A DNA stretch of 64,000 bases. Source: Prevotella jejuni. Its GTDB lineage: Bacteria; Bacteroidota; Bacteroidia; Bacteroidales; Bacteroidaceae. The stretch spans positions 1-64,000 of the forward strand of contig NZ_FZNZ01000005.1 in NCBI RefSeq assembly GCF_900187995.1, written 5' to 3'. Position 1 is the first letter of the stretch. Every line of letters begins with the position of its first letter. The translations under genes and the position numbers were made by a program. The notes beneath the pieces are model-generated. The model worked only from the letters and a program-made list of their open reading frames with translations, did not search any database and had not been told where the DNA came from. Of the stretch, positions 1 through 64,000 are shown one piece after another.

Positions 1-120
1 TTTCAAACCCTTGTCTACAGATTTTCGAAGTCTTAAAACGAAAAGATTTTCAATGAAAGAGGATGAAAATAGGATAGATAGTTGACTGTCTCAGCCATAT
101 TTTTGTTTAATGAGTAACCA

Positions 121-206
121 ACTTGCCACGTTACCCTGTCTTCTAACACACGCAACTTGTTAACCCGTCAACTTGTCAACTTGTCAACTTGCCACGTTAC
201 CCTGTC
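121..206. repeat. Direct repeat pair with CAACTTGT units
   Basis: A 20-base sequence beginning ACTTGCCACG occurs at 121-140 and again exactly at 187-206. Between them lie several copies of a CAACTTGT/CAACTTG unit. Related CAAGTTGAC-type words occur at 11555-11610 and 45850-46470, so this belongs to a dispersed repeat vocabulary. No gene is visible here. Confidence 0.7.
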
Positions 207-223
207 CCTCGTTAACTTAGTCA

Positions 224-436
224 CAAAAAAAACGGAAGAGCGTAAGCTCCACCGTTATCTCCGAATTACCATCGTCTCCCGACGCTGATTTTTCTCAATC
301 TTTACCTAAAATATAACTAAAAACCTAAATCTATTACTAACCTAAACAAATCTTCTTTCTAACATGAATAATCCTGAGCAATCTTCAATACCTGTAAAAG
401 ACTAAACCTTGTAATCAGCTATATCGCTCTTGAATT
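224..436 (-). ncRNA. Candidate small RNA of about 210 nt
   Basis: A complete minus-strand transcription unit can be read without a convincing protein. A Bacteroidota-type promoter lies at 443-472. A terminator hairpin at 231-256, read on the minus strand, has arms AACGG/CCGTT and GAGC/GCTC around a GTAA loop and is followed by a run of T. The transcript would start near 436 and end near 224. The only ATG frame seen in it is a seven-codon peptide. The RNA just before the terminator has a second possible small hairpin (CGTC-GGGA-GACG). It does not match tmRNA, SRP RNA or RNase P motifs that I can recall, and I cannot name a family. It could also be the leader of a decayed gene. Confidence 0.45.
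231..256 (-). terminator. Rho-independent terminator, minus strand
   Basis: Arms 231-235/252-256 and 238-241/246-249 pair around a GTAA tetraloop, with a 2x2 internal loop. On the minus strand the stem runs into eight T residues (232-225). No protein gene ends just upstream of it, which is the main reason to propose a small RNA. Confidence 0.6.
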
Positions 437-442
437 ACAATG

Positions 443-472
443 CAAAGGTAGGAATAATACGCATATCATCAA
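443..472 (-). promoter_or_regulatory. Bacteroidota promoter for the candidate small RNA
   Basis: On the minus strand the -7 box TACCTTTG is at 450-443 and a TTG at 472-470, separated by 19 nt. This fits the TTG-19/20-TAnnTTTG form used by the Bacteroidota primary sigma factor. The predicted start is about 436. Confidence 0.55.
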
Positions 473-939
473 AATTAAACAGCAAAAAATAACAATCTAT
501 CAGTTAATTCTTGATTTACATCAAAGGCGATGTGCAATTATAGTAGACTTTTTCTTGTTTTCTTATATTATATCCCCTCATTTCCTTATAATATATAAGG
601 TGGAACAAATCGACCGTTGACAGTCCACAAACAAAGCAGACAGGGAAAGGCTGAAAATATTAGGAAGCAAAAGAGAAAAAGACCACCTCGCAGCAACAAA
701 ACCCCTTGAAGCAGAACAAGCAACCCTCAACATGCGAAAAACCAAAACCGACTTTCCTGTCATATCTGTCATCCTATAATCTTGTCTAACCCATTCACTC
801 CCAGTAGAGTTACACGAAATGTTAAAAGTGACAGCAACTTAATTATAAAAAAAACTCGTATATAAGCTGTAATAATTCCTCCTTTTCTTAGGCTTCATTA
901 CCCCTTCATAATTCAAAAGAGTCAAAGGGTAAAATCTTC

Positions 940-1036
940 CCCCACCCTTCATCGCCCATCACAACAATTCATCACCACCCAACACTCACCACCCAACACC
1001 CAACAGCCACCACCCAACACCCAACACCCATCACCC
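940..1036. repeat. GGGTGTTGGGTG minisatellite
   Basis: The minus strand carries about ten degenerate 7-9 base units of the type GGGTGTT or GGGTGGT. The same unit recurs at 11809-11840 and 45555-45585. The tracts of three G could form a quadruplex in the strand read as G-rich. The array lies just upstream of the promoter of the next gene. The 470-900 region holds no other supported feature. Confidence 0.7.
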
Positions 1037-1078
1037 AATAATTATCCCCCAAAATGTTTCTTTTTATAAGAATTATTG

Positions 1079-1086
1079 TACTTTTG
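1079..1086 (+). promoter_or_regulatory. Probable promoter of the GH18-NodB-GT2 gene
   Basis: TACTTTTG matches the TAnnTTTG -7 box. The -33 position has only a weak TGTTT. Transcription would begin near 1093 and give a leader of about 75 nt before the ATG at 1167. Confidence 0.45.
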
Positions 1087-1166
1087 CATGGTAAAAGATA
1101 CAAAGGACGTTTATAAGACATTCTCTTATAGACAGTAAGAATTGCTTTCAGATAACAGACAAGACA

Positions 1167-4100
1167 ATGAGCAAACAAGTATTTCAGACAGACTCCCGTC
1201 AGCGTTGGAGTTATTTTAAGTGGACCCTACGTGTAGTCCTTACGATTCTCTCACTCTTTGGAATCGTTTTCTTAGCAATGTTTGCCTTGGAGGGTAGCCC
1301 GCAGATGCCTTTCCATCACGACTATCGAAATGCGGTGTCAGCCTCATCTCCTTATACCAAGGACAACAAGACGGCAACACTCTATAAGTCGTTTCGTGAC
1401 TTCTTCAAGGAGAAGAAGATGCATAATAACTATGCGAAAGCTACCATCAAGAAGCAACGATTTGTGGGGAAGGCGGACAGTCTGACGCAGAAATACTTTC
1501 GGGAGTGGGACGACCCACGGATTGGTGTGCGCTCGGCATGGTATGTTAACTGGGATAAGCATGCTTATATCTCTCTGAAGAACAATATACGACACCTGAA
1601 TATGGTGTTGCCAGAGTGGTTCTTTATCAATCCTAAGACCGACAAGGTGGAATATAGGCTTGACAAGCAGGCGCTGCGCTTGATGCGTAAGGCTGGTATT
1701 CCTATCCTTCCAATGCTCACGAATAACTACAACTCCGACTTCCATCCAGAAGGTATCGGTCGTATCATGCGTGATAGGAAGAAGCGTACAGCACTCATCA
1801 ATGAGTTGGTCAAGAAATGTAAACATTATGGTTTTGCAGGTATCAACCTTGACTTAGAGGAACTCGACATACAAGACAACGACCTCCTCGTTGAGTTAGT
1901 CAAAGAATTCGCACGTGTTTTCCATGCAAATGGACTCTATGTAACACAGGCTGTTGCACCTTTCAACGAGGATTATAACATGCAGGAACTGGCTAAGTAT
2001 AATGACTATCTCTTCCTCATGGCCTACGATGAACATAATATGGGGAGTCAGCCAGGAGCTGTCAGTTCGCAACGTTGGGTGGAGAAAGCTACCGACTGGG
2101 CGGCTAAGAACGTTCCGAACGACAAGATAGTACTCGGTATGGCAACTTACGGATATGACTGGCCTAATGGGGAGACGGCTTCGACGGTGTCATTCGACCA
2201 GACAATGGCTACCGCACTGGACGCAGATGCAAAGGTAAAGTTCGATGATGACACCTACAACGTTAACTTCTCGTATCAAAACACTGATGATGGAAAGATT
2301 CATCAGGTGTTCTTTACTGATGCAGCGACTACCTTTAATATCATGCGCTTTGGTGCTGAATATCATCTCGCAGGCTATGGTCTGTGGCGTTTGGGCACTG
2401 AAGACAAACGTATATGGCGCTTCTACGGTAAGGATATGTCGTGGGAGAATGTGGCAAGGATGTCTGTTAAGAAGCTGATGCAGCTTAACGGCACCGATGA
2501 TGTTAATTTCGTTGGATCTGGAGAGGTGCTGGAAGTAACAACGGAGCCGCACCCTGGAAATATATCAGTGACAATAGATAAGGATAACCGCCTTATCTCT
2601 GAGGAGTATTATCACTCCCTTCCGTCAACATATACCATCCAACGACTTGGTAAATGTAAGGATAAACAACTCGTTATCACCTTCGACGACGGACCAGACA
2701 GCCGCTGGACACCTACCGTGTTGAGTACGCTGAAGAAATATAATGTCCCTGCTGCGTTCTTCATGGTGGGACTGCAGATGGAGAAGAACCTGCCTTTGGT
2801 GAAGCAAGTATATGATGCTGGGCACACTATCGGCAACCATACCTTCACCCACCATAACATGATTGAGAACTCCGACAACCGCTCTTATGCTGAGTTGAAG
2901 TTGACAAGAATGTTGATAGAGAGCGTCACAGGACATAGTACAATCCTGTTCCGTGCTCCTTACAATGCCGATGCCGACCCGACAGACCATGAAGAGATAT
3001 GGCCAATGATAGTGGCAAGTCGACGCAACTACCTCTTTGTGGGTGAGTCTATCGACCCTAATGACTGGCAACAGGGCGTAACGGCTGACCAGATTTACCA
3101 ACGTGTCATTGATGGTGTGCACCATGAAGACGGACATATCATCTTGCTCCATGATGCGGGTGGTGACACACGTAAACCTACGATTGAAGCCCTCCCTCGT
3201 ATCATTGAGACCCTACAACATGAAGGTTATCAGTTCATCTCTCTCGAACAATACTTAGGGATGAACAAGCAAACTCTTATGCCTGCTATCAACAAGGGAA
3301 AGGCTTACTATGCCATGCAAACCAACCTTTGGCTGGCAGAGATGATTTATCATGTATCCGACTTCCTCACGGCTCTCTTCCTTGTCTTCCTTGTCTTGGG
3401 TATGATGCGCCTCGTATTCATGTACGTGTTGACGTTCAGAGAGAAGCGAGCAGAGAACCGACGCAACTATGCACCGATTGATGCTGCTACGGCACCAGCT
3501 GTCTCTATCATCGTACCGGGTTATAATGAAGAGGTGAATATTGTGCGCACCATCACTACGCTCAAGCAACAAGACTATCCGAACCTACATATCTACTTCG
3601 TCGATGATGGTAGTAAAGACCATACCCTCGAACGTGTGCGTGAGGCTTTCGATACCGATGATAAGGTTACTGTACTCGCTAAGAAGAATGGTGGTAAGGC
3701 TTCGGCACTGAACTATGGTATCGCTGCTTGTCGCTCAGAGTATGTGGTTTGTATTGATGCCGACACCCAGTTGAAGCAGGATGCAGTAAGTAGACTGATG
3801 AAGCACTTCATTGCTGACAAGGATAAACGCATTGGTGCAGTGGCAGGAAACGTGAAGGTGGGTAACCAAAGGAATATGCTCACCTACTGGCAAGCTATTG
3901 AATACACCAGCAGTCAGAACTTTGATCGCATGGCTTACTCTAACATCAATGCCATTACCGTTGTACCTGGTGCTATCGGAGCATTCCGTAAAGAGGTGAT
4001 TGAAGAGGTGGGAGGATTTACCACTGACACCTTAGCAGAAGACTGCGACCTGACGATGAGTATCAACGAACATGGTTACATCATTGAGAACGAGAACTAT

Positions 4101-4568
4101 GCTGTGGCAATGACCGAAGCCCCAGAGACGCTCCGCCAGTTTGTGAAGCAACGTATCCGTTGGTGCTTTGGAGTGATGCAAGCCTTTTGGAAACATCGCT
4201 CCTCACTCTTCTCTCCATCGAAGAAGGGCTTCGGACTATGGGCTATGCCTAATATGCTTATCTTCCAGTATATCATCCCAACCTTCTCACCATTGGCAGA
4301 TGTACTGATGCTCATTGGTCTCTTCTCTGGCAATGCCTTGCAGATATTCTTCTATTATCTCATCTTCCTTCTCATTGACGCAAGTGTGTCTATCATGGCT
4401 TACATCTTTGAAGGCGAGCGATTATGGGTACTCCTGTGGGTTATCCCGCAACGTTTCTTCTATCGTTGGATTATGTATTACGTCCTCTTCAAGAGTTATC
4501 TTAAAGCAATCAAGGGTGAGCTGCAGACATGGGGTGTCCTCAAACGCACCGGCCATGTTGGTGAGTAG
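1167..4568 (+). CDS. GH18-like / polysaccharide deacetylase / GT2 synthase fusion
   Basis: A 1133-residue inner-membrane protein with three catalytic-type modules. Residues 20-45 form a membrane segment. About 105-450 is a GH18-like barrel whose active-site strand reads GINLDLEE, with E231 in the catalytic acid position and N227 where many chitinases have Asp. About 495-715 is a NodB deacetylase with FDDGP at 506-510 and HTFTH at 558-562. A second membrane segment lies near 735-765. About 775-1005 is a processive GT2 domain with DDG at 813-815, DAD at 864-866, ED at 958-959 and QRIRW at 995-999, followed by C-terminal membrane helices. By family knowledge the GT2 would polymerise an N-acetylhexosamine chain that the outer modules deacetylate or cut, as in PgaC/IcaA-type exopolysaccharide systems. 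It is a single gene with its own promoter. The substrate is inferred, not shown. Confidence 0.88.
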   Translation: MSKQVFQTDSRQRWSYFKWTLRVVLTILSLFGIVFLAMFALEGSPQMPFHHDYRNAVSASSPYTKDNKTATLYKSFRDFFKEKKMHNNYAKATIKKQRFVGKADSLTQKYFREWDDPRIGVRSAWYVNWDKHAYISLKNNIRHLNMVLPEWFFINPKTDKVEYRLDKQALRLMRKAGIPILPMLTNNYNSDFHPEGIGRIMRDRKKRTALINELVKKCKHYGFAGINLDLEELDIQDNDLLVELVKEFARVFHANGLYVTQAVAPFNEDYNMQELAKYNDYLFLMAYDEHNMGSQPGAVSSQRWVEKATDWAAKNVPNDKIVLGMATYGYDWPNGETASTVSFDQTMATALDADAKVKFDDDTYNVNFSYQNTDDGKIHQVFFTDAATTFNIMRFGAEYHLAGYGLWRLGTEDKRIWRFYGKDMSWENVARMSVKKLMQLNGTDDVNFVGSGEVLEVTTEPHPGNISVTIDKDNRLISEEYYHSLPSTYTIQRLGKCKDKQLVITFDDGPDSRWTPTVLSTLKKYNVPAAFFMVGLQMEKNLPLVKQVYDAGHTIGNHTFTHHNMIENSDNRSYAELKLTRMLIESVTGHSTILFRAPYNADADPTDHEEIWPMIVASRRNYLFVGESIDPNDWQQGVTADQIYQRVIDGVHHEDGHIILLHDAGGDTRKPTIEALPRIIETLQHEGYQFISLEQYLGMNKQTLMPAINKGKAYYAMQTNLWLAEMIYHVSDFLTALFLVFLVLGMMRLVFMYVLTFREKRAENRRNYAPIDAATAPAVSIIVPGYNEEVNIVRTITTLKQQDYPNLHIYFVDDGSKDHTLERVREAFDTDDKVTVLAKKNGGKASALNYGIAACRSEYVVCIDADTQLKQDAVSRLMKHFIADKDKRIGAVAGNVKVGNQRNMLTYWQAIEYTSSQNFDRMAYSNINAITVVPGAIGAFRKEVIEEVGGFTTDTLAEDCDLTMSINEHGYIIENENYAVAMTEAPETLRQFVKQRIRWCFGVMQAFWKHRSSLFSPSKKGFGLWAMPNMLIFQYIIPTFSPLADVLMLIGLFSGNALQIFFYYLIFLLIDASVSIMAYIFEGERLWVLLWVIPQRFFYRWIMYYVLFKSYLKAIKGELQTWGVLKRTGHVGE

Positions 4569-4791
4569 CAGCCTTACCCTTGCTGCTAAGGGTGGTAACA
4601 AACAACCTGTATCATTGATAGGGGACAGAAGAGAATACAGCTAAACAGTTCTACCTCTCATTCTCCACGTATTTCCCACGGAACTTTGTAACAATGTTCA
4701 CGGAAAAAGAATACAGTAGAAAAGATTACATATCATTGTAAATCACCAGATTACAAGAAATACTCACGGAATTAACAAAGGCTTCTCACGG

Positions 4792-4839
4792 AATTCTCAC
4801 GGAATTATTATAAACGCTTTATGGTATTCCGTGAGAATT
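4792..4839. repeat. 14-bp inverted repeat in a CACGGAA-rich intergenic stretch
   Basis: Arms at 4792-4805 and 4826-4839 (AATTCTCACGGAAT and its complement) are perfect and enclose 20 nt. Several further CTCACGGAA copies lie at 4670-4805. There is no T run beside the stem, so it is not a standard terminator. It could be a protein site or an RNA fold after the preceding gene. The rest of 4569-5026 shows nothing I recognise. Confidence 0.5.
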
Positions 4840-5026
4840 TACTAAGTAAAGGAAAGAAGATAGACGTTGGTAGAATGATCACCTTACAATAATCGATACT
4901 GTTTAGTTAATAAACCCAACGGGCATAAAACACCTTCTCTTTCAAACACGTCCTGTAGGGCGATAGCGCATTAAAGGCTGTTGAGGACTTCGAATTGCGC
5001 ACTTAGATAACCGCTGACTCATTGTG

Positions 5027-5170
5027 CTACTTGACAGCTTTTAGTACAAGTTGGGACTTTCTCGTTATATCTTCATGATGCTGTGAATAGTAAGATACGG
5101 CAAAGAAAACTAAAGATAGAGATAAAAGATAATTCCAAATCATAGATAACAGGAGTTGTTTATTATTCAT
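5027..5170 (-). CDS. Possible small membrane protein, 47 aa
   Basis: An ATG at 5170 opens a 47-codon frame. The product starts MNNKQLL, has one hydrophobic segment at about residues 9-27 (rich in Leu, Phe, Ser), then a polar basic tail ending LKAVK. A charged start, one membrane span and a soluble tail are typical of small bacterial membrane proteins. It lies 104 nt after the erythromycin-esterase-family gene on the same strand and could be cotranscribed with it. No family is recognised. A frame of this length can arise by chance, so the call is tentative. Confidence 0.35.
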   Translation of the reverse strand: MNNKQLLLSMIWNYLLSLSLVFFAVSYYSQHHEDITRKSQLVLKAVK

Positions 5171-5274
5171 AGCTGTTTGATGTTTGGATTATAGTTACCA
5201 TTGACAAAGAAAAAGACTTTACTTTCTCCATACAAACAGGGGGGAGGGCTTTTTATTAAGCTATCTACGACAAG

Positions 5275-7107
5275 TTACTTATTATCCACGTTTTTTAATC
5301 TGTCCTCCATCTCTTTAAGGAGCTGTTTACGCTGTTTCATGTTCGTTATTGCCAGTTTACTACCATCTTCCAAGCTCGTTTGATGAATATGGACATTGTT
5401 CTTTTCATCGTGCTTCACGAAGAAGACGCCACGAAACCGTTGATACACATTGATTGGGAAGAACTCTTGTAAGACATGATAGGCACCCTTAAAGCGTGTT
5501 GGTATCAGTCGGTTGAAAGCAGGAGTCATAGGGAGATAGACAGAAGCGTCGGTCGAAGCATTAAGACAATACTCTAAACTATTAGCTGGTGCTTTGTTTA
5601 TTGCAGCGTCCTTCATGCCGAATGTTATATCTGTCGCAATCGCATCGCCACCTTCTGTGACGAGGAGTAAGGGACAATAGTCGTCACCATACGCCTCTCG
5701 CAGATAACTTCCCATAGGCAAGCAAGGTACGGCAGGATAGGTCGACACGGGGTTTACATGTGTGGCATGGGAATAGATAAACACCTTCTCACGCTTATCT
5801 TTGGCACACCTATCTATTAAGAACTTCGCACAGAGAGCCATCGTAGAGTCACGCTGGGCATACCTTTCAAAAGAAGGAGTCTGCTGATGCTGTACATTCA
5901 GCTTTAAGATAAAGTCAAAACAGGCCATTTCGTCATCTGAAAGTAGCTTAGCTATTTCCGCACGGTGCTTATCAAGATAATTGACAGCGTCAGCCAGTTT
6001 GTCTTTCATTATCATTACAGCAAGTCTGTCAGCCTCTGGGATGTGTTGTTCCTTATTAAGTGCAGCGATGAAATCAAACAGATGGAGGGTAGACGACATA
6101 CTTATCGTCTTTTGATGTGTATAGTCAATACCAAACAACCGCACCTTATCACTGTCTGCCCTACCCCGATTATAAGTCCTAAGTACGTTTAAGAGTGCAC
6201 TTACTGTTGGGTGAGGTATCAAGGAGGAGTCCATTGTGAAGCTGTCATCTTGTATATAACGATTAAAGAAGAGTGATTTTCCTAAGGGGAACTCCATCAA
6301 GACCAATCTACAATCATGCCGTTTGACAGACGCTTCAATCAGTCTGGTAACAAAGCTTTTAACGTCAGAGTTACCATGTAAAGACTCTCCTAAACCAATT
6401 ATTCGCTTGTCTCTGAGTCCGTCTATCTGTGCCAGGTCGAAACAATGATTACTATCTTCACGAATAAGGTTAAGACCACCCTCCACCCTCAAAGGAGCAA
6501 GTGTCCTAACGGGATAATCGTCGATAGGCTTATTATCAAGTGTCACCTCCAGTTTTGAGAAGGCGATATACGCATCTTTCCTCTCCTCGCCTAAGACGTT
6601 GATACCTATATTCAATGAAGACGCATTAGTCAGGTTTATATGTGTCGAATACGTTTTGAGCACAGAGTCAGGCTTACAGATGAATGATCCTGTTGCCACC
6701 ACCTTCTCTTCTTCATCAATCGCTTGCAGCGTTAGGACCACACGCTTTAGTCCACTCCCCTTACATTCAAGGCCTACCACACCCTCTTTAAGATTGTCGT
6801 GGGGCAAGAGGATTCTATGAGAGAACTCCGTTCTTAATCTGTCTACAATTGGAATTTCCTTTATGTACCGCCTTGCGTACAACGTTCGCATTGGTCCTTT
6901 AACACCCCAAGGTATAGTGTAGAGCGCATAGGCACCGTTCTCTATCCAGCGATAGGGGCGCAAAGAGTCTGGTAACATCTTAAAGTCTAAGTCATACGCC
7001 CTTGTGTAGTTTTGCTTTCCCGACTGTGCTATACATGGTATTGCAGTGCTAATAAGGATTAATATCACTAAGAGCTTGTCTTTCAATGTAATATTTCTAA
7101 TATTCAT
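5275..7107 (-). CDS. Erythromycin esterase family protein, exported
   Basis: A 610-residue protein with a Sec signal peptide (hydrophobic core LLVILILISTAIP, then CIAQSG). A beta-rich region at about 40-225 precedes the erythromycin-esterase-like domain (about 225-600). Its key motif GLGESLHG lies at 238-245, and a later YSHATH places His447 and His450, fitting the metal-independent EreA/EreB-type active site with essential Glu and His residues. Despite the family name, most chromosomal members are not shown to hydrolyse macrolides. Exported versions with an N-terminal jelly-roll-like region are common in Bacteroidota and their substrate is unknown. No resistance context is seen nearby. Confidence in family is high, in function low. 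Confidence 0.85.
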   Translation of the reverse strand: MNIRNITLKDKLLVILILISTAIPCIAQSGKQNYTRAYDLDFKMLPDSLRPYRWIENGAYALYTIPWGVKGPMRTLYARRYIKEIPIVDRLRTEFSHRILLPHDNLKEGVVGLECKGSGLKRVVLTLQAIDEEEKVVATGSFICKPDSVLKTYSTHINLTNASSLNIGINVLGEERKDAYIAFSKLEVTLDNKPIDDYPVRTLAPLRVEGGLNLIREDSNHCFDLAQIDGLRDKRIIGLGESLHGNSDVKSFVTRLIEASVKRHDCRLVLMEFPLGKSLFFNRYIQDDSFTMDSSLIPHPTVSALLNVLRTYNRGRADSDKVRLFGIDYTHQKTISMSSTLHLFDFIAALNKEQHIPEADRLAVMIMKDKLADAVNYLDKHRAEIAKLLSDDEMACFDFILKLNVQHQQTPSFERYAQRDSTMALCAKFLIDRCAKDKREKVFIYSHATHVNPVSTYPAVPCLPMGSYLREAYGDDYCPLLLVTEGGDAIATDITFGMKDAAINKAPANSLEYCLNASTDASVYLPMTPAFNRLIPTRFKGAYHVLQEFFPINVYQRFRGVFFVKHDEKNNVHIHQTSLEDGSKLAITNMKQRKQLLKEMEDRLKNVDNK

Positions 7108-7144
7108 GTTATGCTATTTATGTATAAACGAGTAGCTTAGCAGA

Positions 7145-7191
7145 CCTCACCCCCGGCCCCTCTTCAAATGGAGAAGAGAGTGATTACCGAG
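7145..7191. repeat. GC-rich dispersed hairpin repeat (CCTCACCCC family)
   Basis: A divergent copy of the element that recurs many times at 26.3-27.6 and 32.6-32.8 kb: CCTCACCCCC, then an imperfect CCCCTCTTC/GAAGAG hairpin, then GTGATTACCGAG. It sits between two minus-strand genes. Confidence 0.65.
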
Positions 7192-7204
7192 TCCGCCATG
7201 TGCT

Positions 7205-7300
7205 TGTCTATATCCTTCCTTGTGTATCAGTTTATGCGCCGACAGGCCTCCCTGTGCGTTCAGGGAGGACCATTGTCAACGGCAGTTATCATTCTTTTAT
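7205..7300. repeat. Copy 1 of a 95-bp duplicated segment
   Basis: This stretch (TATATCCTTCCTTGTGTATC... to ...TTATCATTCTTTTAT) is repeated almost exactly at 8109-8205. It contains a hairpin with arms CCTCCCTG (7247-7254) and CAGGGAGG (7261-7268). Both copies lie just 3' of a small minus-strand secreted-protein gene, which suggests duplication of the gene ends or a mobile hairpin element. Confidence 0.75.
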
Positions 7301-7328
7301 GATGCTGATAGGCCTTCTGTCCGTAGCA

Positions 7329-7901
7329 TTACTTTATCTTGAAGACCGAAGCACCCGTTATATAGTATTCTTTCTCTTTAAAGGCTCCTACTACAGGGTG
7401 CACTGGCAGCTTACATTTAGAGTATAGTCTCAGAATCTCATAAATCTGCTCATGGGTTAAGTACTTCGCTGTGCTGCTCATCATTTTTATCTTTACAAAC
7501 CTCTTCTTGCTATTTATAAAGACATAGAACTTAGACCACATAATATTACTTTTCTTTCCAATGAGGTTTAAGAGTTTCTTTTGTTCTTCTGTAAGAACCG
7601 CACTTATGGACTCAGCAAAGCATTCGTCGATTAAAGGTAGTGACACATTATTGTAAGGTGTATATCGTTTCTCATAGGCAGGCTTCCAGTTTCCTTCCTT
7701 GATAAAACGTTCTGTACTATCCGCATCTGCAGCAATGTAGTAGGTCATGAAGGTGTCGCGCTCCCAAGTTGAAGGGAGGGACTCTTGAATGAGTTTCCCC
7801 ACCCTTGTAATCTTCACATCATTTTGTCCCCATATAGGAAGGCAAAACAAGAATGCTAAAAGAAAAGCATAACAAATGTTCTTAATTCTCTTCATATTCA
7901 A
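7329..7901 (-). CDS. Exported protein of unknown function, 190 aa
   Basis: The product begins MNMKRIKNICYAFLLAFL and has a clear Sec signal peptide ending near WGQ (about residue 26). The mature part is a mixed alpha/beta sequence of about 165 residues with no Cys-based lipobox, no catalytic motif I recognise and no repeats. It is the first of three small secreted proteins in tandem (7329-9559) separated by short repeat-bearing gaps. They may share a role because they share strand, size class and export signal, but I see no pathway. A family with a DUF number is likely; I cannot name it. Confidence 0.75.
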   Translation of the reverse strand: MNMKRIKNICYAFLLAFLFCLPIWGQNDVKITRVGKLIQESLPSTWERDTFMTYYIAADADSTERFIKEGNWKPAYEKRYTPYNNVSLPLIDECFAESISAVLTEEQKKLLNLIGKKSNIMWSKFYVFINSKKRFVKIKMMSSTAKYLTHEQIYEILRLYSKCKLPVHPVVGAFKEKEYYITGASVFKIK

Positions 7902-8108
7902 ACTTAGATTAGAATTTAATAATTAAAAAACAACTTGTTCCAATGAGATGTCGCTCTGCTTTTCTCTTGAAGACTCCCCTCCATCCAGCTTAGGGTGGAG
8001 AGGAAGACCCACCTCTGCCCTCTCCGTCCCATCCGTCAAAGAACGAAGGGAACAGTGGAGAGAGCAGTGATTATCAACAACCCTCCTTCTCTTTTTCTAT
8101 AACATTAT

Positions 8109-8205
8109 TTTTCTATATCCTTCCTTGTGTATCAGTTTATGCGCCGACAGGCCTCCCTGTGCGTTCAGGTCAGCATCGTCAGCTGCGGTTATCATTCTTT
8201 TATCC
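8109..8205. repeat. Copy 2 of the 95-bp duplicated segment
   Basis: Near-identical to 7205-7300 for about 70 bases, then diverging in the middle (the CAGGGAGG arm is lost, replaced by CAGGTCAGC) before matching again at GGTTATCATTCTTTTAT. It lies 3' of the 252-residue secreted protein gene. The remainder of 7902-8265 holds no gene that I can support. Confidence 0.75.
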
Positions 8206-8265
8206 CATCAACAAGAGCACAGTGAGCGTAATTCAGCCCCATCAGTATTACCCGAGGAGCGCCCA

Positions 8266-9024
8266 CTAATTGAACCAGATCATCCCCTTCAGCTGAGCAA
8301 GATACTTGTTAAGGTCTTTTGCATTATCGTCCGTTAAGAAGAAATACATAAAGACATATCTATAATCCTTACCTATCACAACACAACGAGCACGGGTGAA
8401 CTTATCCCTACACTCCTGTTGTTTTGTGTCAATAGGATACATCAGCATATAGTCAGCATTAAAGTACTGCTTAGCAAGAGAGGCTGGATAGTCAGTGAGA
8501 AGCATCTTTATTTCGTCAACCTCACACGGTTCTGCAACTTTACACATCTTATCCACCTGCCATTTCAGGTCGGACTTAATATAGCCGTAGATGTTCATAT
8601 TTATCTTTCCACCCGTAGGGAGTGGTGTGAGGTCATCCCTACTATTCCCACTCCTAATCGATGTCTTCAAATAGAGCTCACAGTCTTTATCTTGATGAAC
8701 GATACTGGCATCAGATTGAGCAATAATATGTCTAAATATACACTCCTTAGTGTCACAGGGCAGTTGGCAGGGTATGTAGCCCCTACTCCTTATCAGTTTG
8801 TAAGGTTGTTTGATGTTAAGTCTGATGTTCTGCTGTTCGCACTTGCCCTCTATCGTTGGTGGGTTCCATTTAAAAAGTTCAGTAGTATCAAGGTCTTCTT
8901 CTGTCACCTGTGCCCAAACAGTTGGCACACAAAGGAGTTGTAAAAGGATAATACAGACAGCTTTCATCCCTCTTGAGCCGAAGAATGACACAAGTCTTGT
9001 TCTGAGATCTTTCTTCATAACCAT
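8266..9024 (-). CDS. Exported protein of unknown function, 252 aa
   Basis: The frame begins MVMKKDLRTRL. An internal Met at residue 20 (8967) gives a classical signal peptide, MKAVCIILLQLLCVPTVWAQ, and may be the real start. The mature part has six or more Cys, several paired in CQLPCDTKEC and CKVAEPC, which suggests disulfides in the periplasm or outside. The C-terminal segment alternates short hydrophobic strands (RYVFMYFFLTD) with charged turns. No known domain or catalytic site is evident. It is the middle gene of the three small exported proteins here. Confidence 0.7.
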   Translation of the reverse strand: MVMKKDLRTRLVSFFGSRGMKAVCIILLQLLCVPTVWAQVTEEDLDTTELFKWNPPTIEGKCEQQNIRLNIKQPYKLIRSRGYIPCQLPCDTKECIFRHIIAQSDASIVHQDKDCELYLKTSIRSGNSRDDLTPLPTGGKINMNIYGYIKSDLKWQVDKMCKVAEPCEVDEIKMLLTDYPASLAKQYFNADYMLMYPIDTKQQECRDKFTRARCVVIGKDYRYVFMYFFLTDDNAKDLNKYLAQLKGMIWFN

Positions 9025-9076
9025 AATGTATTAAGTTAATAAGGCAACTGTCTTAATTATTCTCAATGACAGAAGA

Positions 9077-9559
9077 CTACTTTCTCAAGTCAGGCTTCTT
9101 CGTAGTAGCATCTTCGATGACGAACGAGTTGCCCTGTTCCTTCACCTTAATATATACCACCTTGCGCTTTGTTCCGACATCCTTATAAGGTGTTATCCAC
9201 AGATAAGAGACGCAGAGCCAATCATTATTCAGCGGTACAACCTTCAGTGTTCGTATATTCTCTTCATCACAGGCCTGCGCATCGATAAGGACATCACCGT
9301 CCATATCAACACTCTTCTTCATGACCGATGGACTAACAAACTTCTCTGCAATGACACTACTAAGATCGCCGAGTTGAGTATAGAGAAGGCTGTTCATATA
9401 GGTTTTGTAGAAACCATAAGCAAACAGCTGTTTCTCCTTTTGGGTCTCATTCAGCTTACATACCGCAGTCTTTGCCTTGCCCTTCTGTGCATAGAGGGCC
9501 TGGGGTGCAACAGCCAAGCATAGCGCTAAGCTTATTGCAAGATACAGTTTTCTGATCAT
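9077..9559 (-). CDS. Exported protein of unknown function, about 160 aa
   Basis: The open frame reaches back to 9643, but the Met at 9559 (MIRKLYLAISLALCLAVAPQ) gives a standard signal peptide with cleavage after YAQ, so this start is preferred. The upstream 28 codons look like non-coding extension. The mature protein has a Lys-rich beginning, a helix-like middle (FAYGFYKTYMNSLLYTQ) and beta strands at the end (KRKVVYIKVKEQGNSFVIED). The fold resembles small NTF2/DUF3828-type secreted proteins in general shape, but this is only an impression. It is the third of the three tandem small exported proteins. Confidence 0.7.
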   Translation of the reverse strand: MIRKLYLAISLALCLAVAPQALYAQKGKAKTAVCKLNETQKEKQLFAYGFYKTYMNSLLYTQLGDLSSVIAEKFVSPSVMKKSVDMDGDVLIDAQACDEENIRTLKVVPLNNDWLCVSYLWITPYKDVGTKRKVVYIKVKEQGNSFVIEDATTKKPDLRK

Positions 9560-9779
9560 TGTGTATAGCATTAATATTGGTAAAAATTGTCTGTTTTCTT
9601 TCTCAAGTAGTATTACGACAGGCACGTAAAGGCTTAGCGACACGAATATAACTATCCGTCTTCTATCTCACTGACCACCGTCGAAATCATTAATCACCTT
9701 AGGTTTTTATGTTTCTGATTATTTACTCGGGACAAAGATATAAAACTAATATAATTAAAACAAATTTAATAACAATTAT

Positions 9780-10018
9780 TTTCGGGTGGGAGAGGGAATT
9801 AGAAGGGCAGGGGGAGGAGAGGAGGGAAAACTGGGAAGGAAGACAGGGGCGGCTGAGGTCGAGGCCTACGAGGCACTGCCTCGTAGAACAGGGACCGCAG
9901 GGGACGGACAGGGGACCGTTGGAGACGGAGGGAAGACAGGCTGGGAACGGAGACAGGGGCAGGCTGGAACGAGGGCAGGAACCACTGGCGACGTCCTGCG
10001 CCCACTATCAGCTGTCCC
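9780..10018. repeat. Purine-rich intergenic stretch with a 21-bp palindrome
   Basis: The plus strand is very rich in A and G (GGGAGG, GGACAGG words), which leaves long but meaningless open frames. At 9866-9886 a near-perfect palindrome CTACGAGGCA-C-TGCCTCGTAG occurs. The same element with one mismatched pair is at 12415-12435, again beside a purine-rich tandem array. Confidence 0.65.
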
Positions 10019-11380
10019 CTAAAAGCTCACGACAAACGAGGAGCCTAACTCTAAGGAATGGAAGCAAGTATGCTTTCCTAAGGCACGATAAGGCAGGAGG
10101 TTATAATCTACCAAGAAGCGAACACTGTAATGCTGGCGTGCTCTGAACATCAGTGACAGACCTGTTCCGAGACCCATGCCATGGCGCGAATCGATCAACT
10201 CGTCCGTCAACTGTATATTAGGATAGAACACTGACGAGGCTAAGAGTTTACTTCCAAGGAGCCAGCGGGACGTTAGGGGATAAGAGAAATAGGCACCACC
10301 GCCTACCTTCCACGTATCGAAGACATTATCCTCAGCCTTGACACCATCGACGATAACCGATGTGCGGGTCACAGAGAACCGTCCACCAACACCGACATAG
10401 GGGTTGAAGAAATACGCACCCTCCACTGCTGACGTACAACCACGTGACACTTTGACATGCGATCCCTTCCCGTCAGGATACTTCCCCAGCGGTTCATTGA
10501 TAAGAAAATTCAGTCCGATGAACGAGGGATGATACTTCTCTTCAAACGTCTCCTCCGTTGTTGGCTTGTTCAACCCACGTTGCTTAAAGATAAGATCAGT
10601 AAGGTAATAACCCATCTCAGTGGCTACGATGCCCACGCCAGCCCCTGTCATCACATCACTCAACCAGTGTTTGTTATTCGCCATACGCATAAGACCGGTC
10701 GCAGCGGCTACGCTGTAGGCTCCAATACCTATCCATGGACTCCGATAGCCATACTCCTTATTGAGCATGGTGGCGGTCATGAAGGCGGTGGCGGTATGAC
10801 CAGAGGGGAACGAACGGAGGTCGGTTCCGTCGGGTCGCTCTACCTGTGCCGAGTATTTCAAGGCGTTGACAATTCCTGCCATCAACGCTACCGACATGGC
10901 ATGAGAGGCGAGCATGCGCCCCCAACTGCTCCTTCCCTTCACTCCTCCTAACTTGAGTCCTAACATGACGGCAGCTGGGAGATACTGCGTGTAATTGTCT
11001 AATCGCCTGTCGAAGTGTGGTATATAGTCGTTCCGCAGACCACGAAAACGTTTGCTCTCGCTACGCATGATTAGTCCGTTGAGGATAAGGGGTGCACAGG
11101 TGTAGACGACCCTGTCGAGGCGTGTGTCATTCTTGTATCTTGCCTTCTCACACGCCTGTCTGACCGTGGTCACCGTGTCTGCCACCGCACATGTGTCTGT
11201 CGTCACACCCAGGCTGTCGTCTACTGCGATGGAGGGCATGTGCCGTAGGCTATCAGCCAAGGCAACAGAGGCCTCAGCGGGATGGCTAAGACTTACGAAC
11301 GAGAGGATTACAAGGGTTGTTCTCAGGACTTTTAACTTTGGGCATGGAGCACAGAACGCAAGTGACAAAACGTCGAACAT
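10019..11380 (-). CDS. PAP2-family phosphatase with C-terminal outer-membrane-like region
   Basis: The frame is open to 11629, but the first 65 or so residues are Pro/Ser-rich and translate repeat DNA. The Met at 11380 (then a Cys/Leu-rich start and LRTTLVILSFVSLSHPAEA) gives a signal peptide; the Met at 11434 is the alternative. The PAP2 motifs are all present in order: K-x6-RP (KYSAQVERP), PSGH, and R-x5-H (RMANNKH). About 165 residues follow, with alternating strands (FNPYVGVGGRFSVTR, LLASSVFYPNI, HYSVRFLVDYNLLPY, final SSFVVSF), suggesting a small beta-barrel or surface-type extension ending in aromatic residues. The family dephosphorylates lipid phosphates, for example lipid A or undecaprenyl pyrophosphate. 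Which substrate applies is not shown. Confidence 0.82.
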   Translation of the reverse strand: MFDVLSLAFCAPCPKLKVLRTTLVILSFVSLSHPAEASVALADSLRHMPSIAVDDSLGVTTDTCAVADTVTTVRQACEKARYKNDTRLDRVVYTCAPLILNGLIMRSESKRFRGLRNDYIPHFDRRLDNYTQYLPAAVMLGLKLGGVKGRSSWGRMLASHAMSVALMAGIVNALKYSAQVERPDGTDLRSFPSGHTATAFMTATMLNKEYGYRSPWIGIGAYSVAAATGLMRMANNKHWLSDVMTGAGVGIVATEMGYYLTDLIFKQRGLNKPTTEETFEEKYHPSFIGLNFLINEPLGKYPDGKGSHVKVSRGCTSAVEGAYFFNPYVGVGGRFSVTRTSVIVDGVKAEDNVFDTWKVGGGAYFSYPLTSRWLLGSKLLASSVFYPNIQLTDELIDSRHGMGLGTGLSLMFRARQHYSVRFLVDYNLLPYRALGKHTCFHSLELGSSFVVSF

Positions 11381-11499
11381 GGGAGTTAGAGGTTTGAAAA
11401 TTGAGGTTTTAACATTTCTATCTGTGGGGGACATGAGGCCCCCAGAGATACTAACGGATAGAGTAGTGGGATTATTGTGAGAGGATAGGAGGAAATGTG

Positions 11500-12075
11500 A
11501 AGAGGACAGGGGACAGGGTATGGGGGGACAGGGTATGGTTAAGACAGGGTAACGAGGCAAGTTGACAGGTGGACGAGTAGACAGGTGAACAAGTTGCTTG
11601 AGATGGGAGACAAAGTAACAGAGAAACAAGTTTGATGAGTAACAGAGGGGTGGAACAGGACAGGATATGTTTAAGACAAGGTAACAGAGGAACGGAGGAA
11701 AGTAACAGAGGGCGTTCTTTCTCTCACAGAACTACACAGATGAACAGAAGGCCCAAAGGCGCACAGAGACATTAAGTCAACCGATAACACAGAACGTTAC
11801 AGCTTTTGTTGGGTGTTGGGTGATGAATGTTGGGTGTTAAAGATTACATATAGAGGGGGGCAAGCTAATAGTACATTCGCATCACTACACAAGCAGCGAA
11901 GGAGGGGTAGCCTCGGTGTTCACTCCCCTCTCCATTCGGAGAGGGGCTGGGGGTGAGGCTTCTGATGGGTGTAAATTCTGTGATATCTGTCGCCTGCCAG
12001 CAGACGTTTGTGAGTTCCCCCTGTTAGCAGAAAGGCCTCTGTTCATCTGTGAAAATCTGTGAGAGAGAAAATTCC
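11500..12075. repeat. Intergenic mosaic of dispersed repeats
   Basis: In order: GACAGGGTA/ACAAGTTG words (11505-11700), a CACAGA-type element (11715-11800, CTCACAGAACTACACAG to CACAGAACGTTACAG), GGGTGTTGGGTG units (11809-11840), a CCCCTCTCC-ATTC-GGAGAGGGG hairpin with GGGGGTGAGG (11921-11961), and a second CACAGA-type run (11970-12070). All of these words recur at 26.3-27.6, 32.3-32.8 and 45.3-45.6 kb. No gene is supported between 11435 and 13005. Confidence 0.7.
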
Positions 12076-12414
12076 CTACGAGCTTCATGCGTTCTAAACA
12101 ACGTGAGAGAAAAGAACCAATGAGCCGCTTAGGCTTATGAAAAAACTTAACAAGAACACACACGAAAGTCCCTACGCTGGGAGGAGGGGATGAAACGAAA
12201 CGGAACTTGCAACTAACACGAAACCAGACACATACGGAGACGGGAGGAGAAAGGCGTGTTCTTGAACGTTGAAGGGCGTTGTCTTGGGGCAAGAAGGGCG
12301 TTGTCTCGAACGTTGAAGGGCATGGTCTTCAACACTGAAAGGCGTGTATCGGATTTGAGAGGGACGAAAATACCTGACAAAAGGGGAGAGAGGACAAGGA
12401 GAGAAAGGAGCTGA

Positions 12415-12435
12415 CTACGAGGTAGTGCCTCGTAG
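12415..12435. repeat. Second copy of the CTACGAGG palindrome
   Basis: CTACGAGGTA-G-TGCCTCGTAG, followed by AACC. It pairs except at one position and matches the element at 9866-9886. Both copies are followed by purine-rich sequence. Confidence 0.7.
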
Positions 12436-12437
12436 AA

Positions 12438-12790
12438 CCAGACCAAAGGAAACAAGAAACGGAACGGAGGAAACGGAGGAGCAGCCAAAAGGAAACGAGC
12501 AGGCGGAACGAAGAAAACGAAAGAGCGGAACAAAGGAAACGGGGAAGCGGGCCGAAAAGAACAAGAGCGGGGTACGAAAGAAAGGGAGTAGCGGACCAAA
12601 AGAAACGAAGAAGCGGAACAAAGGGAACAGGAAAACGGACCGAAAGAAACGAAGAAACGGAACAAAGGGAACAGGGAAACGGACCAAAAGGAACAAGCAA
12701 GCGAAACGAAGGGAACAGGAAGGCGGACCAAAGGAAACAGGATAGCGGAACAAAGGAAACAGGATAGCAGACCGAAGGGAACGGGTGAGA
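12438..12790. repeat. 22-bp tandem repeat array, purine-rich
   Basis: About 15 degenerate copies of a 22-base unit of the type AAGCGGAACAAAGGGAACAGGA; the register is clearest at 12592-12787. The plus strand is nearly free of T, so the minus strand has almost no A and cannot form stop codons. This explains the long overlapping minus-strand frames, which encode only F/P/L/S-rich low-complexity sequence and are not called as genes. Confidence 0.85.
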
Positions 12791-12823
12791 AGATTGCTGG
12801 AAACAAAAAAGCGGATTGCTGGA

Positions 12824-12864
12824 AACAAAAAAGCGGACCGCTGTGGATTGGGAAGCGGTCCGCT
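12824..12864 (-). terminator. Terminator of the M60/SusCD operon
   Basis: Arms 12832-12842 and 12854-12864 (AGCGGACCGCT and AGCGGTCCGCT) pair around 11 nt. On the minus strand the stem is followed by TTTTTTGTTT. It lies about 140 nt after the M60 stop codon. A second hairpin (12903-12912/12926-12935, CAGCTGGTGG) lies between them without a T run. Confidence 0.75.
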
Positions 12865-13005
12865 GAAAATGGGAGGGGGGATAGGGGATGAGGGGCGAGG
12901 GGCAGCTGGTGGGGGATGATGATTGCCACCAGCTGTGGGTAGGTTTTGTGGTTCTACCCTACTCTACCTTTGCTACTCTACCCTATTCTCCCTTCTCATT
13001 TCGGC

Positions 13006-16000
13006 TTATTTACCAACAACAACCTTCTTGCCACCAACGATATAGATGCCGTTAGGTAGGCCTTCGAGGGCTGTCTCTGGGTTCACCTTACTGCGAAGGA
13101 GGGCACCATAGATGCTATAGACATCTACTTTACCGCCATTTGATGGTGAGGTGAAAGTCTTAATACCAGTTGGCTCTTTGCCTGGGTCGACCTCAGAACC
13201 ATCTGAACCACATACCTTAACTTGGATGTTATTCCCTGCAGCCTCCATCACCTTCTTAGGAATAGTGAATGTCTTGGTATTCGCAAAGTACAGGAGGTTA
13301 CCCTTACTATCGTAGATCTTGAAGCCTACCACGTGGCTGTTCTTAGCCTCCATAGTATAGGTGCGACGGCCATTAACGGTCTTCTCTTCCTTAACAACAG
13401 CCCAGCCCGTTCCGAGACTATCCTTCTTAAACTGGTCCCATGAACCGAAGTCGCCCATAGAACCAATGCGTACGGCACCATTGAAGTCCTGACGCATTGT
13501 GCCAGGGGCCGCATTAGGATAGATAGCTGGGGTAGGACGGATATGATCATCAATGAAGATCATATTGTTCGCAGGCCCCTTAGGGAACTTCTGCATGAAC
13601 TTCTTTGCCTCAATCCACTGTGCTCTTGTGGTGTACATGGTTGTGTTACTGTAGTCACCGATGACAGATCCGTTCACATCATAGAAATGTCCCCATGCTT
13701 CAAAGAAGCTTGAAAGGTCTTGCTTAGCAGCAAAAGAACACGCTTTAGCAAAGAGTAAGTAGTCGTTCTGGCCCTGACAGTTGGCAGTACCCTGTCCTTC
13801 AAGACGGTGGGTACGGAGATAATCGAGGCAATTATGCCAGAACTGATCATCAAGACCAGTCGCATGGAACATCATATAGAGCTTGTAATACATCTGCGTT
13901 GTGCCCCATGTGCCATATTCAAACCACTTCTTCTTGTTAGCAAAGCGGTCAGCATAGGTTGAGACAGCACTCTCGCAAACCCCATCATACTTCTTACCGT
14001 CAACATCTATATAAGAACAGTTTTCAGAGCGGCTGGTTACGCGACCCGAAGTAAACATTATCATGTTAGAGTACATATTGACCGAAATCTCCGTCATACC
14101 AGCCGTGTTAAACAGCTGCTGATGGTTATGACCGAACTCGTGAGCAGGACCCCAGAGTGTACCATTGCCCCACTTCACCTTATCATAGTTGAGAACATCA
14201 GCCAAAGTGTTGTAGTTATAATAGGTACCACCCGTCGTAGCATACATATAACCATGGTCGACAGCAGTAGCGTTGAGCACGTTGTTGCACTTATCACGCT
14301 TAGCGGCACGGAAGCCCATGAGGTCGTCCTCACGCTGTACGATGCTGTTCCAGATTTCAACCAACTCCTTCATGTGAACAGGAGTATAGCGTTTGCAATC
14401 ATCACCAGGCATGTTCATGACAATCAGTTCGCCTTTCATATTGAACGCCTTAGCCCATACAAGGCCATCAGACTGCATTGTCTTCCAGTCTTCATTGGTG
14501 TTACCCTTTGTGAGATCGAAGTATCCATTCACCTTACCACCCTCGATGTGGATGTTCATAGGCTTATAGTCTTTGAGGTACTTACCGTTGTTGAAGGTAC
14601 GACCGATATAGTTAACAAACACGTTGTTCTCGCCCTGATTGAGGATAATGTTCAATCCCTTCTTCAAGTTATAGTACTTACCAGCACTGCGTGTACCCAA
14701 TGGTACGAGCTCAATCTGCACTGTTGCATTCTGTGGAATATCATCGCCAAGGAAGACAAAGAGGTCCTCGCCATCACGAGCCGTGATACCTGTAGGGTTC
14801 GTCATGCTACCATAATCGTAGCCGATACCCATTGAACGCGCCCAAGCACCATAGTTATTCTCGCTGTAAACCTTATAATCAGCGATGCGGAAGAGCTTCT
14901 CCCAGTTACGACCACTTGGGTAAACAGTCCAGCTCTGGTTCTTTATCTTCAACACAACCTCCTGTAGTCCCTGTGGCACACCCTCGGTAGTCATCTGCGC
15001 CTTCAAAGCCTCATCGGTCATCGCCTTTGTAGCGGCAGTAACCTCCGTAGCAGCACTGTTAGTGAAATACTTAGCCACCTTCTCAGCATAGACATCCACA
15101 TTCTTGGTCAAGTCGACACGAGTCTTGTAAGCCTCCTGCTGATCCTTGAGCTTAGCAGGGTCAAGTGTAACCTCCTTAAAGACCCACTTATTCGCCTCGT
15201 TATGCGTGTACCAGCCTACAGGATGGTATCCCTGACTCTCAGCACAATGGATACCAACATTATTAGCATCGACCATCTCGAAAGCCAACACGTATGGATC
15301 GTCCGTGTTACGTTGGAGGTCAAAGCCAGTGCCCTTCCCCTCAGCTGTCGTATAAGAGCGACTTGTCTGCCCATTCTGAGGAACGATATACTTTCCTGTC
15401 ACAGCATTCTGGAACACGTAGCGGCCGTTAGCCAACCTTTCTAACTTCCAATAATAAGAGTAATCACTGCTGTTAAAACCCGAGGTAGACAATTCGCCAA
15501 CAATAAAGTCCTCACGCATCGCCCTGCCATAAGTGTCAGAAACAATCTGATAATACTTTGTGAGGTCCTTTGTTGGGTCTACCACCTTGGTCAGTTGAGC
15601 CAGACGAGCAAGCACCTGTTCGTTTGTAAGCGTCTTCACAGGGTCGAAGCGGAACTCACTTGGGCCGAGTGCTGTTATACCATTGTCTCTCAAAGGATAC
15701 CAACGAACGATATCCTTCTGAGCATCGAGGTGCCAGCACCAAGCTTCAGCATTACTATTATAGATATTGAAGTAAGACTTACCCGTCCCACTTGACTCTG
15801 TCTGATACTCAATCCGGAACTTGTAAGCATCATCGGCCGTCTTATAGACCTCATTATTTTGACCCACACTCTGAACGTACTTAGCATTCTTCAGACTCTG
15901 AATGGTGTACCTGCCGTCCTTAGCATGTAGTAAGAAGAGGTCGGAGAAGTCGGTTGATGGACTGCTATATTGCTGCCCATGTAAGGTGCCTTTACCATCG

Positions 16001-16197
16001 ACAAAGACATGAAGGTCAGTACCTTTTTGACGCTTGTCATTAACAATGTAATAAACTCCCGGTTTGAGTTTTTGATTCTCTCCATCAGCAGTTGGCGCCG
16101 CAGAGAGCATCGAAGCTTTCGCAACACTTGGCACAGCAGCGGTCAGAGCCAGTGCTGCCATGAGTGTCTTCTTGCGTAAAAATCTTTCGAATAACAT
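13006..16197 (-). CDS. M60-family metallopeptidase with T9SS-type tail
   Basis: A 1063-residue secreted protein. A signal peptide covers about residues 1-30. About 40-345 holds two beta-trefoil/ricin-like segments (repeated YYIV, KYIV and W-rich strands). The M60/enhancin-type catalytic domain lies at about 420-900 with HEFGH at 686-690 (zinc-binding HExxH). The last 60 residues fit a T9SS type A sorting domain (VDVYSIYGALL, LPNGIYIVGGKKVVV), so it is probably exported through the outer membrane and anchored or released. M60 peptidases are known to cleave mucin-type O-glycoproteins. It is the last gene of the SusCD operon, 214 nt after the BACON lipoprotein, and would open glycoprotein substrates for the system. 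Confident on family; the exact glycan preference is inferred. Confidence 0.9.
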   Translation of the reverse strand: MLFERFLRKKTLMAALALTAAVPSVAKASMLSAAPTADGENQKLKPGVYYIVNDKRQKGTDLHVFVDGKGTLHGQQYSSPSTDFSDLFLLHAKDGRYTIQSLKNAKYVQSVGQNNEVYKTADDAYKFRIEYQTESSGTGKSYFNIYNSNAEAWCWHLDAQKDIVRWYPLRDNGITALGPSEFRFDPVKTLTNEQVLARLAQLTKVVDPTKDLTKYYQIVSDTYGRAMREDFIVGELSTSGFNSSDYSYYWKLERLANGRYVFQNAVTGKYIVPQNGQTSRSYTTAEGKGTGFDLQRNTDDPYVLAFEMVDANNVGIHCAESQGYHPVGWYTHNEANKWVFKEVTLDPAKLKDQQEAYKTRVDLTKNVDVYAEKVAKYFTNSAATEVTAATKAMTDEALKAQMTTEGVPQGLQEVVLKIKNQSWTVYPSGRNWEKLFRIADYKVYSENNYGAWARSMGIGYDYGSMTNPTGITARDGEDLFVFLGDDIPQNATVQIELVPLGTRSAGKYYNLKKGLNIILNQGENNVFVNYIGRTFNNGKYLKDYKPMNIHIEGGKVNGYFDLTKGNTNEDWKTMQSDGLVWAKAFNMKGELIVMNMPGDDCKRYTPVHMKELVEIWNSIVQREDDLMGFRAAKRDKCNNVLNATAVDHGYMYATTGGTYYNYNTLADVLNYDKVKWGNGTLWGPAHEFGHNHQQLFNTAGMTEISVNMYSNMIMFTSGRVTSRSENCSYIDVDGKKYDGVCESAVSTYADRFANKKKWFEYGTWGTTQMYYKLYMMFHATGLDDQFWHNCLDYLRTHRLEGQGTANCQGQNDYLLFAKACSFAAKQDLSSFFEAWGHFYDVNGSVIGDYSNTTMYTTRAQWIEAKKFMQKFPKGPANNMIFIDDHIRPTPAIYPNAAPGTMRQDFNGAVRIGSMGDFGSWDQFKKDSLGTGWAVVKEEKTVNGRRTYTMEAKNSHVVGFKIYDSKGNLLYFANTKTFTIPKKVMEAAGNNIQVKVCGSDGSEVDPGKEPTGIKTFTSPSNGGKVDVYSIYGALLRSKVNPETALEGLPNGIYIVGGKKVVVGK

Positions 16198-16411
16198 AGA
16201 TGTATTTAATAAGTAGTTGTTTTTTAGGTTTCTCTTCGGTAAGTATCAAGTTTGCTTTCACCCCTTTTTAGGACAGTGCGGAGGCTCCGCACCCGTGGTG
16301 TTCACGCCCCGCACCTTTCGTGCGAAGGTATAGCACATCACCTGAATAGTATATTAACGAAGACAACCCACTGGCATAGGGGGACTATGCCAGTAGGTTG
16401 GTAAATACAGA
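16198..16411 (-). promoter_or_regulatory. Hairpin-rich gap before the M60 gene
   Basis: This is the only long gap in the operon. It holds GTGCGGAG-G-CTCCGCAC (16276-16292) and a second GC-rich fold (GCAC-CTTTC-GTGC, 16310-16323). On the minus strand TACCTTCG (16332-16325) resembles a -7 box with one mismatch. It may be a processing site, a partial terminator or a secondary promoter setting M60 levels apart from SusCD. Confidence 0.4.
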
Positions 16412-18217
16412 TTACAGACCTAACTGTTCCTTCTTCCAAGCCTCATCGTGGTAAACATAGAGGTGAAGCTCAGCGAGATACCAGTAAGATGAGCCACCAC
16501 CATTATTGATATTCGAACCGTTCTTACGCTGTGTAGGTTCGAAGCGGATATGGGTGATAGTAGCACCATTGGTCTTTGTGTAAGCGAGTGGTTCGCTCAC
16601 AGCATTCGCAGAACGATAGTTTGTCTGTGTAGAAACAGGCGTAGCAGCAGTGATGACATCTGATGAAGCGTAGATATTAGCACGCTTAGGGTTGCGGTCA
16701 TTACTGCTAACTTTATACTCATCGAAGCCGAGGTAGAACGTACCATTGATACCTTCGTTCAGCGTAATATCAATGTAAGGACGTGGATCGCTCGTGTTTC
16801 CGTTGCTCTTCGTCTGGAAGTAAGTAGTCTTATTACCGTCGACAGCAGCGCCAACCTCGTGCCCTGGCTGCATAGAGTTAGATGATACCATAGCCGCAGT
16901 GAGCGGTATCTCAACAGACTCAGACCACTCGTTAGCCTGAGCAGTAGCTGTTGCAGGATCGTGGGTGTTCTTACCTCTGAGGCCCTGAGTCGTCACGGTG
17001 ATGGTATAGTCGCCTGCAAACTTGAAGACATTATCGAGGACACAAGACGTCTCGTTCGCTGCTACCTCCTTTACAGACTCTGGTACACCCGGCATATTGC
17101 TCTTTGCTCTGACGATAACCTTCTCATAGTTGACCTCATCAGGCGCCTTCCAAGTCACAGTGAACTGGCCCTTACCAGGCGTAACGTTCACATCGTTGAC
17201 ACCAGTAGGTACGATGTCTTGGAATGGCTGTTGGGTCACGTGGATAGTGAAAGGCTGTGCGCTGCTATTAGAAGGCTTACAAACCACATCACAAGAACGT
17301 GCATTATCAGTACTGTTGAGCGTTGCAGTGAAGTCAACCTCCGCACCAGAGATATATTTCTTAGGTGATGAAAGCCAGCTCTTAGCCTCCTCTGGGATGA
17401 TAATCTCATAGTTACCATCAGCCGTAGAACGCTGGAATGGCACACGATAAGTACGACCGAGGTCGACCATCTCAACGGCTGCCTCCTTCGTCTCCATAGG
17501 ATAGATAGGACGCACCTTATAGCCCTTAGCCGACTGCTCGATGACATACTCGATAGAAGCATCCCAGTTGTCAGAACTCTTCAGACGAACAGTACAGTAG
17601 CGAGTCTCGGCAGTTGTGTTAGCATCCATGTCGAAGTGAAGCTTCACAATACCATTCTCTTTGACGGTCTTCGTTGTGTCCAAGCGAACAAACGATACAG
17701 TGTCAGGAACAATGATATGGTCGAGATGGAGGTTGGTCTCAACTGGTACGTCGATACTTGTCACCTTACTCTCAAGGAGAGAATAGAAGGTACCCTCACG
17801 ATTGAAGAATGGGTTCTGCTCAGGAATACGGAGAACACTCTCGTAACCCATCTGTGACACCTTAATCTCATAGGATGCACGCTCGCCATGAGAGATAGTT
17901 ACTTTCGCCTCACGAGCCTTGAAGCCATCGTAAGCTGGAGCCTTAACCGTAACGCCCTTACCGTCAGGATTCTTCGTGACAGTGAGCCACTCGGCATTAC
18001 TCTCCGCCTTCCAGTCTTCCAAAGCTACGTTTGTCTCTACAACAATCTGCTGTTCACCGCCCTCTTTATTGAATGCTATCATTCGTTGGGAGGAATGAGG
18101 AACCTCAAGCTCCTTGCTTGTAAAGTCGGTGTCATAGTCAGCTGCACAGGATGCGAGGCCTAATGTCCCCACAAACAGCACTGACAGTATGAATAGGAAA
18201 TTAATCTTCAGTTTCAT
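16412..18217 (-). CDS. BACON and F5/8C-type surface lipoprotein
   Basis: A 601-residue lipoprotein with lipobox GLASC near residue 24. Residues 40-125 form a BACON domain (W-x6-EWLTV, then KVTISHG and YEIKVSQMG), followed by two related Ig/BACON-like segments to about 340, an FN3-like domain (about 345-425) and a C-terminal discoidin/F5-8C-type domain (440-595, PYIDITLNEG, IRFEPTQ). BACON and F5/8C modules bind glycans or glycoproteins, and proteins of this build are surface glycan-binding partners of SusD. It is the fifth gene of the operon, 21 nt from its neighbour. There is no catalytic motif. Confidence 0.82.
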   Translation of the reverse strand: MKLKINFLFILSVLFVGTLGLASCAADYDTDFTSKELEVPHSSQRMIAFNKEGGEQQIVVETNVALEDWKAESNAEWLTVTKNPDGKGVTVKAPAYDGFKAREAKVTISHGERASYEIKVSQMGYESVLRIPEQNPFFNREGTFYSLLESKVTSIDVPVETNLHLDHIIVPDTVSFVRLDTTKTVKENGIVKLHFDMDANTTAETRYCTVRLKSSDNWDASIEYVIEQSAKGYKVRPIYPMETKEAAVEMVDLGRTYRVPFQRSTADGNYEIIIPEEAKSWLSSPKKYISGAEVDFTATLNSTDNARSCDVVCKPSNSSAQPFTIHVTQQPFQDIVPTGVNDVNVTPGKGQFTVTWKAPDEVNYEKVIVRAKSNMPGVPESVKEVAANETSCVLDNVFKFAGDYTITVTTQGLRGKNTHDPATATAQANEWSESVEIPLTAAMVSSNSMQPGHEVGAAVDGNKTTYFQTKSNGNTSDPRPYIDITLNEGINGTFYLGFDEYKVSSNDRNPKRANIYASSDVITAATPVSTQTNYRSANAVSEPLAYTKTNGATITHIRFEPTQRKNGSNINNGGGSSYWYLAELHLYVYHDEAWKKEQLGL

Positions 18218-18238
18218 TATTCGTCGTTATTTATACGG

Positions 18239-19297
18239 TTAAAGTTTGTCTGCTCTTGGGTTATACTGGTAGCGCATCTTTGCTAACACTTCCTTCCATG
18301 GGCCAACCTTCCATGTTCCATCGCTCTGCTTAGCGTTCTTCATCACGCGATAACGATAGTGGAGGCGGAACTCCTTAAAGTAGGTTGGATTGGTTGAAGC
18401 ACTACCACCTAACTCATTAAGCAAGAATGTGTTGTTATACTCACCAACTGGAGTAAGCATCTCTACCTCGAGTGAATCCTGCTTGAAAGGCTTCAGTGTT
18501 ACGTTGTAAGCTGAAGGATTAGTAACAGTCTTTGAACCGATGGTAGCAACGATACTCTTCACATTAATGTCATGGAGCGCCTTTTCGTAGTTATCCCACT
18601 TCTCGTCACCAGCAAGGAAACGAACAGCATTAGCCGCTACAGGGAAGGCACGGACAGTATTGGTAGGTCGAGTGGTTGACTTGGTCTCAACGTTTGTCAC
18701 CTGAGAAGATACTAACTGATAGTTCCAATTCTCTGCTGTTGAACCGTAATTGTTCTTCCATAGAATCTTAACCAGTACGTGATTCAACTGAACACCTAAC
18801 TTATTATTGTCGGTTGCGATTGCACTTGCATCATGGCTGACAATCTTGTAGTCGAGGAAATAGACACTGTCAGGAGACAGAGTACCAAGGTTCTTCAACT
18901 TGATATCAAAGTAGCACTTGTTTGACCCAGCTGGGATAGTACCCGCCATCTGTGGGTCTTCATAGCAGTCGGCTGGGAGAAGACGCGCAAACTTAGTACT
19001 GTCGATATCGAAGTTTGACTTATTATACGCATTGAAGAGTGAGTCGTCATGAGCGATAGACACGTGATAGTCACGGTCGGCAAGCTGTGAACCACTCAAG
19101 TTAGCCACTAACTTGACAGAAGCCGTCCCCTGCTCCACAGCAGAGAGTTCTACTGTGGTGCGGTCATAGATACGGTTGGAACCTGCCATCAAGCCTACCT
19201 TATGAGGATAGAAGTTCTGCTCAAAGTCATAATTGTTACATGATGACAATGCTACAGCAGCTAAGGCACATCCTAATATATACTTGTATTTTTTCAT
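18239..19297 (-). CDS. DUF1735/DUF4361-type surface lipoprotein
   Basis: A 352-residue lipoprotein (lipobox ALSSC, residue about 20). The N-terminal half (30-165) looks like a DUF1735-type beta-sandwich with the usual VELSAVEQGTASVKL-like start and a YFLDYKIVSHD strand. The C-terminal half matches the DUF4361 type in length and in WNYQL and RLHYRYR motifs. Such proteins sit directly after SusD in Bacteroidota utilisation loci and act as accessory surface binders. It has 23-nt gaps on both sides, so it is cotranscribed. No enzyme motif is seen. Confidence 0.78.
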   Translation of the reverse strand: MKKYKYILGCALAAVALSSCNNYDFEQNFYPHKVGLMAGSNRIYDRTTVELSAVEQGTASVKLVANLSGSQLADRDYHVSIAHDDSLFNAYNKSNFDIDSTKFARLLPADCYEDPQMAGTIPAGSNKCYFDIKLKNLGTLSPDSVYFLDYKIVSHDASAIATDNNKLGVQLNHVLVKILWKNNYGSTAENWNYQLVSSQVTNVETKSTTRPTNTVRAFPVAANAVRFLAGDEKWDNYEKALHDINVKSIVATIGSKTVTNPSAYNVTLKPFKQDSLEVEMLTPVGEYNNTFLLNELGGSASTNPTYFKEFRLHYRYRVMKNAKQSDGTWKVGPWKEVLAKMRYQYNPRADKL

Positions 19298-19320
19298 AAA
19301 TAGTTACAATATTAACGTTA

Positions 19321-21351
19321 TTAACGATCCCAACCTGGGTTCTGATCCATCTTAGGGCTCTTAACCAACTCACGATGTATGAGTGGAAGGAATACCATTC
19401 GTGGGAGAGCCTTACGGTCGCGGATATTCTGTTCGTTGATGGTTACGAGGTTGAAGAATGGACCATCGTTGTTACCTTTCTTCTCGCTGTAAACATCAAG
19501 ACCACGCCAATTAGAGCTGTTAGCGTCTTCTGTGAAGTAAGTACCCCAACGACGTGTGTCGAAGTAACGGTGACCTTCATTGAAGAGCTCAACCTGACGT
19601 TCGTTCTTGATAACCTCATCGAAAGCATTCTCAGAGCTGAGTGTTGCAGCCTCAACGCCTGGCAAGCCCACACGATAGCGTATCATATTGAAGTAACGAG
19701 CCATAGCTGCCTCGTCACGGGTCACTGCTACGTCTACGAGACGACCGTTTGCATCCCATGTCTTCACGTTCTCTGAACCTTGAACATGGTTGTCGGCCTC
19801 ACAGAAACTCAACAGTATTTCAGCATAACGGATGATTGGGAATGGCTTAGGAATAACCGAAGCACCATCCTTACCATGCCAAGAGTCATCTGGGTGGATG
19901 TACTTGAATGGTACGTAACCACTGATACAGTAGTCGTTAGGGTTGTTACCTGCTGCGTTCTTACCAGCCTTAGAGTCATCAATAGAGTACCAGAAAGTCT
20001 GGTTGTTATAACTTCCATCGGTGGTAGAGTTCATCTTCCAGATACGACCAGGGAAGCCGATGCTTGCATAGAAGCGTGCTGAGCGGTTTACATAGGCTAA
20101 TGGTGTACCGTTGGCCATGTCACAATCGCCGATAGACTTCTTCTGATTGATATGCTTGGTTAGGTCGGCTTCATAGAGTGGAGACTCTGCTGGCTTCTTA
20201 CCATCCTTCATCAAGAAGCAATCAATCACACGCTGAGGTACTGACATACCACCCCATCCACCATAGTTAACAGGGAATGAGTGACGAGAATAGGTCATTA
20301 CAGGACCAGAATACTCATCGGCCCAGATAAGCTCACGGTTTACCTTTGCTGTACCCTCGCCATTGAACATATCAGCAAAGGAATGATATGGGTCGATACC
20401 ACCTGCACCATCAGGGAACTTAGCCGTTGGAACTGATGCGTCAAGTGGATATGGATTATCCTTATCAGCGTCGACTGTGTAAAGCGTATAGTAGTTTAGG
20501 TCGATGACCTGCTTTGCTGCGGCTGCAGCGACAGCCCAACGCTTTGCGTCGTAAGTCTGGTTTACATAATACTTGCCATCGCTCTTACGCTTCCACTCAC
20601 CAAAGCAACGCTTTGCATAAGTACCACCATTGAAGGTTGGAGAAGCCTGCAAGAGACGAAGACGTGCGATAAGTGCTAAGGCAGTACCCTTTGTTGGACG
20701 ACCGAAGTAAGCTGTTGACTGCTCGCTTGGACGTTTCAAACCCGGAAGTGACTGTGCAAACTCATTACAGATATAGTCGATTGACTCATCCATTGTTGCA
20801 CGCTCGCGGTCATAGTAATCAGCCTTTTCACTGGTTGATACAACCTCGTCACCGACAATCAGACAAGGACCCCAGTTCTGCAACAATACGTAGTAAGCAT
20901 AACCACGGATAAAGTGAACCATTGCTTTATAGTCTGCCTTATCATTGTTAGACATATCACCAATCTTGTCAACCTTCTCTAACATAAGGTTGCATCGTCT
21001 GATAATCTTATACATCTGATACCACTGTCCCCAGTTAGGAACGTTCTCAGCATTAACATTACCTACTGTGAACTTTGCTCCCCAGAACTCGTTGGTCTGC
21101 CAACGTACACAGATCTCATCAGAGGCCGTCTCTCCTGGATTCCAAGAGTTACCCCAGATGTTACCAGCTGATGGGAACATCGTTGGTGTAGCAAAGAGAT
21201 AACCATTTGCATTCTGGGCTGAGTGGAAGACTGAGTCTTCCTTGAAGATAGCATTAAAGTTGTCGTCTTGGTCCAAGAAGTTACATGACGTGAAGGTCAT
21301 TCCTGCGAACAAGGCTGCAACAGTGCCCAAAGCTAATATATGTTTTTTCAT
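19321..21351 (-). CDS. susD: SusD/RagB outer-membrane lipoprotein
   Basis: A 676-residue lipoprotein (lipobox FTSC, residue about 23) with the SusD build: an N-terminal TPR-like helical part (WYQMYKIIRRCNLMLEKVDKI, then HFIRGYAYYVLLQNWG), a variable insert region and the C-terminal SusD domain (VINERQ-like KNERQVELFNEGHRYFDTRRWG). It caps the partner SusC transporter, binds glycan at the surface and passes it inward. At 676 residues it is longer than classical SusD (about 550), which fits large or glycoprotein ligands. The gap to SusC is 30 nt. The symbol denotes the family, not proven starch use. Confidence 0.93.
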   Translation of the reverse strand: MKKHILALGTVAALFAGMTFTSCNFLDQDDNFNAIFKEDSVFHSAQNANGYLFATPTMFPSAGNIWGNSWNPGETASDEICVRWQTNEFWGAKFTVGNVNAENVPNWGQWYQMYKIIRRCNLMLEKVDKIGDMSNNDKADYKAMVHFIRGYAYYVLLQNWGPCLIVGDEVVSTSEKADYYDRERATMDESIDYICNEFAQSLPGLKRPSEQSTAYFGRPTKGTALALIARLRLLQASPTFNGGTYAKRCFGEWKRKSDGKYYVNQTYDAKRWAVAAAAAKQVIDLNYYTLYTVDADKDNPYPLDASVPTAKFPDGAGGIDPYHSFADMFNGEGTAKVNRELIWADEYSGPVMTYSRHSFPVNYGGWGGMSVPQRVIDCFLMKDGKKPAESPLYEADLTKHINQKKSIGDCDMANGTPLAYVNRSARFYASIGFPGRIWKMNSTTDGSYNNQTFWYSIDDSKAGKNAAGNNPNDYCISGYVPFKYIHPDDSWHGKDGASVIPKPFPIIRYAEILLSFCEADNHVQGSENVKTWDANGRLVDVAVTRDEAAMARYFNMIRYRVGLPGVEAATLSSENAFDEVIKNERQVELFNEGHRYFDTRRWGTYFTEDANSSNWRGLDVYSEKKGNNDGPFFNLVTINEQNIRDRKALPRMVFLPLIHRELVKSPKMDQNPGWDR

Positions 21352-21381
21352 TATTACAATCTAATTAAAGAGGTGGAACCT

Positions 21382-24300
21382 TTAGAATCTAAAGTACATT
21401 TGCAATGAGTAGGTGGTTGGGATTGGATAAGCCGCACCATTGTACCAAGCCTGCTCTGGGTCGAAGTACTTTGCACTGTCGATAGTGAAGAGGTTGTTAA
21501 TTACAAAGTCACACTCTAATGAACTAAGTCCTGCTGCACGCAACCACTTACGATGGCGGAATATATAGCGGAAGTTCAACTCTTGGAAACGAAGGAATGA
21601 ACCGTTCTTCTTCCAGAATGTGGAGAGTTGTGAGTTGTTTGTATTTGAGCCGTAAGACAGACGTGGGAACATGGCGTTAGGGTTCTCCGTTGAAGGATCG
21701 CCTGAATACCATGATGGTATCCAACGGTTCTTTGGATTGTTCACCATCTTCAATACATTACCCATCTCACCATTATAGAATGGAATCCAGCCTGCGTCGT
21801 GACCCATACCTACTCGGTAGTAGTTTACACCGGTATTACCTTTGAAGAGCAAACTTACGGTAAAGTCCTTATAGTTGAACTCTCCACCAATACCGAACAT
21901 GACACGAGGAACGTTGTTACCGTAAGATAGTGGCACACGGTCGTCACTGTTGATGACACCATCACCATTCACGTCGCGGTACTTGATATCACCAGGACGC
22001 ACAACTCCGAAGGCTGCTGTCTGGTCTGGGCTCTGACGAATATCGTCTTCATTCTTGAAGAGACCCTCAGAGATGTAACCACGCAATACACTGTATGGCA
22101 TACCTGTCACGCTCTGATAATCGTAAGCAAGCTTATTCTCCTCGAAGTAGTCTACAATATTCTGTGACCATGTATAGTTAGCACGAACGGTATAGTTCAT
22201 GTCTTTGCTTATCTTGTGGAAATAAGAGATGTTTCCATCTGAACCAAAAGAGTGCATACGACCCACGTTAGACTTTGGATAGGTCACCATACCAGCATAC
22301 TCTGGCAATGTAACACGGTTCTGGAAGATGTGGTCACGTGTATCACGGAAGAAGTCAACTGTCAACTTGATAGCATCATTGAAGAAGTTAGCATCGATAC
22401 CAACGTTCAACTTCTTAGCAACCTCCCACTTCAAGTTATCAGCACCTGTCTGCTTCTCAACGATACCTTGTCCGTTATAACCCCATGTCGTAGCAGCGTG
22501 GTTGTTAATAATGGTCAAGTATGGGAAACGAGAATCTTTATCTGCAATCTGGTCGTTACCTGCAAGACCGTATGAACCACGAATCTTGAAGAAGTTAACG
22601 AATGGGAGGTGTTGCTGTACCCACTTATAGGATGTTGGAGCCCAACCCACAGCTATTGATGGGAAAAAGCCGAAACGCTCACCCTTAGGGAAGATGTCTG
22701 AACCAGTGTAACCGAAGTTAGCATCTACGAAGTAAGTAGAGTTATAACCCCATGACAAACGACCTGATACATTCTGACGACGCTTAGGGATAGCTGCGAT
22801 ACCGAGTGCATCACCATTGCCCCACTCTGACCCCTTTGTGTCTTCCATGTAATAGAAGAGAAGTGCACCGAGGTTATGAGCACCGATACTTGTGTTATAG
22901 TCTAACTTAGCCTCCATGTAGTACTTTCTCCAAGATTCATTGTCTGAAGAGTAAAACATATCCTGCTGCTTAGAACGTAAGGTCTTGATGAGGTCACCTG
23001 TTGATGTACGACCTGTAGCGCGATAGTAGTCTGGTCTAACGAAACGACGCTCACTGAAACCTGATGTGCGGTCATTAACAGCCTGAACAGAACCCACGAG
23101 TCCCTTGAGAATACCACCAAAGCGGTGTGTGAACTTCAAGGTAATCATATTACGAGTGTTATCAGCTGAGTTGTAACCCTGATAGTTAAGGGCTGCAAAT
23201 GGAGAGATAAGGTCGTTCTGACCGTAGGTTGGCAATGTTCCGTCAGCGTATGTAACAGGGAACATCAATGGATTCAGCTGGAGTACATCCTCCCACACTT
23301 GGTTGGTATTCTTACCTCCCGGAGTTGTATAGTTTGATATGCTACCATCAACACCAAAGTAAAGCTCTGAACGCTTGGTGAGGTTCATGTTAATATTTGC
23401 ACGATAAGTCAACTGATCGTAGGACAATGGCTGATGGAACTGGTTTTCCTTCTGACGATAGGCAGCACCCTCATGGCGATAACCTACTGACACGAAGTAC
23501 TGTGCAACATCTCCACCACCACGCGCACTGGCGTAGTAGTTCTCTTGCAAAGAGTTTCTCTTGATAATCTCGTCAATCCAGTTTACGTTTGGATAAAGCT
23601 CTGGATCGAGGTTGTTCTTGATGATATCCAACTGAATTGGCGTATAGATGTCGGCCTCTCCTGACATTGCACGTGCCTCATTGGCCAACCTTGCATAGTC
23701 GTAAGACGATAGATACTCTGGTAACTTATTGAGATGTGAGAGCTTAACGGTCGCACGAGCTGTAACCTGTATCTTCTCCTTTGAACCGCGCTTGGTAGTT
23801 ACCAATACAACACCATTAGCACCACGCACACCATAAACGGCTGTTGCTGCAGCATCCTTCAATATTGAGATGCTCTCAACGTCGTCTACATCAATATCAT
23901 TGAGGCTACCCTCGATACCATCAATGAGGACCAAGGCGCTTGCACCAGCACCAAAGGTTGACACACCACGTACCCAGAAGTTAGATAGGTTCTGACCTGG
24001 CTCTCCTGAGAGCTGCATGGTGATAACACCTGGCATACGGCCTCCAATCATGTTCACGAGAGAGGTTCCTGGCGTGCGCAACTCCTCCATATTAATAGTA
24101 GAGACAGCACCCACTACTGACACCTTCTTCTGTGACACAAGACCAGTAACGACTACTTCGTCGATAGCATTGGTCTTAGCTACCTTGAACTTCACCGATA
24201 GTGAAGGCTCGTCCTTAAGGATTGTTCGCTGCACGGTCTCCATACCTACGTACTCGAACTGAAGTGTAGCACCTGGCTTAACCTTAATAGCAAACTTACC

Positions 24301-24498
24301 ATCCAGGTCGGTTATGGTTCCTGTTCCTGGTTCGTTCTTTACACGAACGGTAGCACCAATACATGGCTCACCCGTATCATCATAGACGACACCTGCTACC
24401 GAGAACTGCTTTGCAGTACTATTATCTTGCGAATAGGCTTGGACTCCATAGGTTAATAGAGCCAACATGAGACACAAGACATATAATGTTCTTCTCAT
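21382..24498 (-). CDS. susC: SusC/RagA TonB-dependent transporter
   Basis: A 1038-residue outer-membrane transporter. Signal peptide at 1-24; carboxypeptidase-regulatory-like domain at about 33-110 (VAGVVYDDTGEPCIGATV); TonB-box-like EVVVTGL; plug domain with the SusC signatures LIDGIEG, DVESISILKDAAATAVYG and GANGVVLVTTKRG; then a 22-strand barrel ending in LQMYFRF with the terminal Phe used for barrel assembly. With SusD it imports oligosaccharides or glycopeptides using TonB energy. There is no SusR, HTCS or sigma/anti-sigma gene beside it, so regulation is not visible in this window. Confidence 0.95.
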   Translation of the reverse strand: MRRTLYVLCLMLALLTYGVQAYSQDNSTAKQFSVAGVVYDDTGEPCIGATVRVKNEPGTGTITDLDGKFAIKVKPGATLQFEYVGMETVQRTILKDEPSLSVKFKVAKTNAIDEVVVTGLVSQKKVSVVGAVSTINMEELRTPGTSLVNMIGGRMPGVITMQLSGEPGQNLSNFWVRGVSTFGAGASALVLIDGIEGSLNDIDVDDVESISILKDAAATAVYGVRGANGVVLVTTKRGSKEKIQVTARATVKLSHLNKLPEYLSSYDYARLANEARAMSGEADIYTPIQLDIIKNNLDPELYPNVNWIDEIIKRNSLQENYYASARGGGDVAQYFVSVGYRHEGAAYRQKENQFHQPLSYDQLTYRANINMNLTKRSELYFGVDGSISNYTTPGGKNTNQVWEDVLQLNPLMFPVTYADGTLPTYGQNDLISPFAALNYQGYNSADNTRNMITLKFTHRFGGILKGLVGSVQAVNDRTSGFSERRFVRPDYYRATGRTSTGDLIKTLRSKQQDMFYSSDNESWRKYYMEAKLDYNTSIGAHNLGALLFYYMEDTKGSEWGNGDALGIAAIPKRRQNVSGRLSWGYNSTYFVDANFGYTGSDIFPKGERFGFFPSIAVGWAPTSYKWVQQHLPFVNFFKIRGSYGLAGNDQIADKDSRFPYLTIINNHAATTWGYNGQGIVEKQTGADNLKWEVAKKLNVGIDANFFNDAIKLTVDFFRDTRDHIFQNRVTLPEYAGMVTYPKSNVGRMHSFGSDGNISYFHKISKDMNYTVRANYTWSQNIVDYFEENKLAYDYQSVTGMPYSVLRGYISEGLFKNEDDIRQSPDQTAAFGVVRPGDIKYRDVNGDGVINSDDRVPLSYGNNVPRVMFGIGGEFNYKDFTVSLLFKGNTGVNYYRVGMGHDAGWIPFYNGEMGNVLKMVNNPKNRWIPSWYSGDPSTENPNAMFPRLSYGSNTNNSQLSTFWKKNGSFLRFQELNFRYIFRHRKWLRAAGLSSLECDFVINNLFTIDSAKYFDPEQAWYNGAAYPIPTTYSLQMYFRF

Positions 24499-24534
24499 AT
24501 ATATCTATGTTTGTAGTATTTATTAGGCTTTTAG

Positions 24535-26025
24535 CTATTTGATTGATAACTCTCGTATCACTTGGTTCTTCGAGTCGGCGACATAGACCGTACTCCCATC
24601 GGCACTCACCGCGACGCCCGTCGGCCAATTAAACTTGGCTAACTCGACACCACCATCTTGGAAGCCTGCACTCTGTGGAACACCGATTGGGGTGGTTACA
24701 CGGGCGTTCTTGCCTTGCGTGGTATCAATCATACGGATACACTGGTTACCTGAGTCGGCAATATAGAGCTTGCCGTCCTTGGTGAAGGTCATCTGACGTG
24801 GATAACAGAACTTGGCATTCTTCAATGCTCCATCTTCCCATCCCTTACCTTCGGTGACGTTTACTGTACCGAAAGAAGAAATACCTGCGTATGGCTCACC
24901 TTGGTAAGTCAGAGAATCCTTGTCTGACAACTGGTCTACATCAACATACCAAATCTGATGGGCATCGGTAAATGAGATGAACAAACGGTTAGGCTGTGTA
25001 GGGCTGAATGTACAGAAAGCATCTGAACCACCTGAACCCTTAGGACCATCCTTACCTACACGCTTCAAGAGCAGCTCAGCCTTACGTGTCTTAGGATTAA
25101 TACGGATAAGCTGACCCTTAAACATCACAGAGTAAATCATCTGGTCGTTCTTATTAATCACGAAGCAGTACTTCCAGTTGCTATTATCAAGGTCAGAATA
25201 ACCGTTAGGATTAATGAACTGCTGCTTGTGAACGGCATAGCCTTGGTCTTTCAACAAACTATAATACTTACGCCCACTATCGTCTGGTACGTAAACACCC
25301 TCATAACCATCAAGTGTTGAGTAAGCTGGTGCATTAATCTTGTCGCTATTCACCTGAAGGATAGAAACCTCATCCTTCTTCAAGTTAGCCTTCAATACCA
25401 TACCACCAATATTCTCATTCTTCTCATTACGGCACTGAATATCACAGTTTGTACCGTTTGCGTTAAGACCATCATTGAAAGTATGCTGTACAACAAAGAT
25501 ATTGTTATCATTGTCGATACAAAGGTAAGCAGGAGCTGAGAGGTTTGAAGTCAACAGTTTGTCAGCCTTTGTAGCATGTGCATCACTTGTCTGTGTACCC
25601 ACGATAGTCGTTACGGCAGTCTGTGTGATGTACTTAAAGTCACGGGTTCCTTCACCTTTAATAGTGTCGTTACCGTTCGCACGTGTCACTTCAAGCTTGA
25701 TGTTACGCTTGTAAGTCAAGCCTGCTGGCACATAACAATAGAGCTTCTCGCCATTAGAGGATACAAGTCCACCTCGGTGACGACCTCCATCTTCATCAAC
25801 ATACCATAGTGAAAGACCAGTGGTATCAGTACCAAAGTTCTTTCCAGTGATAATCATTGGCGTAGCAATACCACCACTGTCTGGATAGAAGTCATTAATG
25901 ACAATTGGTTGCGAAGGGTCAAAGGAGCCTCCAACACTACCCCCTACTTCCTTATCAGAACAGGAGGCCCATGCAAGTGAACCCAATAAGACCATCCACA
26001 AATAAGATTTGAAAAGTCTCTTCAT
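24535..26025 (-). CDS. IPT/TIG and NHL-repeat surface lipoprotein
   Basis: A 496-residue lipoprotein (lipobox AWASC, residue 21). Residues 38-135 form an IPT/TIG Ig-like domain (INDFYPDSGG, MIITGKNFG). About 165-496 forms an NHL-type beta-propeller, most clearly in PRQMTFTKDGKLYIADSG and PTGVAVSADGSTVYVADS. It is the first gene of the operon, 36 nt before SusC. IPT/NHL lipoproteins of this build are repeatedly found in host-glycan utilisation loci and are thought to help bind ligand at the surface. No enzymatic residues can be named. Confidence 0.82.
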   Translation of the reverse strand: MKRLFKSYLWMVLLGSLAWASCSDKEVGGSVGGSFDPSQPIVINDFYPDSGGIATPMIITGKNFGTDTTGLSLWYVDEDGGRHRGGLVSSNGEKLYCYVPAGLTYKRNIKLEVTRANGNDTIKGEGTRDFKYITQTAVTTIVGTQTSDAHATKADKLLTSNLSAPAYLCIDNDNNIFVVQHTFNDGLNANGTNCDIQCRNEKNENIGGMVLKANLKKDEVSILQVNSDKINAPAYSTLDGYEGVYVPDDSGRKYYSLLKDQGYAVHKQQFINPNGYSDLDNSNWKYCFVINKNDQMIYSVMFKGQLIRINPKTRKAELLLKRVGKDGPKGSGGSDAFCTFSPTQPNRLFISFTDAHQIWYVDVDQLSDKDSLTYQGEPYAGISSFGTVNVTEGKGWEDGALKNAKFCYPRQMTFTKDGKLYIADSGNQCIRMIDTTQGKNARVTTPIGVPQSAGFQDGGVELAKFNWPTGVAVSADGSTVYVADSKNQVIRELSIK

Positions 26026-26135
26026 AGAAATGGTTTAGTTTAATTGATTATTGTTTTTAATTATTTCATTGCTTCTTTTTAGGTAAGTTTCTGCCTTTAG
26101 GTAAATAGTCAGTACTTTATCTTTTTGAAGGTTGA

Positions 26136-26143
26136 CAAATTTA
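26136..26143 (-). promoter_or_regulatory. Probable promoter of the M60/SusCD operon
   Basis: The minus strand reads TAAATTTG, a match to TAnnTTTG, about 110 nt before the IPT/NHL start codon. A correctly spaced TTG is not seen, so the promoter may need an activator. The sequence around it is AT-rich. Confidence 0.4.
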
Positions 26144-26263
26144 GAAAATAATTTTAAGATATGTATTCAGTACAACTATTAATTAACTATTTTTAATCAA
26201 ATAACCCACTTTTCTGTGCATATCCACCTTATATATCGTATGCTTATACCAAAAAATCCTAAA

Positions 26264-27660
26264 TTAAAGGGTGTGGGAAGGACCCGAGGACAAGGTTGCC
26301 TCACCCCCAGCCCCTCTCCGAATGGAGAGGGGAGTAGTATGTGAGGTTACCCCTATGGAGGTGGCCCCTCCCCCAACCCCTCCCCCGCAGGGAGGGGCGT
26401 AATATGTGAGGTTACCCCTATTGGGCTGCTTGTGTGGGGCGTGGGGAGGTTTTTCTTTCACGCTGGTGATTTTTTTCTCTCACAGAGCGCACGGAGGTCA
26501 CGGAGGTTTTAAGCGCACGGTTTCGAGTCCACAGAACGCCTTCGGCATACAGAGTTCACAGAGCGTTACTGCTAATGTTGGTACGAATAAGGGACATAAT
26601 GAAGCCTACATCCTTTTTATAGGGGTATCTTGGTGATCACTCCCCTTCCCTTCGGGGGAGGGGAAGGGGGAGGGGCCGATGGCTGTTAGTGTAAGGTTTT
26701 TTCGCTAATCATTCTTTTCTACAATCGAGAATGAGCTGAGCTTGAAGCAAAAAGAGGCCCTTCTACGTTCGAATACATGCCCCTCTTGCACATTGAAAAC
26801 GCCCTTCTTGAAGCAAGAAGGGCATGTTCTCAAATGCTATTTGTAACTTGTTGATTTCAAAAATGTTACATACCCAATTACAGGAAGCATCACACCACAA
26901 TTTAGAGGGCATTTAGCTTCATTTAATGTAATGATTTTTTTCATCATACTAACTCCCCTCTCTCATATACATCACCCCCAACAGAGGCCTCACCCCCAGC
27001 CCCTCTCCGAATGGAGAGGGGAGTGATTACCGAGATACCCCTACATGTCTTCCAGATGTTTAGCAGCCCATCTTCTATCATTAGCAGGCTAATAGGGGTA
27101 ACCTCACATACTACTCCCCTCTCCACTCGGAGAGGGGCTGGGGGTGAGGCCTCTGTGAACTCTGTATGCCGAAGGCGTTCTGTGAGCTCGAAACGTGTGC
27201 CAAAAACCTCCGTGAACTCTGTGCGCTCTGTGAGAGAAAAAACCTCCCCAGCGAGTCTCACAATTATTCTTTTTCTCACAGAAAGACACAGATGAACAGA
27301 ACACACAGCATTCAAAGCAAGTAGTGGCCCCTCCCCCTTCCCCTCCCCCAAAGGGAGGGGCGTAATCACCGAGATACCCCTATGGGCTGGATGTAGGCTT
27401 CGTGTTGCCCCTTGTTCGGCGTCTACGATAGCTGAAACGCTCTGTGATATCTGTATGCCGGAGGCCTTCTGTGAGTTCGAAACAGTGCGCAAAGAGGTCT
27501 GTTCAATCTGTGAGTTCTGTGAGAGATAAAAGTTCCCAGCGTGAAAGATAAGACTTTCCACGCATGACACAAGCAGCCCAATAGGGGTAACCTCACATAT
27601 CACTCCCCTCCCTACGGGGGAGGGGCCGGGGGAGGGGCCAACTGGTGTAGAGTGTAGTGC
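26264..27660. repeat. Intergenic cluster of dispersed repeats
   Basis: About 1.4 kb without a supported gene. It holds at least six copies of the GC-rich hairpin element (26284-26340, 26360-26425, 26637-26680, 26985-27050, 27095-27150, 27325-27385, 27570-27640), with CCCCTCTCC/GGAGAGGGG or CCCCTCCCCC cores flanked by GTGAGGTTACCCCTAT or GAGATACCCCTA. It also holds three CACAGA-type elements (26470-26570, 27150-27300, 27430-27540). The copies occur in both orientations. Frames here are translations of these repeats. Confidence 0.8.
26801..26823. repeat. GCCCTTCTTG hairpin element
   Basis: Arms GCCCTTCTTG and CAAGAAGGGC enclose AAG and are followed by ATGTTCTC. The same hairpin, with small changes, recurs at 32088-32110 and twice at 45246-45302, and partly at 12284-12302. 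It is a small palindromic repeat family. Confidence 0.75.
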
Positions 27661-27684
27661 CAGCGTGTTTCTGGCGCAGTGCAT

Positions 27685-30600
27685 TTACTTTATCTCCACC
27701 TCCCTCATCTCCTTATCCACCAACAAGCCCTTGGCTGTTGTGTTCTTAACGGTGAATGGCTTAAGAGCCTTCATACGGATGACGAGGAGGTCGGCGTCGC
27801 CATTGAGCGTTGGGTGGTCGCCTACATTCACAAAGGTTGGGTAGAGCACCTGCGAACCATCGCTGTGACGGCGGTCGTAGGTGAGGTTGCGCATCGTCAT
27901 TGATGGGTCGGTTTCTACCTTGACAAACTTCATCTCCTTCGGACTATATGGGAAGACAAGGTTGAAGGCATTGACCGACTTGAGGCCTTTACCCCTCACC
28001 TTGATGATGACATCGTCGCCTGCTGCGTAAGACTTACGGTTGTATTCGTAATAAACCTTACCACCAACAGGGGCTACATCATCGTCGTTCCAACCATCCT
28101 CAAGGTGCATGGCAACATTCGAAATGTCGTAGGCATCAATCAAGCCGTTGCCGTTGATGTCACCACCAGAGATATATCCGTCGAAGTCGGCATCGCCCTT
28201 CTTAAGTCCTGTATAGTTCATATAAGAGGTGAAATCGTTCTCGTCTACCTTTCCATCGAGGTTGATATCGCCAGGAAGGATAGTCTTTGTGCCAGGCACT
28301 TTGAAGACATAGAACTCACGACCAGAGCCGAAGTTGCCGACAGCCTCCTTCACACTCACCTTCACATAACGTGCCACAGGATGGGTAGACAGCGTCACTT
28401 CCTTCGTTCTTCCGTCTCGTGCCCACTGCTGAGGACCGATTTCTGTCCAGTTTCTACCGTCCTTGCTGACAGCAATATCACACTTGGTTATCGTACCATT
28501 ACCGCCATTTGCGCGTGGAACATACTGCAGTTTGTCGAGCGTGTTAGTGCTATGTAGGTCGACAGTAAAGTCGAATGGCACCGCCTTCGTATAATAATAG
28601 GTGTGCCAGATGTCGCCTGTTGTACTGAAGTCAACGAGTCGATGGATTTCAAAACCTTCCATATCACGGGCCGTTGAGGTAGCAGTAAGACCCTTGATAG
28701 CGTACTCCAACGGATTGACAGCCGTCTTCACGTGTAGTGGCGTCCATTCGCTTGCACCCTCACTATTGACCGCCCGCACCTTAAAGTCGTAGTCGGTAGC
28801 TGGCTGAAGGTCGTCGAAGAGAAGCGAGTTGTGGCGGATGGTGGTGTAAGTCTGACCGTTGAAGGCTATCTCATAATAGTCGGCATTCTGCACAGGAGCC
28901 CACTTCGGTGTGACACTATACGACTGGACATCAGCTTCAAGCAGGTTGGGAGAAGTCAAGACACCCTTCTTTCGTAAGGTCTCGTTTGACTTTCTCAACT
29001 GCTCAAAGCCGTCCACACGGAGCGTCACGGCCTCCTTCGTGATGTCACATGACGCCAAGCGCACGATGATTTGGGAATTTTTAGTTACCAGTAGGCGTTC
29101 CATCTCACTGCCAGCCGTTGCGAAACGATTGATGTTAGAAGCCTGAACATACTGCCACGTGTTGTCGCCCTGCTCTGCCTCCGTTAGTCGTATCTTCTTT
29201 CCACCGACAATGGCAGTGACCTTCTTAGGCTTTGCGTTGGTGTTCAGATAGAAGGTTGTCGACTGATTTTTGACCATTCCATCGAATGTTCCCACGGTTT
29301 TGTCGATGCTAACCGTCAGCACCTTCTTGTCGTTAAGGTCGGAGGTAATGAGCGTGGTAGCCCCCTCTCCGTTGAGATACTTCTGTGTCGTACCGTCGTC
29401 ATCATAGAGGGTAAAACTTGTCTTACCGTCTGGATAGAGTTCAAAGATGCGTCGACTCTTATCGACCTCAGAAGGGTTATTATTCGGATTGACCATCGGA
29501 ATGATAGCACCCGACTTGACTAAGACAGGCAACTTCCATATTGGTGCAAAGTAGTCGTTCAGTATGCAACCTCCTTCGTAGGTAGCTCCTGTAAAATAGT
29601 CGTACCATGTTCCCTTCGGTAGATAGATGCCATTGCGCACGTCGTTGCCCTCCTTATCGGCCGAGGTGTTCTGATAGACGGGTGCAACAAGGAAGGATGG
29701 ACCGTACATATATTGGTAGCGTGTAGCACTGCCATGGGTGTAGTCGTTGCTATCATCAAGGAACATCGCACGCATGAGGGGCTTCCCTGTCACGGCCTCA
29801 TGGGCACATGAGTAGGTATAAGGGAGTAGCATCGACTTGAGTTTGAGGTAAGAACGGTTGATACTCGTCGCTGGCTCGCCCAAAGCCTGCGGATACTTAG
29901 GGTTACTACCCCACCCGTCCATATTCAACTGCATAGGTGTAAAGGTCTTCCATTGGAAGTCTCGGATGTTTACGGAGAGGTTTTTCCCACCAAAGATACC
30001 GTCCATGTCACTCGTGATATTGCCCATTCCGGAGAGGCCTGAGCCTATATAGGTTGGGATATGGAAACGAATATACTCCCACTCGCCGCCGGTCTGGTCG
30101 CCCGACCATACTCCGCCATATCGCTGTGTACCGGCCCATCCGTCCAAGGTGATGATGAAGGGACGCGCATCACTGCCGTAGTAAGGCATGATATGGGCCA
30201 CGTCGGCGATACCATTTAGGCCAAAGGAATAGCCTGCACCAACCCATGCTACGTCGGTCTTCAGCACACGCACGCCTGCATCGCGCACCTCTTTCACGAT
30301 GTCACGCTGCAGGAGAGCTGAGATACTGTCCACTGGATGGAGGTTTGACTGGGTCCATAGACCTATCTCAACACCATTCTTACGGGCATAGTCGCCTAAG
30401 CTCTTAAGATTGGCAATATTACCATCAAGGGTCGTTGTCTGCCCATAGCCTGCCCCGTAACCATCGTTAGGAAGAATCCATCCTAACGGCATGTCGTCTT
30501 TCTTATAACGGTCGATAACGGCACGAGCAGAGAACTGATAGTTCTGCTTCTCACCATTGAGACTCTCCTTGATACCGCCATTGTCTTTCTGACTCTCTAC

Positions 30601-31482
30601 ATATCTCTTACCGTCTTCGAAGCGTATTCCCTTGCCTTCCTCGGTGGTCTCCTTCCAATAGTCACGATTGTAGGCATTGAGATGGCCCTCATAGAAAGCA
30701 AACTTAGGCAATAAGACGGGGTTACCGGTCAGTTGGTAATAGTCGCGAAGCAAATCGACTGGGGTCGTGTCAACCATCAGGAAGAGGTCGAGATAGGGCA
30801 TGTCATGACTGATCGTCACCGTGTTCTTGTCCGTGCTACCGAAGTCATAAACACCGGGAGCAAACGTGTAAGGCATGGCCGCATAGCCCCCCGTCGACCA
30901 ATAGAACGGTGCTGGCGAAGCCACACCACCATCGGTCCAACTGTTGGTATTGACAATCTCGATGCGTTTACCACGATGAGAGAAGCGTCCGTTCTGTACT
31001 CCTCCACCATAGAAGAACTCTCCCACGGCATTACGAAGTGTCACCGTGGTGCGATTCTTCTGAAAGTCAACACCCTTAACCTCCTTAATAACCTCCTTAC
31101 CATTGCGGAGGTCGGTGACTGTCATGAGTCCTGTGCTGCGGTCGAAACGCACACGTAGCTCGGCAGTAGACACGTCCACATCGGCATCCGACGCATTGAT
31201 ACTCAGCTGTCCAACGTCCTTACGTGGGTTGTCGACGAGGATTTGCGCAGGAGGAGTGCTGGATGGGTCGCGCACAATGCCCCCCTTCGGGTCGCGGAAA
31301 AGGCGGAAGACATTCTTACCATAGAAGTCAACCGTCATCACACCACCATCGCTGTAAGTAATCTCTACCGTTGTTGGGTTGATTTGTCGAATACCGCTTA
31401 CTACCGTTCCATCAGCAAAAGCGGTCTCGCCCACTGCTAATAACAGGGCAGCAAGCAGCATCTTTGCTCTTTTCTTTTTCAT
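27685..31482 (-). CDS. Multidomain GH31 enzyme, probable alpha-N-acetylgalactosaminidase
   Basis: A 1265-residue secreted enzyme. Signal peptide at 1-23; N-terminal GH31 beta-sandwich at about 25-245; catalytic barrel at about 245-610 with nucleophile D410 in LKTDVAWVG and acid/base D462 in WSGDQTGG, 52 residues apart as usual for GH31. Then come a proximal beta domain with a DUF5110-like part (to about 780), FN3 (850-940), F5/8C/CBM32 (950-1090), a dockerin-like calcium repeat pair (GDINLDGKVDENDF, GDINGNGLIDAYD) and a cohesin-like C-terminal domain. The wording around the catalytic acid (DGWAGTQRYGG, GSGLSGMGN, SDMDGIFGG) and the GH31-FN3-CBM32 build resemble the GH31 alpha-GalNAc enzymes that act on mucin core O-glycans. 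That specificity is inferred; alpha-glucosidase or galactosidase activity is possible. It has its own promoter, upstream of the M60/SusCD operon. Confidence 0.85.
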   Translation of the reverse strand: MKKKRAKMLLAALLLAVGETAFADGTVVSGIRQINPTTVEITYSDGGVMTVDFYGKNVFRLFRDPKGGIVRDPSSTPPAQILVDNPRKDVGQLSINASDADVDVSTAELRVRFDRSTGLMTVTDLRNGKEVIKEVKGVDFQKNRTTVTLRNAVGEFFYGGGVQNGRFSHRGKRIEIVNTNSWTDGGVASPAPFYWSTGGYAAMPYTFAPGVYDFGSTDKNTVTISHDMPYLDLFLMVDTTPVDLLRDYYQLTGNPVLLPKFAFYEGHLNAYNRDYWKETTEEGKGIRFEDGKRYVESQKDNGGIKESLNGEKQNYQFSARAVIDRYKKDDMPLGWILPNDGYGAGYGQTTTLDGNIANLKSLGDYARKNGVEIGLWTQSNLHPVDSISALLQRDIVKEVRDAGVRVLKTDVAWVGAGYSFGLNGIADVAHIMPYYGSDARPFIITLDGWAGTQRYGGVWSGDQTGGEWEYIRFHIPTYIGSGLSGMGNITSDMDGIFGGKNLSVNIRDFQWKTFTPMQLNMDGWGSNPKYPQALGEPATSINRSYLKLKSMLLPYTYSCAHEAVTGKPLMRAMFLDDSNDYTHGSATRYQYMYGPSFLVAPVYQNTSADKEGNDVRNGIYLPKGTWYDYFTGATYEGGCILNDYFAPIWKLPVLVKSGAIIPMVNPNNNPSEVDKSRRIFELYPDGKTSFTLYDDDGTTQKYLNGEGATTLITSDLNDKKVLTVSIDKTVGTFDGMVKNQSTTFYLNTNAKPKKVTAIVGGKKIRLTEAEQGDNTWQYVQASNINRFATAGSEMERLLVTKNSQIIVRLASCDITKEAVTLRVDGFEQLRKSNETLRKKGVLTSPNLLEADVQSYSVTPKWAPVQNADYYEIAFNGQTYTTIRHNSLLFDDLQPATDYDFKVRAVNSEGASEWTPLHVKTAVNPLEYAIKGLTATSTARDMEGFEIHRLVDFSTTGDIWHTYYYTKAVPFDFTVDLHSTNTLDKLQYVPRANGGNGTITKCDIAVSKDGRNWTEIGPQQWARDGRTKEVTLSTHPVARYVKVSVKEAVGNFGSGREFYVFKVPGTKTILPGDINLDGKVDENDFTSYMNYTGLKKGDADFDGYISGGDINGNGLIDAYDISNVAMHLEDGWNDDDVAPVGGKVYYEYNRKSYAAGDDVIIKVRGKGLKSVNAFNLVFPYSPKEMKFVKVETDPSMTMRNLTYDRRHSDGSQVLYPTFVNVGDHPTLNGDADLLVIRMKALKPFTVKNTTAKGLLVDKEMREVEIK

Positions 31483-31580
31483 CTTATAGATTTTCGTTTT
31501 CGTCCTCCAAGCTTAGGTTTAGGCCTGTTCAGCGAACTACTTCTGGTTTTTAGCTTTTGATTGTTATTGTTACGTAGTGG

Positions 31581-31611
31581 CAAAGATACACCATATTTTT
31601 ATAAATTACAA
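31581..31611 (-). promoter_or_regulatory. Promoter of the GH31 gene
   Basis: On the minus strand TATCTTTG (31588-31581) and TTG (31611-31609) are separated by 20 nt, a good Bacteroidota promoter. The start would be near 31574, with a leader of about 90 nt. Confidence 0.65.
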
Positions 31612-31639
31612 TGTTTTAACCAATAATTTTCATACTTAT

Positions 31640-32150
31640 CAGCTTTTTACGTCCTCCTCCCCCCTCCTGCTCCCGATTGTCTTCCCCATTCTTCCCCCAC
31701 CTTTCCGACCGTCCCCTCCCCCCTTCCTTGCCATCAGCGACAGCCTTTCCAGCTATCTGCTCCGCCCCGTCATGCCTGCTGCCCCAGTCTTTCCTACTAT
31801 CTGCTCCGCTCTTTCCTACTATCTTCGCCACGGTATCTTGCCAGCTGTCTCAGTCTTTTCAGTCTGTTGCTCCGCTCTGTCCTCCCGTCTTTGCCACGCT
31901 GTCTTGCTATCTTCGCCACAGTATCCTGCCAGCTGTCCCAGTCTTTCCTACCGCATGCGTCACGCTGTCCTCGTTTCTCACATGCCCCGAACGTGTAAAC
32001 ATTTTTCGCCCCTCTCCTATCCTGTCTACGCCTTTCTACACTCAAGAACATGCCCTTCAACATCCGAGAACATGCCCTTTTTGATGCAAGAAAAGCCCCT
32101 TCTTGATGCAAGAAAGGCATATTCTCGCTCCATACTCATAACCATCTGAA
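31640..32150. repeat. Pyrimidine-rich intergenic stretch with hairpin element
   Basis: The plus strand is rich in C and T with repeated TGCCAGCTGTC, TCTTTCCTAC and TCTGCTCCGC words, a degraded tandem array. It ends in a GCCCCTTCTTGATGCAAGAAAGG hairpin-type element (32088-32110). Open frames here have no A-rich start context and encode low-complexity sequence. No gene is supported. Confidence 0.6.
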
Positions 32151-32294
32151 AACGTGCTGGTTATATTCTACCTTCTTACCAACATTCCCATCGTAAATAA
32201 AGAGCCACTTCGCTGCATTTTGTAAATGTTTTTCATGCGGATAGAGAATTACTCAAATCACCACGACACTGATATGCTCGCCGACACATAGCGT

Positions 32295-32810
32295 TTCTTC
32301 TTCTCACAGAGGGCAATCCTTTCTCTCACACTGGGGAGTTTTTTCTCTCACAGAACTCACAGATTTAACAGACCCTTTTTGCGCACCGTTTCGATTCCAC
32401 AGAACGCCTCCGGCATACAGATTTCACAGAACGTTATAGCTAAAGGTGGCTGTAACGTTCTGTGAAATCGGTTGACTTAATGTCTCTGTGGAATGCTGTG
32501 AGTTCTGTTCATCTGTGTTTTTCTGTGAGAAAAAAACGCTTGAGACTCGCTGTGGGGAGGTTTTTTCTCTCACAGAGCGCACAGAGTTCACTGAGCCTTT
32601 TGGCGCACAGTTTGAGCTCACAAGATAGTGGCCCCTCCCCCATCCCCTCCCCCGCAGGGAGGGGCGTAGTATGTGAGGTTACCCCTACAAGACTAACATT
32701 AAGGGACATAACGAAGTTTACACCCATCTTATAGGGGTATCTCGGTGATCACGCCCCTCCCTTTTGGGGAGGGGAAGGGGGAGGGGCCACCTGGGGAAGG
32801 GGGGAGGGGC
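32295..32810. repeat. CACAGA-type and GC-rich dispersed repeats
   Basis: Two CACAGA-type elements face each other (about 32330-32455 and 32455-32620): the core CACAGAACGTTATAGC at 32426 meets CTGTAACGTTCTGTG at 32450, making a large imperfect inverted repeat. They are followed by two GC-rich hairpin elements (32630-32690, 32735-32810) in opposite orientation around ACTAACATTAAGGGACATAA. The block ends about 120 nt before the promoter of the tubulin-like/Ter operon. Confidence 0.75.
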
Positions 32811-32934
32811 CACCTGGGGAAAGAGTATGAGCCAGCATTACAGTTAGACACAAACAGTAAGGGAATTAAGGCTGAAAACAACAATTAAATATTTTTTTGT
32901 ATTGTTATTAGTCGTTATTATAAAACTTTTTACT

Positions 32935-32942
32935 TACCTTTG
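32935..32942 (+). promoter_or_regulatory. Probable promoter of the tubulin-like/Ter operon
   Basis: TACCTTTG is a perfect -7 box; the -33 region (GTCGTTATTA) is weak. The start would be near 32949, leaving a leader of about 265 nt. The leader includes a palindrome ATGCCATGGCAT (33089-33100) and a TTGTCT...AGACAA stem (33136-33162). The long leader suggests control after initiation or a second start site. Confidence 0.5.
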
Positions 32943-33213
32943 CTGCGTGTAAATGCTGGGAGAATTAAACTTTACATCAGCATCGAAGGAATAATCCTAA
33001 ATCCTAACCAGTGAAAATGAATAACTCTAAATACATTACACATTAATATAATATAGGTAGCACAACAGTAACAATCGTTGCGTTTGTGATGCCATGGCAT
33101 ACCACTATGTAAGGCATTACAATGCAGGTTCCCACCTTTGTCTCGTTGTGTTAAGACAATCGTATAATTTACTGACAGCTTGGGAACAGCATGTTAAATA
33201 TCACATAAAAGCG

Positions 33214-34629
33214 ATGATTAACAGTTGTAAGAATCAATTGACCAATAGGAACCAGCTTAAAAGTAAGCTACAAAAGACGACGCAAGCACTTACATGGGCG
33301 ACCTTAACCATCTTTGGCTTTATAGGTCTAAGCGCATGTAGCTCTAAGATAGCGACCGTATCAGACACGAAGTATATACCCGAATTTCAACAAACCTATT
33401 TCAGTAAGGGCGTCGACGAGATATCACCTGACAAGCTATCGCTATATGTAGACTATTCAAAATGTATCTCGTTAGGGCAGAACTCTCCCTTCTTTCAGGC
33501 ATTAGTACCCTCATGGACCGATGCCACAAGGAAGTATTACTCTATCAAAGGAAATAGTATTGAGCAACATCAACCAGACTCAACCTTCGTGCTCCTACGT
33601 AACATCGAGGAGACAAACTATGCCGACCTCAAGACGGCAGCAGAGCGTATGGCCAATGAGAACAACGAGTCAGTGCTCCTTACCGATGGTGAATATTTCC
33701 AGCCATCCATTGCTAAAGGGAATATCAACAACCCTTATATGGCTGGTGCCTTAAAGTCATGGCTGAAGAAGGGACATGACATCTATATCCTTTCAGAGCC
33801 TTACACAGAGCCATATAATGGTCAGACTTTCAACAAGAAACGTTTCTACATCCTCTTCACAGACTGTAGGCTGAAGGGGAATATCTATGAGCGTATCATG
33901 CAGACCATCAACCTCAAACAGTTCCCACAGGTTGAGTTGTTCCACCTCTCGGCCGACCATCCACAGTTGCTATCGAAGAACGCACAGACAACCGAGCCTA
34001 ACCAGCAACTGAATGCCAAGGTATCATCGAATGAAAATGGCTATGAGGTGCAAGACTGGGAGATTGATTGGGAAAACGGCATAGAGCCCTTGATTGTTAA
34101 TGCAGTCAATCCTAATACAGGTCAACCACTCCCTGATGGAGAGGCTTTCATCTCTGGATGGAAATTAGACAGAGAGAGTTTCGGTGGTTATCGCATAACA
34201 GGAGTATCGGCTAAGGTGTATAATATCAATCAGGAGTACTCTGACTTCTACAATGCCAAGGATGCTAAGCAGAAGCCAGAGGCTAAGATTGACCCTGCTG
34301 AGTGCGAGTACTTCGTAAAAGTAGACCCAAAAGAGTTCAACGAACATGGTAAGATTGATTTACATTTCGATACACAGAACTACAATCCAGACCCTGTGCT
34401 GAATGGTTCACCCTTCAACTATTTCAAGATAGACATCTGTGTATCAAAGGTAGAACCATTATTTGAAAAGTACAAACATATCTTCACCTTTGACAGTATA
34501 GACATGCCTGGCAATAAGAATGTGTCCGTAGCAGCGAGCGTAGAGCAATGCCTTACCGACCCAGACATTAAAGCAATGATCAGCACCTGTCCTATCTATA
34601 CCATCTATGTAAAGACTAATGAGCGTTAA
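33214..34629 (+). CDS. Lipoprotein with a degenerate vWA-like domain
   Basis: The frame is open from 33094, but the Met at 33214 leads directly into a lipoprotein signal (hydrophobic ATLTIFGFIGLSAC, lipid Cys42), so it is preferred; product 471 residues. After the Cys, residues 75-260 alternate strands and helices as in a von Willebrand A fold: LSLYVDYSKC with D80 and S82 at the metal site, LLTDGEYF with T157-D158, then IYILSEPY and FYILFTDCR strands. The canonical DxSxS is altered to DYSKC, so metal binding is uncertain. About 290-471 is beta-rich with no family I know. It is the first gene of the nine-gene operon, 18 nt before the next. By position it could be the periplasmic or outer-membrane sensor or scaffold of the system. 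Confidence 0.72.
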   Translation: MINSCKNQLTNRNQLKSKLQKTTQALTWATLTIFGFIGLSACSSKIATVSDTKYIPEFQQTYFSKGVDEISPDKLSLYVDYSKCISLGQNSPFFQALVPSWTDATRKYYSIKGNSIEQHQPDSTFVLLRNIEETNYADLKTAAERMANENNESVLLTDGEYFQPSIAKGNINNPYMAGALKSWLKKGHDIYILSEPYTEPYNGQTFNKKRFYILFTDCRLKGNIYERIMQTINLKQFPQVELFHLSADHPQLLSKNAQTTEPNQQLNAKVSSNENGYEVQDWEIDWENGIEPLIVNAVNPNTGQPLPDGEAFISGWKLDRESFGGYRITGVSAKVYNINQEYSDFYNAKDAKQKPEAKIDPAECEYFVKVDPKEFNEHGKIDLHFDTQNYNPDPVLNGSPFNYFKIDICVSKVEPLFEKYKHIFTFDSIDMPGNKNVSVAASVEQCLTDPDIKAMISTCPIYTIYVKTNER

Positions 34630-34647
34630 ACCTAAAATTATTTTAAT

Positions 34648-35034
34648 ATGACACCTATAACTAACATCTCACAACTTAACCAGTTGATGAACAGCACAAT
34701 GGTCTATGCTGTTGTCGTTGGCTTCGTAGCCCTCCTTTTAGCCCTGCTCCTTTCAAACATGTTCCCATGGGAAGGTGGCAACGACCGTTCGTATATCAAA
34801 CGACGTATTGCATTCATTGTAATAGCAATCATAGCCGTTTTGGGCTTTTGGCTATACAATGATTTAGTAGTGATGACACATATTCATAACATGGGATTTC
34901 AGAATATGTTCAAGGCATGTAACCTTAAATGTATGGGCATCAACCTTGGTGTCTACCTCGTTGCGGGCGTTGCACTAATGTTCACCTTCCGCCATTCTAA
35001 GTTTGGATCTATACTCGGCAAAGAAAAAAAATAA
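34648..35034 (+). CDS. Small membrane protein, three predicted helices
   Basis: A 128-residue protein. Membrane segments are predicted at about 17-37 (VYAVVVGFVALLLALLLSNM), 52-71 (IAFIVIAIIAVLGFWLYN) and 95-114 (LGVYLVAGVALMFTF). Basic residues (KRR, and KEKK at the end) flank them, placing the loop after helix 1 and the C-terminus in the cytoplasm by the positive-inside rule. Two Cys lie in FKACNLKCMG before helix 3. No known family is seen. It is 7 nt before the tubulin-like gene and could tether that protein to the inner membrane, which is inference from context. Confidence 0.75.
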   Translation: MTPITNISQLNQLMNSTMVYAVVVGFVALLLALLLSNMFPWEGGNDRSYIKRRIAFIVIAIIAVLGFWLYNDLVVMTHIHNMGFQNMFKACNLKCMGINLGVYLVAGVALMFTFRHSKFGSILGKEKK

Positions 35035-35041
35035 TATCATC

Positions 35042-36658
35042 ATGGCAAGACAATTCTTCGTACTTGGTATCGGTGGAACAGGTATGCGATGCATAGAGTC
35101 GCTTATCCACCTGTGTGCCATGGGTATGTTTGATGATACAGACATTCACCTACTGGCACTTGACACTGACAAAAACAACGGTAACTTCTCACGCTTAAAG
35201 GAAGTAAAGGATGCCTATTGCAACACTAAGGGGCAAGACAGGGCAAACAGAGTAGCGCTGAAGAACTCGTTCTTCTCTGCTAATATAAACTATTACGAGT
35301 TTAGCCCTAACTACGAACAGAAGAGTACTTTTAAGGCTGTCTTTAACTATGGTGACACACAGTATAACCATAGAGAGGAGACAGACTTAGCCGACCTTGT
35401 GTTGTCAGAGAACGTGGAAGACTTCAACCTCCGCCATGGCTATCGCGCACAAACCCATTTAGGATCAATGATGATGTATCATTCTATCCTCGAAGCGGCT
35501 AAGTCACCAGCAAATAATGAGTTGAAGCTATTTCTTAGCGAACTCATCAGAGCATCTCAGAACGGCCAACCAAGAGTGTTCATCCTTGGTTCGGTATTCG
35601 GCGGAACAGGTGCTTCGTCTATCCCTATCATCCCACAAGCAATCTCTAAAGCTGCTGAGATAATGAGCAATGGAGCTGCCAACGTACTCAGAAGTGCCTA
35701 CTTTGGCTCTACTCTTCTTACTGCCTATTTCAGCTTTAGAGCGCCAAGTGGTGGCGAGCTAAACAATCAGAAGATTATTGCAACAAGTGATAAGTTTGCA
35801 CTAAACTCACAAGTAGCAATGATGTTCTATGATGATGACGCTACGGTAAAGAGCACTTATCAGAAATTCTATATGCTTGGGACGGATAATCTTAGCTGGA
35901 ACCCAATGCAAAGAAAGGAAGACACAATAACACAAACAATTACAGGTGGCGAGCAACAAAAGAATGACTCCCACTACATAGAACTGCTTGCTGCCTGTGC
36001 TGCGCTCGATTTCTATAACACGGATGAAAGCCAACTTCAACAAAACAAGGACCTCCATAAGACTGATTACGAGTATCGTGCAGTTTCTGAAAGTGGTAAA
36101 CTTGACTTTGAAGACTTTGTCGGTAAGGAGAGAGCCAAGGAATTTGCACAGAAGTTTGGAATGCTGATAGCCTTCTCTCTCTTCTGTAATGGCAAGGATG
36201 ACTTTGTAGAGAGTGTAAGGTCTGGAGGCCAGAAAGAAATCCAAGAGTTCGTCGAAATGGATATCACACAGGCAAAGAGTTTGAGAGAATACTTCAACCT
36301 CTTCTTCGTGAAACAAGTGGGAGACAATCTTCAAGAGGGTTGGCTCCGACAGATCCATCGCTCAGCAGGTGGACAGGATGCCTTCTTGTTCAATGCCAAC
36401 CTATTCTCTCCAATGACGTTCAAAGAACTGATGAAGATGGATTGGAATAAATGTATCTATAGAAACGAAGGCATTGGTAAAGACAATACTTATAGTAAGA
36501 GTGGAGTGTTGGGATTTGGTTCTTTATTCGACCCATTCAAGAAACAGTTCATACAAACGCGTGACACTACAAAGGAGTGGCAGAACCTTACCAACAAAGG
36601 AGAGCAGCTGTATAAGTTGATATTCGACACATTAGCAAAGTTGTATAAGTTTAATTAA
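35042..36658 (+). CDS. Tubulin/FtsZ-like GTPase-fold protein (Tubulin_2 type)
   Basis: The frame is open from 35003, but MARQFFVLGIGGTG at 35042 is the natural start; product 538 residues. It opens with a beta strand and the Gly loop GIGGTGMR (9-16), then helix IESLIHLC and strand IHLLALDTD, as in nucleotide-binding tubulin-like folds. The tubulin signature appears as FGGTGASS (186-193), directly after strand RVFILGSV. About 210-538 is less conserved and helical near the end. It is shorter than many Tubulin_2 proteins (often near 1000 residues) and longer than FtsZ. FtsZ-like families of this kind have been proposed to remodel membranes or to serve in conflict systems. GTP binding and polymerisation are inferred. 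It sits between a 3-TM protein and an actin-fold ATPase. Confidence 0.75.
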   Translation: MARQFFVLGIGGTGMRCIESLIHLCAMGMFDDTDIHLLALDTDKNNGNFSRLKEVKDAYCNTKGQDRANRVALKNSFFSANINYYEFSPNYEQKSTFKAVFNYGDTQYNHREETDLADLVLSENVEDFNLRHGYRAQTHLGSMMMYHSILEAAKSPANNELKLFLSELIRASQNGQPRVFILGSVFGGTGASSIPIIPQAISKAAEIMSNGAANVLRSAYFGSTLLTAYFSFRAPSGGELNNQKIIATSDKFALNSQVAMMFYDDDATVKSTYQKFYMLGTDNLSWNPMQRKEDTITQTITGGEQQKNDSHYIELLAACAALDFYNTDESQLQQNKDLHKTDYEYRAVSESGKLDFEDFVGKERAKEFAQKFGMLIAFSLFCNGKDDFVESVRSGGQKEIQEFVEMDITQAKSLREYFNLFFVKQVGDNLQEGWLRQIHRSAGGQDAFLFNANLFSPMTFKELMKMDWNKCIYRNEGIGKDNTYSKSGVLGFGSLFDPFKKQFIQTRDTTKEWQNLTNKGEQLYKLIFDTLAKLYKFN

Positions 36659-36668
36659 TAGGGAAGTT

Positions 36669-39600
36669 ATGTCTAAAGCATTATTGATAAAGAGTTATAC
36701 CAACCTGACAACAGGAACTCAAGGTCAGTGGAACGAGCTTAACATGGCTTCGTCCTACATCCAAGGTATTGAAACAGGAAAGATATTAGAAGGGTTGACA
36801 GCGGAGAAACTTGCTGCACTCATCTCTGGTGTTCCTACACCATGGGCACGTGCTAAACTCTTCAAGTTTGCCTTGCAGACAATTGCAAGCCCCGACCCAA
36901 ATATTAAAGCGTCTGGCTTACAGCAGTTCTATGACATGCTCTATGGTGAATGGAAGGGTCTGTTAGCAACCATCGCACTGTTCCCTGATCGTATTCGGTT
37001 CTCTAATCCTATCAAGATGGACGTTAAGGGAGATGAATATGATATCGCTGCCGCATTCGGTCGTATGCTTTTTGAAGATAAGGACGTGTGGGGCAATCAA
37101 GATAAACTTGCTAAGAACCCTGACGAACAACCGTTTATTCACCTCATCTACTACCGTGACCATTTGGTCGGTGGTACCTCCCCTATGACAGGAGTCTTCA
37201 CTGGTGTCAACTATGCCAACCTCGGTGATGATGCCAGTGACATAGAGTGGTATCGTGATGGAAAGTTTGAAGACCCAACGAGATACCTCTCCCCAGACCA
37301 GTTACAAAAGGTCTACTTGTTCATAAAGAATATGAATAGCAACCTTGAGGAGTTCGAGAAGAAGATTAATTCGCAAAGAGGTGGTAAACAACCTATATCC
37401 ATCGACGGCTTTAAACAGATGAGTCGTAAATGGGAACAGGAGTTGTTATATTGTGGTGGCGGTAACCTTCGCGATAAAGGACCTATCGCTAAATATGGCA
37501 ATCTGGAGTGTCCTTTCTCACTTCTCCTTAAGAGTGATGTGCCAGTCTACCTTAAACCAGACTACACCTTCACCTATACCAATAATGGAGACTACAAGCT
37601 CATCGGTGACATTCAGGACCTTCTTAGCGATGACAAGTTCGTCATTGGTTGGGCTGAGGATGCTGATACACGTCCAAAACTGTCTGATGCTCCGGTATTC
37701 TACCTAAGGGTCAAGGAACTAAAAGACGGCAGTATGAGCTATTTCACACTCCCACTTTCAGAAAGAGGTATAGATATCTTCAAGAATAATCTACGTGGTC
37801 TGTTAGGGTACAACGAGAGCGGTAACACCTCACTTACAGGTGTTATCACAGACGCAGGACAGTTAGCAGTAACACTGATTGTAGAGATTGACGGTCAGAA
37901 AGTGACGTTGAATACCCGTGAGTATGAGATTGATTGGATTACAGATCTGGGTAAGGTGATTATGTGGCCAGACTTTGTATCAGAGAGATGGGACAAGTAT
38001 TACCTCTATTCAGAGTTTACCGCCGATGCTCAAGAGCAGTTCCAACCTATCTTCAAATGGCAGGGTGAGTTTGTAAGGACCATTGACGAAAAGTTTTGGA
38101 CAGCCGATTACGAACCTTCAGCAGACGAAGATATACAGATAAAGGTCAAGAAGCTGATTACTTATCCAGCCGGACAAGGTGAAGAACTACCTAAGTATAA
38201 CATCATCTGTGCTAACAAACCTTTAGCCGGACTGTCTGCTTTTGTCAAAGACACAGGCCGTGATGTTCACGCAGGCTACCTCATCTTCCGTCAGGACGTG
38301 ATAGTCGACAAGAGTACAATAGACCTAAACGGTACTGCCGTAGTAGGTATAGACTTTGGAAGTAACAACACCTGTGTATATTATAATGCAGGCGACAGAG
38401 GGGCTAACCCAGTTGAGTTTAAGAATTATAGAACAGTGCTTGTAGGTAAAGAGAACAGCGATACCCGCTCTATAGCAGAGAATAATGAGCTACTGTTCTT
38501 TACCAACTATGTATCCGAGAACGGACAGGTTAAGTCTTGGCTCCACGAACATGACACAAGGTATAACTGCTATAATGAATCAGAGGAAATCGCTGGTGGC
38601 GTCCCTGTAAACAGACCGAATATCTTTGTGAAGGAGATGAACCAGTATGAAATCAAGACTCAAGCTGGTACGTTACACTATAATATGAAGTGGCTGGACA
38701 ATGATAAAGGCTTGCAAAAGAAGCGTGCTTTCCTGAAGTCTATATGGCTGCAAACCTGCGCATACCTTTATAAAGAGGAGCGAATACGGCCAGAAGAGCT
38801 GCGATGGAGTTACCCTGGTTCGATGATGGAGGCCGACAGTGCCGAGCTTGAGAAAATCTTTGAAGAGCTATGCCGAATGACCCCTATTACAGGAGGACGT
38901 CAACCACAATTAGGTAGAGAACTAACTACTGAGGCCGAGGCTGTCTGTAGCTTTGCCCTTTCACGTGACTTCGGACTGAACAAGGACAACATGTTCCTCG
39001 GTATTGATGTCGGTGGAAGTACGAGTGATATCCTACTCCTTGCCAAAGACCAGAACAACGGCAACAAGTCGTCACTCTATCGGGAGAGTTCTGTCCGCAT
39101 AGCCGCTGGAGTCTTCTTCAATGCGGTCATCAAGTCAGAGTCATTCCGTCAGGCGTTAGTTAGTTTCCATGAAGGAAGGAAGACAAAGGTCTTTGTTGCT
39201 AACATCAAGGAAGTTCTGACACAGCCATCAAAGGCACCTTACTATCTGAACAGTATCTTCGACCAATTAAAGAGCGAAAACGACTACGAGGAGTTCTACT
39301 CTTCTATCAACAATAATGCGAGGTTTGTATTCACAATCCCAGCCTACGTGACAGGTCTGCTGCTCTTCTATTCTGGCATGCTGATAGGTAAGACTATCAA
39401 AACAGAGAAGATGGACCATATCAGAAGGGTTGATGTTCTCTCCTTTGGTAAGGGTGGTAGACTCTTCCATTGGCTCAGAAGTTCGGCAACACAAAGGGTG
39501 ACAAACGAGTATTATGAGAAATGTCTCAATGCTGGTGTAAACCTTGTTACAGAAAAGAACTTGGAGGTGAAATACCGAGATGAGATTGAGATAAACAACA

Positions 39601-40055
39601 AGGCCGAGGTGGCAATGGGACTTGTTGACGCTAAGGAGCTCATAAAGAAGCAACAAGAGGTTGATTCAGACATCTGTGGTGAGACTGGCGTCAAGTACAT
39701 CATGAATGATGGTACGCCTAAAGAGCTCCAGACAGAAGATGAGCTTACGGGTGAGTACTTTGCAAATGAGATGAATAAATTCGACTTCTCAGGAGTAACA
39801 AACTTTGAGAAATTTATGGAGATATTCATCGACTTTGTCAGTCAAAAGACTCGTCTCTATCCACAAGCAGACAATTTACGAGAGGAACTTGCAGACCTCC
39901 CGAACAGAATCACAAGCTATATCTGCAATAATGATGATGAGTACCGCAAGGCACGTAGGACTCAAGGCGACGACTTCACCTATCATCAGCCAATCATCAT
40001 AGCAGAAGGTGCTTGCTTCTTAGACACATTAATAAAGAAAGCATTCAATCAATAA
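36669..40055 (+). CDS. Large actin/Hsp70-fold ATPase-like protein
   Basis: An 1128-residue protein. The first 550 residues form a unique region with helical N-terminus (EGLTAEKLAALISGVPTPWA) and beta-rich middle. The actin/Hsp70-type ATPase lies at about 555-1000: phosphate-1 loop VVGIDFGSNNTC (558-569), phosphate-2 loop FLGIDVGGSTSD (776-787) and a late adenosine-type motif VDVLSFGKGGRLF near 920. The tail (1000-1128) is helical. The arrangement recalls the SrfB-type Hsp70-like proteins, though I cannot confirm membership. The ATPase signature residues are intact, so it is probably active. It starts 10 nt after the tubulin-like gene and ends 6 nt before its neighbour, so the three products are probably made in step and may form one complex. 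Confidence 0.75.
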   Translation: MSKALLIKSYTNLTTGTQGQWNELNMASSYIQGIETGKILEGLTAEKLAALISGVPTPWARAKLFKFALQTIASPDPNIKASGLQQFYDMLYGEWKGLLATIALFPDRIRFSNPIKMDVKGDEYDIAAAFGRMLFEDKDVWGNQDKLAKNPDEQPFIHLIYYRDHLVGGTSPMTGVFTGVNYANLGDDASDIEWYRDGKFEDPTRYLSPDQLQKVYLFIKNMNSNLEEFEKKINSQRGGKQPISIDGFKQMSRKWEQELLYCGGGNLRDKGPIAKYGNLECPFSLLLKSDVPVYLKPDYTFTYTNNGDYKLIGDIQDLLSDDKFVIGWAEDADTRPKLSDAPVFYLRVKELKDGSMSYFTLPLSERGIDIFKNNLRGLLGYNESGNTSLTGVITDAGQLAVTLIVEIDGQKVTLNTREYEIDWITDLGKVIMWPDFVSERWDKYYLYSEFTADAQEQFQPIFKWQGEFVRTIDEKFWTADYEPSADEDIQIKVKKLITYPAGQGEELPKYNIICANKPLAGLSAFVKDTGRDVHAGYLIFRQDVIVDKSTIDLNGTAVVGIDFGSNNTCVYYNAGDRGANPVEFKNYRTVLVGKENSDTRSIAENNELLFFTNYVSENGQVKSWLHEHDTRYNCYNESEEIAGGVPVNRPNIFVKEMNQYEIKTQAGTLHYNMKWLDNDKGLQKKRAFLKSIWLQTCAYLYKEERIRPEELRWSYPGSMMEADSAELEKIFEELCRMTPITGGRQPQLGRELTTEAEAVCSFALSRDFGLNKDNMFLGIDVGGSTSDILLLAKDQNNGNKSSLYRESSVRIAAGVFFNAVIKSESFRQALVSFHEGRKTKVFVANIKEVLTQPSKAPYYLNSIFDQLKSENDYEEFYSSINNNARFVFTIPAYVTGLLLFYSGMLIGKTIKTEKMDHIRRVDVLSFGKGGRLFHWLRSSATQRVTNEYYEKCLNAGVNLVTEKNLEVKYRDEIEINNKAEVAMGLVDAKELIKKQQEVDSDICGETGVKYIMNDGTPKELQTEDELTGEYFANEMNKFDFSGVTNFEKFMEIFIDFVSQKTRLYPQADNLREELADLPNRITSYICNNDDEYRKARRTQGDDFTYHQPIIIAEGACFLDTLIKKAFNQ

Positions 40056-40061
40056 ACATTA

Positions 40062-42716
40062 ATGAAGGTTCTTACTTTATACATAGATAAATGGTACATC
40101 ATCGGTGCAGTTTGCATCGATGGTGTGCCACGTCCCATAACTCCTCCTAACGGGGAGGACCGTTTCTGGCTTTACTTCTATGAAGATAGAGTCAACGACA
40201 CTATTGTCTATGGTAAAGATAATAAGCAACATTACCATAATAATGAACTTCAATATTATGGTAATGTCTTTGATCTAATTCCTGATACGACCGCCTCATT
40301 CATACGCTACGGTCGAAAGCAGGAGATGTACAAGATATTTAAGGCCTCAGGTATTCTTGACGAGTTAAGAGACGCTGTCGATGACAATGGAGGAGAGGTA
40401 GAGACTTATATCTCTTTCTCTAAGGACATCTCTGATGCAGCCCGTCTTGTCTTCCTAAAAGACGTACTGGAAGGAAACAAGTTCACCGTAAAAGAGTCGG
40501 TTGCCCGTATCGGACAACTTGCCTTAGAACTTGCTTTCAAGAAAGGACAATATGCGGAAGATGGGTTCTATGTACTGCTCAATGCTTGCAACGAAAATCT
40601 CACCTATTCTGTGTATGAGCGCACAGAAGGTATCCTGTTAAGGAAGGCTGAGGATAGTCTTGTTGGTATGGGAACCGACCTCAGAGGCAGGGCCTTGTTG
40701 GAGAGTGTTATCAAGAGTATCAATCAACGCCAACATTTCCTCGACACAGAAGAAGACCTTGAACGTGAATATCTCTGTCTCAATCAGTATGTCGACCAGT
40801 GGATAGACAAGTTAGAGAATGCAGGTCCATACCGTCCTGTCCACATTAACAACATTAAATTCTCTCAACTCCCTAACACATACGACGCTGTTGTCTTAAA
40901 AGATGATATCGACAAGCATACACGTAGCATTGTCGATGATATCATCAGAGAGATAACTAATTTCATCAACAAAATCAACATACCTGCAGGAAAGCTCAAA
41001 GGAGTTGTTTTCTTAGGAAACACTTTTACAAACGAACAGTTTATCAGAGCTATCAAAGAGCGTTACGCCCTACCTGACAAGAACTATATTTTCTTTAAGG
41101 ACTCCGAACTCCCACATATTGTTGCAGTCTATTCTGCAATAGATTGCGACCAGTTTTCAGAGGCAACCCGTGTAGCCATCGCCAATGGTGAGACTGAATT
41201 AGAACGCCGAAGACTTGCACAAGAGGAAGAGGCAAGAAGAGTTGAGGCCGAACGACAGAGGGCTGAACAGGAAGAAAAGGATAGAGCTGCGCACGAGTCA
41301 GAGAATAAGTATAAAGAGGCGATGGCCAATATCTATGATTATGAGAAGAAGCAAGACTATGCCCAGATGTTAGATTGGGCCGACATCGCACTTCAACATA
41401 ATCCTGACGACCAAGAGGCAAAGCAGAAGAAGGCTGAGGCTACACGACTCATGTCGGAGAAGAAGGTGAAAGAGGAGCAATATAAAAGTATCATTCAGCG
41501 AGCACAAAAGAGCTTTGAGGCTATGCAATGGCAAGAAGCACTATCGCAGAGTGATGCCGCATTGAACCTGATGCCGAACTCTAAAGAGGCTGAACGTATC
41601 CACCAAGCAGCAAGAGAAAAGATTGACTCGCTGACCTTGATTGAGAAATATCTTACTCGTGCTGACATGTTCCTGGCACAACAATACTACAAAGAGGCAC
41701 TTGACGAGCTTAGGAAGGTACAGGCTATTGACAACGAGAACAAGGAGGCACAGGGGCGAATACAGAAGATAGAACAAGAGCAGGAGGCGCATGAACAACG
41801 TGTTACAGACCTCATTAAGCAATACCAGATGGCTGAGGAGGCTAAGGACTTCGACACTGCTATATCCTTGTGTAACGAGCTGATTGACACAGACACCGTC
41901 TACCAACGTAAGTGGACAGAAAGGGTTGAACGACTGAAAGCGGCAAAGCTCGACTTTGATAAAGAGGAGGAGAGATGGCAAAAGCTTAAACGTCAGATTG
42001 ATTCGGCCCTCTTCGACGAGGATTGGGATAAAGTAGTTACCTATGGTCATGAGGCACTCAGGATGCGTGAGGACGAGAACCTCCGTAAGAATGTTGCCCG
42101 TGCTGAAGAGAAGCTCGCTACCTTACAGGCTGAGAAACGATACAAAGATGCTGTCCATGAGGTCAAAGACTTCATCGTTGACAAGAATTGGGATGAGGCA
42201 AAAGACTTATTGACAGAATTGCAGAGGGAGTATCCTGAACATCGTAACGACCTGAAACTGCTATTCAAACAGATATTCGATGCCGAGACTGCCTTTCAGA
42301 GTCAAACCGTAAGCGAAAGCAGGACACAACCTGTTCGGACTGTTAGCAACCGCAATTCTCAGCATCAAGAAGATGATTTCTTTGGGACAAGCGGTAAGAC
42401 AACGACCACATCGAGTGGCTATTCTAACACCGTCTCCAATGCTGAACAGGCGTATGCAGAATCCTCCTCTACAATAACAAAAGAAGAAACACAGGGTGAT
42501 GACTTCTTTGAAACAGGTGGTAAGGCAACGACGACGACAAGTGGCAGCACCCACTCCACCGCCATTTCCGACCCTCAGCGTACGACATCTACTGGTTCAT
42601 CAACAAAGAAGTCGACCGATGAAGATGATTTCTTTGACATGAAAAAGCCTCCTGTCAAGGGCAAGACAAACAGAGGGAAGACAGCAAGAGGCACTGACAA
42701 TGATTTTGATTTTTAG
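40062..42716 (+). CDS. Degenerate actin-like head, TPR/coiled-coil body, acidic-FF tail
   Basis: An 884-residue protein in three parts. Residues 1-360 have the strand order of an actin/Hsp70 fold: MKVLTLYIDKWYIIGAV at the start, YVLLNACNENLTYSVY near 170 and LKGVVFLGNTFTNEQ near 313. The glycines and Asp of the phosphate loops are missing, so it is probably a non-catalytic partner. Residues 370-430 form a charged coiled coil (ERRRLAQEEEARR). About 410-750 has five or six TPR-like helix pairs (YDYEKKQDYAQMLDWADIAL, FEAMQWQEALSQSDAAL). The 750-884 tail is Ser/Thr-rich and disordered, with EDDFF at 770-774, DDFF at 813-816, DEDDFFD at 853-859 and a terminal DFDF. These look like repeated docking motifs. 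The closest guess is a scaffold that joins the ATPase to several copies of a partner such as TerD. Confidence 0.7.
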   Translation: MKVLTLYIDKWYIIGAVCIDGVPRPITPPNGEDRFWLYFYEDRVNDTIVYGKDNKQHYHNNELQYYGNVFDLIPDTTASFIRYGRKQEMYKIFKASGILDELRDAVDDNGGEVETYISFSKDISDAARLVFLKDVLEGNKFTVKESVARIGQLALELAFKKGQYAEDGFYVLLNACNENLTYSVYERTEGILLRKAEDSLVGMGTDLRGRALLESVIKSINQRQHFLDTEEDLEREYLCLNQYVDQWIDKLENAGPYRPVHINNIKFSQLPNTYDAVVLKDDIDKHTRSIVDDIIREITNFINKINIPAGKLKGVVFLGNTFTNEQFIRAIKERYALPDKNYIFFKDSELPHIVAVYSAIDCDQFSEATRVAIANGETELERRRLAQEEEARRVEAERQRAEQEEKDRAAHESENKYKEAMANIYDYEKKQDYAQMLDWADIALQHNPDDQEAKQKKAEATRLMSEKKVKEEQYKSIIQRAQKSFEAMQWQEALSQSDAALNLMPNSKEAERIHQAAREKIDSLTLIEKYLTRADMFLAQQYYKEALDELRKVQAIDNENKEAQGRIQKIEQEQEAHEQRVTDLIKQYQMAEEAKDFDTAISLCNELIDTDTVYQRKWTERVERLKAAKLDFDKEEERWQKLKRQIDSALFDEDWDKVVTYGHEALRMREDENLRKNVARAEEKLATLQAEKRYKDAVHEVKDFIVDKNWDEAKDLLTELQREYPEHRNDLKLLFKQIFDAETAFQSQTVSESRTQPVRTVSNRNSQHQEDDFFGTSGKTTTTSSGYSNTVSNAEQAYAESSSTITKEETQGDDFFETGGKATTTTSGSTHSTAISDPQRTTSTGSSTKKSTDEDDFFDMKKPPVKGKTNRGKTARGTDNDFDF

Positions 42717-42753
42717 CATTCACATACAATAAACATTTAATCAATTAGTAATT

Positions 42754-43335
42754 ATGGCAGAAGTAACATTAAAGAAAAAGATTACTCTTCGTAAAAAGCA
42801 GGAGGAGTGTGCCTTCACATTCTCAGGTAAGCTCAAAGTTAAGTTGTTATGGAACTCACCAACAGACTTAGACCTTTGCATCTTCTTTAAGAAGAAGGAT
42901 GGCGAAGTGGGTGGCGTCTTCTCTAATGAGTATCGTGGTAGAAAGAGCGACCTCGGCGCATTAGATAAGTTCCCATTCATGCTTCACTTAGGCGATAACA
43001 AGGAACCTTCAGAGGGTGGTGAGGAGACTGAACAGATCAACGTTGCCAGTCTTGACGAAATCGAGAGCGCTTACGTTTGCATCATCAACTACAATGCAGC
43101 AATCGAGCAGCTCGATATTACTTACGCTGACGAGGGCGGTCGTGTTGAACTTCAGAGCGACTCTGGTGATTACCTCGAGGTATTGGCCGACGCAAAGGAG
43201 ACTGGTCACGTTTATTGCGTATGCTCTATCAAAAACAACGGTGGCAGCTATGCGCTCAAGAATGAGAGCCGCGTAATGGATCTTGGTACTGCTTTCGATG
43301 AGATACCAGGCTTCGCAATTATATGCAACGACTAA
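42754..43335 (+). CDS. TerD-family protein
   Basis: A 193-residue cytoplasmic protein of the TerD/TerZ/CABP family. The core motif KLLWNSPTDLDLCIFF (about 29-45) carries the DLDL of the calcium-binding strand; then come a paired acidic strand region (ESAYVCIINYNAAIEQL) and a Gly-rich finish. It is in the normal size range. TerD proteins are linked to tellurite, phage and stress resistance as parts of membrane-associated complexes. The N-terminus (EVTLKKKITLRKK) is basic and resembles the N-terminus of the next protein. It is fused tightly to the operon: 37 nt after the scaffold gene, and the next ATG begins one base after its stop. Confidence 0.85.
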   Translation: MAEVTLKKKITLRKKQEECAFTFSGKLKVKLLWNSPTDLDLCIFFKKKDGEVGGVFSNEYRGRKSDLGALDKFPFMLHLGDNKEPSEGGEETEQINVASLDEIESAYVCIINYNAAIEQLDITYADEGGRVELQSDSGDYLEVLADAKETGHVYCVCSIKNNGGSYALKNESRVMDLGTAFDEIPGFAIICND

Positions 43336-43336
43336 T

Positions 43337-44041
43337 ATGGTTGAAATTAAAAGGAAGGTTACACTGAGGACAAAGACGTCTCAGCCAGAGGAGAAACCCA
43401 CAACAGAGGTGACGCCTGAGGTGCAGTCGTCTGCGTCCCAACAGGAACCAACACCTACCCCACCTCCTCCTACAGAGCCTACAACCAATGCTGAAGGCAG
43501 TAAGAGGGGTGGAAATTGGAAGCAATGGTTGGCTGCATTTGTTCTTGCAGCACTTCTTCGTGGTGGCTATTACCTGTACAACAACAGTCAAGGGAACGAC
43601 GTTCAGGACACTACTACTGTGGCTAAGACCGACAGTACGGATACCCAGAAAGACTCTACACAGACGGCCCAAGCTGACTCTACAACTAAGGTGAAGCCTG
43701 AAGCTGACGGCAACAACGTTGCCACAGAGACTGCTAACGAAACGGCAGCCGAAGACAATTCTGTTAGCGAAACCACGACACCTTCAAACAATACCTCAGC
43801 TAATAACACTACTGCTAACACAACGACAGACCAGCAGACAGCGTCTACGGATAATCTTGGGACGTCAAGCAATACCGAGCCAACGGCAGCTGAACCAGCT
43901 AACTCTGTTCAAGAAACAGCAAAGGATGTTATCAGAGGAACATACGGTAATGGTGTGACGCGTAGGCATAAACTGGGTTCTCGCTATGAGGAAGTCCAGA
44001 AGCGTGTCAATGAAATGTACCGACAGGGACTAATTCGCTAA
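43337..44041 (+). CDS. Single-pass membrane anchor with C-terminal CW_7 motif
   Basis: A 234-residue protein; the Met at 43337, one base after the TerD stop, is preferred to the longer frame from 43283. The N-terminus VEIKRKVTLRTK echoes that of TerD. A Pro/Thr/Glu-rich cytoplasmic part follows, then one membrane helix near 67-84 (KQWLAAFVLAALL), then about 105 residues of Thr/Asn/Gln/Ala-rich low complexity (90-193), and a final 41 residues: AKDVIRGTYGNG, LGSRYEEVQKRVNEMY. This end closely fits the CW_7 repeat of the Cpl-7 lysozyme, which binds cell-wall muropeptide. By topology the CW_7 end would lie in the periplasm at the peptidoglycan. It therefore links the Ter/tubulin-like complex to the wall. 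The family call is from memory of the motif. Confidence 0.72.
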   Translation: MVEIKRKVTLRTKTSQPEEKPTTEVTPEVQSSASQQEPTPTPPPPTEPTTNAEGSKRGGNWKQWLAAFVLAALLRGGYYLYNNSQGNDVQDTTTVAKTDSTDTQKDSTQTAQADSTTKVKPEADGNNVATETANETAAEDNSVSETTTPSNNTSANNTTANTTTDQQTASTDNLGTSSNTEPTAAEPANSVQETAKDVIRGTYGNGVTRRHKLGSRYEEVQKRVNEMYRQGLIR

Positions 44042-44116
44042 TACCTTCACTCACTTTATACATGAGGGTGTACTCAAATCAATAGATGAGTACACCTTCA
44101 TACAAAACGAATTATC

Positions 44117-44281
44117 ATGCTGATATACATAATTCTCGCAGTCATTTTATGGCTTGTACTCCCCATTTTCATCAATGGACGTATCAAAAAGAAACATGAC
44201 CGAAAGGCATTAATCATGCTGTGTCGTATCTTAGCCATCGCATTTATTGCCCTTGGCATTTATAGAGAATTATTTATCTAA
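44117..44281 (+). CDS. Small membrane protein, 54 aa
   Basis: The frame MLIYIILAVILWLVLPIFI... starts 75 nt after the anchor gene. It encodes two membrane helices (about 2-19 and 33-51) joined by a strongly basic loop (GRIKKKHDRK), so both ends face the periplasm by the positive-inside rule. It ends YRELFI. The regular hairpin build, the position on the operon strand and the clear gap it fills make it a likely real gene. No family is recognised. It could modulate the neighbouring membrane proteins. Confidence 0.6.
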   Translation: MLIYIILAVILWLVLPIFINGRIKKKHDRKALIMLCRILAIAFIALGIYRELFI

Positions 44282-44358
44282 ACGCATTTTGCGTTGGTGA
44301 TCATATCACCTTAGCTTACAGAGATAAGTAGAATTAAATATCATAACATTTCAAAATT

Positions 44359-44727
44359 ATGGAAAACTTAGATGAATTGAAGAAGAGTCTACTTGCTGAT
44401 GGCAAAATAGACAAGGAGGAAGTAGAGCAACTACGCAAAGTGCTTTATGCTGACGGAGTAATTGATGCAGAAGAGGTAGCCTTCCTCTTCGAGCTCAACG
44501 ACGCTGTTTCTGGTGAGAACAATGCTCCAGAATGGAAGGAGTTCTTTGTTGAAGCAATATCTGACAATATTCTTGCAGATGGCGAAATCGACGAAGAAGA
44601 AGTGAAGATGCTGTCTGAAAAGATTGGCGCTGACGGTCAAGTAGATGAAACAGAGAAAGCTCTGTTGCTGAACTTGAAGGCTAAAGCAAAGAATTTCCCA
44701 GCTGTCCTCGATTCTCTTTTGAAATAA
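44359..44727 (+). CDS. TerB-like acidic protein with four ADG-D-E motifs
   Basis: A 122-residue, very acidic, helical protein. Four related motifs occur: LADGKIDKEE (12-21), YADGVIDAEE (30-39), LADGEIDEEE (72-81) and GADGQVDETE (90-99), arranged as two pairs, so it looks like an internal duplication of a half with two motifs. D-x-D/E...E spacing of this kind is typical of TerB-like proteins, which bind metal with such residues; EF-hand-like calcium binding is the alternative. It is the last gene of the operon, 77 nt after the small membrane protein and 43 nt before a perfect terminator stem. TerB and TerD domains are known to form membrane-linked complexes together. Confidence 0.72.
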   Translation: MENLDELKKSLLADGKIDKEEVEQLRKVLYADGVIDAEEVAFLFELNDAVSGENNAPEWKEFFVEAISDNILADGEIDEEEVKMLSEKIGADGQVDETEKALLLNLKAKAKNFPAVLDSLLK

Positions 44728-44770
44728 ACAATAATGTAAATAATATCTTTCTGGATAATTACAATTCGGT

Positions 44771-44805
44771 AGGAGGTAAGCACTCATCACATGTGCTTAC
44801 CTCCT
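44771..44805 (+). terminator. Hairpin ending the tubulin-like/Ter operon
   Basis: A perfect 13-bp stem: AGGAGGTAAGCAC (44771-44783) and GTGCTTACCTCCT (44793-44805) with a 9-nt loop. There is no T run, so it may act as an mRNA 3' end stabiliser or rely on Rho. Its right arm is the last part of a 66-bp repeat unit (see the following array). Confidence 0.6.
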
Positions 44806-44810
44806 GCTGC

Positions 44811-45140
44811 GTATTATCTCGTATGGTTTTATCTTTAATTTCGAGTAAAGATAGTCATGCACTTATCTCCTATGGCAGATTATTTTGTATGGTTTTACTT
44901 GTGGTTCTGAGTGAAGATAATCATGCGCTTATCTCCTATGGCGTATTACCTCGTATGGCTTTATCTTTAATTTCGAGTAAAGATAGTCATGCACTTATCT
45001 CCTATGGCAGATTATTTTGTATGGTTTTACTTGTGGTTCTGAGTGAAGATAATCATGCGCTTATCTCCTATGGCGTATTACATCGTATGATTTTATCTGT
45101 GGTTCTGAGTAAAGATAGTCATTTGCTTACTTCCTGCTGC
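44811..45140. repeat. Five tandem 66-bp repeats, alternating A/B
   Basis: Units start at 44811, 44877, 44943, 45009 and 45075. Units 1 and 3 share TATCTTTAATTTCGAG, units 2 and 4 share ACTTGTGGTTCTGAGTG, so the higher-order period is 132 bp; unit 5 mixes both. Each A unit has a TATCTTTA/TAAAGATA stem. As 66 is a multiple of 3, a 22-residue repeat stays open on the plus strand (44793-45158), but it has no start context and lies after the terminator; I do not call it a gene. There are no unique spacers, so it is not CRISPR. Confidence 0.85.
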
Positions 45141-45245
45141 GCATTACATAAAACGTAAATTTTTGTCCTTAGAACAAGGGGACGACATCGACTTTAATCA
45201 AGCCTGTAACCTACAAGAAATCAGAATGTTATAAGTACCCTTCAA

Positions 45246-45550
45246 GAACATACCCTTCTTGGGGCAAGAAGGGCATGTTCTGCGTGCAAGAAGGGCATGT
45301 TCTGAATTGTTGTTAAGGCCCTTCTGCAATCGGGAAGGGCATGAGAAGGGGAAGGGGGGAGGTTTTTCTCTCACGCTGGGGAGTTTTATCTCTCACAGAG
45401 CACACAAAGTTCACGGAGGTTTTAAGCGCACGTATTAATTCGTGGGGTAAGTTTTTCTCTCACAGAATACACAGATTTAACAGAACCTTTTTGCGCACGT
45501 TTCGAACCCACAGAACGCCTCCGGCATACAGAATTCACAGAACGTTATAG
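45246..45550. repeat. CAAGAAGGGC hairpins and CACAGA-type element
   Basis: Two copies of the CAAGAAGGGCATGTTCTG element (45246-45302), the first a full hairpin with GAACAT/ATGTTC outer arms, then a CACAGA-type element (45365-45550) with CACAGAACGCCTCCGGCATACAGA, shared with 32400 and 26530. GGGTGTTGGGTG units follow at 45555-45585. No gene is supported from 45159 to 46666. Confidence 0.75.
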
Positions 45551-45849
45551 TTAAAGGTGGGTGTTGGGTGTTGGGTGTTGGGTGTTGATGATTAGTTATA
45601 GAGGGGGAAAGGCCAGTTAGTAGAAGGGCCAGTTGTTGTTGTCAGTAAGGGCGTTGTCTTGCCATGTCAACTTACACAAATCTGCATTCTACCATATATA
45701 TTGATTCTTCATAGACCTCTGTTTTAGTGCAACAAACTTACAACTTTTTTGCTATAATGACAAGTCTTTGCGGAGAAAAAAGCAATTATTCTCCGCAAAC
45801 TTGCGGAGAATATGCTTTCTATTCTTGGTATGTGGGCAAGTAGACGAGT

Positions 45850-46500
45850 GAACAAGTGGACGAGTTAACCAGTTGCTTGCGACGATAAATCACAGCTTAT
45901 AGTAGTAATTATAAACTGCGAATATTTGGATTTGAGCTTTGAACTATATGATTTGTAGCTTTAATGACTACGAATTGCTCGAATGACACGAATTACTTGA
46001 CTATCACAATTCGTACAATTAGTGAAATTCGTAGTTCTTTGTTGGTAGTTGATAAGTTAACAAGTTTACCAGTTGCTTGCGACGCTAAATCACTGCTCAT
46101 AGTAGTAATTATAAACTGCGAATATTGGAATATGAGCTTTGAACTATATGAGTTGTACATTTAATGACTACGAATTTCTCGAATGACACGAATAGCTTAG
46201 CTATAACAATTCGTACAATTAGAGAAATTCGTAGTTCTTTGTTAGTAGTTGACAAGTGGACAAGTTAACCAGTTGCTTGCAACGATAAATCACAGCTTAT
46301 AGTAGTAATTATAAACTTTGAATATTTGGATTTGAGCTTTGAACTATATGATTTGTAGCTTTAATGACTACGAATTTTTCGAATGGTACGAATAGCTTAG
46401 CTATAACAATTCGTACAATTAGAGAAATTCGTAGTTCTTTGTTGGTAGTTGACAAGTAGATTAGTTTACGAGTTGTTTGTAGCAATAAACGACAGTTGAT
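45850..46500. repeat. 200-bp tandem satellite, just over three copies
   Basis: The marker AGTTGCTTGC occurs at 45871, 46071 and 46271, with AGTTGTTTGT at 46471, an exact 200-base period. Each unit contains an inverted repeat CTACGAATTTCT...AGAAATTCGTAG (for example 46168-46179/46223-46234), with a second inner pair ACGAAT/ATTCGT. Copies differ by a few percent. Short frames inside are not conserved as protein. Confidence 0.85.
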
Positions 46501-46584
46501 ATTGGTTATCATAATTATGACGTACTGAGGAGAACTTCGTTTGAATAATGATGGATTGTGAATGATGAATTATATTTAGATTAA

Positions 46585-46622
46585 ACAAAAAAGCCTCCGA
46601 AGTAATGAATACTTCGGAGGCT
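46585..46622 (-). terminator. Terminator of the N-glycan-type operon
   Basis: Arms AGCCTCCGAAGTA (46592-46604) and TACTTCGGAGGCT (46610-46622) form a perfect 13-bp stem with a 5-nt loop. On the minus strand it is followed by TTTTTGTTTAA. It lies 44 nt after the last gene of the operon. Confidence 0.88.
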
Positions 46623-46666
46623 AAATCTGTATGCGCTACTATGAGCGGATAGAAGTTAACGCTTAC

Positions 46667-47674
46667 TCATAAGCTCCAATCAAGATACTCGTAAGCACCA
46701 ATCTCACCAATCAAGAAACGTGGGTTCTCGCTTTCGTCAAAGCTCTGGAGGATTGTCAGCTTAACAAACTTACATGTTACTGGAGTATTAAATACAATTG
46801 GGAATGGAGTATCATCATCATAGGTTGAGGCTGCAGTGGCAGTACCCATGTTTGTCCATGTCTTACCGTCTAAGCTGGTAGCTACAGCCACCTTCTTCAC
46901 ACCATATCCGTAGCTTGTGTAGTTGCAAAGGATACCAACACCAATCAGTTCCTTTGTGCTATTGAATGCCATTGTAAACTCTGGTTCATAATAGGTATAT
47001 GAATACACATAGGTGTTGTTATCGCCATCATTCAACTTTGCTGCATTAGAACTGCTGAGTGTAGTTGACATCTGATATTCGTTCAATGCAATCTGCTTGT
47101 CTGCATTGAGCGTACCAGATGCATTGATGTTATCGAAGGTGAAGTTAGTTGCTACAACCACCTTAGTACTTGTCTTTGCTGTTTCAGCTCCATCAACACT
47201 CTTCATAACAACAGATGTCACACCGTTCTTCAACATTGTCAGATTCTTGAGTGCATCGCCATTGACCAACTTAACAGTGATGGGTTCAGAGGTCAGCTGT
47301 CCCTTTGCGATGGTAACAGATGTCTTGTTAAGACGGATTGCGTCAGTGCTCATCACCTCTTCGCTACTGTTAGCCTCAACACCGTCAGATGTAGCAGCCA
47401 ATGTAACAGTAACATCCTTCTCAGATGGAGAAGACAGTCTTACGTAGAACTGTGCGCTATCACCTGTCAAGGTAACAGCTGTTGCCGACTTCTCACCTGC
47501 AAGCGACACCTTGTTGCCCTCACTGCTACCAGTGTAGAGATATGCCTTTGCAGAGTAGTTTTCTTCTGCAGTAGGGTAGAGCGTGCTACCAACTTCTGGT
47601 TCGCTCTGACAAGATGCCAGTGTGGCAGCAACCAAAGAGGCTGCCAGCACTGACTTGAATACGTTTATTTTCAT
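46667..47674 (-). CDS. DUF1735-like and F5/8C-type lipoprotein
   Basis: The frame is open to 47704, but MKINVFKSVLAASL at 47674 starts a lipoprotein signal with lipobox LASC; product 335 residues. About 30-175 is a DUF1735-like beta-sandwich with two repeated strands (VTLTGDSAQFYVRLSSPSEKD, ITVKLVNGDAL). About 190-335 is a discoidin/F5-8C-type domain (TMAFNSTKELIGVGILCNY, VAVATSLDGKTWTNMG, CKFVKLTIL). This is a surface glycan-binding accessory protein. It is the last gene of the operon, 19 nt after the LamG protein gene. Confidence 0.78.
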   Translation of the reverse strand: MKINVFKSVLAASLVAATLASCQSEPEVGSTLYPTAEENYSAKAYLYTGSSEGNKVSLAGEKSATAVTLTGDSAQFYVRLSSPSEKDVTVTLAATSDGVEANSSEEVMSTDAIRLNKTSVTIAKGQLTSEPITVKLVNGDALKNLTMLKNGVTSVVMKSVDGAETAKTSTKVVVATNFTFDNINASGTLNADKQIALNEYQMSTTLSSSNAAKLNDGDNNTYVYSYTYYEPEFTMAFNSTKELIGVGILCNYTSYGYGVKKVAVATSLDGKTWTNMGTATAASTYDDDTPFPIVFNTPVTCKFVKLTILQSFDESENPRFLIGEIGAYEYLDWSL

Positions 47675-47693
47675 ATTTGAGTTTCCTTTTGAC

Positions 47694-48854
47694 TTATTTA
47701 CCATCGATTCTTACGTTCTGCTCCCAAGTAGGAACAGCTACACACTTACCTGTGTTGTTATGACCAGTAGCGTCCTTGAAGGTATCGCCCTGACCCTCGT
47801 TGAGCTTCCAATAAGCCTCCAAGTCGGTGCTCTTAGCGTCACAAGCATACATGTTATTAGCAATCTGAGCCTGTGTACGAGCCACTGTCCAGAAGCGTAA
47901 CTCACTCACCTTCACGTTAGCCTTGAGGTAGTCTGTGTTACCGAAGTTAAAGGTGTTGCTGAGGTTAGTTGTCTTACCAGGGAGGTCCATAGAGTTATCA
48001 AGCACACCGTTAACATAGAGGTAGAGCTTTGTCCCTGTGCAAACGAATGCGAGGTGATACCACTGGTTCTCGTTGAAGAGCTGCTTACTGTTCATCTGTG
48101 TACCTTGCGTCTTAATCTGCAAACGGTTACCCTCGATAGGAGCATCACCGAAGCGAGTATAAATCTCGCCACCATCATTACCCCATGCACCGAAGAGCGT
48201 CTGGTTGTTAAGTTCGCCAAGCGCCGTACCGAGCTTACTGATGTTCACGTTCATCTCGACAGTCCACTGTGAAAGGTTATAGGTCTGACGCATTGCGAAG
48301 TGGATGTTATGCGTAGAGTTAACGATTGGCACAGCCTGATAAACAACCTGATCGAGGACGTAAACCATAGTACTACCAGAGTTCAAGACGTCATACTTAC
48401 CATCTTTACTCTTCAGACGGAGGGCAACAGCATATTTCAGACCGCTGTCCTTCAGTGCCTGTGTCAATGGGTTGATTGTCAGTGTCACCTCAGAAGAGAC
48501 CGACTTACCATTCTCAATCGTCACCTCATTAGAAGAGAGAGAGTAGAGATTAGCAGGCAGCGCCTTGTAAGAAGTCTCGTTACGCTGGTTGTATTCAGCC
48601 AGAGCTGTTGTGTCAGCTACAATCTCGAAAGTATAGTCCTGTGTAGCAGGGTCGGACAGACGCACGTTCACAGAAGAAGTGACAGCCGACGTACCGATAG
48701 TAATATTCTGGCTTGAATTGCCGTTAGTATTGGTCTGTGCGATATACGCCTGATTAGAAAGAGGCGAATATTCAGCATTGTTACATGCGCCCAGCAGTGT
48801 CAGAGAGGCCATAGCCACAGCTCCGACGAAAAGCTTAGAAATATTGTATTTCAT
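47694..48854 (-). CDS. DUF1735 and LamG-type surface lipoprotein
   Basis: A 386-residue lipoprotein (lipobox LLGAC, residue about 24). About 35-165 is the DUF1735 domain, also found at the N-terminus of the Bacteroides GH18 enzyme BT3987. About 175-386 is a LamG/concanavalin-like jelly roll (WTVEMNVNISKLG, NQWYHLAFVCTGTKLYLYVNG, ELRFWTVARTQAQI, EAYWKLNEGQGD). The latter binds sugars in relatives. No catalytic residues are apparent. It lies 16 nt after the GH18 gene in one operon. Confidence 0.82.
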   Translation of the reverse strand: MKYNISKLFVGAVAMASLTLLGACNNAEYSPLSNQAYIAQTNTNGNSSQNITIGTSAVTSSVNVRLSDPATQDYTFEIVADTTALAEYNQRNETSYKALPANLYSLSSNEVTIENGKSVSSEVTLTINPLTQALKDSGLKYAVALRLKSKDGKYDVLNSGSTMVYVLDQVVYQAVPIVNSTHNIHFAMRQTYNLSQWTVEMNVNISKLGTALGELNNQTLFGAWGNDGGEIYTRFGDAPIEGNRLQIKTQGTQMNSKQLFNENQWYHLAFVCTGTKLYLYVNGVLDNSMDLPGKTTNLSNTFNFGNTDYLKANVKVSELRFWTVARTQAQIANNMYACDAKSTDLEAYWKLNEGQGDTFKDATGHNNTGKCVAVPTWEQNVRIDGK

Positions 48855-48870
48855 AATTTGAATGTCTTGA

Positions 48871-49962
48871 TTATTGGATTGATGGGTTCATAATCTGAAT
48901 AGCCTTACGCAAGAAAGGATAGTTGCCAGTCTTTCCAGACACGTTATATTCGTACTCCATGTGATAGGTTCCTACACCACCCTTGCGGTAGGTTACGTTA
49001 TTGTAAACTGGGTTCCAGTAGGCCATACCTAAGAGTGAAGGAACAGCCTGACCATTGTCTAACCAGAAGTTTACACCACCCTTACCAGCATAGTTCTCAA
49101 AGTTCTCGCAGACGATGAGCTTCTTAGCCACCTGCTCCGGTGTGAGATACTGCTGGAAGTGAGTAACCTGTGTTGCAAAGCGACTGTTCAGATCACTGTT
49201 ACCAGAAGAGCTATAAGCCTGAAGGATGAAGTAATTGAAGTATTCGCCATACTCAGCAGCCATAGCGTCAGGCTCACCATCGATAACGAACATCTTATCA
49301 GTACCCGACTTAGGACCGATACGCTTGCCCATAGTCTTTACGAAAGCCTCCATCACCTTAGCGTTCTGCCAAAGCTCCTTATCGGTTTGGAAAGGCTGGG
49401 CGTATGAAGGTTCAGCATCGAGGTCGAAGCCGTCATAGCCATACTTAGCGATAGTATCGCAGATAGCATTTGCATATTTCTCAGTAGCAGCAATCTGTGA
49501 AGCCTCATCGTTGCCCCATCCCCAGAACTTATGACGCCACTCTTTCCATGTGAGCGTAGAGTCTGTCTTGGTAGGAGTGATCTGGTCGCCAATGTCGAAA
49601 ACAAGGCAGCTGATGAGCACCTTCGTACCCTTAGTCTTCTGAACAAAACGCAAGTCTTTCAGCATCGCCTCAGAAGGGTTTTTCCAGTTACCCCATAGAG
49701 AAACGAAGTCAGTACTATCAGGAAGACCCGCCAAAGAGTTCTCGTGGGTAACACCAGAGCCTGTCCAGTTGCCAAACCAACCGAAAGCTACAGAGTGGTC
49801 AGTCTTCTTATAGTTACGGAGTTGCGCATAGTAAGCCTCCGACTTATTTGAGTGAGTAAGGTCAGCTCCGTCCTTAGCCTCAGTTTCAGTCCAATCGCTG
49901 CAGGCTGTGAAAGCCGTTGCAGCGCAGGCTGAAAGCAAGAATATCTTTATTAAATTCTTCAT
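48871..49962 (-). CDS. GH18 surface lipoprotein, probable endo-beta-N-acetylglucosaminidase
   Basis: A 363-residue lipoprotein (lipobox FTAC, residue about 20) with one GH18 barrel. The catalytic strand reads DGFDLDAE (177-184), the complete D-x-x-D-x-D-x-E motif with E184 as acid. Its length and DAEPSY ending fit EndoS/EndoF-type enzymes better than true chitinases. These cut the chitobiose core of N-glycans. The operon order SusC, SusD-like_2, GH18, DUF1735-LamG and DUF1735-like resembles the Bacteroides thetaiotaomicron BT3983-BT3987 high-mannose N-glycan locus. The GH18 gene is placed third here, rather than fifth. Activity is inferred from motif and context; the GH92 mannosidases expected for full use are not in the window. 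Confidence 0.85.
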   Translation of the reverse strand: MKNLIKIFLLSACAATAFTACSDWTETEAKDGADLTHSNKSEAYYAQLRNYKKTDHSVAFGWFGNWTGSGVTHENSLAGLPDSTDFVSLWGNWKNPSEAMLKDLRFVQKTKGTKVLISCLVFDIGDQITPTKTDSTLTWKEWRHKFWGWGNDEASQIAATEKYANAICDTIAKYGYDGFDLDAEPSYAQPFQTDKELWQNAKVMEAFVKTMGKRIGPKSGTDKMFVIDGEPDAMAAEYGEYFNYFILQAYSSSGNSDLNSRFATQVTHFQQYLTPEQVAKKLIVCENFENYAGKGGVNFWLDNGQAVPSLLGMAYWNPVYNNVTYRKGGVGTYHMEYEYNVSGKTGNYPFLRKAIQIMNPSIQ

Positions 49963-49997
49963 TTTTTATCGAATGTTTATTGTATGATAGATATCGT

Positions 49998-51551
49998 TTA
50001 ACGCTGCCACCACATCTTGGTTGCATAGTCGTCATTACCCTTTAACAGCTGTACAGCCTTAATATAGTTTGCCTTGTTATTGGTAGCCTCATCAATATCA
50101 AATGGGATACGATTGGCAACTTGGATGCTATAGTCTGTTGACTGTGCCAGAGGGAACACCTTTGGATAGCCTGTACGACGGATTTCGCTCCAGCCTTCCT
50201 GTCCGTTAGGGAACATTGCAATCCATTTCTGAGTAATCAGACGCTCCATCTTCTGCTCGTCAGTAGCTGAGTCGTCCCATTTGATAGTGATATTGCTGAC
50301 AGCATTAACATTCCCACCGTAGTCGCTGATTGGGTCGACATAGTTTGCCTCAGTTGATGTGTTATCAGCCAAGTAGGTCGTTGCATCGCCAGCACCCCAC
50401 TGTTCGAAGGAGAGTTTCACACCCTCTTCATAGAGACTCTTAGCGGTACCACCCATATTACTCCATCCTGCCAACGCACCTTCTGCACGACAGAAAGCCA
50501 TCTCAGAAGCAGTGAGCCATACGCCCTTGCTGTCCTGCTTGATGTTAGCAGCAGAGTAAGCCTTACCTGCTGTGGTCTTATTACCAATCTTTGCAGCGGC
50601 ACGACAGCCGATAATAGCACGGTTGCCAGCCTCTTCTGTAGGCTTAAAGAACTTTGTCAGACGTGGGTCGTTGTAACCTGTGAGGTAGCTCTCAAGGTCG
50701 GCACAAGCACGGCTATCGCCCCACTCTACGGATGTCTTATACTGTCCGTTTGGTGTGTAAGCTATAGCGCAGTTGTCCTCATTGCTTGTGATGACACCGT
50801 CCTGTACTGCCTGCTCACCTAATTGCTTAGCCAATGTTGGCTCAACATAGCGGATGCGGATAGCAATACGGAGCTTCAAAGAGTTCGCATACTTCAACCA
50901 TTTAGCCATCTTACCTTGATAGACCTTGTCATGACCATCAGCGATAGTCATATTCTCGTTGGCAGCAACCAATGGTTTGATGATGTCAGTTGCCTTGTTG
51001 AGGTCAGCAATGAGACTCTTGTAAACATCCTCCTGTGATGAGTAAGCATTGCCATCAGTAGCGTCAGCACCGATAGGGAGTGGTCCGTACATATCTGTAA
51101 GACGCATGAACGACTGTGCACGGAGTATCAAAGCCCAAGCATAAACTGGTCCTTCGCTCTTTGTCACACGTGCAATCTCCTTGAAAGCAGACACCGTCTT
51201 TGTCATAGAATCCTTGAACGGATAGCGTACCCAACCATTAGGTGCATTGAGACGAGCAAAGTTCTTCTCTGAGAAACCATTATTAGCGTATGTCATGTAA
51301 CGGCCTAAGTAGTTACCGATAAGGTCTTCGTTCATCTGGTAAGCATTCTCCTGCTCAGGGAAAGCCTCGTTCTCCATCTGTACGAGGAAAGATGAGGTTT
51401 GATAGTTGTCGCGTGACAAGTCTTCGAGAGAAGCACCCGTTCCTGGACGGTTTGCCTCTTGGAATCCGTCTGTACAAGACGACATTGAGCATAGCAGCAC
51501 ACTTGCGAATGTGCAAGCTGTGACCGCTTTATATATATTAATCTTTTTCAT
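49998..51551 (-). CDS. susD: SusD-like_2 outer-membrane lipoprotein
   Basis: A 517-residue lipoprotein with lipobox MSSC (residue about 26). It matches the SusD-like_2 type: N-terminal TDGFQEANRPG, helices with YAWALILRAQSFMRLTDMYGPLP, and C-terminal LITQKWIAMFPNGQEGWSEIRRTGYP. It binds and delivers glycan to the SusC partner. It follows SusC by 31 nt. The symbol denotes the family. BT3984 of the N-glycan locus is also of this subtype, to my memory. Confidence 0.92.
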   Translation of the reverse strand: MKKINIYKAVTACTFASVLLCSMSSCTDGFQEANRPGTGASLEDLSRDNYQTSSFLVQMENEAFPEQENAYQMNEDLIGNYLGRYMTYANNGFSEKNFARLNAPNGWVRYPFKDSMTKTVSAFKEIARVTKSEGPVYAWALILRAQSFMRLTDMYGPLPIGADATDGNAYSSQEDVYKSLIADLNKATDIIKPLVAANENMTIADGHDKVYQGKMAKWLKYANSLKLRIAIRIRYVEPTLAKQLGEQAVQDGVITSNEDNCAIAYTPNGQYKTSVEWGDSRACADLESYLTGYNDPRLTKFFKPTEEAGNRAIIGCRAAAKIGNKTTAGKAYSAANIKQDSKGVWLTASEMAFCRAEGALAGWSNMGGTAKSLYEEGVKLSFEQWGAGDATTYLADNTSTEANYVDPISDYGGNVNAVSNITIKWDDSATDEQKMERLITQKWIAMFPNGQEGWSEIRRTGYPKVFPLAQSTDYSIQVANRIPFDIDEATNNKANYIKAVQLLKGNDDYATKMWWQR

Positions 51552-51582
51552 TTATATTTCGATTAAATGAGTGGTTAAATGT

Positions 51583-54500
51583 TTAGAATTTAAGCTTCAC
51601 ATTGAAACCAAGTGAACGGAGGCTTGGCTGCATGAGGTAGTCGAAGCCCTGATAGTAGGTACCTGTTGATGCTGTTGCCTCTGGATCGAATGGTGCCTTG
51701 TTGTAAAGCATAAGGAGGTTGTTGGCTGTCAAACCAAGTGTCAGCTCCATACCGCCTAACATTCGACGTGGGAAGGTGTAAGCAAGGTGTGCCTCCTGGA
51801 TACGTGCGTTGGTTGCACTGTAAATATACTCTGACCAGATTGGGTTCTCACCACCTACTACAGCATAGTATTTCTCGGCTGATACCAAACCATTGTTTAC
51901 TGCGATACCACCCTTGTCGCGAGCGTCAGCAGATGCCTTAGACACACCGTAAGCATCCATCAACGCCTGTGTCTGTGACATTACGATACCACCGAAACGT
52001 GCGGTAACAACGAAGCCGAAGTTGATACCCTTCCAAGAGAAGTCGTTAGAGAAACCGATGTTACCCTTTGGAAGTACTGAACCACGATAAGATGGATTAG
52101 AGAGATTCACCTGTGATACGGATCCGTCTTTTACAGCGATGTTGCCTTCTGCGTCGCGCTTGAAGTCGCTGGTCATATAGAGGTCGCCCATCGTACCACC
52201 CTTCTTAAGAATGATGTTAGCACCACTCAAACCACCTTGGTTGATAACCTCGTTTGGATCGTCGAGCAACTCAACAATCTTGTTGCGGTTAGCACTGTAA
52301 GTGAAGTTGGTGTTCCATGCAAAGTCGCCCCATGAATGGCCATAACCCAATGAGAGCTCAATACCACGGTTTCTTACGTTACCCGTCTGTACATACTCTG
52401 AAGAGAAGCCCTGACCGCCTGTGATAGGACGAAGGAAGGTCTGGTTGCGAGTGTTTGACTGATAGAGTGTGACGTCTAAGGTCAATGCGTTATTGAAGAA
52501 ACGTGTTGTCAAACCAGCCTCCCAAGAGTTGGTACGCTCTGGTCGGAAGTTGGATGGGAACTTATAAGTTACGGTGCTATAAGTACCTGACGCTGGGTTA
52601 TACTGATAACGCCATGGTGAGGTGATGTTTGGAGAAATCGCTGAACCTACTGATGCCCATGAGCCACGAACCTTCATGTAGCTTATCCATGATGGGAGCT
52701 TTGCCATCTGAGAGATGACTGCTGACATACCTACTGATGGGTAGAAGAATGATACGTTGTCGGTACCGTCCAAAGCTGAGTCCCAATCGTTACGACCTGT
52801 TACGGTCATAAACAGCATACTGCGCCAGCCTAACTCGACGTTAGCAAAGAGTGAGTTCACCTTGTGAGCATTGTCGGTAAAGATAGGACGATTGTCAGCT
52901 GTTGCCGTACCGTAGTCGATTGCGTTTGGAGTGAACAGGTTAGATGGTGCCTTCAAACCGCCTTGGAATCCTGTTACATTATACTTATGGCGTGTGAACG
53001 AACCACCGAGGTTGGCTGATACTGAGAAATCGTTTAATGTCTTGTTGATATTAAACATCAAGTCGCCATAGAGTGAACGGTCATTCACCTTGTCATAACC
53101 ATAGAAGCCATAGTTTGAGTGTGCGAAGAGATTAGTCGTTGTTGCGTAACGCTTGTCCTGCTGTTTTGTGTTAGCATCGTCCCAACGCAGACGACCCACA
53201 ACGTCCATCCAATCGAAGATCTTATACTTAAGACTTGCACTAACCATGTAACGGCTACGATTGTTTGAACGAACCATACGGTTGGCTACCCAGTATGGGT
53301 TCTGCATACTCAACGCATCACCGAAGTTCCAGTTCTGAACGTTGATACCTCTGGCTGCATCATAAAGCTCGTAAGTACGAACGGCATCGAAGCTCTCACC
53401 ACGTGGGAAGAGATAAACAGCGGTCAATGGGTTGAAATACTGACCCTGTGCTGTCAAGTTCTTATCATGCTCCTTGATGTAATTGAAGTTGAAGTCGAAA
53501 GTCATCTTGTCGTGCAAGAACGTTGTTGTATTGCGGAATGCAAAGTTATAACGGTCGTAGCTGTTATTAGGAATGATACCCTTTGCATTCGTTGTACCTA
53601 CTGAGATATAGGTCTGGTTCTTGTCTGTACCTGCTGTCAGAGCTACGTTGTTCTGAATGTTCGTACCAGTATTGAAGAAGTCCTTTGGCTCATAGTTTCC
53701 ATAGACTGATGGAGTCTTTGCACCCCATGACTTCACTTCGCCAGCACGGTTTACGTATGAGTTCTGGAACTCTGGCATGATAAATGGGTTAGCAAACTGT
53801 GAACTGTTACTTACTGTCACGCTTACCTTACCCTCCTTACCTTTCTTCGTGGTAATCATGATGACACCCTGCGCAGCAGCTGAACCGTAGAGGGCAGCAG
53901 CAGCAGGACCACTGAGGACGCTGATTGACTCGATATCCTCTGGGTTGATATCGGCAATACCTTCTGAACCTGGCTGTGAACTGAACGCACCACCTGAAAT
54001 CTCTCCTTGACTGGTGTTGTTGATTGGCACACCGTCGATTACATACAATGCTTGGTTGCTACGGGTAATTGACTTAGGACCACGCATCACAACGCGCGCT
54101 GCACCACCCATACCAGCTGATGACGCATTGATGTTCACACCGGCTACCTTACCAGCGAGGGAGTTCATGAAGTTAGGATTCTTAACCGTTGTAAGGTTCT
54201 CACCGCCTACCTTCTGAACGTTATAGCTCAACGCCTTCTCTGAACGCTTGATACCCAAAGCGGTTACCACAACTTCCTCAATCTGATGAGCCTCAGCCTT
54301 CAAAGTGATGTTCAATGGTGCATCACCACTTACCTTCACCTCCTCGGTGTTCATACCGATATAGCTGATGATAAGGGTAGCACCCTTATGAGTCGTAATC
54401 TCAAACTTACCATCGAGGTCGGTGGTGGTACCATTCTGCGAATCCTTTACGCGGATAGTAGCACCAATGACAGGCTCTCCGGTGTTGTCAACGATTGTTC

Positions 54501-54684
54501 CGGTAACCTTCACGTCACCACTTGATTGCTGTGTCCCCATTACCTTTGCGGCATTGGCCTTGGTAGCTGCAATGATTACGTTCTTGCCAATGTTGTCAGC
54601 CGAAGTGACATGACTGCTGGCAAAAGCGGTCAAAGAGCAGCAAGATAGGAAAACACTTACTGGTAGAATCTTTCCTTTTCTCAT
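51583..54684 (-). CDS. susC: SusC/RagA TonB-dependent transporter
   Basis: A 1033-residue outer-membrane transporter. A signal peptide (about 1-23) is followed by an unusual linker of about 35 residues (ADNIGKNVIIAATKANAAK), then a carboxypeptidase-regulatory-like domain (VTGTIVDNTGEPVIGATI), a TonB-box-like EEVVVTALG, a plug with VIDGVPI, DIESISVLSGPAAAALYG and AAQGVIMITTKKG, and the barrel ending FNVKLKF. It is the first gene of the operon, with a leader of about 350 nt. It should import N-glycan fragments released by the GH18 enzyme, by context. Confidence 0.95.
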   Translation of the reverse strand: MRKGKILPVSVFLSCCSLTAFASSHVTSADNIGKNVIIAATKANAAKVMGTQQSSGDVKVTGTIVDNTGEPVIGATIRVKDSQNGTTTDLDGKFEITTHKGATLIISYIGMNTEEVKVSGDAPLNITLKAEAHQIEEVVVTALGIKRSEKALSYNVQKVGGENLTTVKNPNFMNSLAGKVAGVNINASSAGMGGAARVVMRGPKSITRSNQALYVIDGVPINNTSQGEISGGAFSSQPGSEGIADINPEDIESISVLSGPAAAALYGSAAAQGVIMITTKKGKEGKVSVTVSNSSQFANPFIMPEFQNSYVNRAGEVKSWGAKTPSVYGNYEPKDFFNTGTNIQNNVALTAGTDKNQTYISVGTTNAKGIIPNNSYDRYNFAFRNTTTFLHDKMTFDFNFNYIKEHDKNLTAQGQYFNPLTAVYLFPRGESFDAVRTYELYDAARGINVQNWNFGDALSMQNPYWVANRMVRSNNRSRYMVSASLKYKIFDWMDVVGRLRWDDANTKQQDKRYATTTNLFAHSNYGFYGYDKVNDRSLYGDLMFNINKTLNDFSVSANLGGSFTRHKYNVTGFQGGLKAPSNLFTPNAIDYGTATADNRPIFTDNAHKVNSLFANVELGWRSMLFMTVTGRNDWDSALDGTDNVSFFYPSVGMSAVISQMAKLPSWISYMKVRGSWASVGSAISPNITSPWRYQYNPASGTYSTVTYKFPSNFRPERTNSWEAGLTTRFFNNALTLDVTLYQSNTRNQTFLRPITGGQGFSSEYVQTGNVRNRGIELSLGYGHSWGDFAWNTNFTYSANRNKIVELLDDPNEVINQGGLSGANIILKKGGTMGDLYMTSDFKRDAEGNIAVKDGSVSQVNLSNPSYRGSVLPKGNIGFSNDFSWKGINFGFVVTARFGGIVMSQTQALMDAYGVSKASADARDKGGIAVNNGLVSAEKYYAVVGGENPIWSEYIYSATNARIQEAHLAYTFPRRMLGGMELTLGLTANNLLMLYNKAPFDPEATASTGTYYQGFDYLMQPSLRSLGFNVKLKF

Positions 54685-54810
54685 TAGTTATTTTATATAT
54701 TTGTTGATAATCTTATTCTGACTTAGGTAAACCTATTTATGTCTTCAGCAGCTCCCTCCTACACTAAAAGCTCCCCTCACCATGAAGGGCTCTCACATTG
54801 TAGAGATCCA

Positions 54811-54913
54811 CCTTATATATATAAGGACTCCATGTTATATATATTGGAACTCCATGCTATATATATTAGGACTCCAGCTTAATATATATTAGCCTTTCAT
54901 CTTATATACATAT
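54811..54913. repeat. 22-23-bp AT-rich tandem repeats in the SusC leader
   Basis: Four copies of a TTATATATATTAGGACTCCATG-type unit plus a partial one. Each has a short TATATATA core able to fold on itself. They lie 130-230 nt before the SusC start, inside the predicted transcript leader, and could affect RNA folding or bind a regulator. Confidence 0.7.
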
Positions 54914-55041
54914 CAGTGTAGTTCTCATTCTCTTTACGGTGTCCCTTAAATTAGAGGTATTCCCTATACTAAATAGGTATTGTCCAAAAGTTATCCATGA
55001 CTACTCATGCGCTTACGGTTTTTTCTGTAGCTTTGTTATTA

Positions 55042-55049
55042 CAAAGATA
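55042..55049 (-). promoter_or_regulatory. Probable promoter of the N-glycan-type operon
   Basis: On the minus strand TATCTTTG at 55049-55042 matches the -7 box; the -33 position has GTG rather than TTG. The start would be near 55035, so the leader is about 350 nt and includes the AT-rich repeats. Confidence 0.45.
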
Positions 55050-55154
55050 ACACTTTACACAGCTATAACACTTAATTTATATCAATAATTTAACAATAAT
55101 AAACACTATTATCATGTTTTTTACTCACTTTGCGAATAGTTAACACTATCCTAT

Positions 55155-55372
55155 AGACAGAATAACCAAGCAGGGACAGGGTAAGAGGAGACAGGGTAAC
55201 AGAGGGACGGAGTAAGAGAAGACAGGGTAACAGAAAAACGGAGAGGGGTAACAAGGGGGAGGTGATAGGGTAAGAGGAGACAGAATAACAGAGGAAACAG
55301 AAAGGTAACAGGGGCGGTGACAGGATAAGAGAAGACAGGGTAACAGAGGAACAGAAGGGAGTAACAAGATAA
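55155..55372. repeat. GACAGGGTAACAG minisatellite
   Basis: Degenerate copies of words such as GACAGGGTAACAGAGGAAC with variable spacing. The same words occur at 59228-59365 and 11505-11700. The minus-strand frames in it encode L/S/C/P-rich sequence only. Confidence 0.75.
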
Positions 55373-55445
55373 AATAACACTTGACTACGAATTACACAAA
55401 TTGCTCAAATTACGATGATTGCTCCATTTGATAAGTTTGCTAAAA

Positions 55446-55610
55446 CGGCTTGAATTTGTGAGGATGGCTCTATTTACTAAGACGGACAGAACGGATAGAA
55501 CGGCTTGATTTTGTGAGGACGGCTCTATTTGCTAAGACGGACAGGACGGATAGAACGGCTTGATTTTGTGAGGACGGCTCTATTTGCTAAGATGGACAGG
55601 ACGGATAGAA
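55446..55610. repeat. Three tandem 55-bp repeats
   Basis: Units start at 55446, 55501 and 55556 (CGGCTTGA, TTTGTGAGGA, GGCTCTATTT, CTAAGA, GGACAG). Units 2 and 3 are almost identical. No promoter or gene is seen in 55373-55843. Confidence 0.85.
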
Positions 55611-55843
55611 CGATCCCTCTTTCCTTCTCCTCAACCCCTAATTTAGTTTTATTTTTCTTTGCTGTCACTTTTAACATTTACCCTAATCTCGTTGACTACA
55701 AACCACTTACATGCCCACAAAACATGACAGGAATGACAGCAACTTCTAAAAAGCAAATAACCTCCCCTACACCAGACAACACAAAACAACCTCCCAAACT
55801 CGCGTCTGAGAGGCTGTAATTATATAATAATGAAAAGTTATGT

Positions 55844-58657
55844 TTACTCTGCTACTGGGCGTACACCATAACCATTCGCATAAGAACCAAGGTCATCTGT
55901 TGCAGGAGAATTAATTGTTGCTATTGTACCATCTTTCATTGATGTACGGTAACCAAATCCAAGACTACCAGCACCATCAGGCTTAGGGACTGATTGCCAG
56001 TAAAAACCAACAGTACCATTAGCAGTTAATGCTCCACTTGTACCATAACGGGCACCTCCTGCTTGGAAGTAGATTTCCTTATCGTTATCAACTTTGAATG
56101 CATAACCATTGCTCCATACAGCTCCTGTCGTGCTAAAGCCCATGAATGCATGTGCATCAGGCACCTTGAAACCTACAGGAGAAGGGTCATAGATGGTTTT
56201 TACATTATTGCGAACAGAACCATCAAGCTTATTATTGTTTGCAGACCACATATTAATAATCTGTTGATAATGCCAGCCTAATTTACCACCACCAACTTTT
56301 GGAAGCATTATGCCTGGATTTTGAATACTACGTCCAATAGTACGGGTCTTCATCTTAATTACATTAGCAGGTTCATCTCCCTTATCTTTAGGTATCTCTA
56401 CATAGTTGTTATCGAAGGTAAAACCTGTTGTATTGATACCAGGCAGTGGATCCTTACGTCCCCACTGATAAAGATTTCCATATCCTTCGCGAACATTATT
56501 GCCTGGAGCCTGCTTAAGCGTAATAGTAGCAGTCTTCTTTTCGCCTGTTTCAGCCTGTTGTTCTATCTTAACAACAACTTCACGCTTAAGTCCACCTGTC
56601 CATTTGGTGTATTTCCAACCAAGGTTATCAGTCATAAACTTATATTCAGACCCATCACTGGTAACGGCAATTTTCTTAAGAGAACTCTTAGGAGTAAACC
56701 ATAAGTGCCATGACCACATTACCTTATTACCTGCTGCATTTGTTACTGCAACAACGGCATTTCCATTCTGCAGGTTCTCTTTCTTGATTGTAAAGGTAAG
56801 GTAAGAGTCTGCGCCACTTCCTGTAACGGTAGGGGCTGTAACGATGTCCTGGCAATCTTCCCAAATAACTTTTGCACTTGTTGCTTGGTCTGAAGCATTC
56901 TGTATGTTGATATATGGAGAAGTAATTGGATCATCGTTATGATCAACGAATGTATGTAAGATGAGGTCTTCAGGATAATATCCGCCACCTGGTTTCGGTA
57001 AGTGAGTAACTGGTGCTGTACTTGTATATGCAGAAGCGTTAGTAATCCCTCCCTCAATAGCATTACCATAAACCAATGGAATACGGTATGTACCAGGTGC
57101 ACTGATAATGTAACAGTTTGCTGTATTCTCTATAGCTGGATCACCTTTAGCATTAGCAAGATTGTAGTTTGTAACAGAATCTGCAGTCTTCATTGCATTG
57201 TTGAAATCAGCCAAAACGTCACGTTGGTTGGCTTTGAAGGTAGCAGTATATTGCTCAACATCTTGTGTTGTTGTTCTGCCTTCATTAGGAATAGTCAACC
57301 AATCAGGCTTCTCACTCATAGAGAAGGTACCATCTCCATCAGCGTCATAGCTAACTACCTTCCATTTAACAGGGCGATGCTGCTTATCATCGTCTACGTA
57401 TGATGTAATCTGATATGATGTAGTTGCACCTTCAGTGTTTGCTGCTTCAGTTGGATTAGGAGTAGCTTCGAAGGTGTATTTAAGGTTATTAGCAGACTGT
57501 GACAATGCGTATGTCTTTGTTGTACCAGCCTTCCAAGTACCAGCGAATGGTGCTACGATAGCTGGAGAAGCTTGATTGTCGAAGTAAACCTTTACCTTGA
57601 CATCCGATGACAACGTTTGTGGAATCATGTAGAATGTGAAGCTATCACCATCCTTACCAACGATAGTCTCGTTGACATGACCAGATGTGTTTACGCTGAT
57701 ACCACTGAGTGTGAAGGTTGCAGGAGTGCTGACATCAGACCATGCACTGTTGAAAGATGCACCAGTAGTAGCCTGTACTGATGAAGGCAAAGTGAACTTA
57801 CCCTTGCTCTTTGCACCAACAATCTCAATCTTTGTAATCTTATGAGTACCTGACAAGCGGTCGCCAATCTTGAAGCGGATAGCGGTCATTGCGTGCTGGA
57901 ACTGCAAAGGAACTGCAGGCGCAGTACCCAAGGTTGCATAGTGAATAGGTGTTTCACCTGTACAAGCAGTCATCAAGTCCTTCTGATCCTGTACACCTGG
58001 TTCAACCTCAATGTTTACGTATGGAGTTGAAGTGTTTGTTGATGGAGATAATGTTAGCTTACTGTATGATGTTGTTACCTGTGGATAAACAGCATAGAAG
58101 CGTGCGTATGGCTCACTCCATGACCAAAGTTGAGTCGTTGCGAGTGTACCATTAGCATTTACCTCAGCATTGTAGAACCAAGGAGTGGTGCTGATGCCTG
58201 TTGCAGAACTACCACGATAAGCGATGGCTGAGAACTTGCCCAGCGTAGCGGTTGTGGTAATCTTAGCACGTGTAGCCACTGCATTATCGTTTGTAAAGTC
58301 GTCGTCAATACCAGCGACCGTACTCTCTATAAGGCAATACTTACTGTTACCAGGGATTTCTATCTTGCGTGTTGCAAGGTCTTCAGGTGTCAATCCCTGT
58401 GTCTGTAGCTGCTCTGCATAACCAGCACGAGTCATTGCAAAGTTAGGGTTAGCCTTTGCTGCCTGCTGAGCTTGCTTGTCGGCAGTAGTTACCTGAAATC
58501 TTACGGCAGTGCCATCCTGCCCAACATTTGTAGAATCAAGTTCATTGTCTGAGCAGGCAGTCAGTCCCAAGATAGTCAGTCCACTAAGACATGCAAATGT
58601 GAGTGCCGCTGTTGATTTGCGTCCAGCATTGCACTTGCGAATATTATTTAACTTCAT
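55844..58657 (-). CDS. Fimbrillin-like lipoprotein with BACON-type and FISUMP-like parts
   Basis: A 937-residue lipoprotein (lipobox GLTAC near residue 35). About 50-385 has the fimbrillin-family outline: RFQVTTAD start, MTRAGY, SYSKLTLSPSTN, QFQHAMTAIRFKIGD (a typical fimbrillin strand) and VKVYFDNQ. About 390-740 contains BACON/Ig-like repeats (KPDWLTIPNEGRTTT, ATITLKQAPG). About 740-937 has a FISUMP-like C-terminus (GNLYQWGRKDPLP, VGFKVPDAHAF, YANGYGVRPV). Such proteins are surface adhesins or fimbrial minor subunits. It is far longer than shaft fimbrillins (about 350-450). A 51-nt gap separates it from the 55-residue peptide gene, and both share the promoter at 59018-59048. Confidence 0.8.
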   Translation of the reverse strand: MKLNNIRKCNAGRKSTAALTFACLSGLTILGLTACSDNELDSTNVGQDGTAVRFQVTTADKQAQQAAKANPNFAMTRAGYAEQLQTQGLTPEDLATRKIEIPGNSKYCLIESTVAGIDDDFTNDNAVATRAKITTTATLGKFSAIAYRGSSATGISTTPWFYNAEVNANGTLATTQLWSWSEPYARFYAVYPQVTTSYSKLTLSPSTNTSTPYVNIEVEPGVQDQKDLMTACTGETPIHYATLGTAPAVPLQFQHAMTAIRFKIGDRLSGTHKITKIEIVGAKSKGKFTLPSSVQATTGASFNSAWSDVSTPATFTLSGISVNTSGHVNETIVGKDGDSFTFYMIPQTLSSDVKVKVYFDNQASPAIVAPFAGTWKAGTTKTYALSQSANNLKYTFEATPNPTEAANTEGATTSYQITSYVDDDKQHRPVKWKVVSYDADGDGTFSMSEKPDWLTIPNEGRTTTQDVEQYTATFKANQRDVLADFNNAMKTADSVTNYNLANAKGDPAIENTANCYIISAPGTYRIPLVYGNAIEGGITNASAYTSTAPVTHLPKPGGGYYPEDLILHTFVDHNDDPITSPYINIQNASDQATSAKVIWEDCQDIVTAPTVTGSGADSYLTFTIKKENLQNGNAVVAVTNAAGNKVMWSWHLWFTPKSSLKKIAVTSDGSEYKFMTDNLGWKYTKWTGGLKREVVVKIEQQAETGEKKTATITLKQAPGNNVREGYGNLYQWGRKDPLPGINTTGFTFDNNYVEIPKDKGDEPANVIKMKTRTIGRSIQNPGIMLPKVGGGKLGWHYQQIINMWSANNNKLDGSVRNNVKTIYDPSPVGFKVPDAHAFMGFSTTGAVWSNGYAFKVDNDKEIYFQAGGARYGTSGALTANGTVGFYWQSVPKPDGAGSLGFGYRTSMKDGTIATINSPATDDLGSYANGYGVRPVAE

Positions 58658-58708
58658 GAGTTGGTAATTTGTTTTGTTTTTTACATTTAAATAGCCTACA
58701 TCTCCTAA

Positions 58709-58876
58709 TTAATTCTCTGGTACGAGGTTTGTATCATCATCGTCCTCTGTAGGAGGAACTACTATAGGAGTCGTTTTAACAGGAGGACTACCCGCCAAGA
58801 TTGGGCAATCCCCAGCCAAAGCAAACATCGTAATCTGTGGCTCAACATAAGCCTTTTTCTCTTCGTTCAGTTTCAT
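58709..58876 (-). CDS. 55-residue peptide upstream of the fimbrillin-like gene
   Basis: An ATG at 58876 opens a clean 55-codon frame: MKLNEEKKAYVEPQITMFAL, then AGDCPILAGS, a Pro-rich middle and an acidic end (TEDDDDTNLVPEN). It has no signal peptide and one Cys. The YVEPQI opening is like many short Bacteroidota proteins (YxxPxI/M near the start, then a small A/G/S-rich turn), which often precede surface-protein genes and look like leader or precursor peptides. The placement after a strong promoter and before a large fimbrillin-like gene supports it. Its function is unknown; a modified-peptide precursor is one guess. Confidence 0.65.
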   Translation of the reverse strand: MKLNEEKKAYVEPQITMFALAGDCPILAGSPPVKTTPIVVPPTEDDDDTNLVPEN

Positions 58877-59017
58877 TTTCTTATAATTACATTTCGTTTG
58901 GGATATCGTTTTATCAGGTTAATTTATGTCGTTTACAGTGGCTTTTACTTATAAACGCATACTAAAGATATGACTTAATATGTTAATAATACCGTATCAT
59001 TATCCTAAAATTGGGTG

Positions 59018-59048
59018 CAAAGTTAATAAAAGTCACATAAATAAACAA
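59018..59048 (-). promoter_or_regulatory. Promoter of the 55-aa peptide/fimbrillin operon
   Basis: On the minus strand TAACTTTG (59025-59018) and TTG (59048-59046) are 20 nt apart, a full consensus match. The start would be near 59011, giving a leader of about 135 nt to the peptide gene. Confidence 0.7.
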
Positions 59049-59214
59049 ATTTTGCTTAAACATATTAAAGCCCCATCAATCATCGTAACTAATTGATGAC
59101 CAACACCTTTATTCTATATAAGTTCACTTTCTAAGAAGCGTTTATTTAACTATTTTTATACATCGACAAGCTATTAAATGAGCCTCTCAACCCTTCAAGA
59201 CTATCAACCAAGAG

Positions 59215-59425
59215 AGGATAAAACGTAGGGGACAGGGTAAAAGAAGACAGAATAACAGAGGAACGGGAACAGGTAACAGGGGAGGAGACAGGGTAACAGA
59301 GGAACAGAGGGGGTGTCAAGGGGGCGGGACAGGGTAAATGGAGACAGAATAACAGAGGAACAAAGATAAAGGAACAAAGATATAGTAACAAAGATAAAGT
59401 AACAAAGATAAAGTAACAAGATAAA
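59215..59425. repeat. GACAGGGTAACAG / AACAAAGATAAAG minisatellite
   Basis: The first half repeats the words of 55155-55372; the second half (59354-59425) has four to five copies of a GTAACAAAGATAA unit of about 15 nt. It holds no gene. Confidence 0.75.
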
Positions 59426-59462
59426 ATAAAACTTAACTACGAATTACTCGAATTACCAGATT

Positions 59463-59575
59463 TGCTAGTCATGCTAGTCATGCTAACCCTGCTAGTCATG
59501 CTAACCCTGCTAGTCATGCTAACCCTGCTAGTCATGCTAGCCCTGCTAGTCCCGCCAGTCCTGCTAGCCCCACCA
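59463..59575. repeat. 9/18-bp TGCTAGTCA microsatellite
   Basis: About 12 copies of a 9-base unit (TGCTAGTCA, TGCTAACCC) in alternating 18-base pairs, degenerating into CTGCTAGCCCC at the right. It lies 90 nt before the rubrerythrin promoter. Confidence 0.85.
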
Positions 59576-59665
59576 GAACAGCCACCCACCCCTTCTAAGC
59601 ACTGTTAATACTAATTATTCGTTGTCTAAATAGGTCTGTCTATACGAAAAAAACAGCCGTTAATG

Positions 59666-59696
59666 TTGACAGATTGGAAAATAATCTCTACCTTTG
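59666..59696 (+). promoter_or_regulatory. Promoter of the rubrerythrin gene
   Basis: TTG at 59666-59668 and TACCTTTG at 59689-59696 are 20 nt apart. The start would be near 59703, giving a leader of about 120 nt. Confidence 0.7.
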
Positions 59697-59822
59697 CACT
59701 CGCAAGATTGTAATAATTACAGGATATAAATATACCATCTATAGAGCTGAAAATCAGCAGATATTAGTCTACACGCTCGTGATAAGCGAAACAAGAAATA
59801 ACATTTATAATACAAAAACATT

Positions 59823-60476
59823 ATGAAAAAGAAATTTATTTGCACTGTTTGTGGTTATATCTACGAAGGAACAGAGGCACCAACAGAGTGTCCAGTATGT
59901 CACGCTAAGGCAGAGAAGTTCAAGGAGTTCGACCCAGAGGCATTGAAGGGTACTAAGACTGAGCAGAACCTCAAGACCGCTTTCGCTGGTGAGAGCCAGG
60001 CTCACACCAAGTATCTCTACTATGCTTCAAAGGCTAAGAAGGACGGCTATGAGCAGATTGCTGGTTTCTTCGAGGAGACAGCACGCAACGAGAAGGAGCA
60101 TGCTAAGATTTGGTTCAAGTTCCTCCACGGTGGTGATATCCCTACAACAACCATAAACCTCGCTGACGCAGCAGCTGGTGAGAACTATGAGTGGACTGAT
60201 ATGTACGAGCAGATGGCTAAGGATGCTATGGAGGAAGGCTTCCCAGAGTTGGCAGTTAAGTTCCGCAGTGTTGGTAAGGTTGAGAAGCACCACGAGGAGC
60301 GTTACCGCAAGCTGTTGAAGAACATCGATGACAAAGTCGTATTCTCACGTGACGGCGACTGTATCTGGCAGTGTCGTAACTGCGGTCACATCGTTGTTGG
60401 CAAGAAGGCTCCAGCTGTTTGCCCTGTATGTAACCACCCACAGAGCTTCTTCCAGATTGAGGAGACAAACTACTAA
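59823..60476 (+). CDS. rbr: Rubrerythrin with rubredoxin sites at both ends
   Basis: A 217-residue cytoplasmic protein. An N-terminal rubredoxin-type site has C7, C10, C23 and C26. The ferritin-like four-helix diiron domain lies at about 45-170 with Glu/His ligands in [26 protein letters not shown] and [11 protein letters not shown]-terminal rubredoxin-type site has C184, C187, C200 and C203. It acts as a peroxidase that removes hydrogen peroxide, important in anaerobes exposed to oxygen. Classical rubrerythrin has only the C-terminal site and reverse rubrerythrin only the N-terminal site; this form has both. It is a single gene with its own promoter and terminator. Confidence 0.93.
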
Positions 60477-60515
60477 TACAACGCAAGCATAATTCCAAAA
60501 TGCGTTTACCATATC

Positions 60516-60550
60516 ATGCCAAGGTCCGTAAGGGTCTTGGCATTTTGTTT
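60516..60550 (+). terminator. Rho-independent terminator of the rubrerythrin gene
   Basis: ATGCCAAGGTCC and GGGTCTTGGCAT pair (with two G-T wobbles) around a GTAA loop, followed by TTTTGTTT. It ends about 75 nt after the stop codon. Confidence 0.85.
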
Positions 60551-60647
60551 ATCCCCTCTCCCCCACGTCTCTCGTATTTCTCTAATTATATCGTTTAACT
60601 CTACTATTCTTTATTTCTCCAACCCTTGAAGATAGCATGAACCTTCC

Positions 60648-60803
60648 TTATCCATCGATACGATAGCTATATTTCCAAAGAATGCCTCGGTTAAACATAT
60701 TAACATATTTCATTCCACGCATAGCCTCAGCAACAATTGGATTACGATAATCATTGACCGTAGGGAAGTTTTCAGGATGAGACTCTCTATAACTTTCTTT
60801 TTT
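60648..60803 (-). pseudogene. C-terminal fragment of an AlbA_2/ATP-binding DNA-binding protein
   Basis: One minus-strand frame of about 50 codons, running to a TAA at 60650-60648, reads HPENFPTVNDYRNPIVAEAM, then YVNMFNRGI. This is the hallmark of the C-terminal ATPase part of AlbA_2-type (Schlafen-like) putative DNA-binding proteins (YRNPxxAEAM, then FNRGI). There is a stop just upstream (60804-60806) and no start codon or N-terminal domain. It is best read as a remnant left between rubrerythrin and the sialidase. Confidence is moderate, as it rests on motif memory. Confidence 0.6.
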
Positions 60804-60820
60804 TCATTTATGCTTATTCT

Positions 60821-63800
60821 TTAATATACCACCTTCTTCCCATCAACAATATACACGCCACGGTGCTGGAGAGAGTGGGGACTGAGACGCTGACCATGGA
60901 GGTTATAGATGGTATGGGGAGCGGTGGAGAGGACTGGAGCGAGGCGGATGGCATCGTCTGTCTCGTGGTAGTCAGTGGGCTCGATGAACCATTGGGAGGC
61001 ATCAGAGGTGGTAGTCCATGCGACGATATTACCGTTGTTATCGGCATGGATGGCTGGGTAAGCCGCTTGGGCTGGGTCCATACTCTGTAGATAACTGCGT
61101 CCGTCTATCGTTGACACAATGGTGTATCGGCCCGCATCAGCCTTATTATCAGTGACTAACAGCGGTGTGTTCGTTCGTAGCGTAGGCTTAGCAAACACCT
61201 TGTGTTTCGCATTCTTTATCGTCCAATACCCCTCGGTAGTCTCAATGAACTGGAAGAGTACGGACGGATCAGTCGTTGGTGTACTAACAGAACCCTGCTT
61301 GAGTTGCGTGCCATCAGTCGTTAGTACCACATTACGCTTTAGGTTGTTTGTCAGTCGATACCACCTCCCACGCTCAATCTTCACACGTGTCACACCGCTA
61401 AGAAGCTGCTTTTGCGCTGCAGCCATCGCCTCTTGTGCATGAAAGTATGCTGTCTCATCGCCACCTGTCGCAGCCGTAGCGAGGGCCGCACCGACCCCAT
61501 CGAGCGAAGCCTCAACGCCTGTCAATCCTGCAGCCACAGGCATACCGACATATTTCCCATTAGCCTCTCGATAAGTGTGAACACGTGAGCGAAGCATTTC
61601 GGCAGCCTGTTGGATATAAGGACCACGGTCGACTGTGTGGTCGATGACATATCGTCCGTTCGTCAAGTCCTCCAAAGGTATCTGTTTGAAGATGATGTTA
61701 TATCCCCCGATACCGCCTGTTGCCTCTTCCTCATAGACGTATCCTATCTTGTCATTCACCAACAGTTCCATCCCCGTATAGCATGATCCAATCTGGCTCA
61801 CCTGCTTTCCTTTGTGCCAATCAGTCCCTAAAGCCGTCGCTGTTGCATAACTCTCGTAGTTAGCAAGTTCCTTGAAATACACGCCCACACGCTCTCGTGC
61901 CGTGGAATGGGTGATACTCTGTAAGGCTACAAAGAGTTTCCTGCCATCCGACACACGCCGTGCTGGGACGATGAGTATCTCGCCATTGACCGCATTGACG
62001 GCATTGTTCATTGCTTCAGCATTCGTTTGGAACTCCCATCGGCCCTCTCCTTTGGCGATGTCGGTATAGCTGAAGAGACTATACCCACGTGAGTTTGAAC
62101 CTCGATTGCGCACACTCACCAGCACACTACCGTCTGGTAGTTCCTCTACCTTAGACTCGTCAGCGCCCGTACTTGGCAACTGCATCGGTCCACCGAGTAG
62201 TTTCCATGTTGCACCGAAGTCGTCAGAAAAGATGACAAAGGTAGCGTTCTGCTTGGTATTATTCGTTGGATAAGCGATATACAGACGGTTATAAGCCCCC
62301 TGCTTAACGTATCGGCTCTGCATAATCTTCCCACTTGTCAGGAACAGACCATTCGTCTTACCGCCCAAGCTGTTCTTTGTCAAGTTGTATATCTGGTAGG
62401 TCAACGAGTCCTTCGTCCATGTTTCTCCACCGTCACTACTATGCAATCGCACCACATGTTGGGGTTGTTCGTACCGACTATCAAAGAAGCTTGTGTGTCC
62501 ACCGACGCACATCACGAGTAAATTCTGCGGATTGTTCCGATCGACAACGATAGAGGGATCGCCAAAGCTGTAGGTCCACTGCTTCGAACTATGGTCTTGT
62601 TGCGCATCACCAGCAGCGATGGTACGATAGTTAGCATCCCATGTCGCGCCATGGTCTGAGCTGGTTTTCATAACGATATCGTTATGTCCATTACCCATAC
62701 CGATGTCCGATCCCGTCCGACGGAGGTCTACCGCCACAAAAAGCTTACCGTTGCCATCCTGCCCCAGAGCAGGGATACGATAGCCAAAGGGCGACTTCGT
62801 GTTATCAAAGACGATTGCTGTCTGATATTTCTCATTGTCGGCTATCTGCTTCTTCACCACCTCCCCGACGGCAGGGGCTATCTGTATCGTCAGCTGTTGG
62901 ATATGGGCTGCGTCCGTCAACACCTGAAACGGAACACTCTGCAAGGCTATGCCGTCCACCGAGAAAGACTTTGCAGCAGTATTCGTGGCCGTCTCTGTCT
63001 TCGCTGTCGTCACATCCTTTACCGTCGTCGAACCCGCCTCTCCCTTGAAAGAGAAGCTATAGCCCGTGATGACATAGCCTTTCTCCACTGAGAGCGTATA
63101 GTTCTGACTATTCTTACTTGAGATGATAATCGTCTTTGGCGACGTCGCACTGCTATATCCGATATTGTTTTTTCCATTCGCATTGGCCAAGGTCACGACC
63201 GGATCACCAGCGTTAGAAATGAGATAAGTGTTCCATGCTTGTCCCTTTGTCTTCCTGTCTTGTCGATAGAAAGTGGCGTTATCAGGGTCGAGCACACGTG
63301 CCTCAAGCACCGTCGCAAAGGCAGGTTCGATGAGAACCGTCGACCCATTGTCCTTTCCACCAGTCCAGAAACAGATCTGACCCGACTGTCCGCTGAGGTT
63401 TAAGGCGTATCCATTGGCATCTCGCAATTGCATATAAACAGGGTCGGTGAAGGCTGAAGAGAGGTTGGATGATGCCGAGAACCACCACTTAGCACACTTC
63501 GTATTCCCCTCCAACGGCTCCATCGTCGCCTCAGCCGTATTCGTTGCAGGGGCCACAGCGACAAGTGCTTTCGTCGTACCGAAGGCTTTGTTGTATAGTG
63601 TATAGCCTTCCTGCTCATTGCCAACGAAGCACCAAAGCTGATTGTCAGGCTGCTGCGGCATCGTACGGTCCACATTCCCCGCCGTTGCAGGCACCTCACT
63701 GATACTCCCATCAGCCGCAGCAACAGCCAAGGTAGTGTTCTTGAACTTCAATGTGTACCATCGTGTGCCCTCCGCAAAATCACCTCCTACAATGGTTGTG

Positions 63801-64000
63801 GGCACAAAGGGATGAAGTGACGTCGCTCCTGCCCCCTGCACACTCAGCCCATTAGTCATCATACGCTCCCCCGTCATCATCTGAGTCTGCCAATAGTTTG
63901 CGTGTAGCGGTAGCCCATTCACCATCTTACGCTCCCCCGTCATCATCTGAGTCTGCCGATAGTCTGCGTGGGTCCGTTGGTTATTAGTCCTCATACGCTC
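60821..64000 (-). CDS. Exo-alpha-sialidase with T9SS-type tail, 5' end outside the window
   Basis: At least 1059 codons are visible; the frame stays open to the last base, so the gene is partial. An N-terminal sialidase-associated beta domain (about 55-385, with WYTLKFKNTTLAVA and a W-rich trefoil-like start) precedes the six-bladed propeller. The FRIP-type motif FGYRIPAL is near 402, and Asp boxes SSDHGATW, SSDGGETW and SDDFGATW follow near 447, 523 and 593. After about 870 comes a ricin-like/beta-trefoil region (RGRWYRLTNNLKRNVVL) and a T9SS type A tail (IYNLHGQRLSP, RGVYIVDGKKVVY). It should release terminal sialic acid from host glycoproteins. No signal peptide is visible, and the start must lie beyond 64000 or within the 5' repeats. 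Confidence 0.9.
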   Translation of the reverse strand, partial: ERMRTNNQRTHADYRQTQMMTGERKMVNGLPLHANYWQTQMMTGERMMTNGLSVQGAGATSLHPFVPTTIVGGDFAEGTRWYTLKFKNTTLAVAAADGSISEVPATAGNVDRTMPQQPDNQLWCFVGNEQEGYTLYNKAFGTTKALVAVAPATNTAEATMEPLEGNTKCAKWWFSASSNLSSAFTDPVYMQLRDANGYALNLSGQSGQICFWTGGKDNGSTVLIEPAFATVLEARVLDPDNATFYRQDRKTKGQAWNTYLISNAGDPVVTLANANGKNNIGYSSATSPKTIIISSKNSQNYTLSVEKGYVITGYSFSFKGEAGSTTVKDVTTAKTETATNTAAKSFSVDGIALQSVPFQVLTDAAHIQQLTIQIAPAVGEVVKKQIADNEKYQTAIVFDNTKSPFGYRIPALGQDGNGKLFVAVDLRRTGSDIGMGNGHNDIVMKTSSDHGATWDANYRTIAAGDAQQDHSSKQWTYSFGDPSIVVDRNNPQNLLVMCVGGHTSFFDSRYEQPQHVVRLHSSDGGETWTKDSLTYQIYNLTKNSLGGKTNGLFLTSGKIMQSRYVKQGAYNRLYIAYPTNNTKQNATFVIFSDDFGATWKLLGGPMQLPSTGADESKVEELPDGSVLVSVRNRGSNSRGYSLFSYTDIAKGEGRWEFQTNAEAMNNAVNAVNGEILIVPARRVSDGRKLFVALQSITHSTARERVGVYFKELANYESYATATALGTDWHKGKQVSQIGSCYTGMELLVNDKIGYVYEEEATGGIGGYNIIFKQIPLEDLTNGRYVIDHTVDRGPYIQQAAEMLRSRVHTYREANGKYVGMPVAAGLTGVEASLDGVGAALATAATGGDETAYFHAQEAMAAAQKQLLSGVTRVKIERGRWYRLTNNLKRNVVLTTDGTQLKQGSVSTPTTDPSVLFQFIETTEGYWTIKNAKHKVFAKPTLRTNTPLLVTDNKADAGRYTIVSTIDGRSYLQSMDPAQAAYPAIHADNNGNIVAWTTTSDASQWFIEPTDYHETDDAIRLAPVLSTAPHTIYNLHGQRLSPHSLQHRGVYIVDGKKVVY
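63850..64000. repeat. 66-bp in-frame repeats at the 5' end of the sialidase gene
   Basis: Two full units and part of a third, each encoding about 22 residues of the type HADYRQTQMMTGERKMVNGL. The array runs off the window. It keeps the reading frame, so repeat number would only lengthen the N-terminal region. Confidence 0.75.

What the first reader, a model, noticed from the sequence alone, without database searches (positions are those of the whole stretch)
32935..44805. Nine-gene operon combining tubulin-like, actin-like, Ter and wall-binding proteins
Nine plus-strand genes, mostly 1-37 nt apart, run from a TACCTTTG promoter to a perfect 13-bp hairpin. They encode a vWA-like lipoprotein, a 3-TM protein, a tubulin-like protein, an actin/Hsp70-fold ATPase, a degenerate actin-like TPR scaffold, TerD, a CW_7 anchor, a small 2-TM protein and a TerB-like protein. 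TerD/TerB, vWA and tubulin-like parts are known from conflict and stress systems. Two cytoskeletal-type folds coupled to an envelope anchor in one operon is a set I do not know to be described. A model: a cytoplasmic NTP-driven assembly fixed at the inner membrane and touching peptidoglycan, used for phage or stress defence or for envelope remodelling.
Basis: partly seen in the sequence, partly recalled or inferred. Interest (0 to 1): 0.93.

Follow-up and report, generated by a model that had tools for sequence, protein, structure and literature searches.

The report
Wall-tethered tubulin–Hsp70 machine with TerD
Nine neighbouring bacterial genes encode a tubulin-like protein, two proteins predicted to fold like Hsp70, a TerD-like protein and a wall-binding membrane anchor that begins with nearly the same short peptide as its TerD partner; together they are predicted to form a wall-tethered machine that would guard the cell envelope, possibly against viruses.

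Summary
The set is less unknown than claimed: FtsZl1+vWA+GTPase+OmpA (2010) and tubulin/HSP70/DO-GTPase/GAP1 systems (2020) are published predictions, and 8 relatives carry DO-GTPase/GAP1 genes on this core where the window has TerD plus anchor. New here: (1) TerD and anchor start with the same kind of peptide; in a close relative both carry a different shared peptide, a third pair is weaker; matching is at protein level. (2) The anchor's wall domain is swapped once (OmpA for CW_7), and TerB is fused to it once. (3) The g5 tail has DDF(F)-type repeats in 10 of 10 long class-1 g5 and 0 of 6 GAP1-type g5 examined. (4) A P-type ATPase (PMCA Ca2+ type where complete) adjoins 11 of 18 TerD-type and 0 of 28 TerD-less loci. 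Best reading: a GTPase-less, Ca2+-linked variant of a predicted envelope stress/conflict machine. Docking and function are untested.

The parts
32935..32942 (+). candidate -7 promoter box TACCTTTG
   Evidence: present; no TTTG at 19-21 nt upstream, so half a consensus only
33214..34629 (+). g1: lipoprotein with vWA-like motifs (DxSx ... TDGE)
   Evidence: D82, T159, D160, E162 invariant in 22 aligned rows, C44 nearly invariant; hhalign to a vWA profile failed (3.8%)
34648..35034 (+). g2: 3-TM membrane protein
   Evidence: found upstream of the tubulin gene in 35 of 53 testable loci, five more (L045, L056, L066, L075, L078) by phmmer
35042..36658 (+). g3: FtsZl1/Tubulin_2-like protein (GIGGTG and FGGTGASS loops)
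   Evidence: sub-threshold PF13809 in the window copy, labelled PF13809 in the 99% identical P0001
36669..40055 (+). g4: 1128-aa protein, actin/Hsp70-fold domain at residues about 554-1000 (38328-39668)
40062..42716 (+). g5: degenerate Hsp70 NBD (residues 1-367) plus helical/TPR repeats
42294..42713 (+). g5 disordered tail with DDFF/DNDFDF repeats
   Evidence: (pLDDT under 50)
42754..43335 (+). g6: TerD-like protein
   Evidence: hhalign E 8e-6 to TerD, controls E 0.054 or worse; the same slot in L035 holds a PF02342 TerD (60 bits)
42754..42798 (+). g6 N-terminal peptide MAEVTLKKKITLRKK, matched by g7
43337..44041 (+). g7: membrane anchor (cytosolic N-terminus, one TM, periplasmic linker)
   Evidence: positive charges before the TM suggest N-in (inference)
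43337..43375 (+). g7 N-terminal peptide MVEIKRKVTLRTK
43913..44017 (+). CW_7 wall-binding repeat of g7
   Evidence: PF08230 48 bits, cut-off 25
44117..44281 (+). g8: 54-aa 2-TM protein
   Evidence: hits at the same place in L025, L026, L030, L032, L033, L034, L035, L075
44359..44727 (+). g9: TerB-like protein with four ADGxIDxxE-type repeats
   Evidence: PF05099 24.6 bits, cut-off 24.4; a TerB-like stretch (24.3 bits) lies inside the anchor of L137
44771..44805 (+). 13-bp perfect inverted repeat, candidate terminator
   Evidence: no T run follows

Best explanation
The nine genes encode a Bacteroidota variant of the predicted tubulin-Hsp70 envelope systems: a tubulin-like protein and a predicted Hsp70/actin-fold ATPase likely assemble under the inner membrane and are predicted to be tied to the cell wall by an anchor that begins with nearly the same peptide as its TerD-like partner. 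Shown by sequence: the shared peptide, its concerted replacement in a close relative (and a weaker third pair), the CW_7/OmpA swap, the TerB fusion, the repeats of the g5 tail and the Ca2+-pump neighbour of many relatives. Inferred: the anchor's cytosolic tip docks TerD (or the receptor of TerD), g5 (a pseudo-Hsp70 with a repeat-bearing tail) is the scaffold, the vWA-like lipoprotein and the 3-TM protein report the state of the envelope, and NTP-driven assembly by g3/g4 gathers TerD/TerB at a damaged or phage-attacked site, probably in answer to Ca2+ entry that a pump would reverse. In sister loci a DO-GTPase/GAP1 pair takes the place of the TerD/anchor module.
For: Core linkage: g4 next to g3 in 50 of 57 testable loci. 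Folds. Module exchange: one DO-GTPase cluster and one GAP1 cluster, each in the same 8 loci (one member of each scanned: PF19975/PF19993 and PF20013); of 14 loci with at least 6.5 kb beyond g4, 8 have TerD and CW_7, 2 GAP1, none both. Peptide: the pattern is in 19 of 20 TerD and 11 of 12 CW7 ORFs and 0 of 224 other ORFs of 13 loci; g6 and g7 profiles align over 18 N-terminal columns (62.6%, E 7e-5). L034 and L035 are 91% (g3) and 82% (g4) identical, but TerD is 24% and the anchor's first 30 residues 14% identical (last 60: 68%), while L035's own TerD and anchor share F[ST][DE]ADFDK. L136/L137 show a third, related pair. 49 of 139 identical residues share a codon, about chance. OmpA replaces CW_7 in L044; TerB-like stretch in the L137 anchor. 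g5-tail motif in 10 of 10 long class-1 g5, 0 of 6 GAP1-type g5. P-type ATPase in 11 of 18 TerD-type and 0 of 28 TerD-less loci. Tyrosine recombinase upstream of four relatives, relaxase in L155.
Against: No interaction, polymer, NTPase or phenotype was tested. TerD identity of g6 rests on 86 aligned columns and no Pfam hit. Only three peptide versions were found, and the third is weak: the L136 anchor scores 25 with its own TerD and 26 with L137's, and 91 of 2000 shuffles reach 25; L037 (64) and L044 (39) are weak too. The pattern was written after seeing the alignment. In L137 7 of 9 identical residues share a codon, so copying is not excluded there. L035 also differs from L034 in g1 and g2 (68-69%) and g5 (54%), so its changes are not limited to TerD, anchor tip and tail. 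L044 has class-1 TerD but no tail motif by the pattern. The pump is not beside the operon in the window (it lies on another contig). vWA of g1 was not confirmed by profile. PADLOC models give no convincing match. 7 of 57 loci lack g4 beside g3.
Confidence: 0.5

Rival explanations
1. The shared peptide is a tag read by a third partner (for example the acidic-aromatic tail of g5, or g4), so that TerD and anchor are recruited side by side rather than to each other.
For: The tail motif occurs with the basic peptide and is absent in L035, where peptide and tail both differ (net tail charge +1 in L034, +11 in L035). By eye several anchors carry the motif more than once (L030, L033, L037, L130, L136, L137).
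Against: The class-3 g5-like ORFs end without the motif (by eye, not counted). TerD's own N-terminal segment is a natural mimic target.
Confidence: 0.35
2. A housekeeping or accessory envelope-building machine (wall or outer-membrane remodelling, cell shape) with no role in defence.
For: CW_7/OmpA wall domains, lipoprotein, 3-TM protein; Makarova & Koonin proposed membrane remodelling (PMC2875224).
Against: Patchy: g4 matched in 4 of 150 genomes of the genus, the own one included; recombinases upstream of four relatives; Ter, DO-GTPase and GAP1 partners are assigned to stress/conflict systems in PMC7159879 and PMC7824862 (passages).
Confidence: 0.25
3. An ordinary GAP1-N2-type GTPase-centric system that merely lost its GTPase.
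For: Core shared with GAP1-type loci.
Against: The own genome has no PF20013 or PF19993 match; the TerD/anchor module occurs in two parts of the tubulin tree and TerD and CW_7 go together in 8 of 8 testable loci; the 2020 paper calls its tubulin and HSP70 themes non-overlapping (though its overview names both parts together).
Confidence: 0.15
4. The peptide match is a by-product of local duplication or gene conversion, or of low-complexity basic sequence.
For: The genes are adjacent; the class-1 peptide is Lys-rich; 7 of 9 identical residues in L137 share a codon.
Against: Codon sharing over 17 loci at chance level (49 of 139); class 2 is acidic, not Lys-rich; 0 of 2000 composition shuffles reach the score in 12 of 17 loci; 0 of 224 other ORFs carry the pattern.
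Confidence: 0.1

Closest known systems
FtsZl1 / vWA / GTPase / OmpA membrane-remodelling system (Makarova & Koonin 2010, PMC2875224; parts 1-2 of 5 and passages read)
   Same: FtsZl1-type tubulin relative, vWA-like secreted protein, TM proteins; OmpA wall domain in the L044 anchor; a Bacteroides caccae member in their alignment
   Different: No GTPase here; Hsp70, DnaK and TerD do not occur in its main text; its supplementary gene families were not seen, so g4 may be among them unnamed
GTPase-centric conflict systems, GAP1-N2 type (Kaur et al. 2020, PMC7159879; sections 27-28 and passages read)
   Same: Tubulin, HSP70-fold proteins, vWA, TPR, membrane and peptidoglycan-binding parts; sister loci of this core carry DO-GTPase and GAP1-N2
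   Different: The window lacks DO-GTPase2 and GAP1-N2; tubulin and HSP70-like parts occur in one operon although that paper lists them as non-overlapping themes, in other phyla
ter operons (TerB/TerD/TerF; passages in PMC7824862 and PMC8123226)
   Same: TerD-like and TerB-like proteins with a vWA-like partner; suggested sub-membrane role and Ca2+ link
   Different: No TerC among the nine; tubulin and Hsp70-like core; wall anchor carrying TerD's N-terminal peptide
Zorya (ZorA/ZorB)
   Same: Only by analogy: the second tubulin/ASKHA locus of the same genome has ZorB-like and weakly ZorA-like genes
   Different: No ZorA/B match in the window operon

Membership tests
FtsZl1 system (PMC2875224) | FtsZ-like nucleotide-binding domain with GGGTG(S/T)G loop | tested here: inconclusive
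   loop reads FGGTGASS; Tubulin_2 21.4 bits against 27 in the window copy, PF13809 label on the 99% identical P0001
FtsZl1 system (PMC2875224) | coiled coil plus helical C-terminal domain after the FtsZ domain | not tested
   g3 is 538 aa; its structure was not predicted
FtsZl1 system (PMC2875224) | linked vWA-domain gene | tested here: inconclusive
   DxSx and TDGE conserved; profile comparison 3.8%
FtsZl1 system (PMC2875224) | linked P-loop GTPase (frequent, not universal) | tested here: not met
   none among the nine by Pfam; present in 8 sister loci by cluster
GAP1-N2 GTPase-centric system (PMC7159879) | DO-GTPase | tested here: not met
   PF19993: 0 matches in the own genome; PF19975 was not searched genome-wide
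GAP1-N2 GTPase-centric system (PMC7159879) | GAP1 with N2 domain | tested here: not met
   PF20013: 0 matches in the own genome
GAP1-N2 GTPase-centric system (PMC7159879) | tubulin and/or HSP70 components (in subsets) | tested here: met
   g3; g4 and g5 by fold
ter operon | TerD domain | tested here: inconclusive
   no Pfam hit, hhalign E 8e-6; Pfam TerD in the same slot of L035
ter operon | TerC membrane protein | tested here: not met
   no TerC match among the nine products
catalogued anti-phage systems (PADLOC 2.0) | match to a described system's genes | tested here: not met
   only weak hits (best E 3e-5, over the low-complexity part of g7)
actin/Hsp70 (ASKHA) superfamily, g4 | two phosphate loops and the fold | tested here: met

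The most novel reading that the evidence does not exclude
A lineage-specific 'peptide code' couples TerD to a wall anchor on a tubulin-Hsp70 machine: the anchor's cytosolic tip is a copy of TerD's first strand and captures TerD by strand exchange when Ca2+ enters through a breached envelope (for instance during phage DNA entry); polymerisation of g3/g4 then gathers TerD/TerB there, and a PMCA-type pump resets the cell. TerD/anchor and GTPase/GAP1 are interchangeable output cassettes of one core. Gut huge phages that carry TerD and a Ca2+ pump of their own (PMC12363816, passages read) would be counter-players.
Probability: 0.2. Interest if true: 0.9.

Novelty: new variant of a known kind. Interest (0 to 1): 0.74.

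Why it matters
It shows tubulin-like and Hsp70-like parts in one conserved operon with two exchangeable output modules, and it offers a directly testable contact: a peptide shared by TerD and a wall anchor that differs in step between lineages. TerD has been tied to phage, colicin, tellurite and Ca2+ phenotypes (PMC8123226, passages) without an agreed mechanism; here is a setting where its partner can be guessed from sequence.

Tried and rejected
Filing it as a classic ter operon (no TerC; tubulin/Hsp70 core), as a GAP1 system (GAP1-N2 and DO-GTPase2 absent from the genome), as Zorya (only the second locus has ZorB-like and weak ZorA-like genes) or as a PADLOC system. vWA by profile comparison failed. 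Solved-structure searches with the g1, g3 and g6 profiles gave nothing useful. g4 and g5 show no profile similarity to each other (0.1%) although both have the same fold class. A pairwise comparison of the Ca2+ pump with a TerD was pointless. Gene conversion as the general source of the shared peptide is made unlikely by codon use (L137 is an exception). In viral contigs the g3 and g6 profiles found the operon in one contig only (L153/L155; L154 is a 26% TerD-like match), where it lies beside a relaxase and an integrase, so I read it as a mobilisable element rather than phage cargo; a search with the class-3 TerD confirmed nothing there. Literature searches listed no paper on this combination; subscription papers, most preprints and the supplementary files of the two key papers were not seen.
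Full report
OBSERVATION. The window holds nine plus-strand ORFs at 33214-44727 with gaps of 18, 7, 10, 6, 37, 1, 75 and 77 nt. The promoter claim is half right: TACCTTTG is there, but no TTTG at 19-21 nt upstream (the operon's promoter is not among the six full matches in the window). The 13-bp hairpin is perfect and has no T run.

SYNTENY. A genome-contig scan gave 61 loci; 59 had a tubulin ORF in my gene calls. g4 directly follows g3 in 50 of 57 with enough DNA, the 3-TM gene precedes it in 35 of 53 (five more by phmmer), the lipoprotein gene is present in 34 of 46, g5 in 24 of 38. Loci without g4 beside g3: L046, L051, L052, L053, L061, L071, L080. All nine genes in one place: the window and L033. 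A separate TerB-like gene was seen besides only in L037 (cluster) and, by eye, L130.

TWO OUTPUT MODULES. Eight loci carry, after the same core, a gene of one DO-GTPase cluster and one of one GAP1 cluster; one member of each was scanned: L068 PF19975 38 bits and PF19993 33 bits (cut-offs 27), L083 PF20013 GAP1-N2 35 bits (cut-off 24). These are the defining parts of the GTPase-centric systems of Kaur et al. 2020 (PMC7159879; sections 27 and 28 and passages read). The TerD/CW_7 module takes their place in the window's clade and again in L136/L137; of 14 loci with at least 6.5 kb beyond g4, 8 have TerD and CW_7, 2 GAP1, none both. On the tubulin tree class-1 TerD and GAP1 each need two changes and class-3 TerD lies beside the second GAP1 group (quick tree; 27 of 60 inner branches starred, long branches flagged). 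The window's genome has no GAP1-N2 or DO-GTPase2 match.

THE SHARED PEPTIDE. g6 starts MAEVTLKKKITLRKK and g7 MVEIKRKVTLRTK; their family profiles align over 18 N-terminal columns (62.6%, E 7e-5). In 13 loci the pattern occurs in 19 of 20 TerD and 11 of 12 anchor ORFs and in 0 of 224 others (pattern written after seeing the alignment). The anchor exception is L035 (Phocaeicola sartorii). Its TerD slot holds a Pfam TerD (60 bits) that starts MAKKLFSDADFDK, and its anchor starts MADNKIFTEADFDKE. L035 and L034 are 91% identical in g3, 82% in g4, 66-69% in g1, g2 and c8 and 54% in g5, but 24% in TerD and 14% in the anchor's first 30 residues, against 68% in its last 60. L136 and L137 (same genus as the window) have TerDs starting M[AGS]RF[NDQ][LI].K[GD]ERF (one of L137's matches the solved TerD 2kxt at 4e-25) and anchors with RSFNMEK..RHFDIEK or RNFNLNK..RNFNLEK. 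Cognate alignment scores: L035 43 (best non-cognate 19), L137 38 (26), L136 25 (26 with L137's TerD). Composition shuffles of the anchor tip reach the observed score in 0 of 2000 for 12 of 17 loci, and in 91, 64, 39, 10 and 4 of 2000 for L136, L037, L044, L130 and L137. Of 139 identical residues 49 use the same codon, near the chance level of 0.19-0.54 per residue type, so over all loci the match is kept at protein level; in L137 alone it is 7 of 9. In L044 (a Chlorobiaceae MAG) the anchor keeps NVTLKRK and the TM but carries OmpA (62 bits) in place of CW_7; in L137 a TerB-like stretch (24.3 bits, just under the cut-off of 24.4) lies between peptide and linker. The 10 TerD-type loci with a g5 ORF of 800 aa or more and the class-1 peptide (of the loci) all have at least two DD?F[FWDN] motifs in the last 170 residues; L035 has none (tail net charge +11 against +1 in L034), nor do the six GAP1-type g5 or the short ORFs of L038, L041 and L044; L029's g5 is split, and its last piece has the motif.

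CALCIUM. A P-type ATPase gene on the same strand adjoins 11 of 18 loci with tubulin and the TerD module: within about 1.2 kb in ten (L026, L029, L030, L032, L035, L040, L075, L136, L140, L141; upstream in L029) and 4.6 kb away in L130. L039, a 4-kb contig with a TerD fragment, is left out of the 18. The three near-complete ones examined (L029, L140, L141) pass the PMCA-type Ca2+ equivalog cut-off TIGR01517; L040 (cut off by the stretch) reaches 448 of 507 bits and L130 is a fragment. None of 28 TerD-less tubulin loci of the genome-contig scan with at least 3 kb downstream has one on the same strand; L065 has one on the other strand 7 kb away. The further TerD-less stretches, several of them the same contigs again, have none except a weak hit on the other strand in L019. 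Fisher 2e-6 ignores relatedness: L025/L026/L075 and L136/L141 are 96-97% identical in g3. Two truncated loci of the window's clade, L027 and L041, also have one upstream. The window lacks it locally; its genome has one on another contig. PMC8123226 (passages read) reports that K. pneumoniae TerD binds Ca2+; PMC12363816 (preprint, passages read) reports TerD genes and a Ca2+ P-type ATPase in huge phages predicted to infect Bacteroides/Phocaeicola.

MOBILITY AND RARITY. Own genome included, g4 matched in 4 of 150 genomes of the genus, and its profile in 30 of 399 of the family and 21 of 393 of the order, many of them weak matches of the second, divergent type; the g6 profile in 4 of 393 of the order, the other three distant and with no tubulin gene in the stretches fetched. 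Tyrosine recombinases sit 0.2-0.6 kb upstream of g1 in L034, L035, L038 and L140 (Pfam for three, L038 by cluster), and L155, of the same layout as L140, shows a relaxase further upstream.

MECHANISM. Shown: gene content, folds by model, shared and co-changing peptide, module exchange, neighbours. Inferred: the anchor ties TerD (or its receptor) to the wall through the peptide; g3/g4 drive assembly; g5 scaffolds; g1/g2 sense the envelope; Ca2+ is the likely signal. Envelope damage or phage entry as trigger follows from what is proposed for Ter and GTPase-centric systems (PMC7824862, PMC7159879, passages) and is not tested here.

VERDICT. A real, conserved, probably mobile operon: a new variant of a published class of predicted systems, with one new testable feature, the TerD/anchor peptide.

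Noticed in passing
L017 (G000:C25:1-14503), second locus of the window's own genome: A divergent tubulin-like/ASKHA-like gene pair followed by a ZorB1/MotB-like gene (PADLOC E 7e-14) and a weak ZorA-like gene (4e-7); L148 (same family) has a ZorB-like gene (E 5e-10) in a similar layout. A possible link between tubulin-like systems and Zorya-type motors.
   Followed up: partly
window 44790-45129 and 45852-46479: A 66/132-bp tandem array that begins next to the operon's hairpin, and a 200-bp array of 3.1 copies further on.
   Followed up: no
L131, L132, L134 (G305, G409): Distant TerD-like genes, paired in L131 and L132 behind a ~771-aa gene of unknown function and without a tubulin gene in the stretches fetched: another TerD setting.
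   Followed up: no
L025, L026, L030, L032-L035, L037, L075, L130, L140: A conserved ~190-aa lipoprotein (c8) follows g7/g8 in these 11 loci; tblastn finds no convincing copy in the window.
   Followed up: partly
L052, L053: Loci with g3 but without g4 beside it and with a 1361-aa gene directly upstream, suggesting further partner sets.
   Followed up: no
L028, L036: Operon pieces on 4-kb contigs of MAGs labelled Eubacteriales/Clostridia fall inside the Bacteroidota clade of the tree; probably mis-binned.
   Followed up: no
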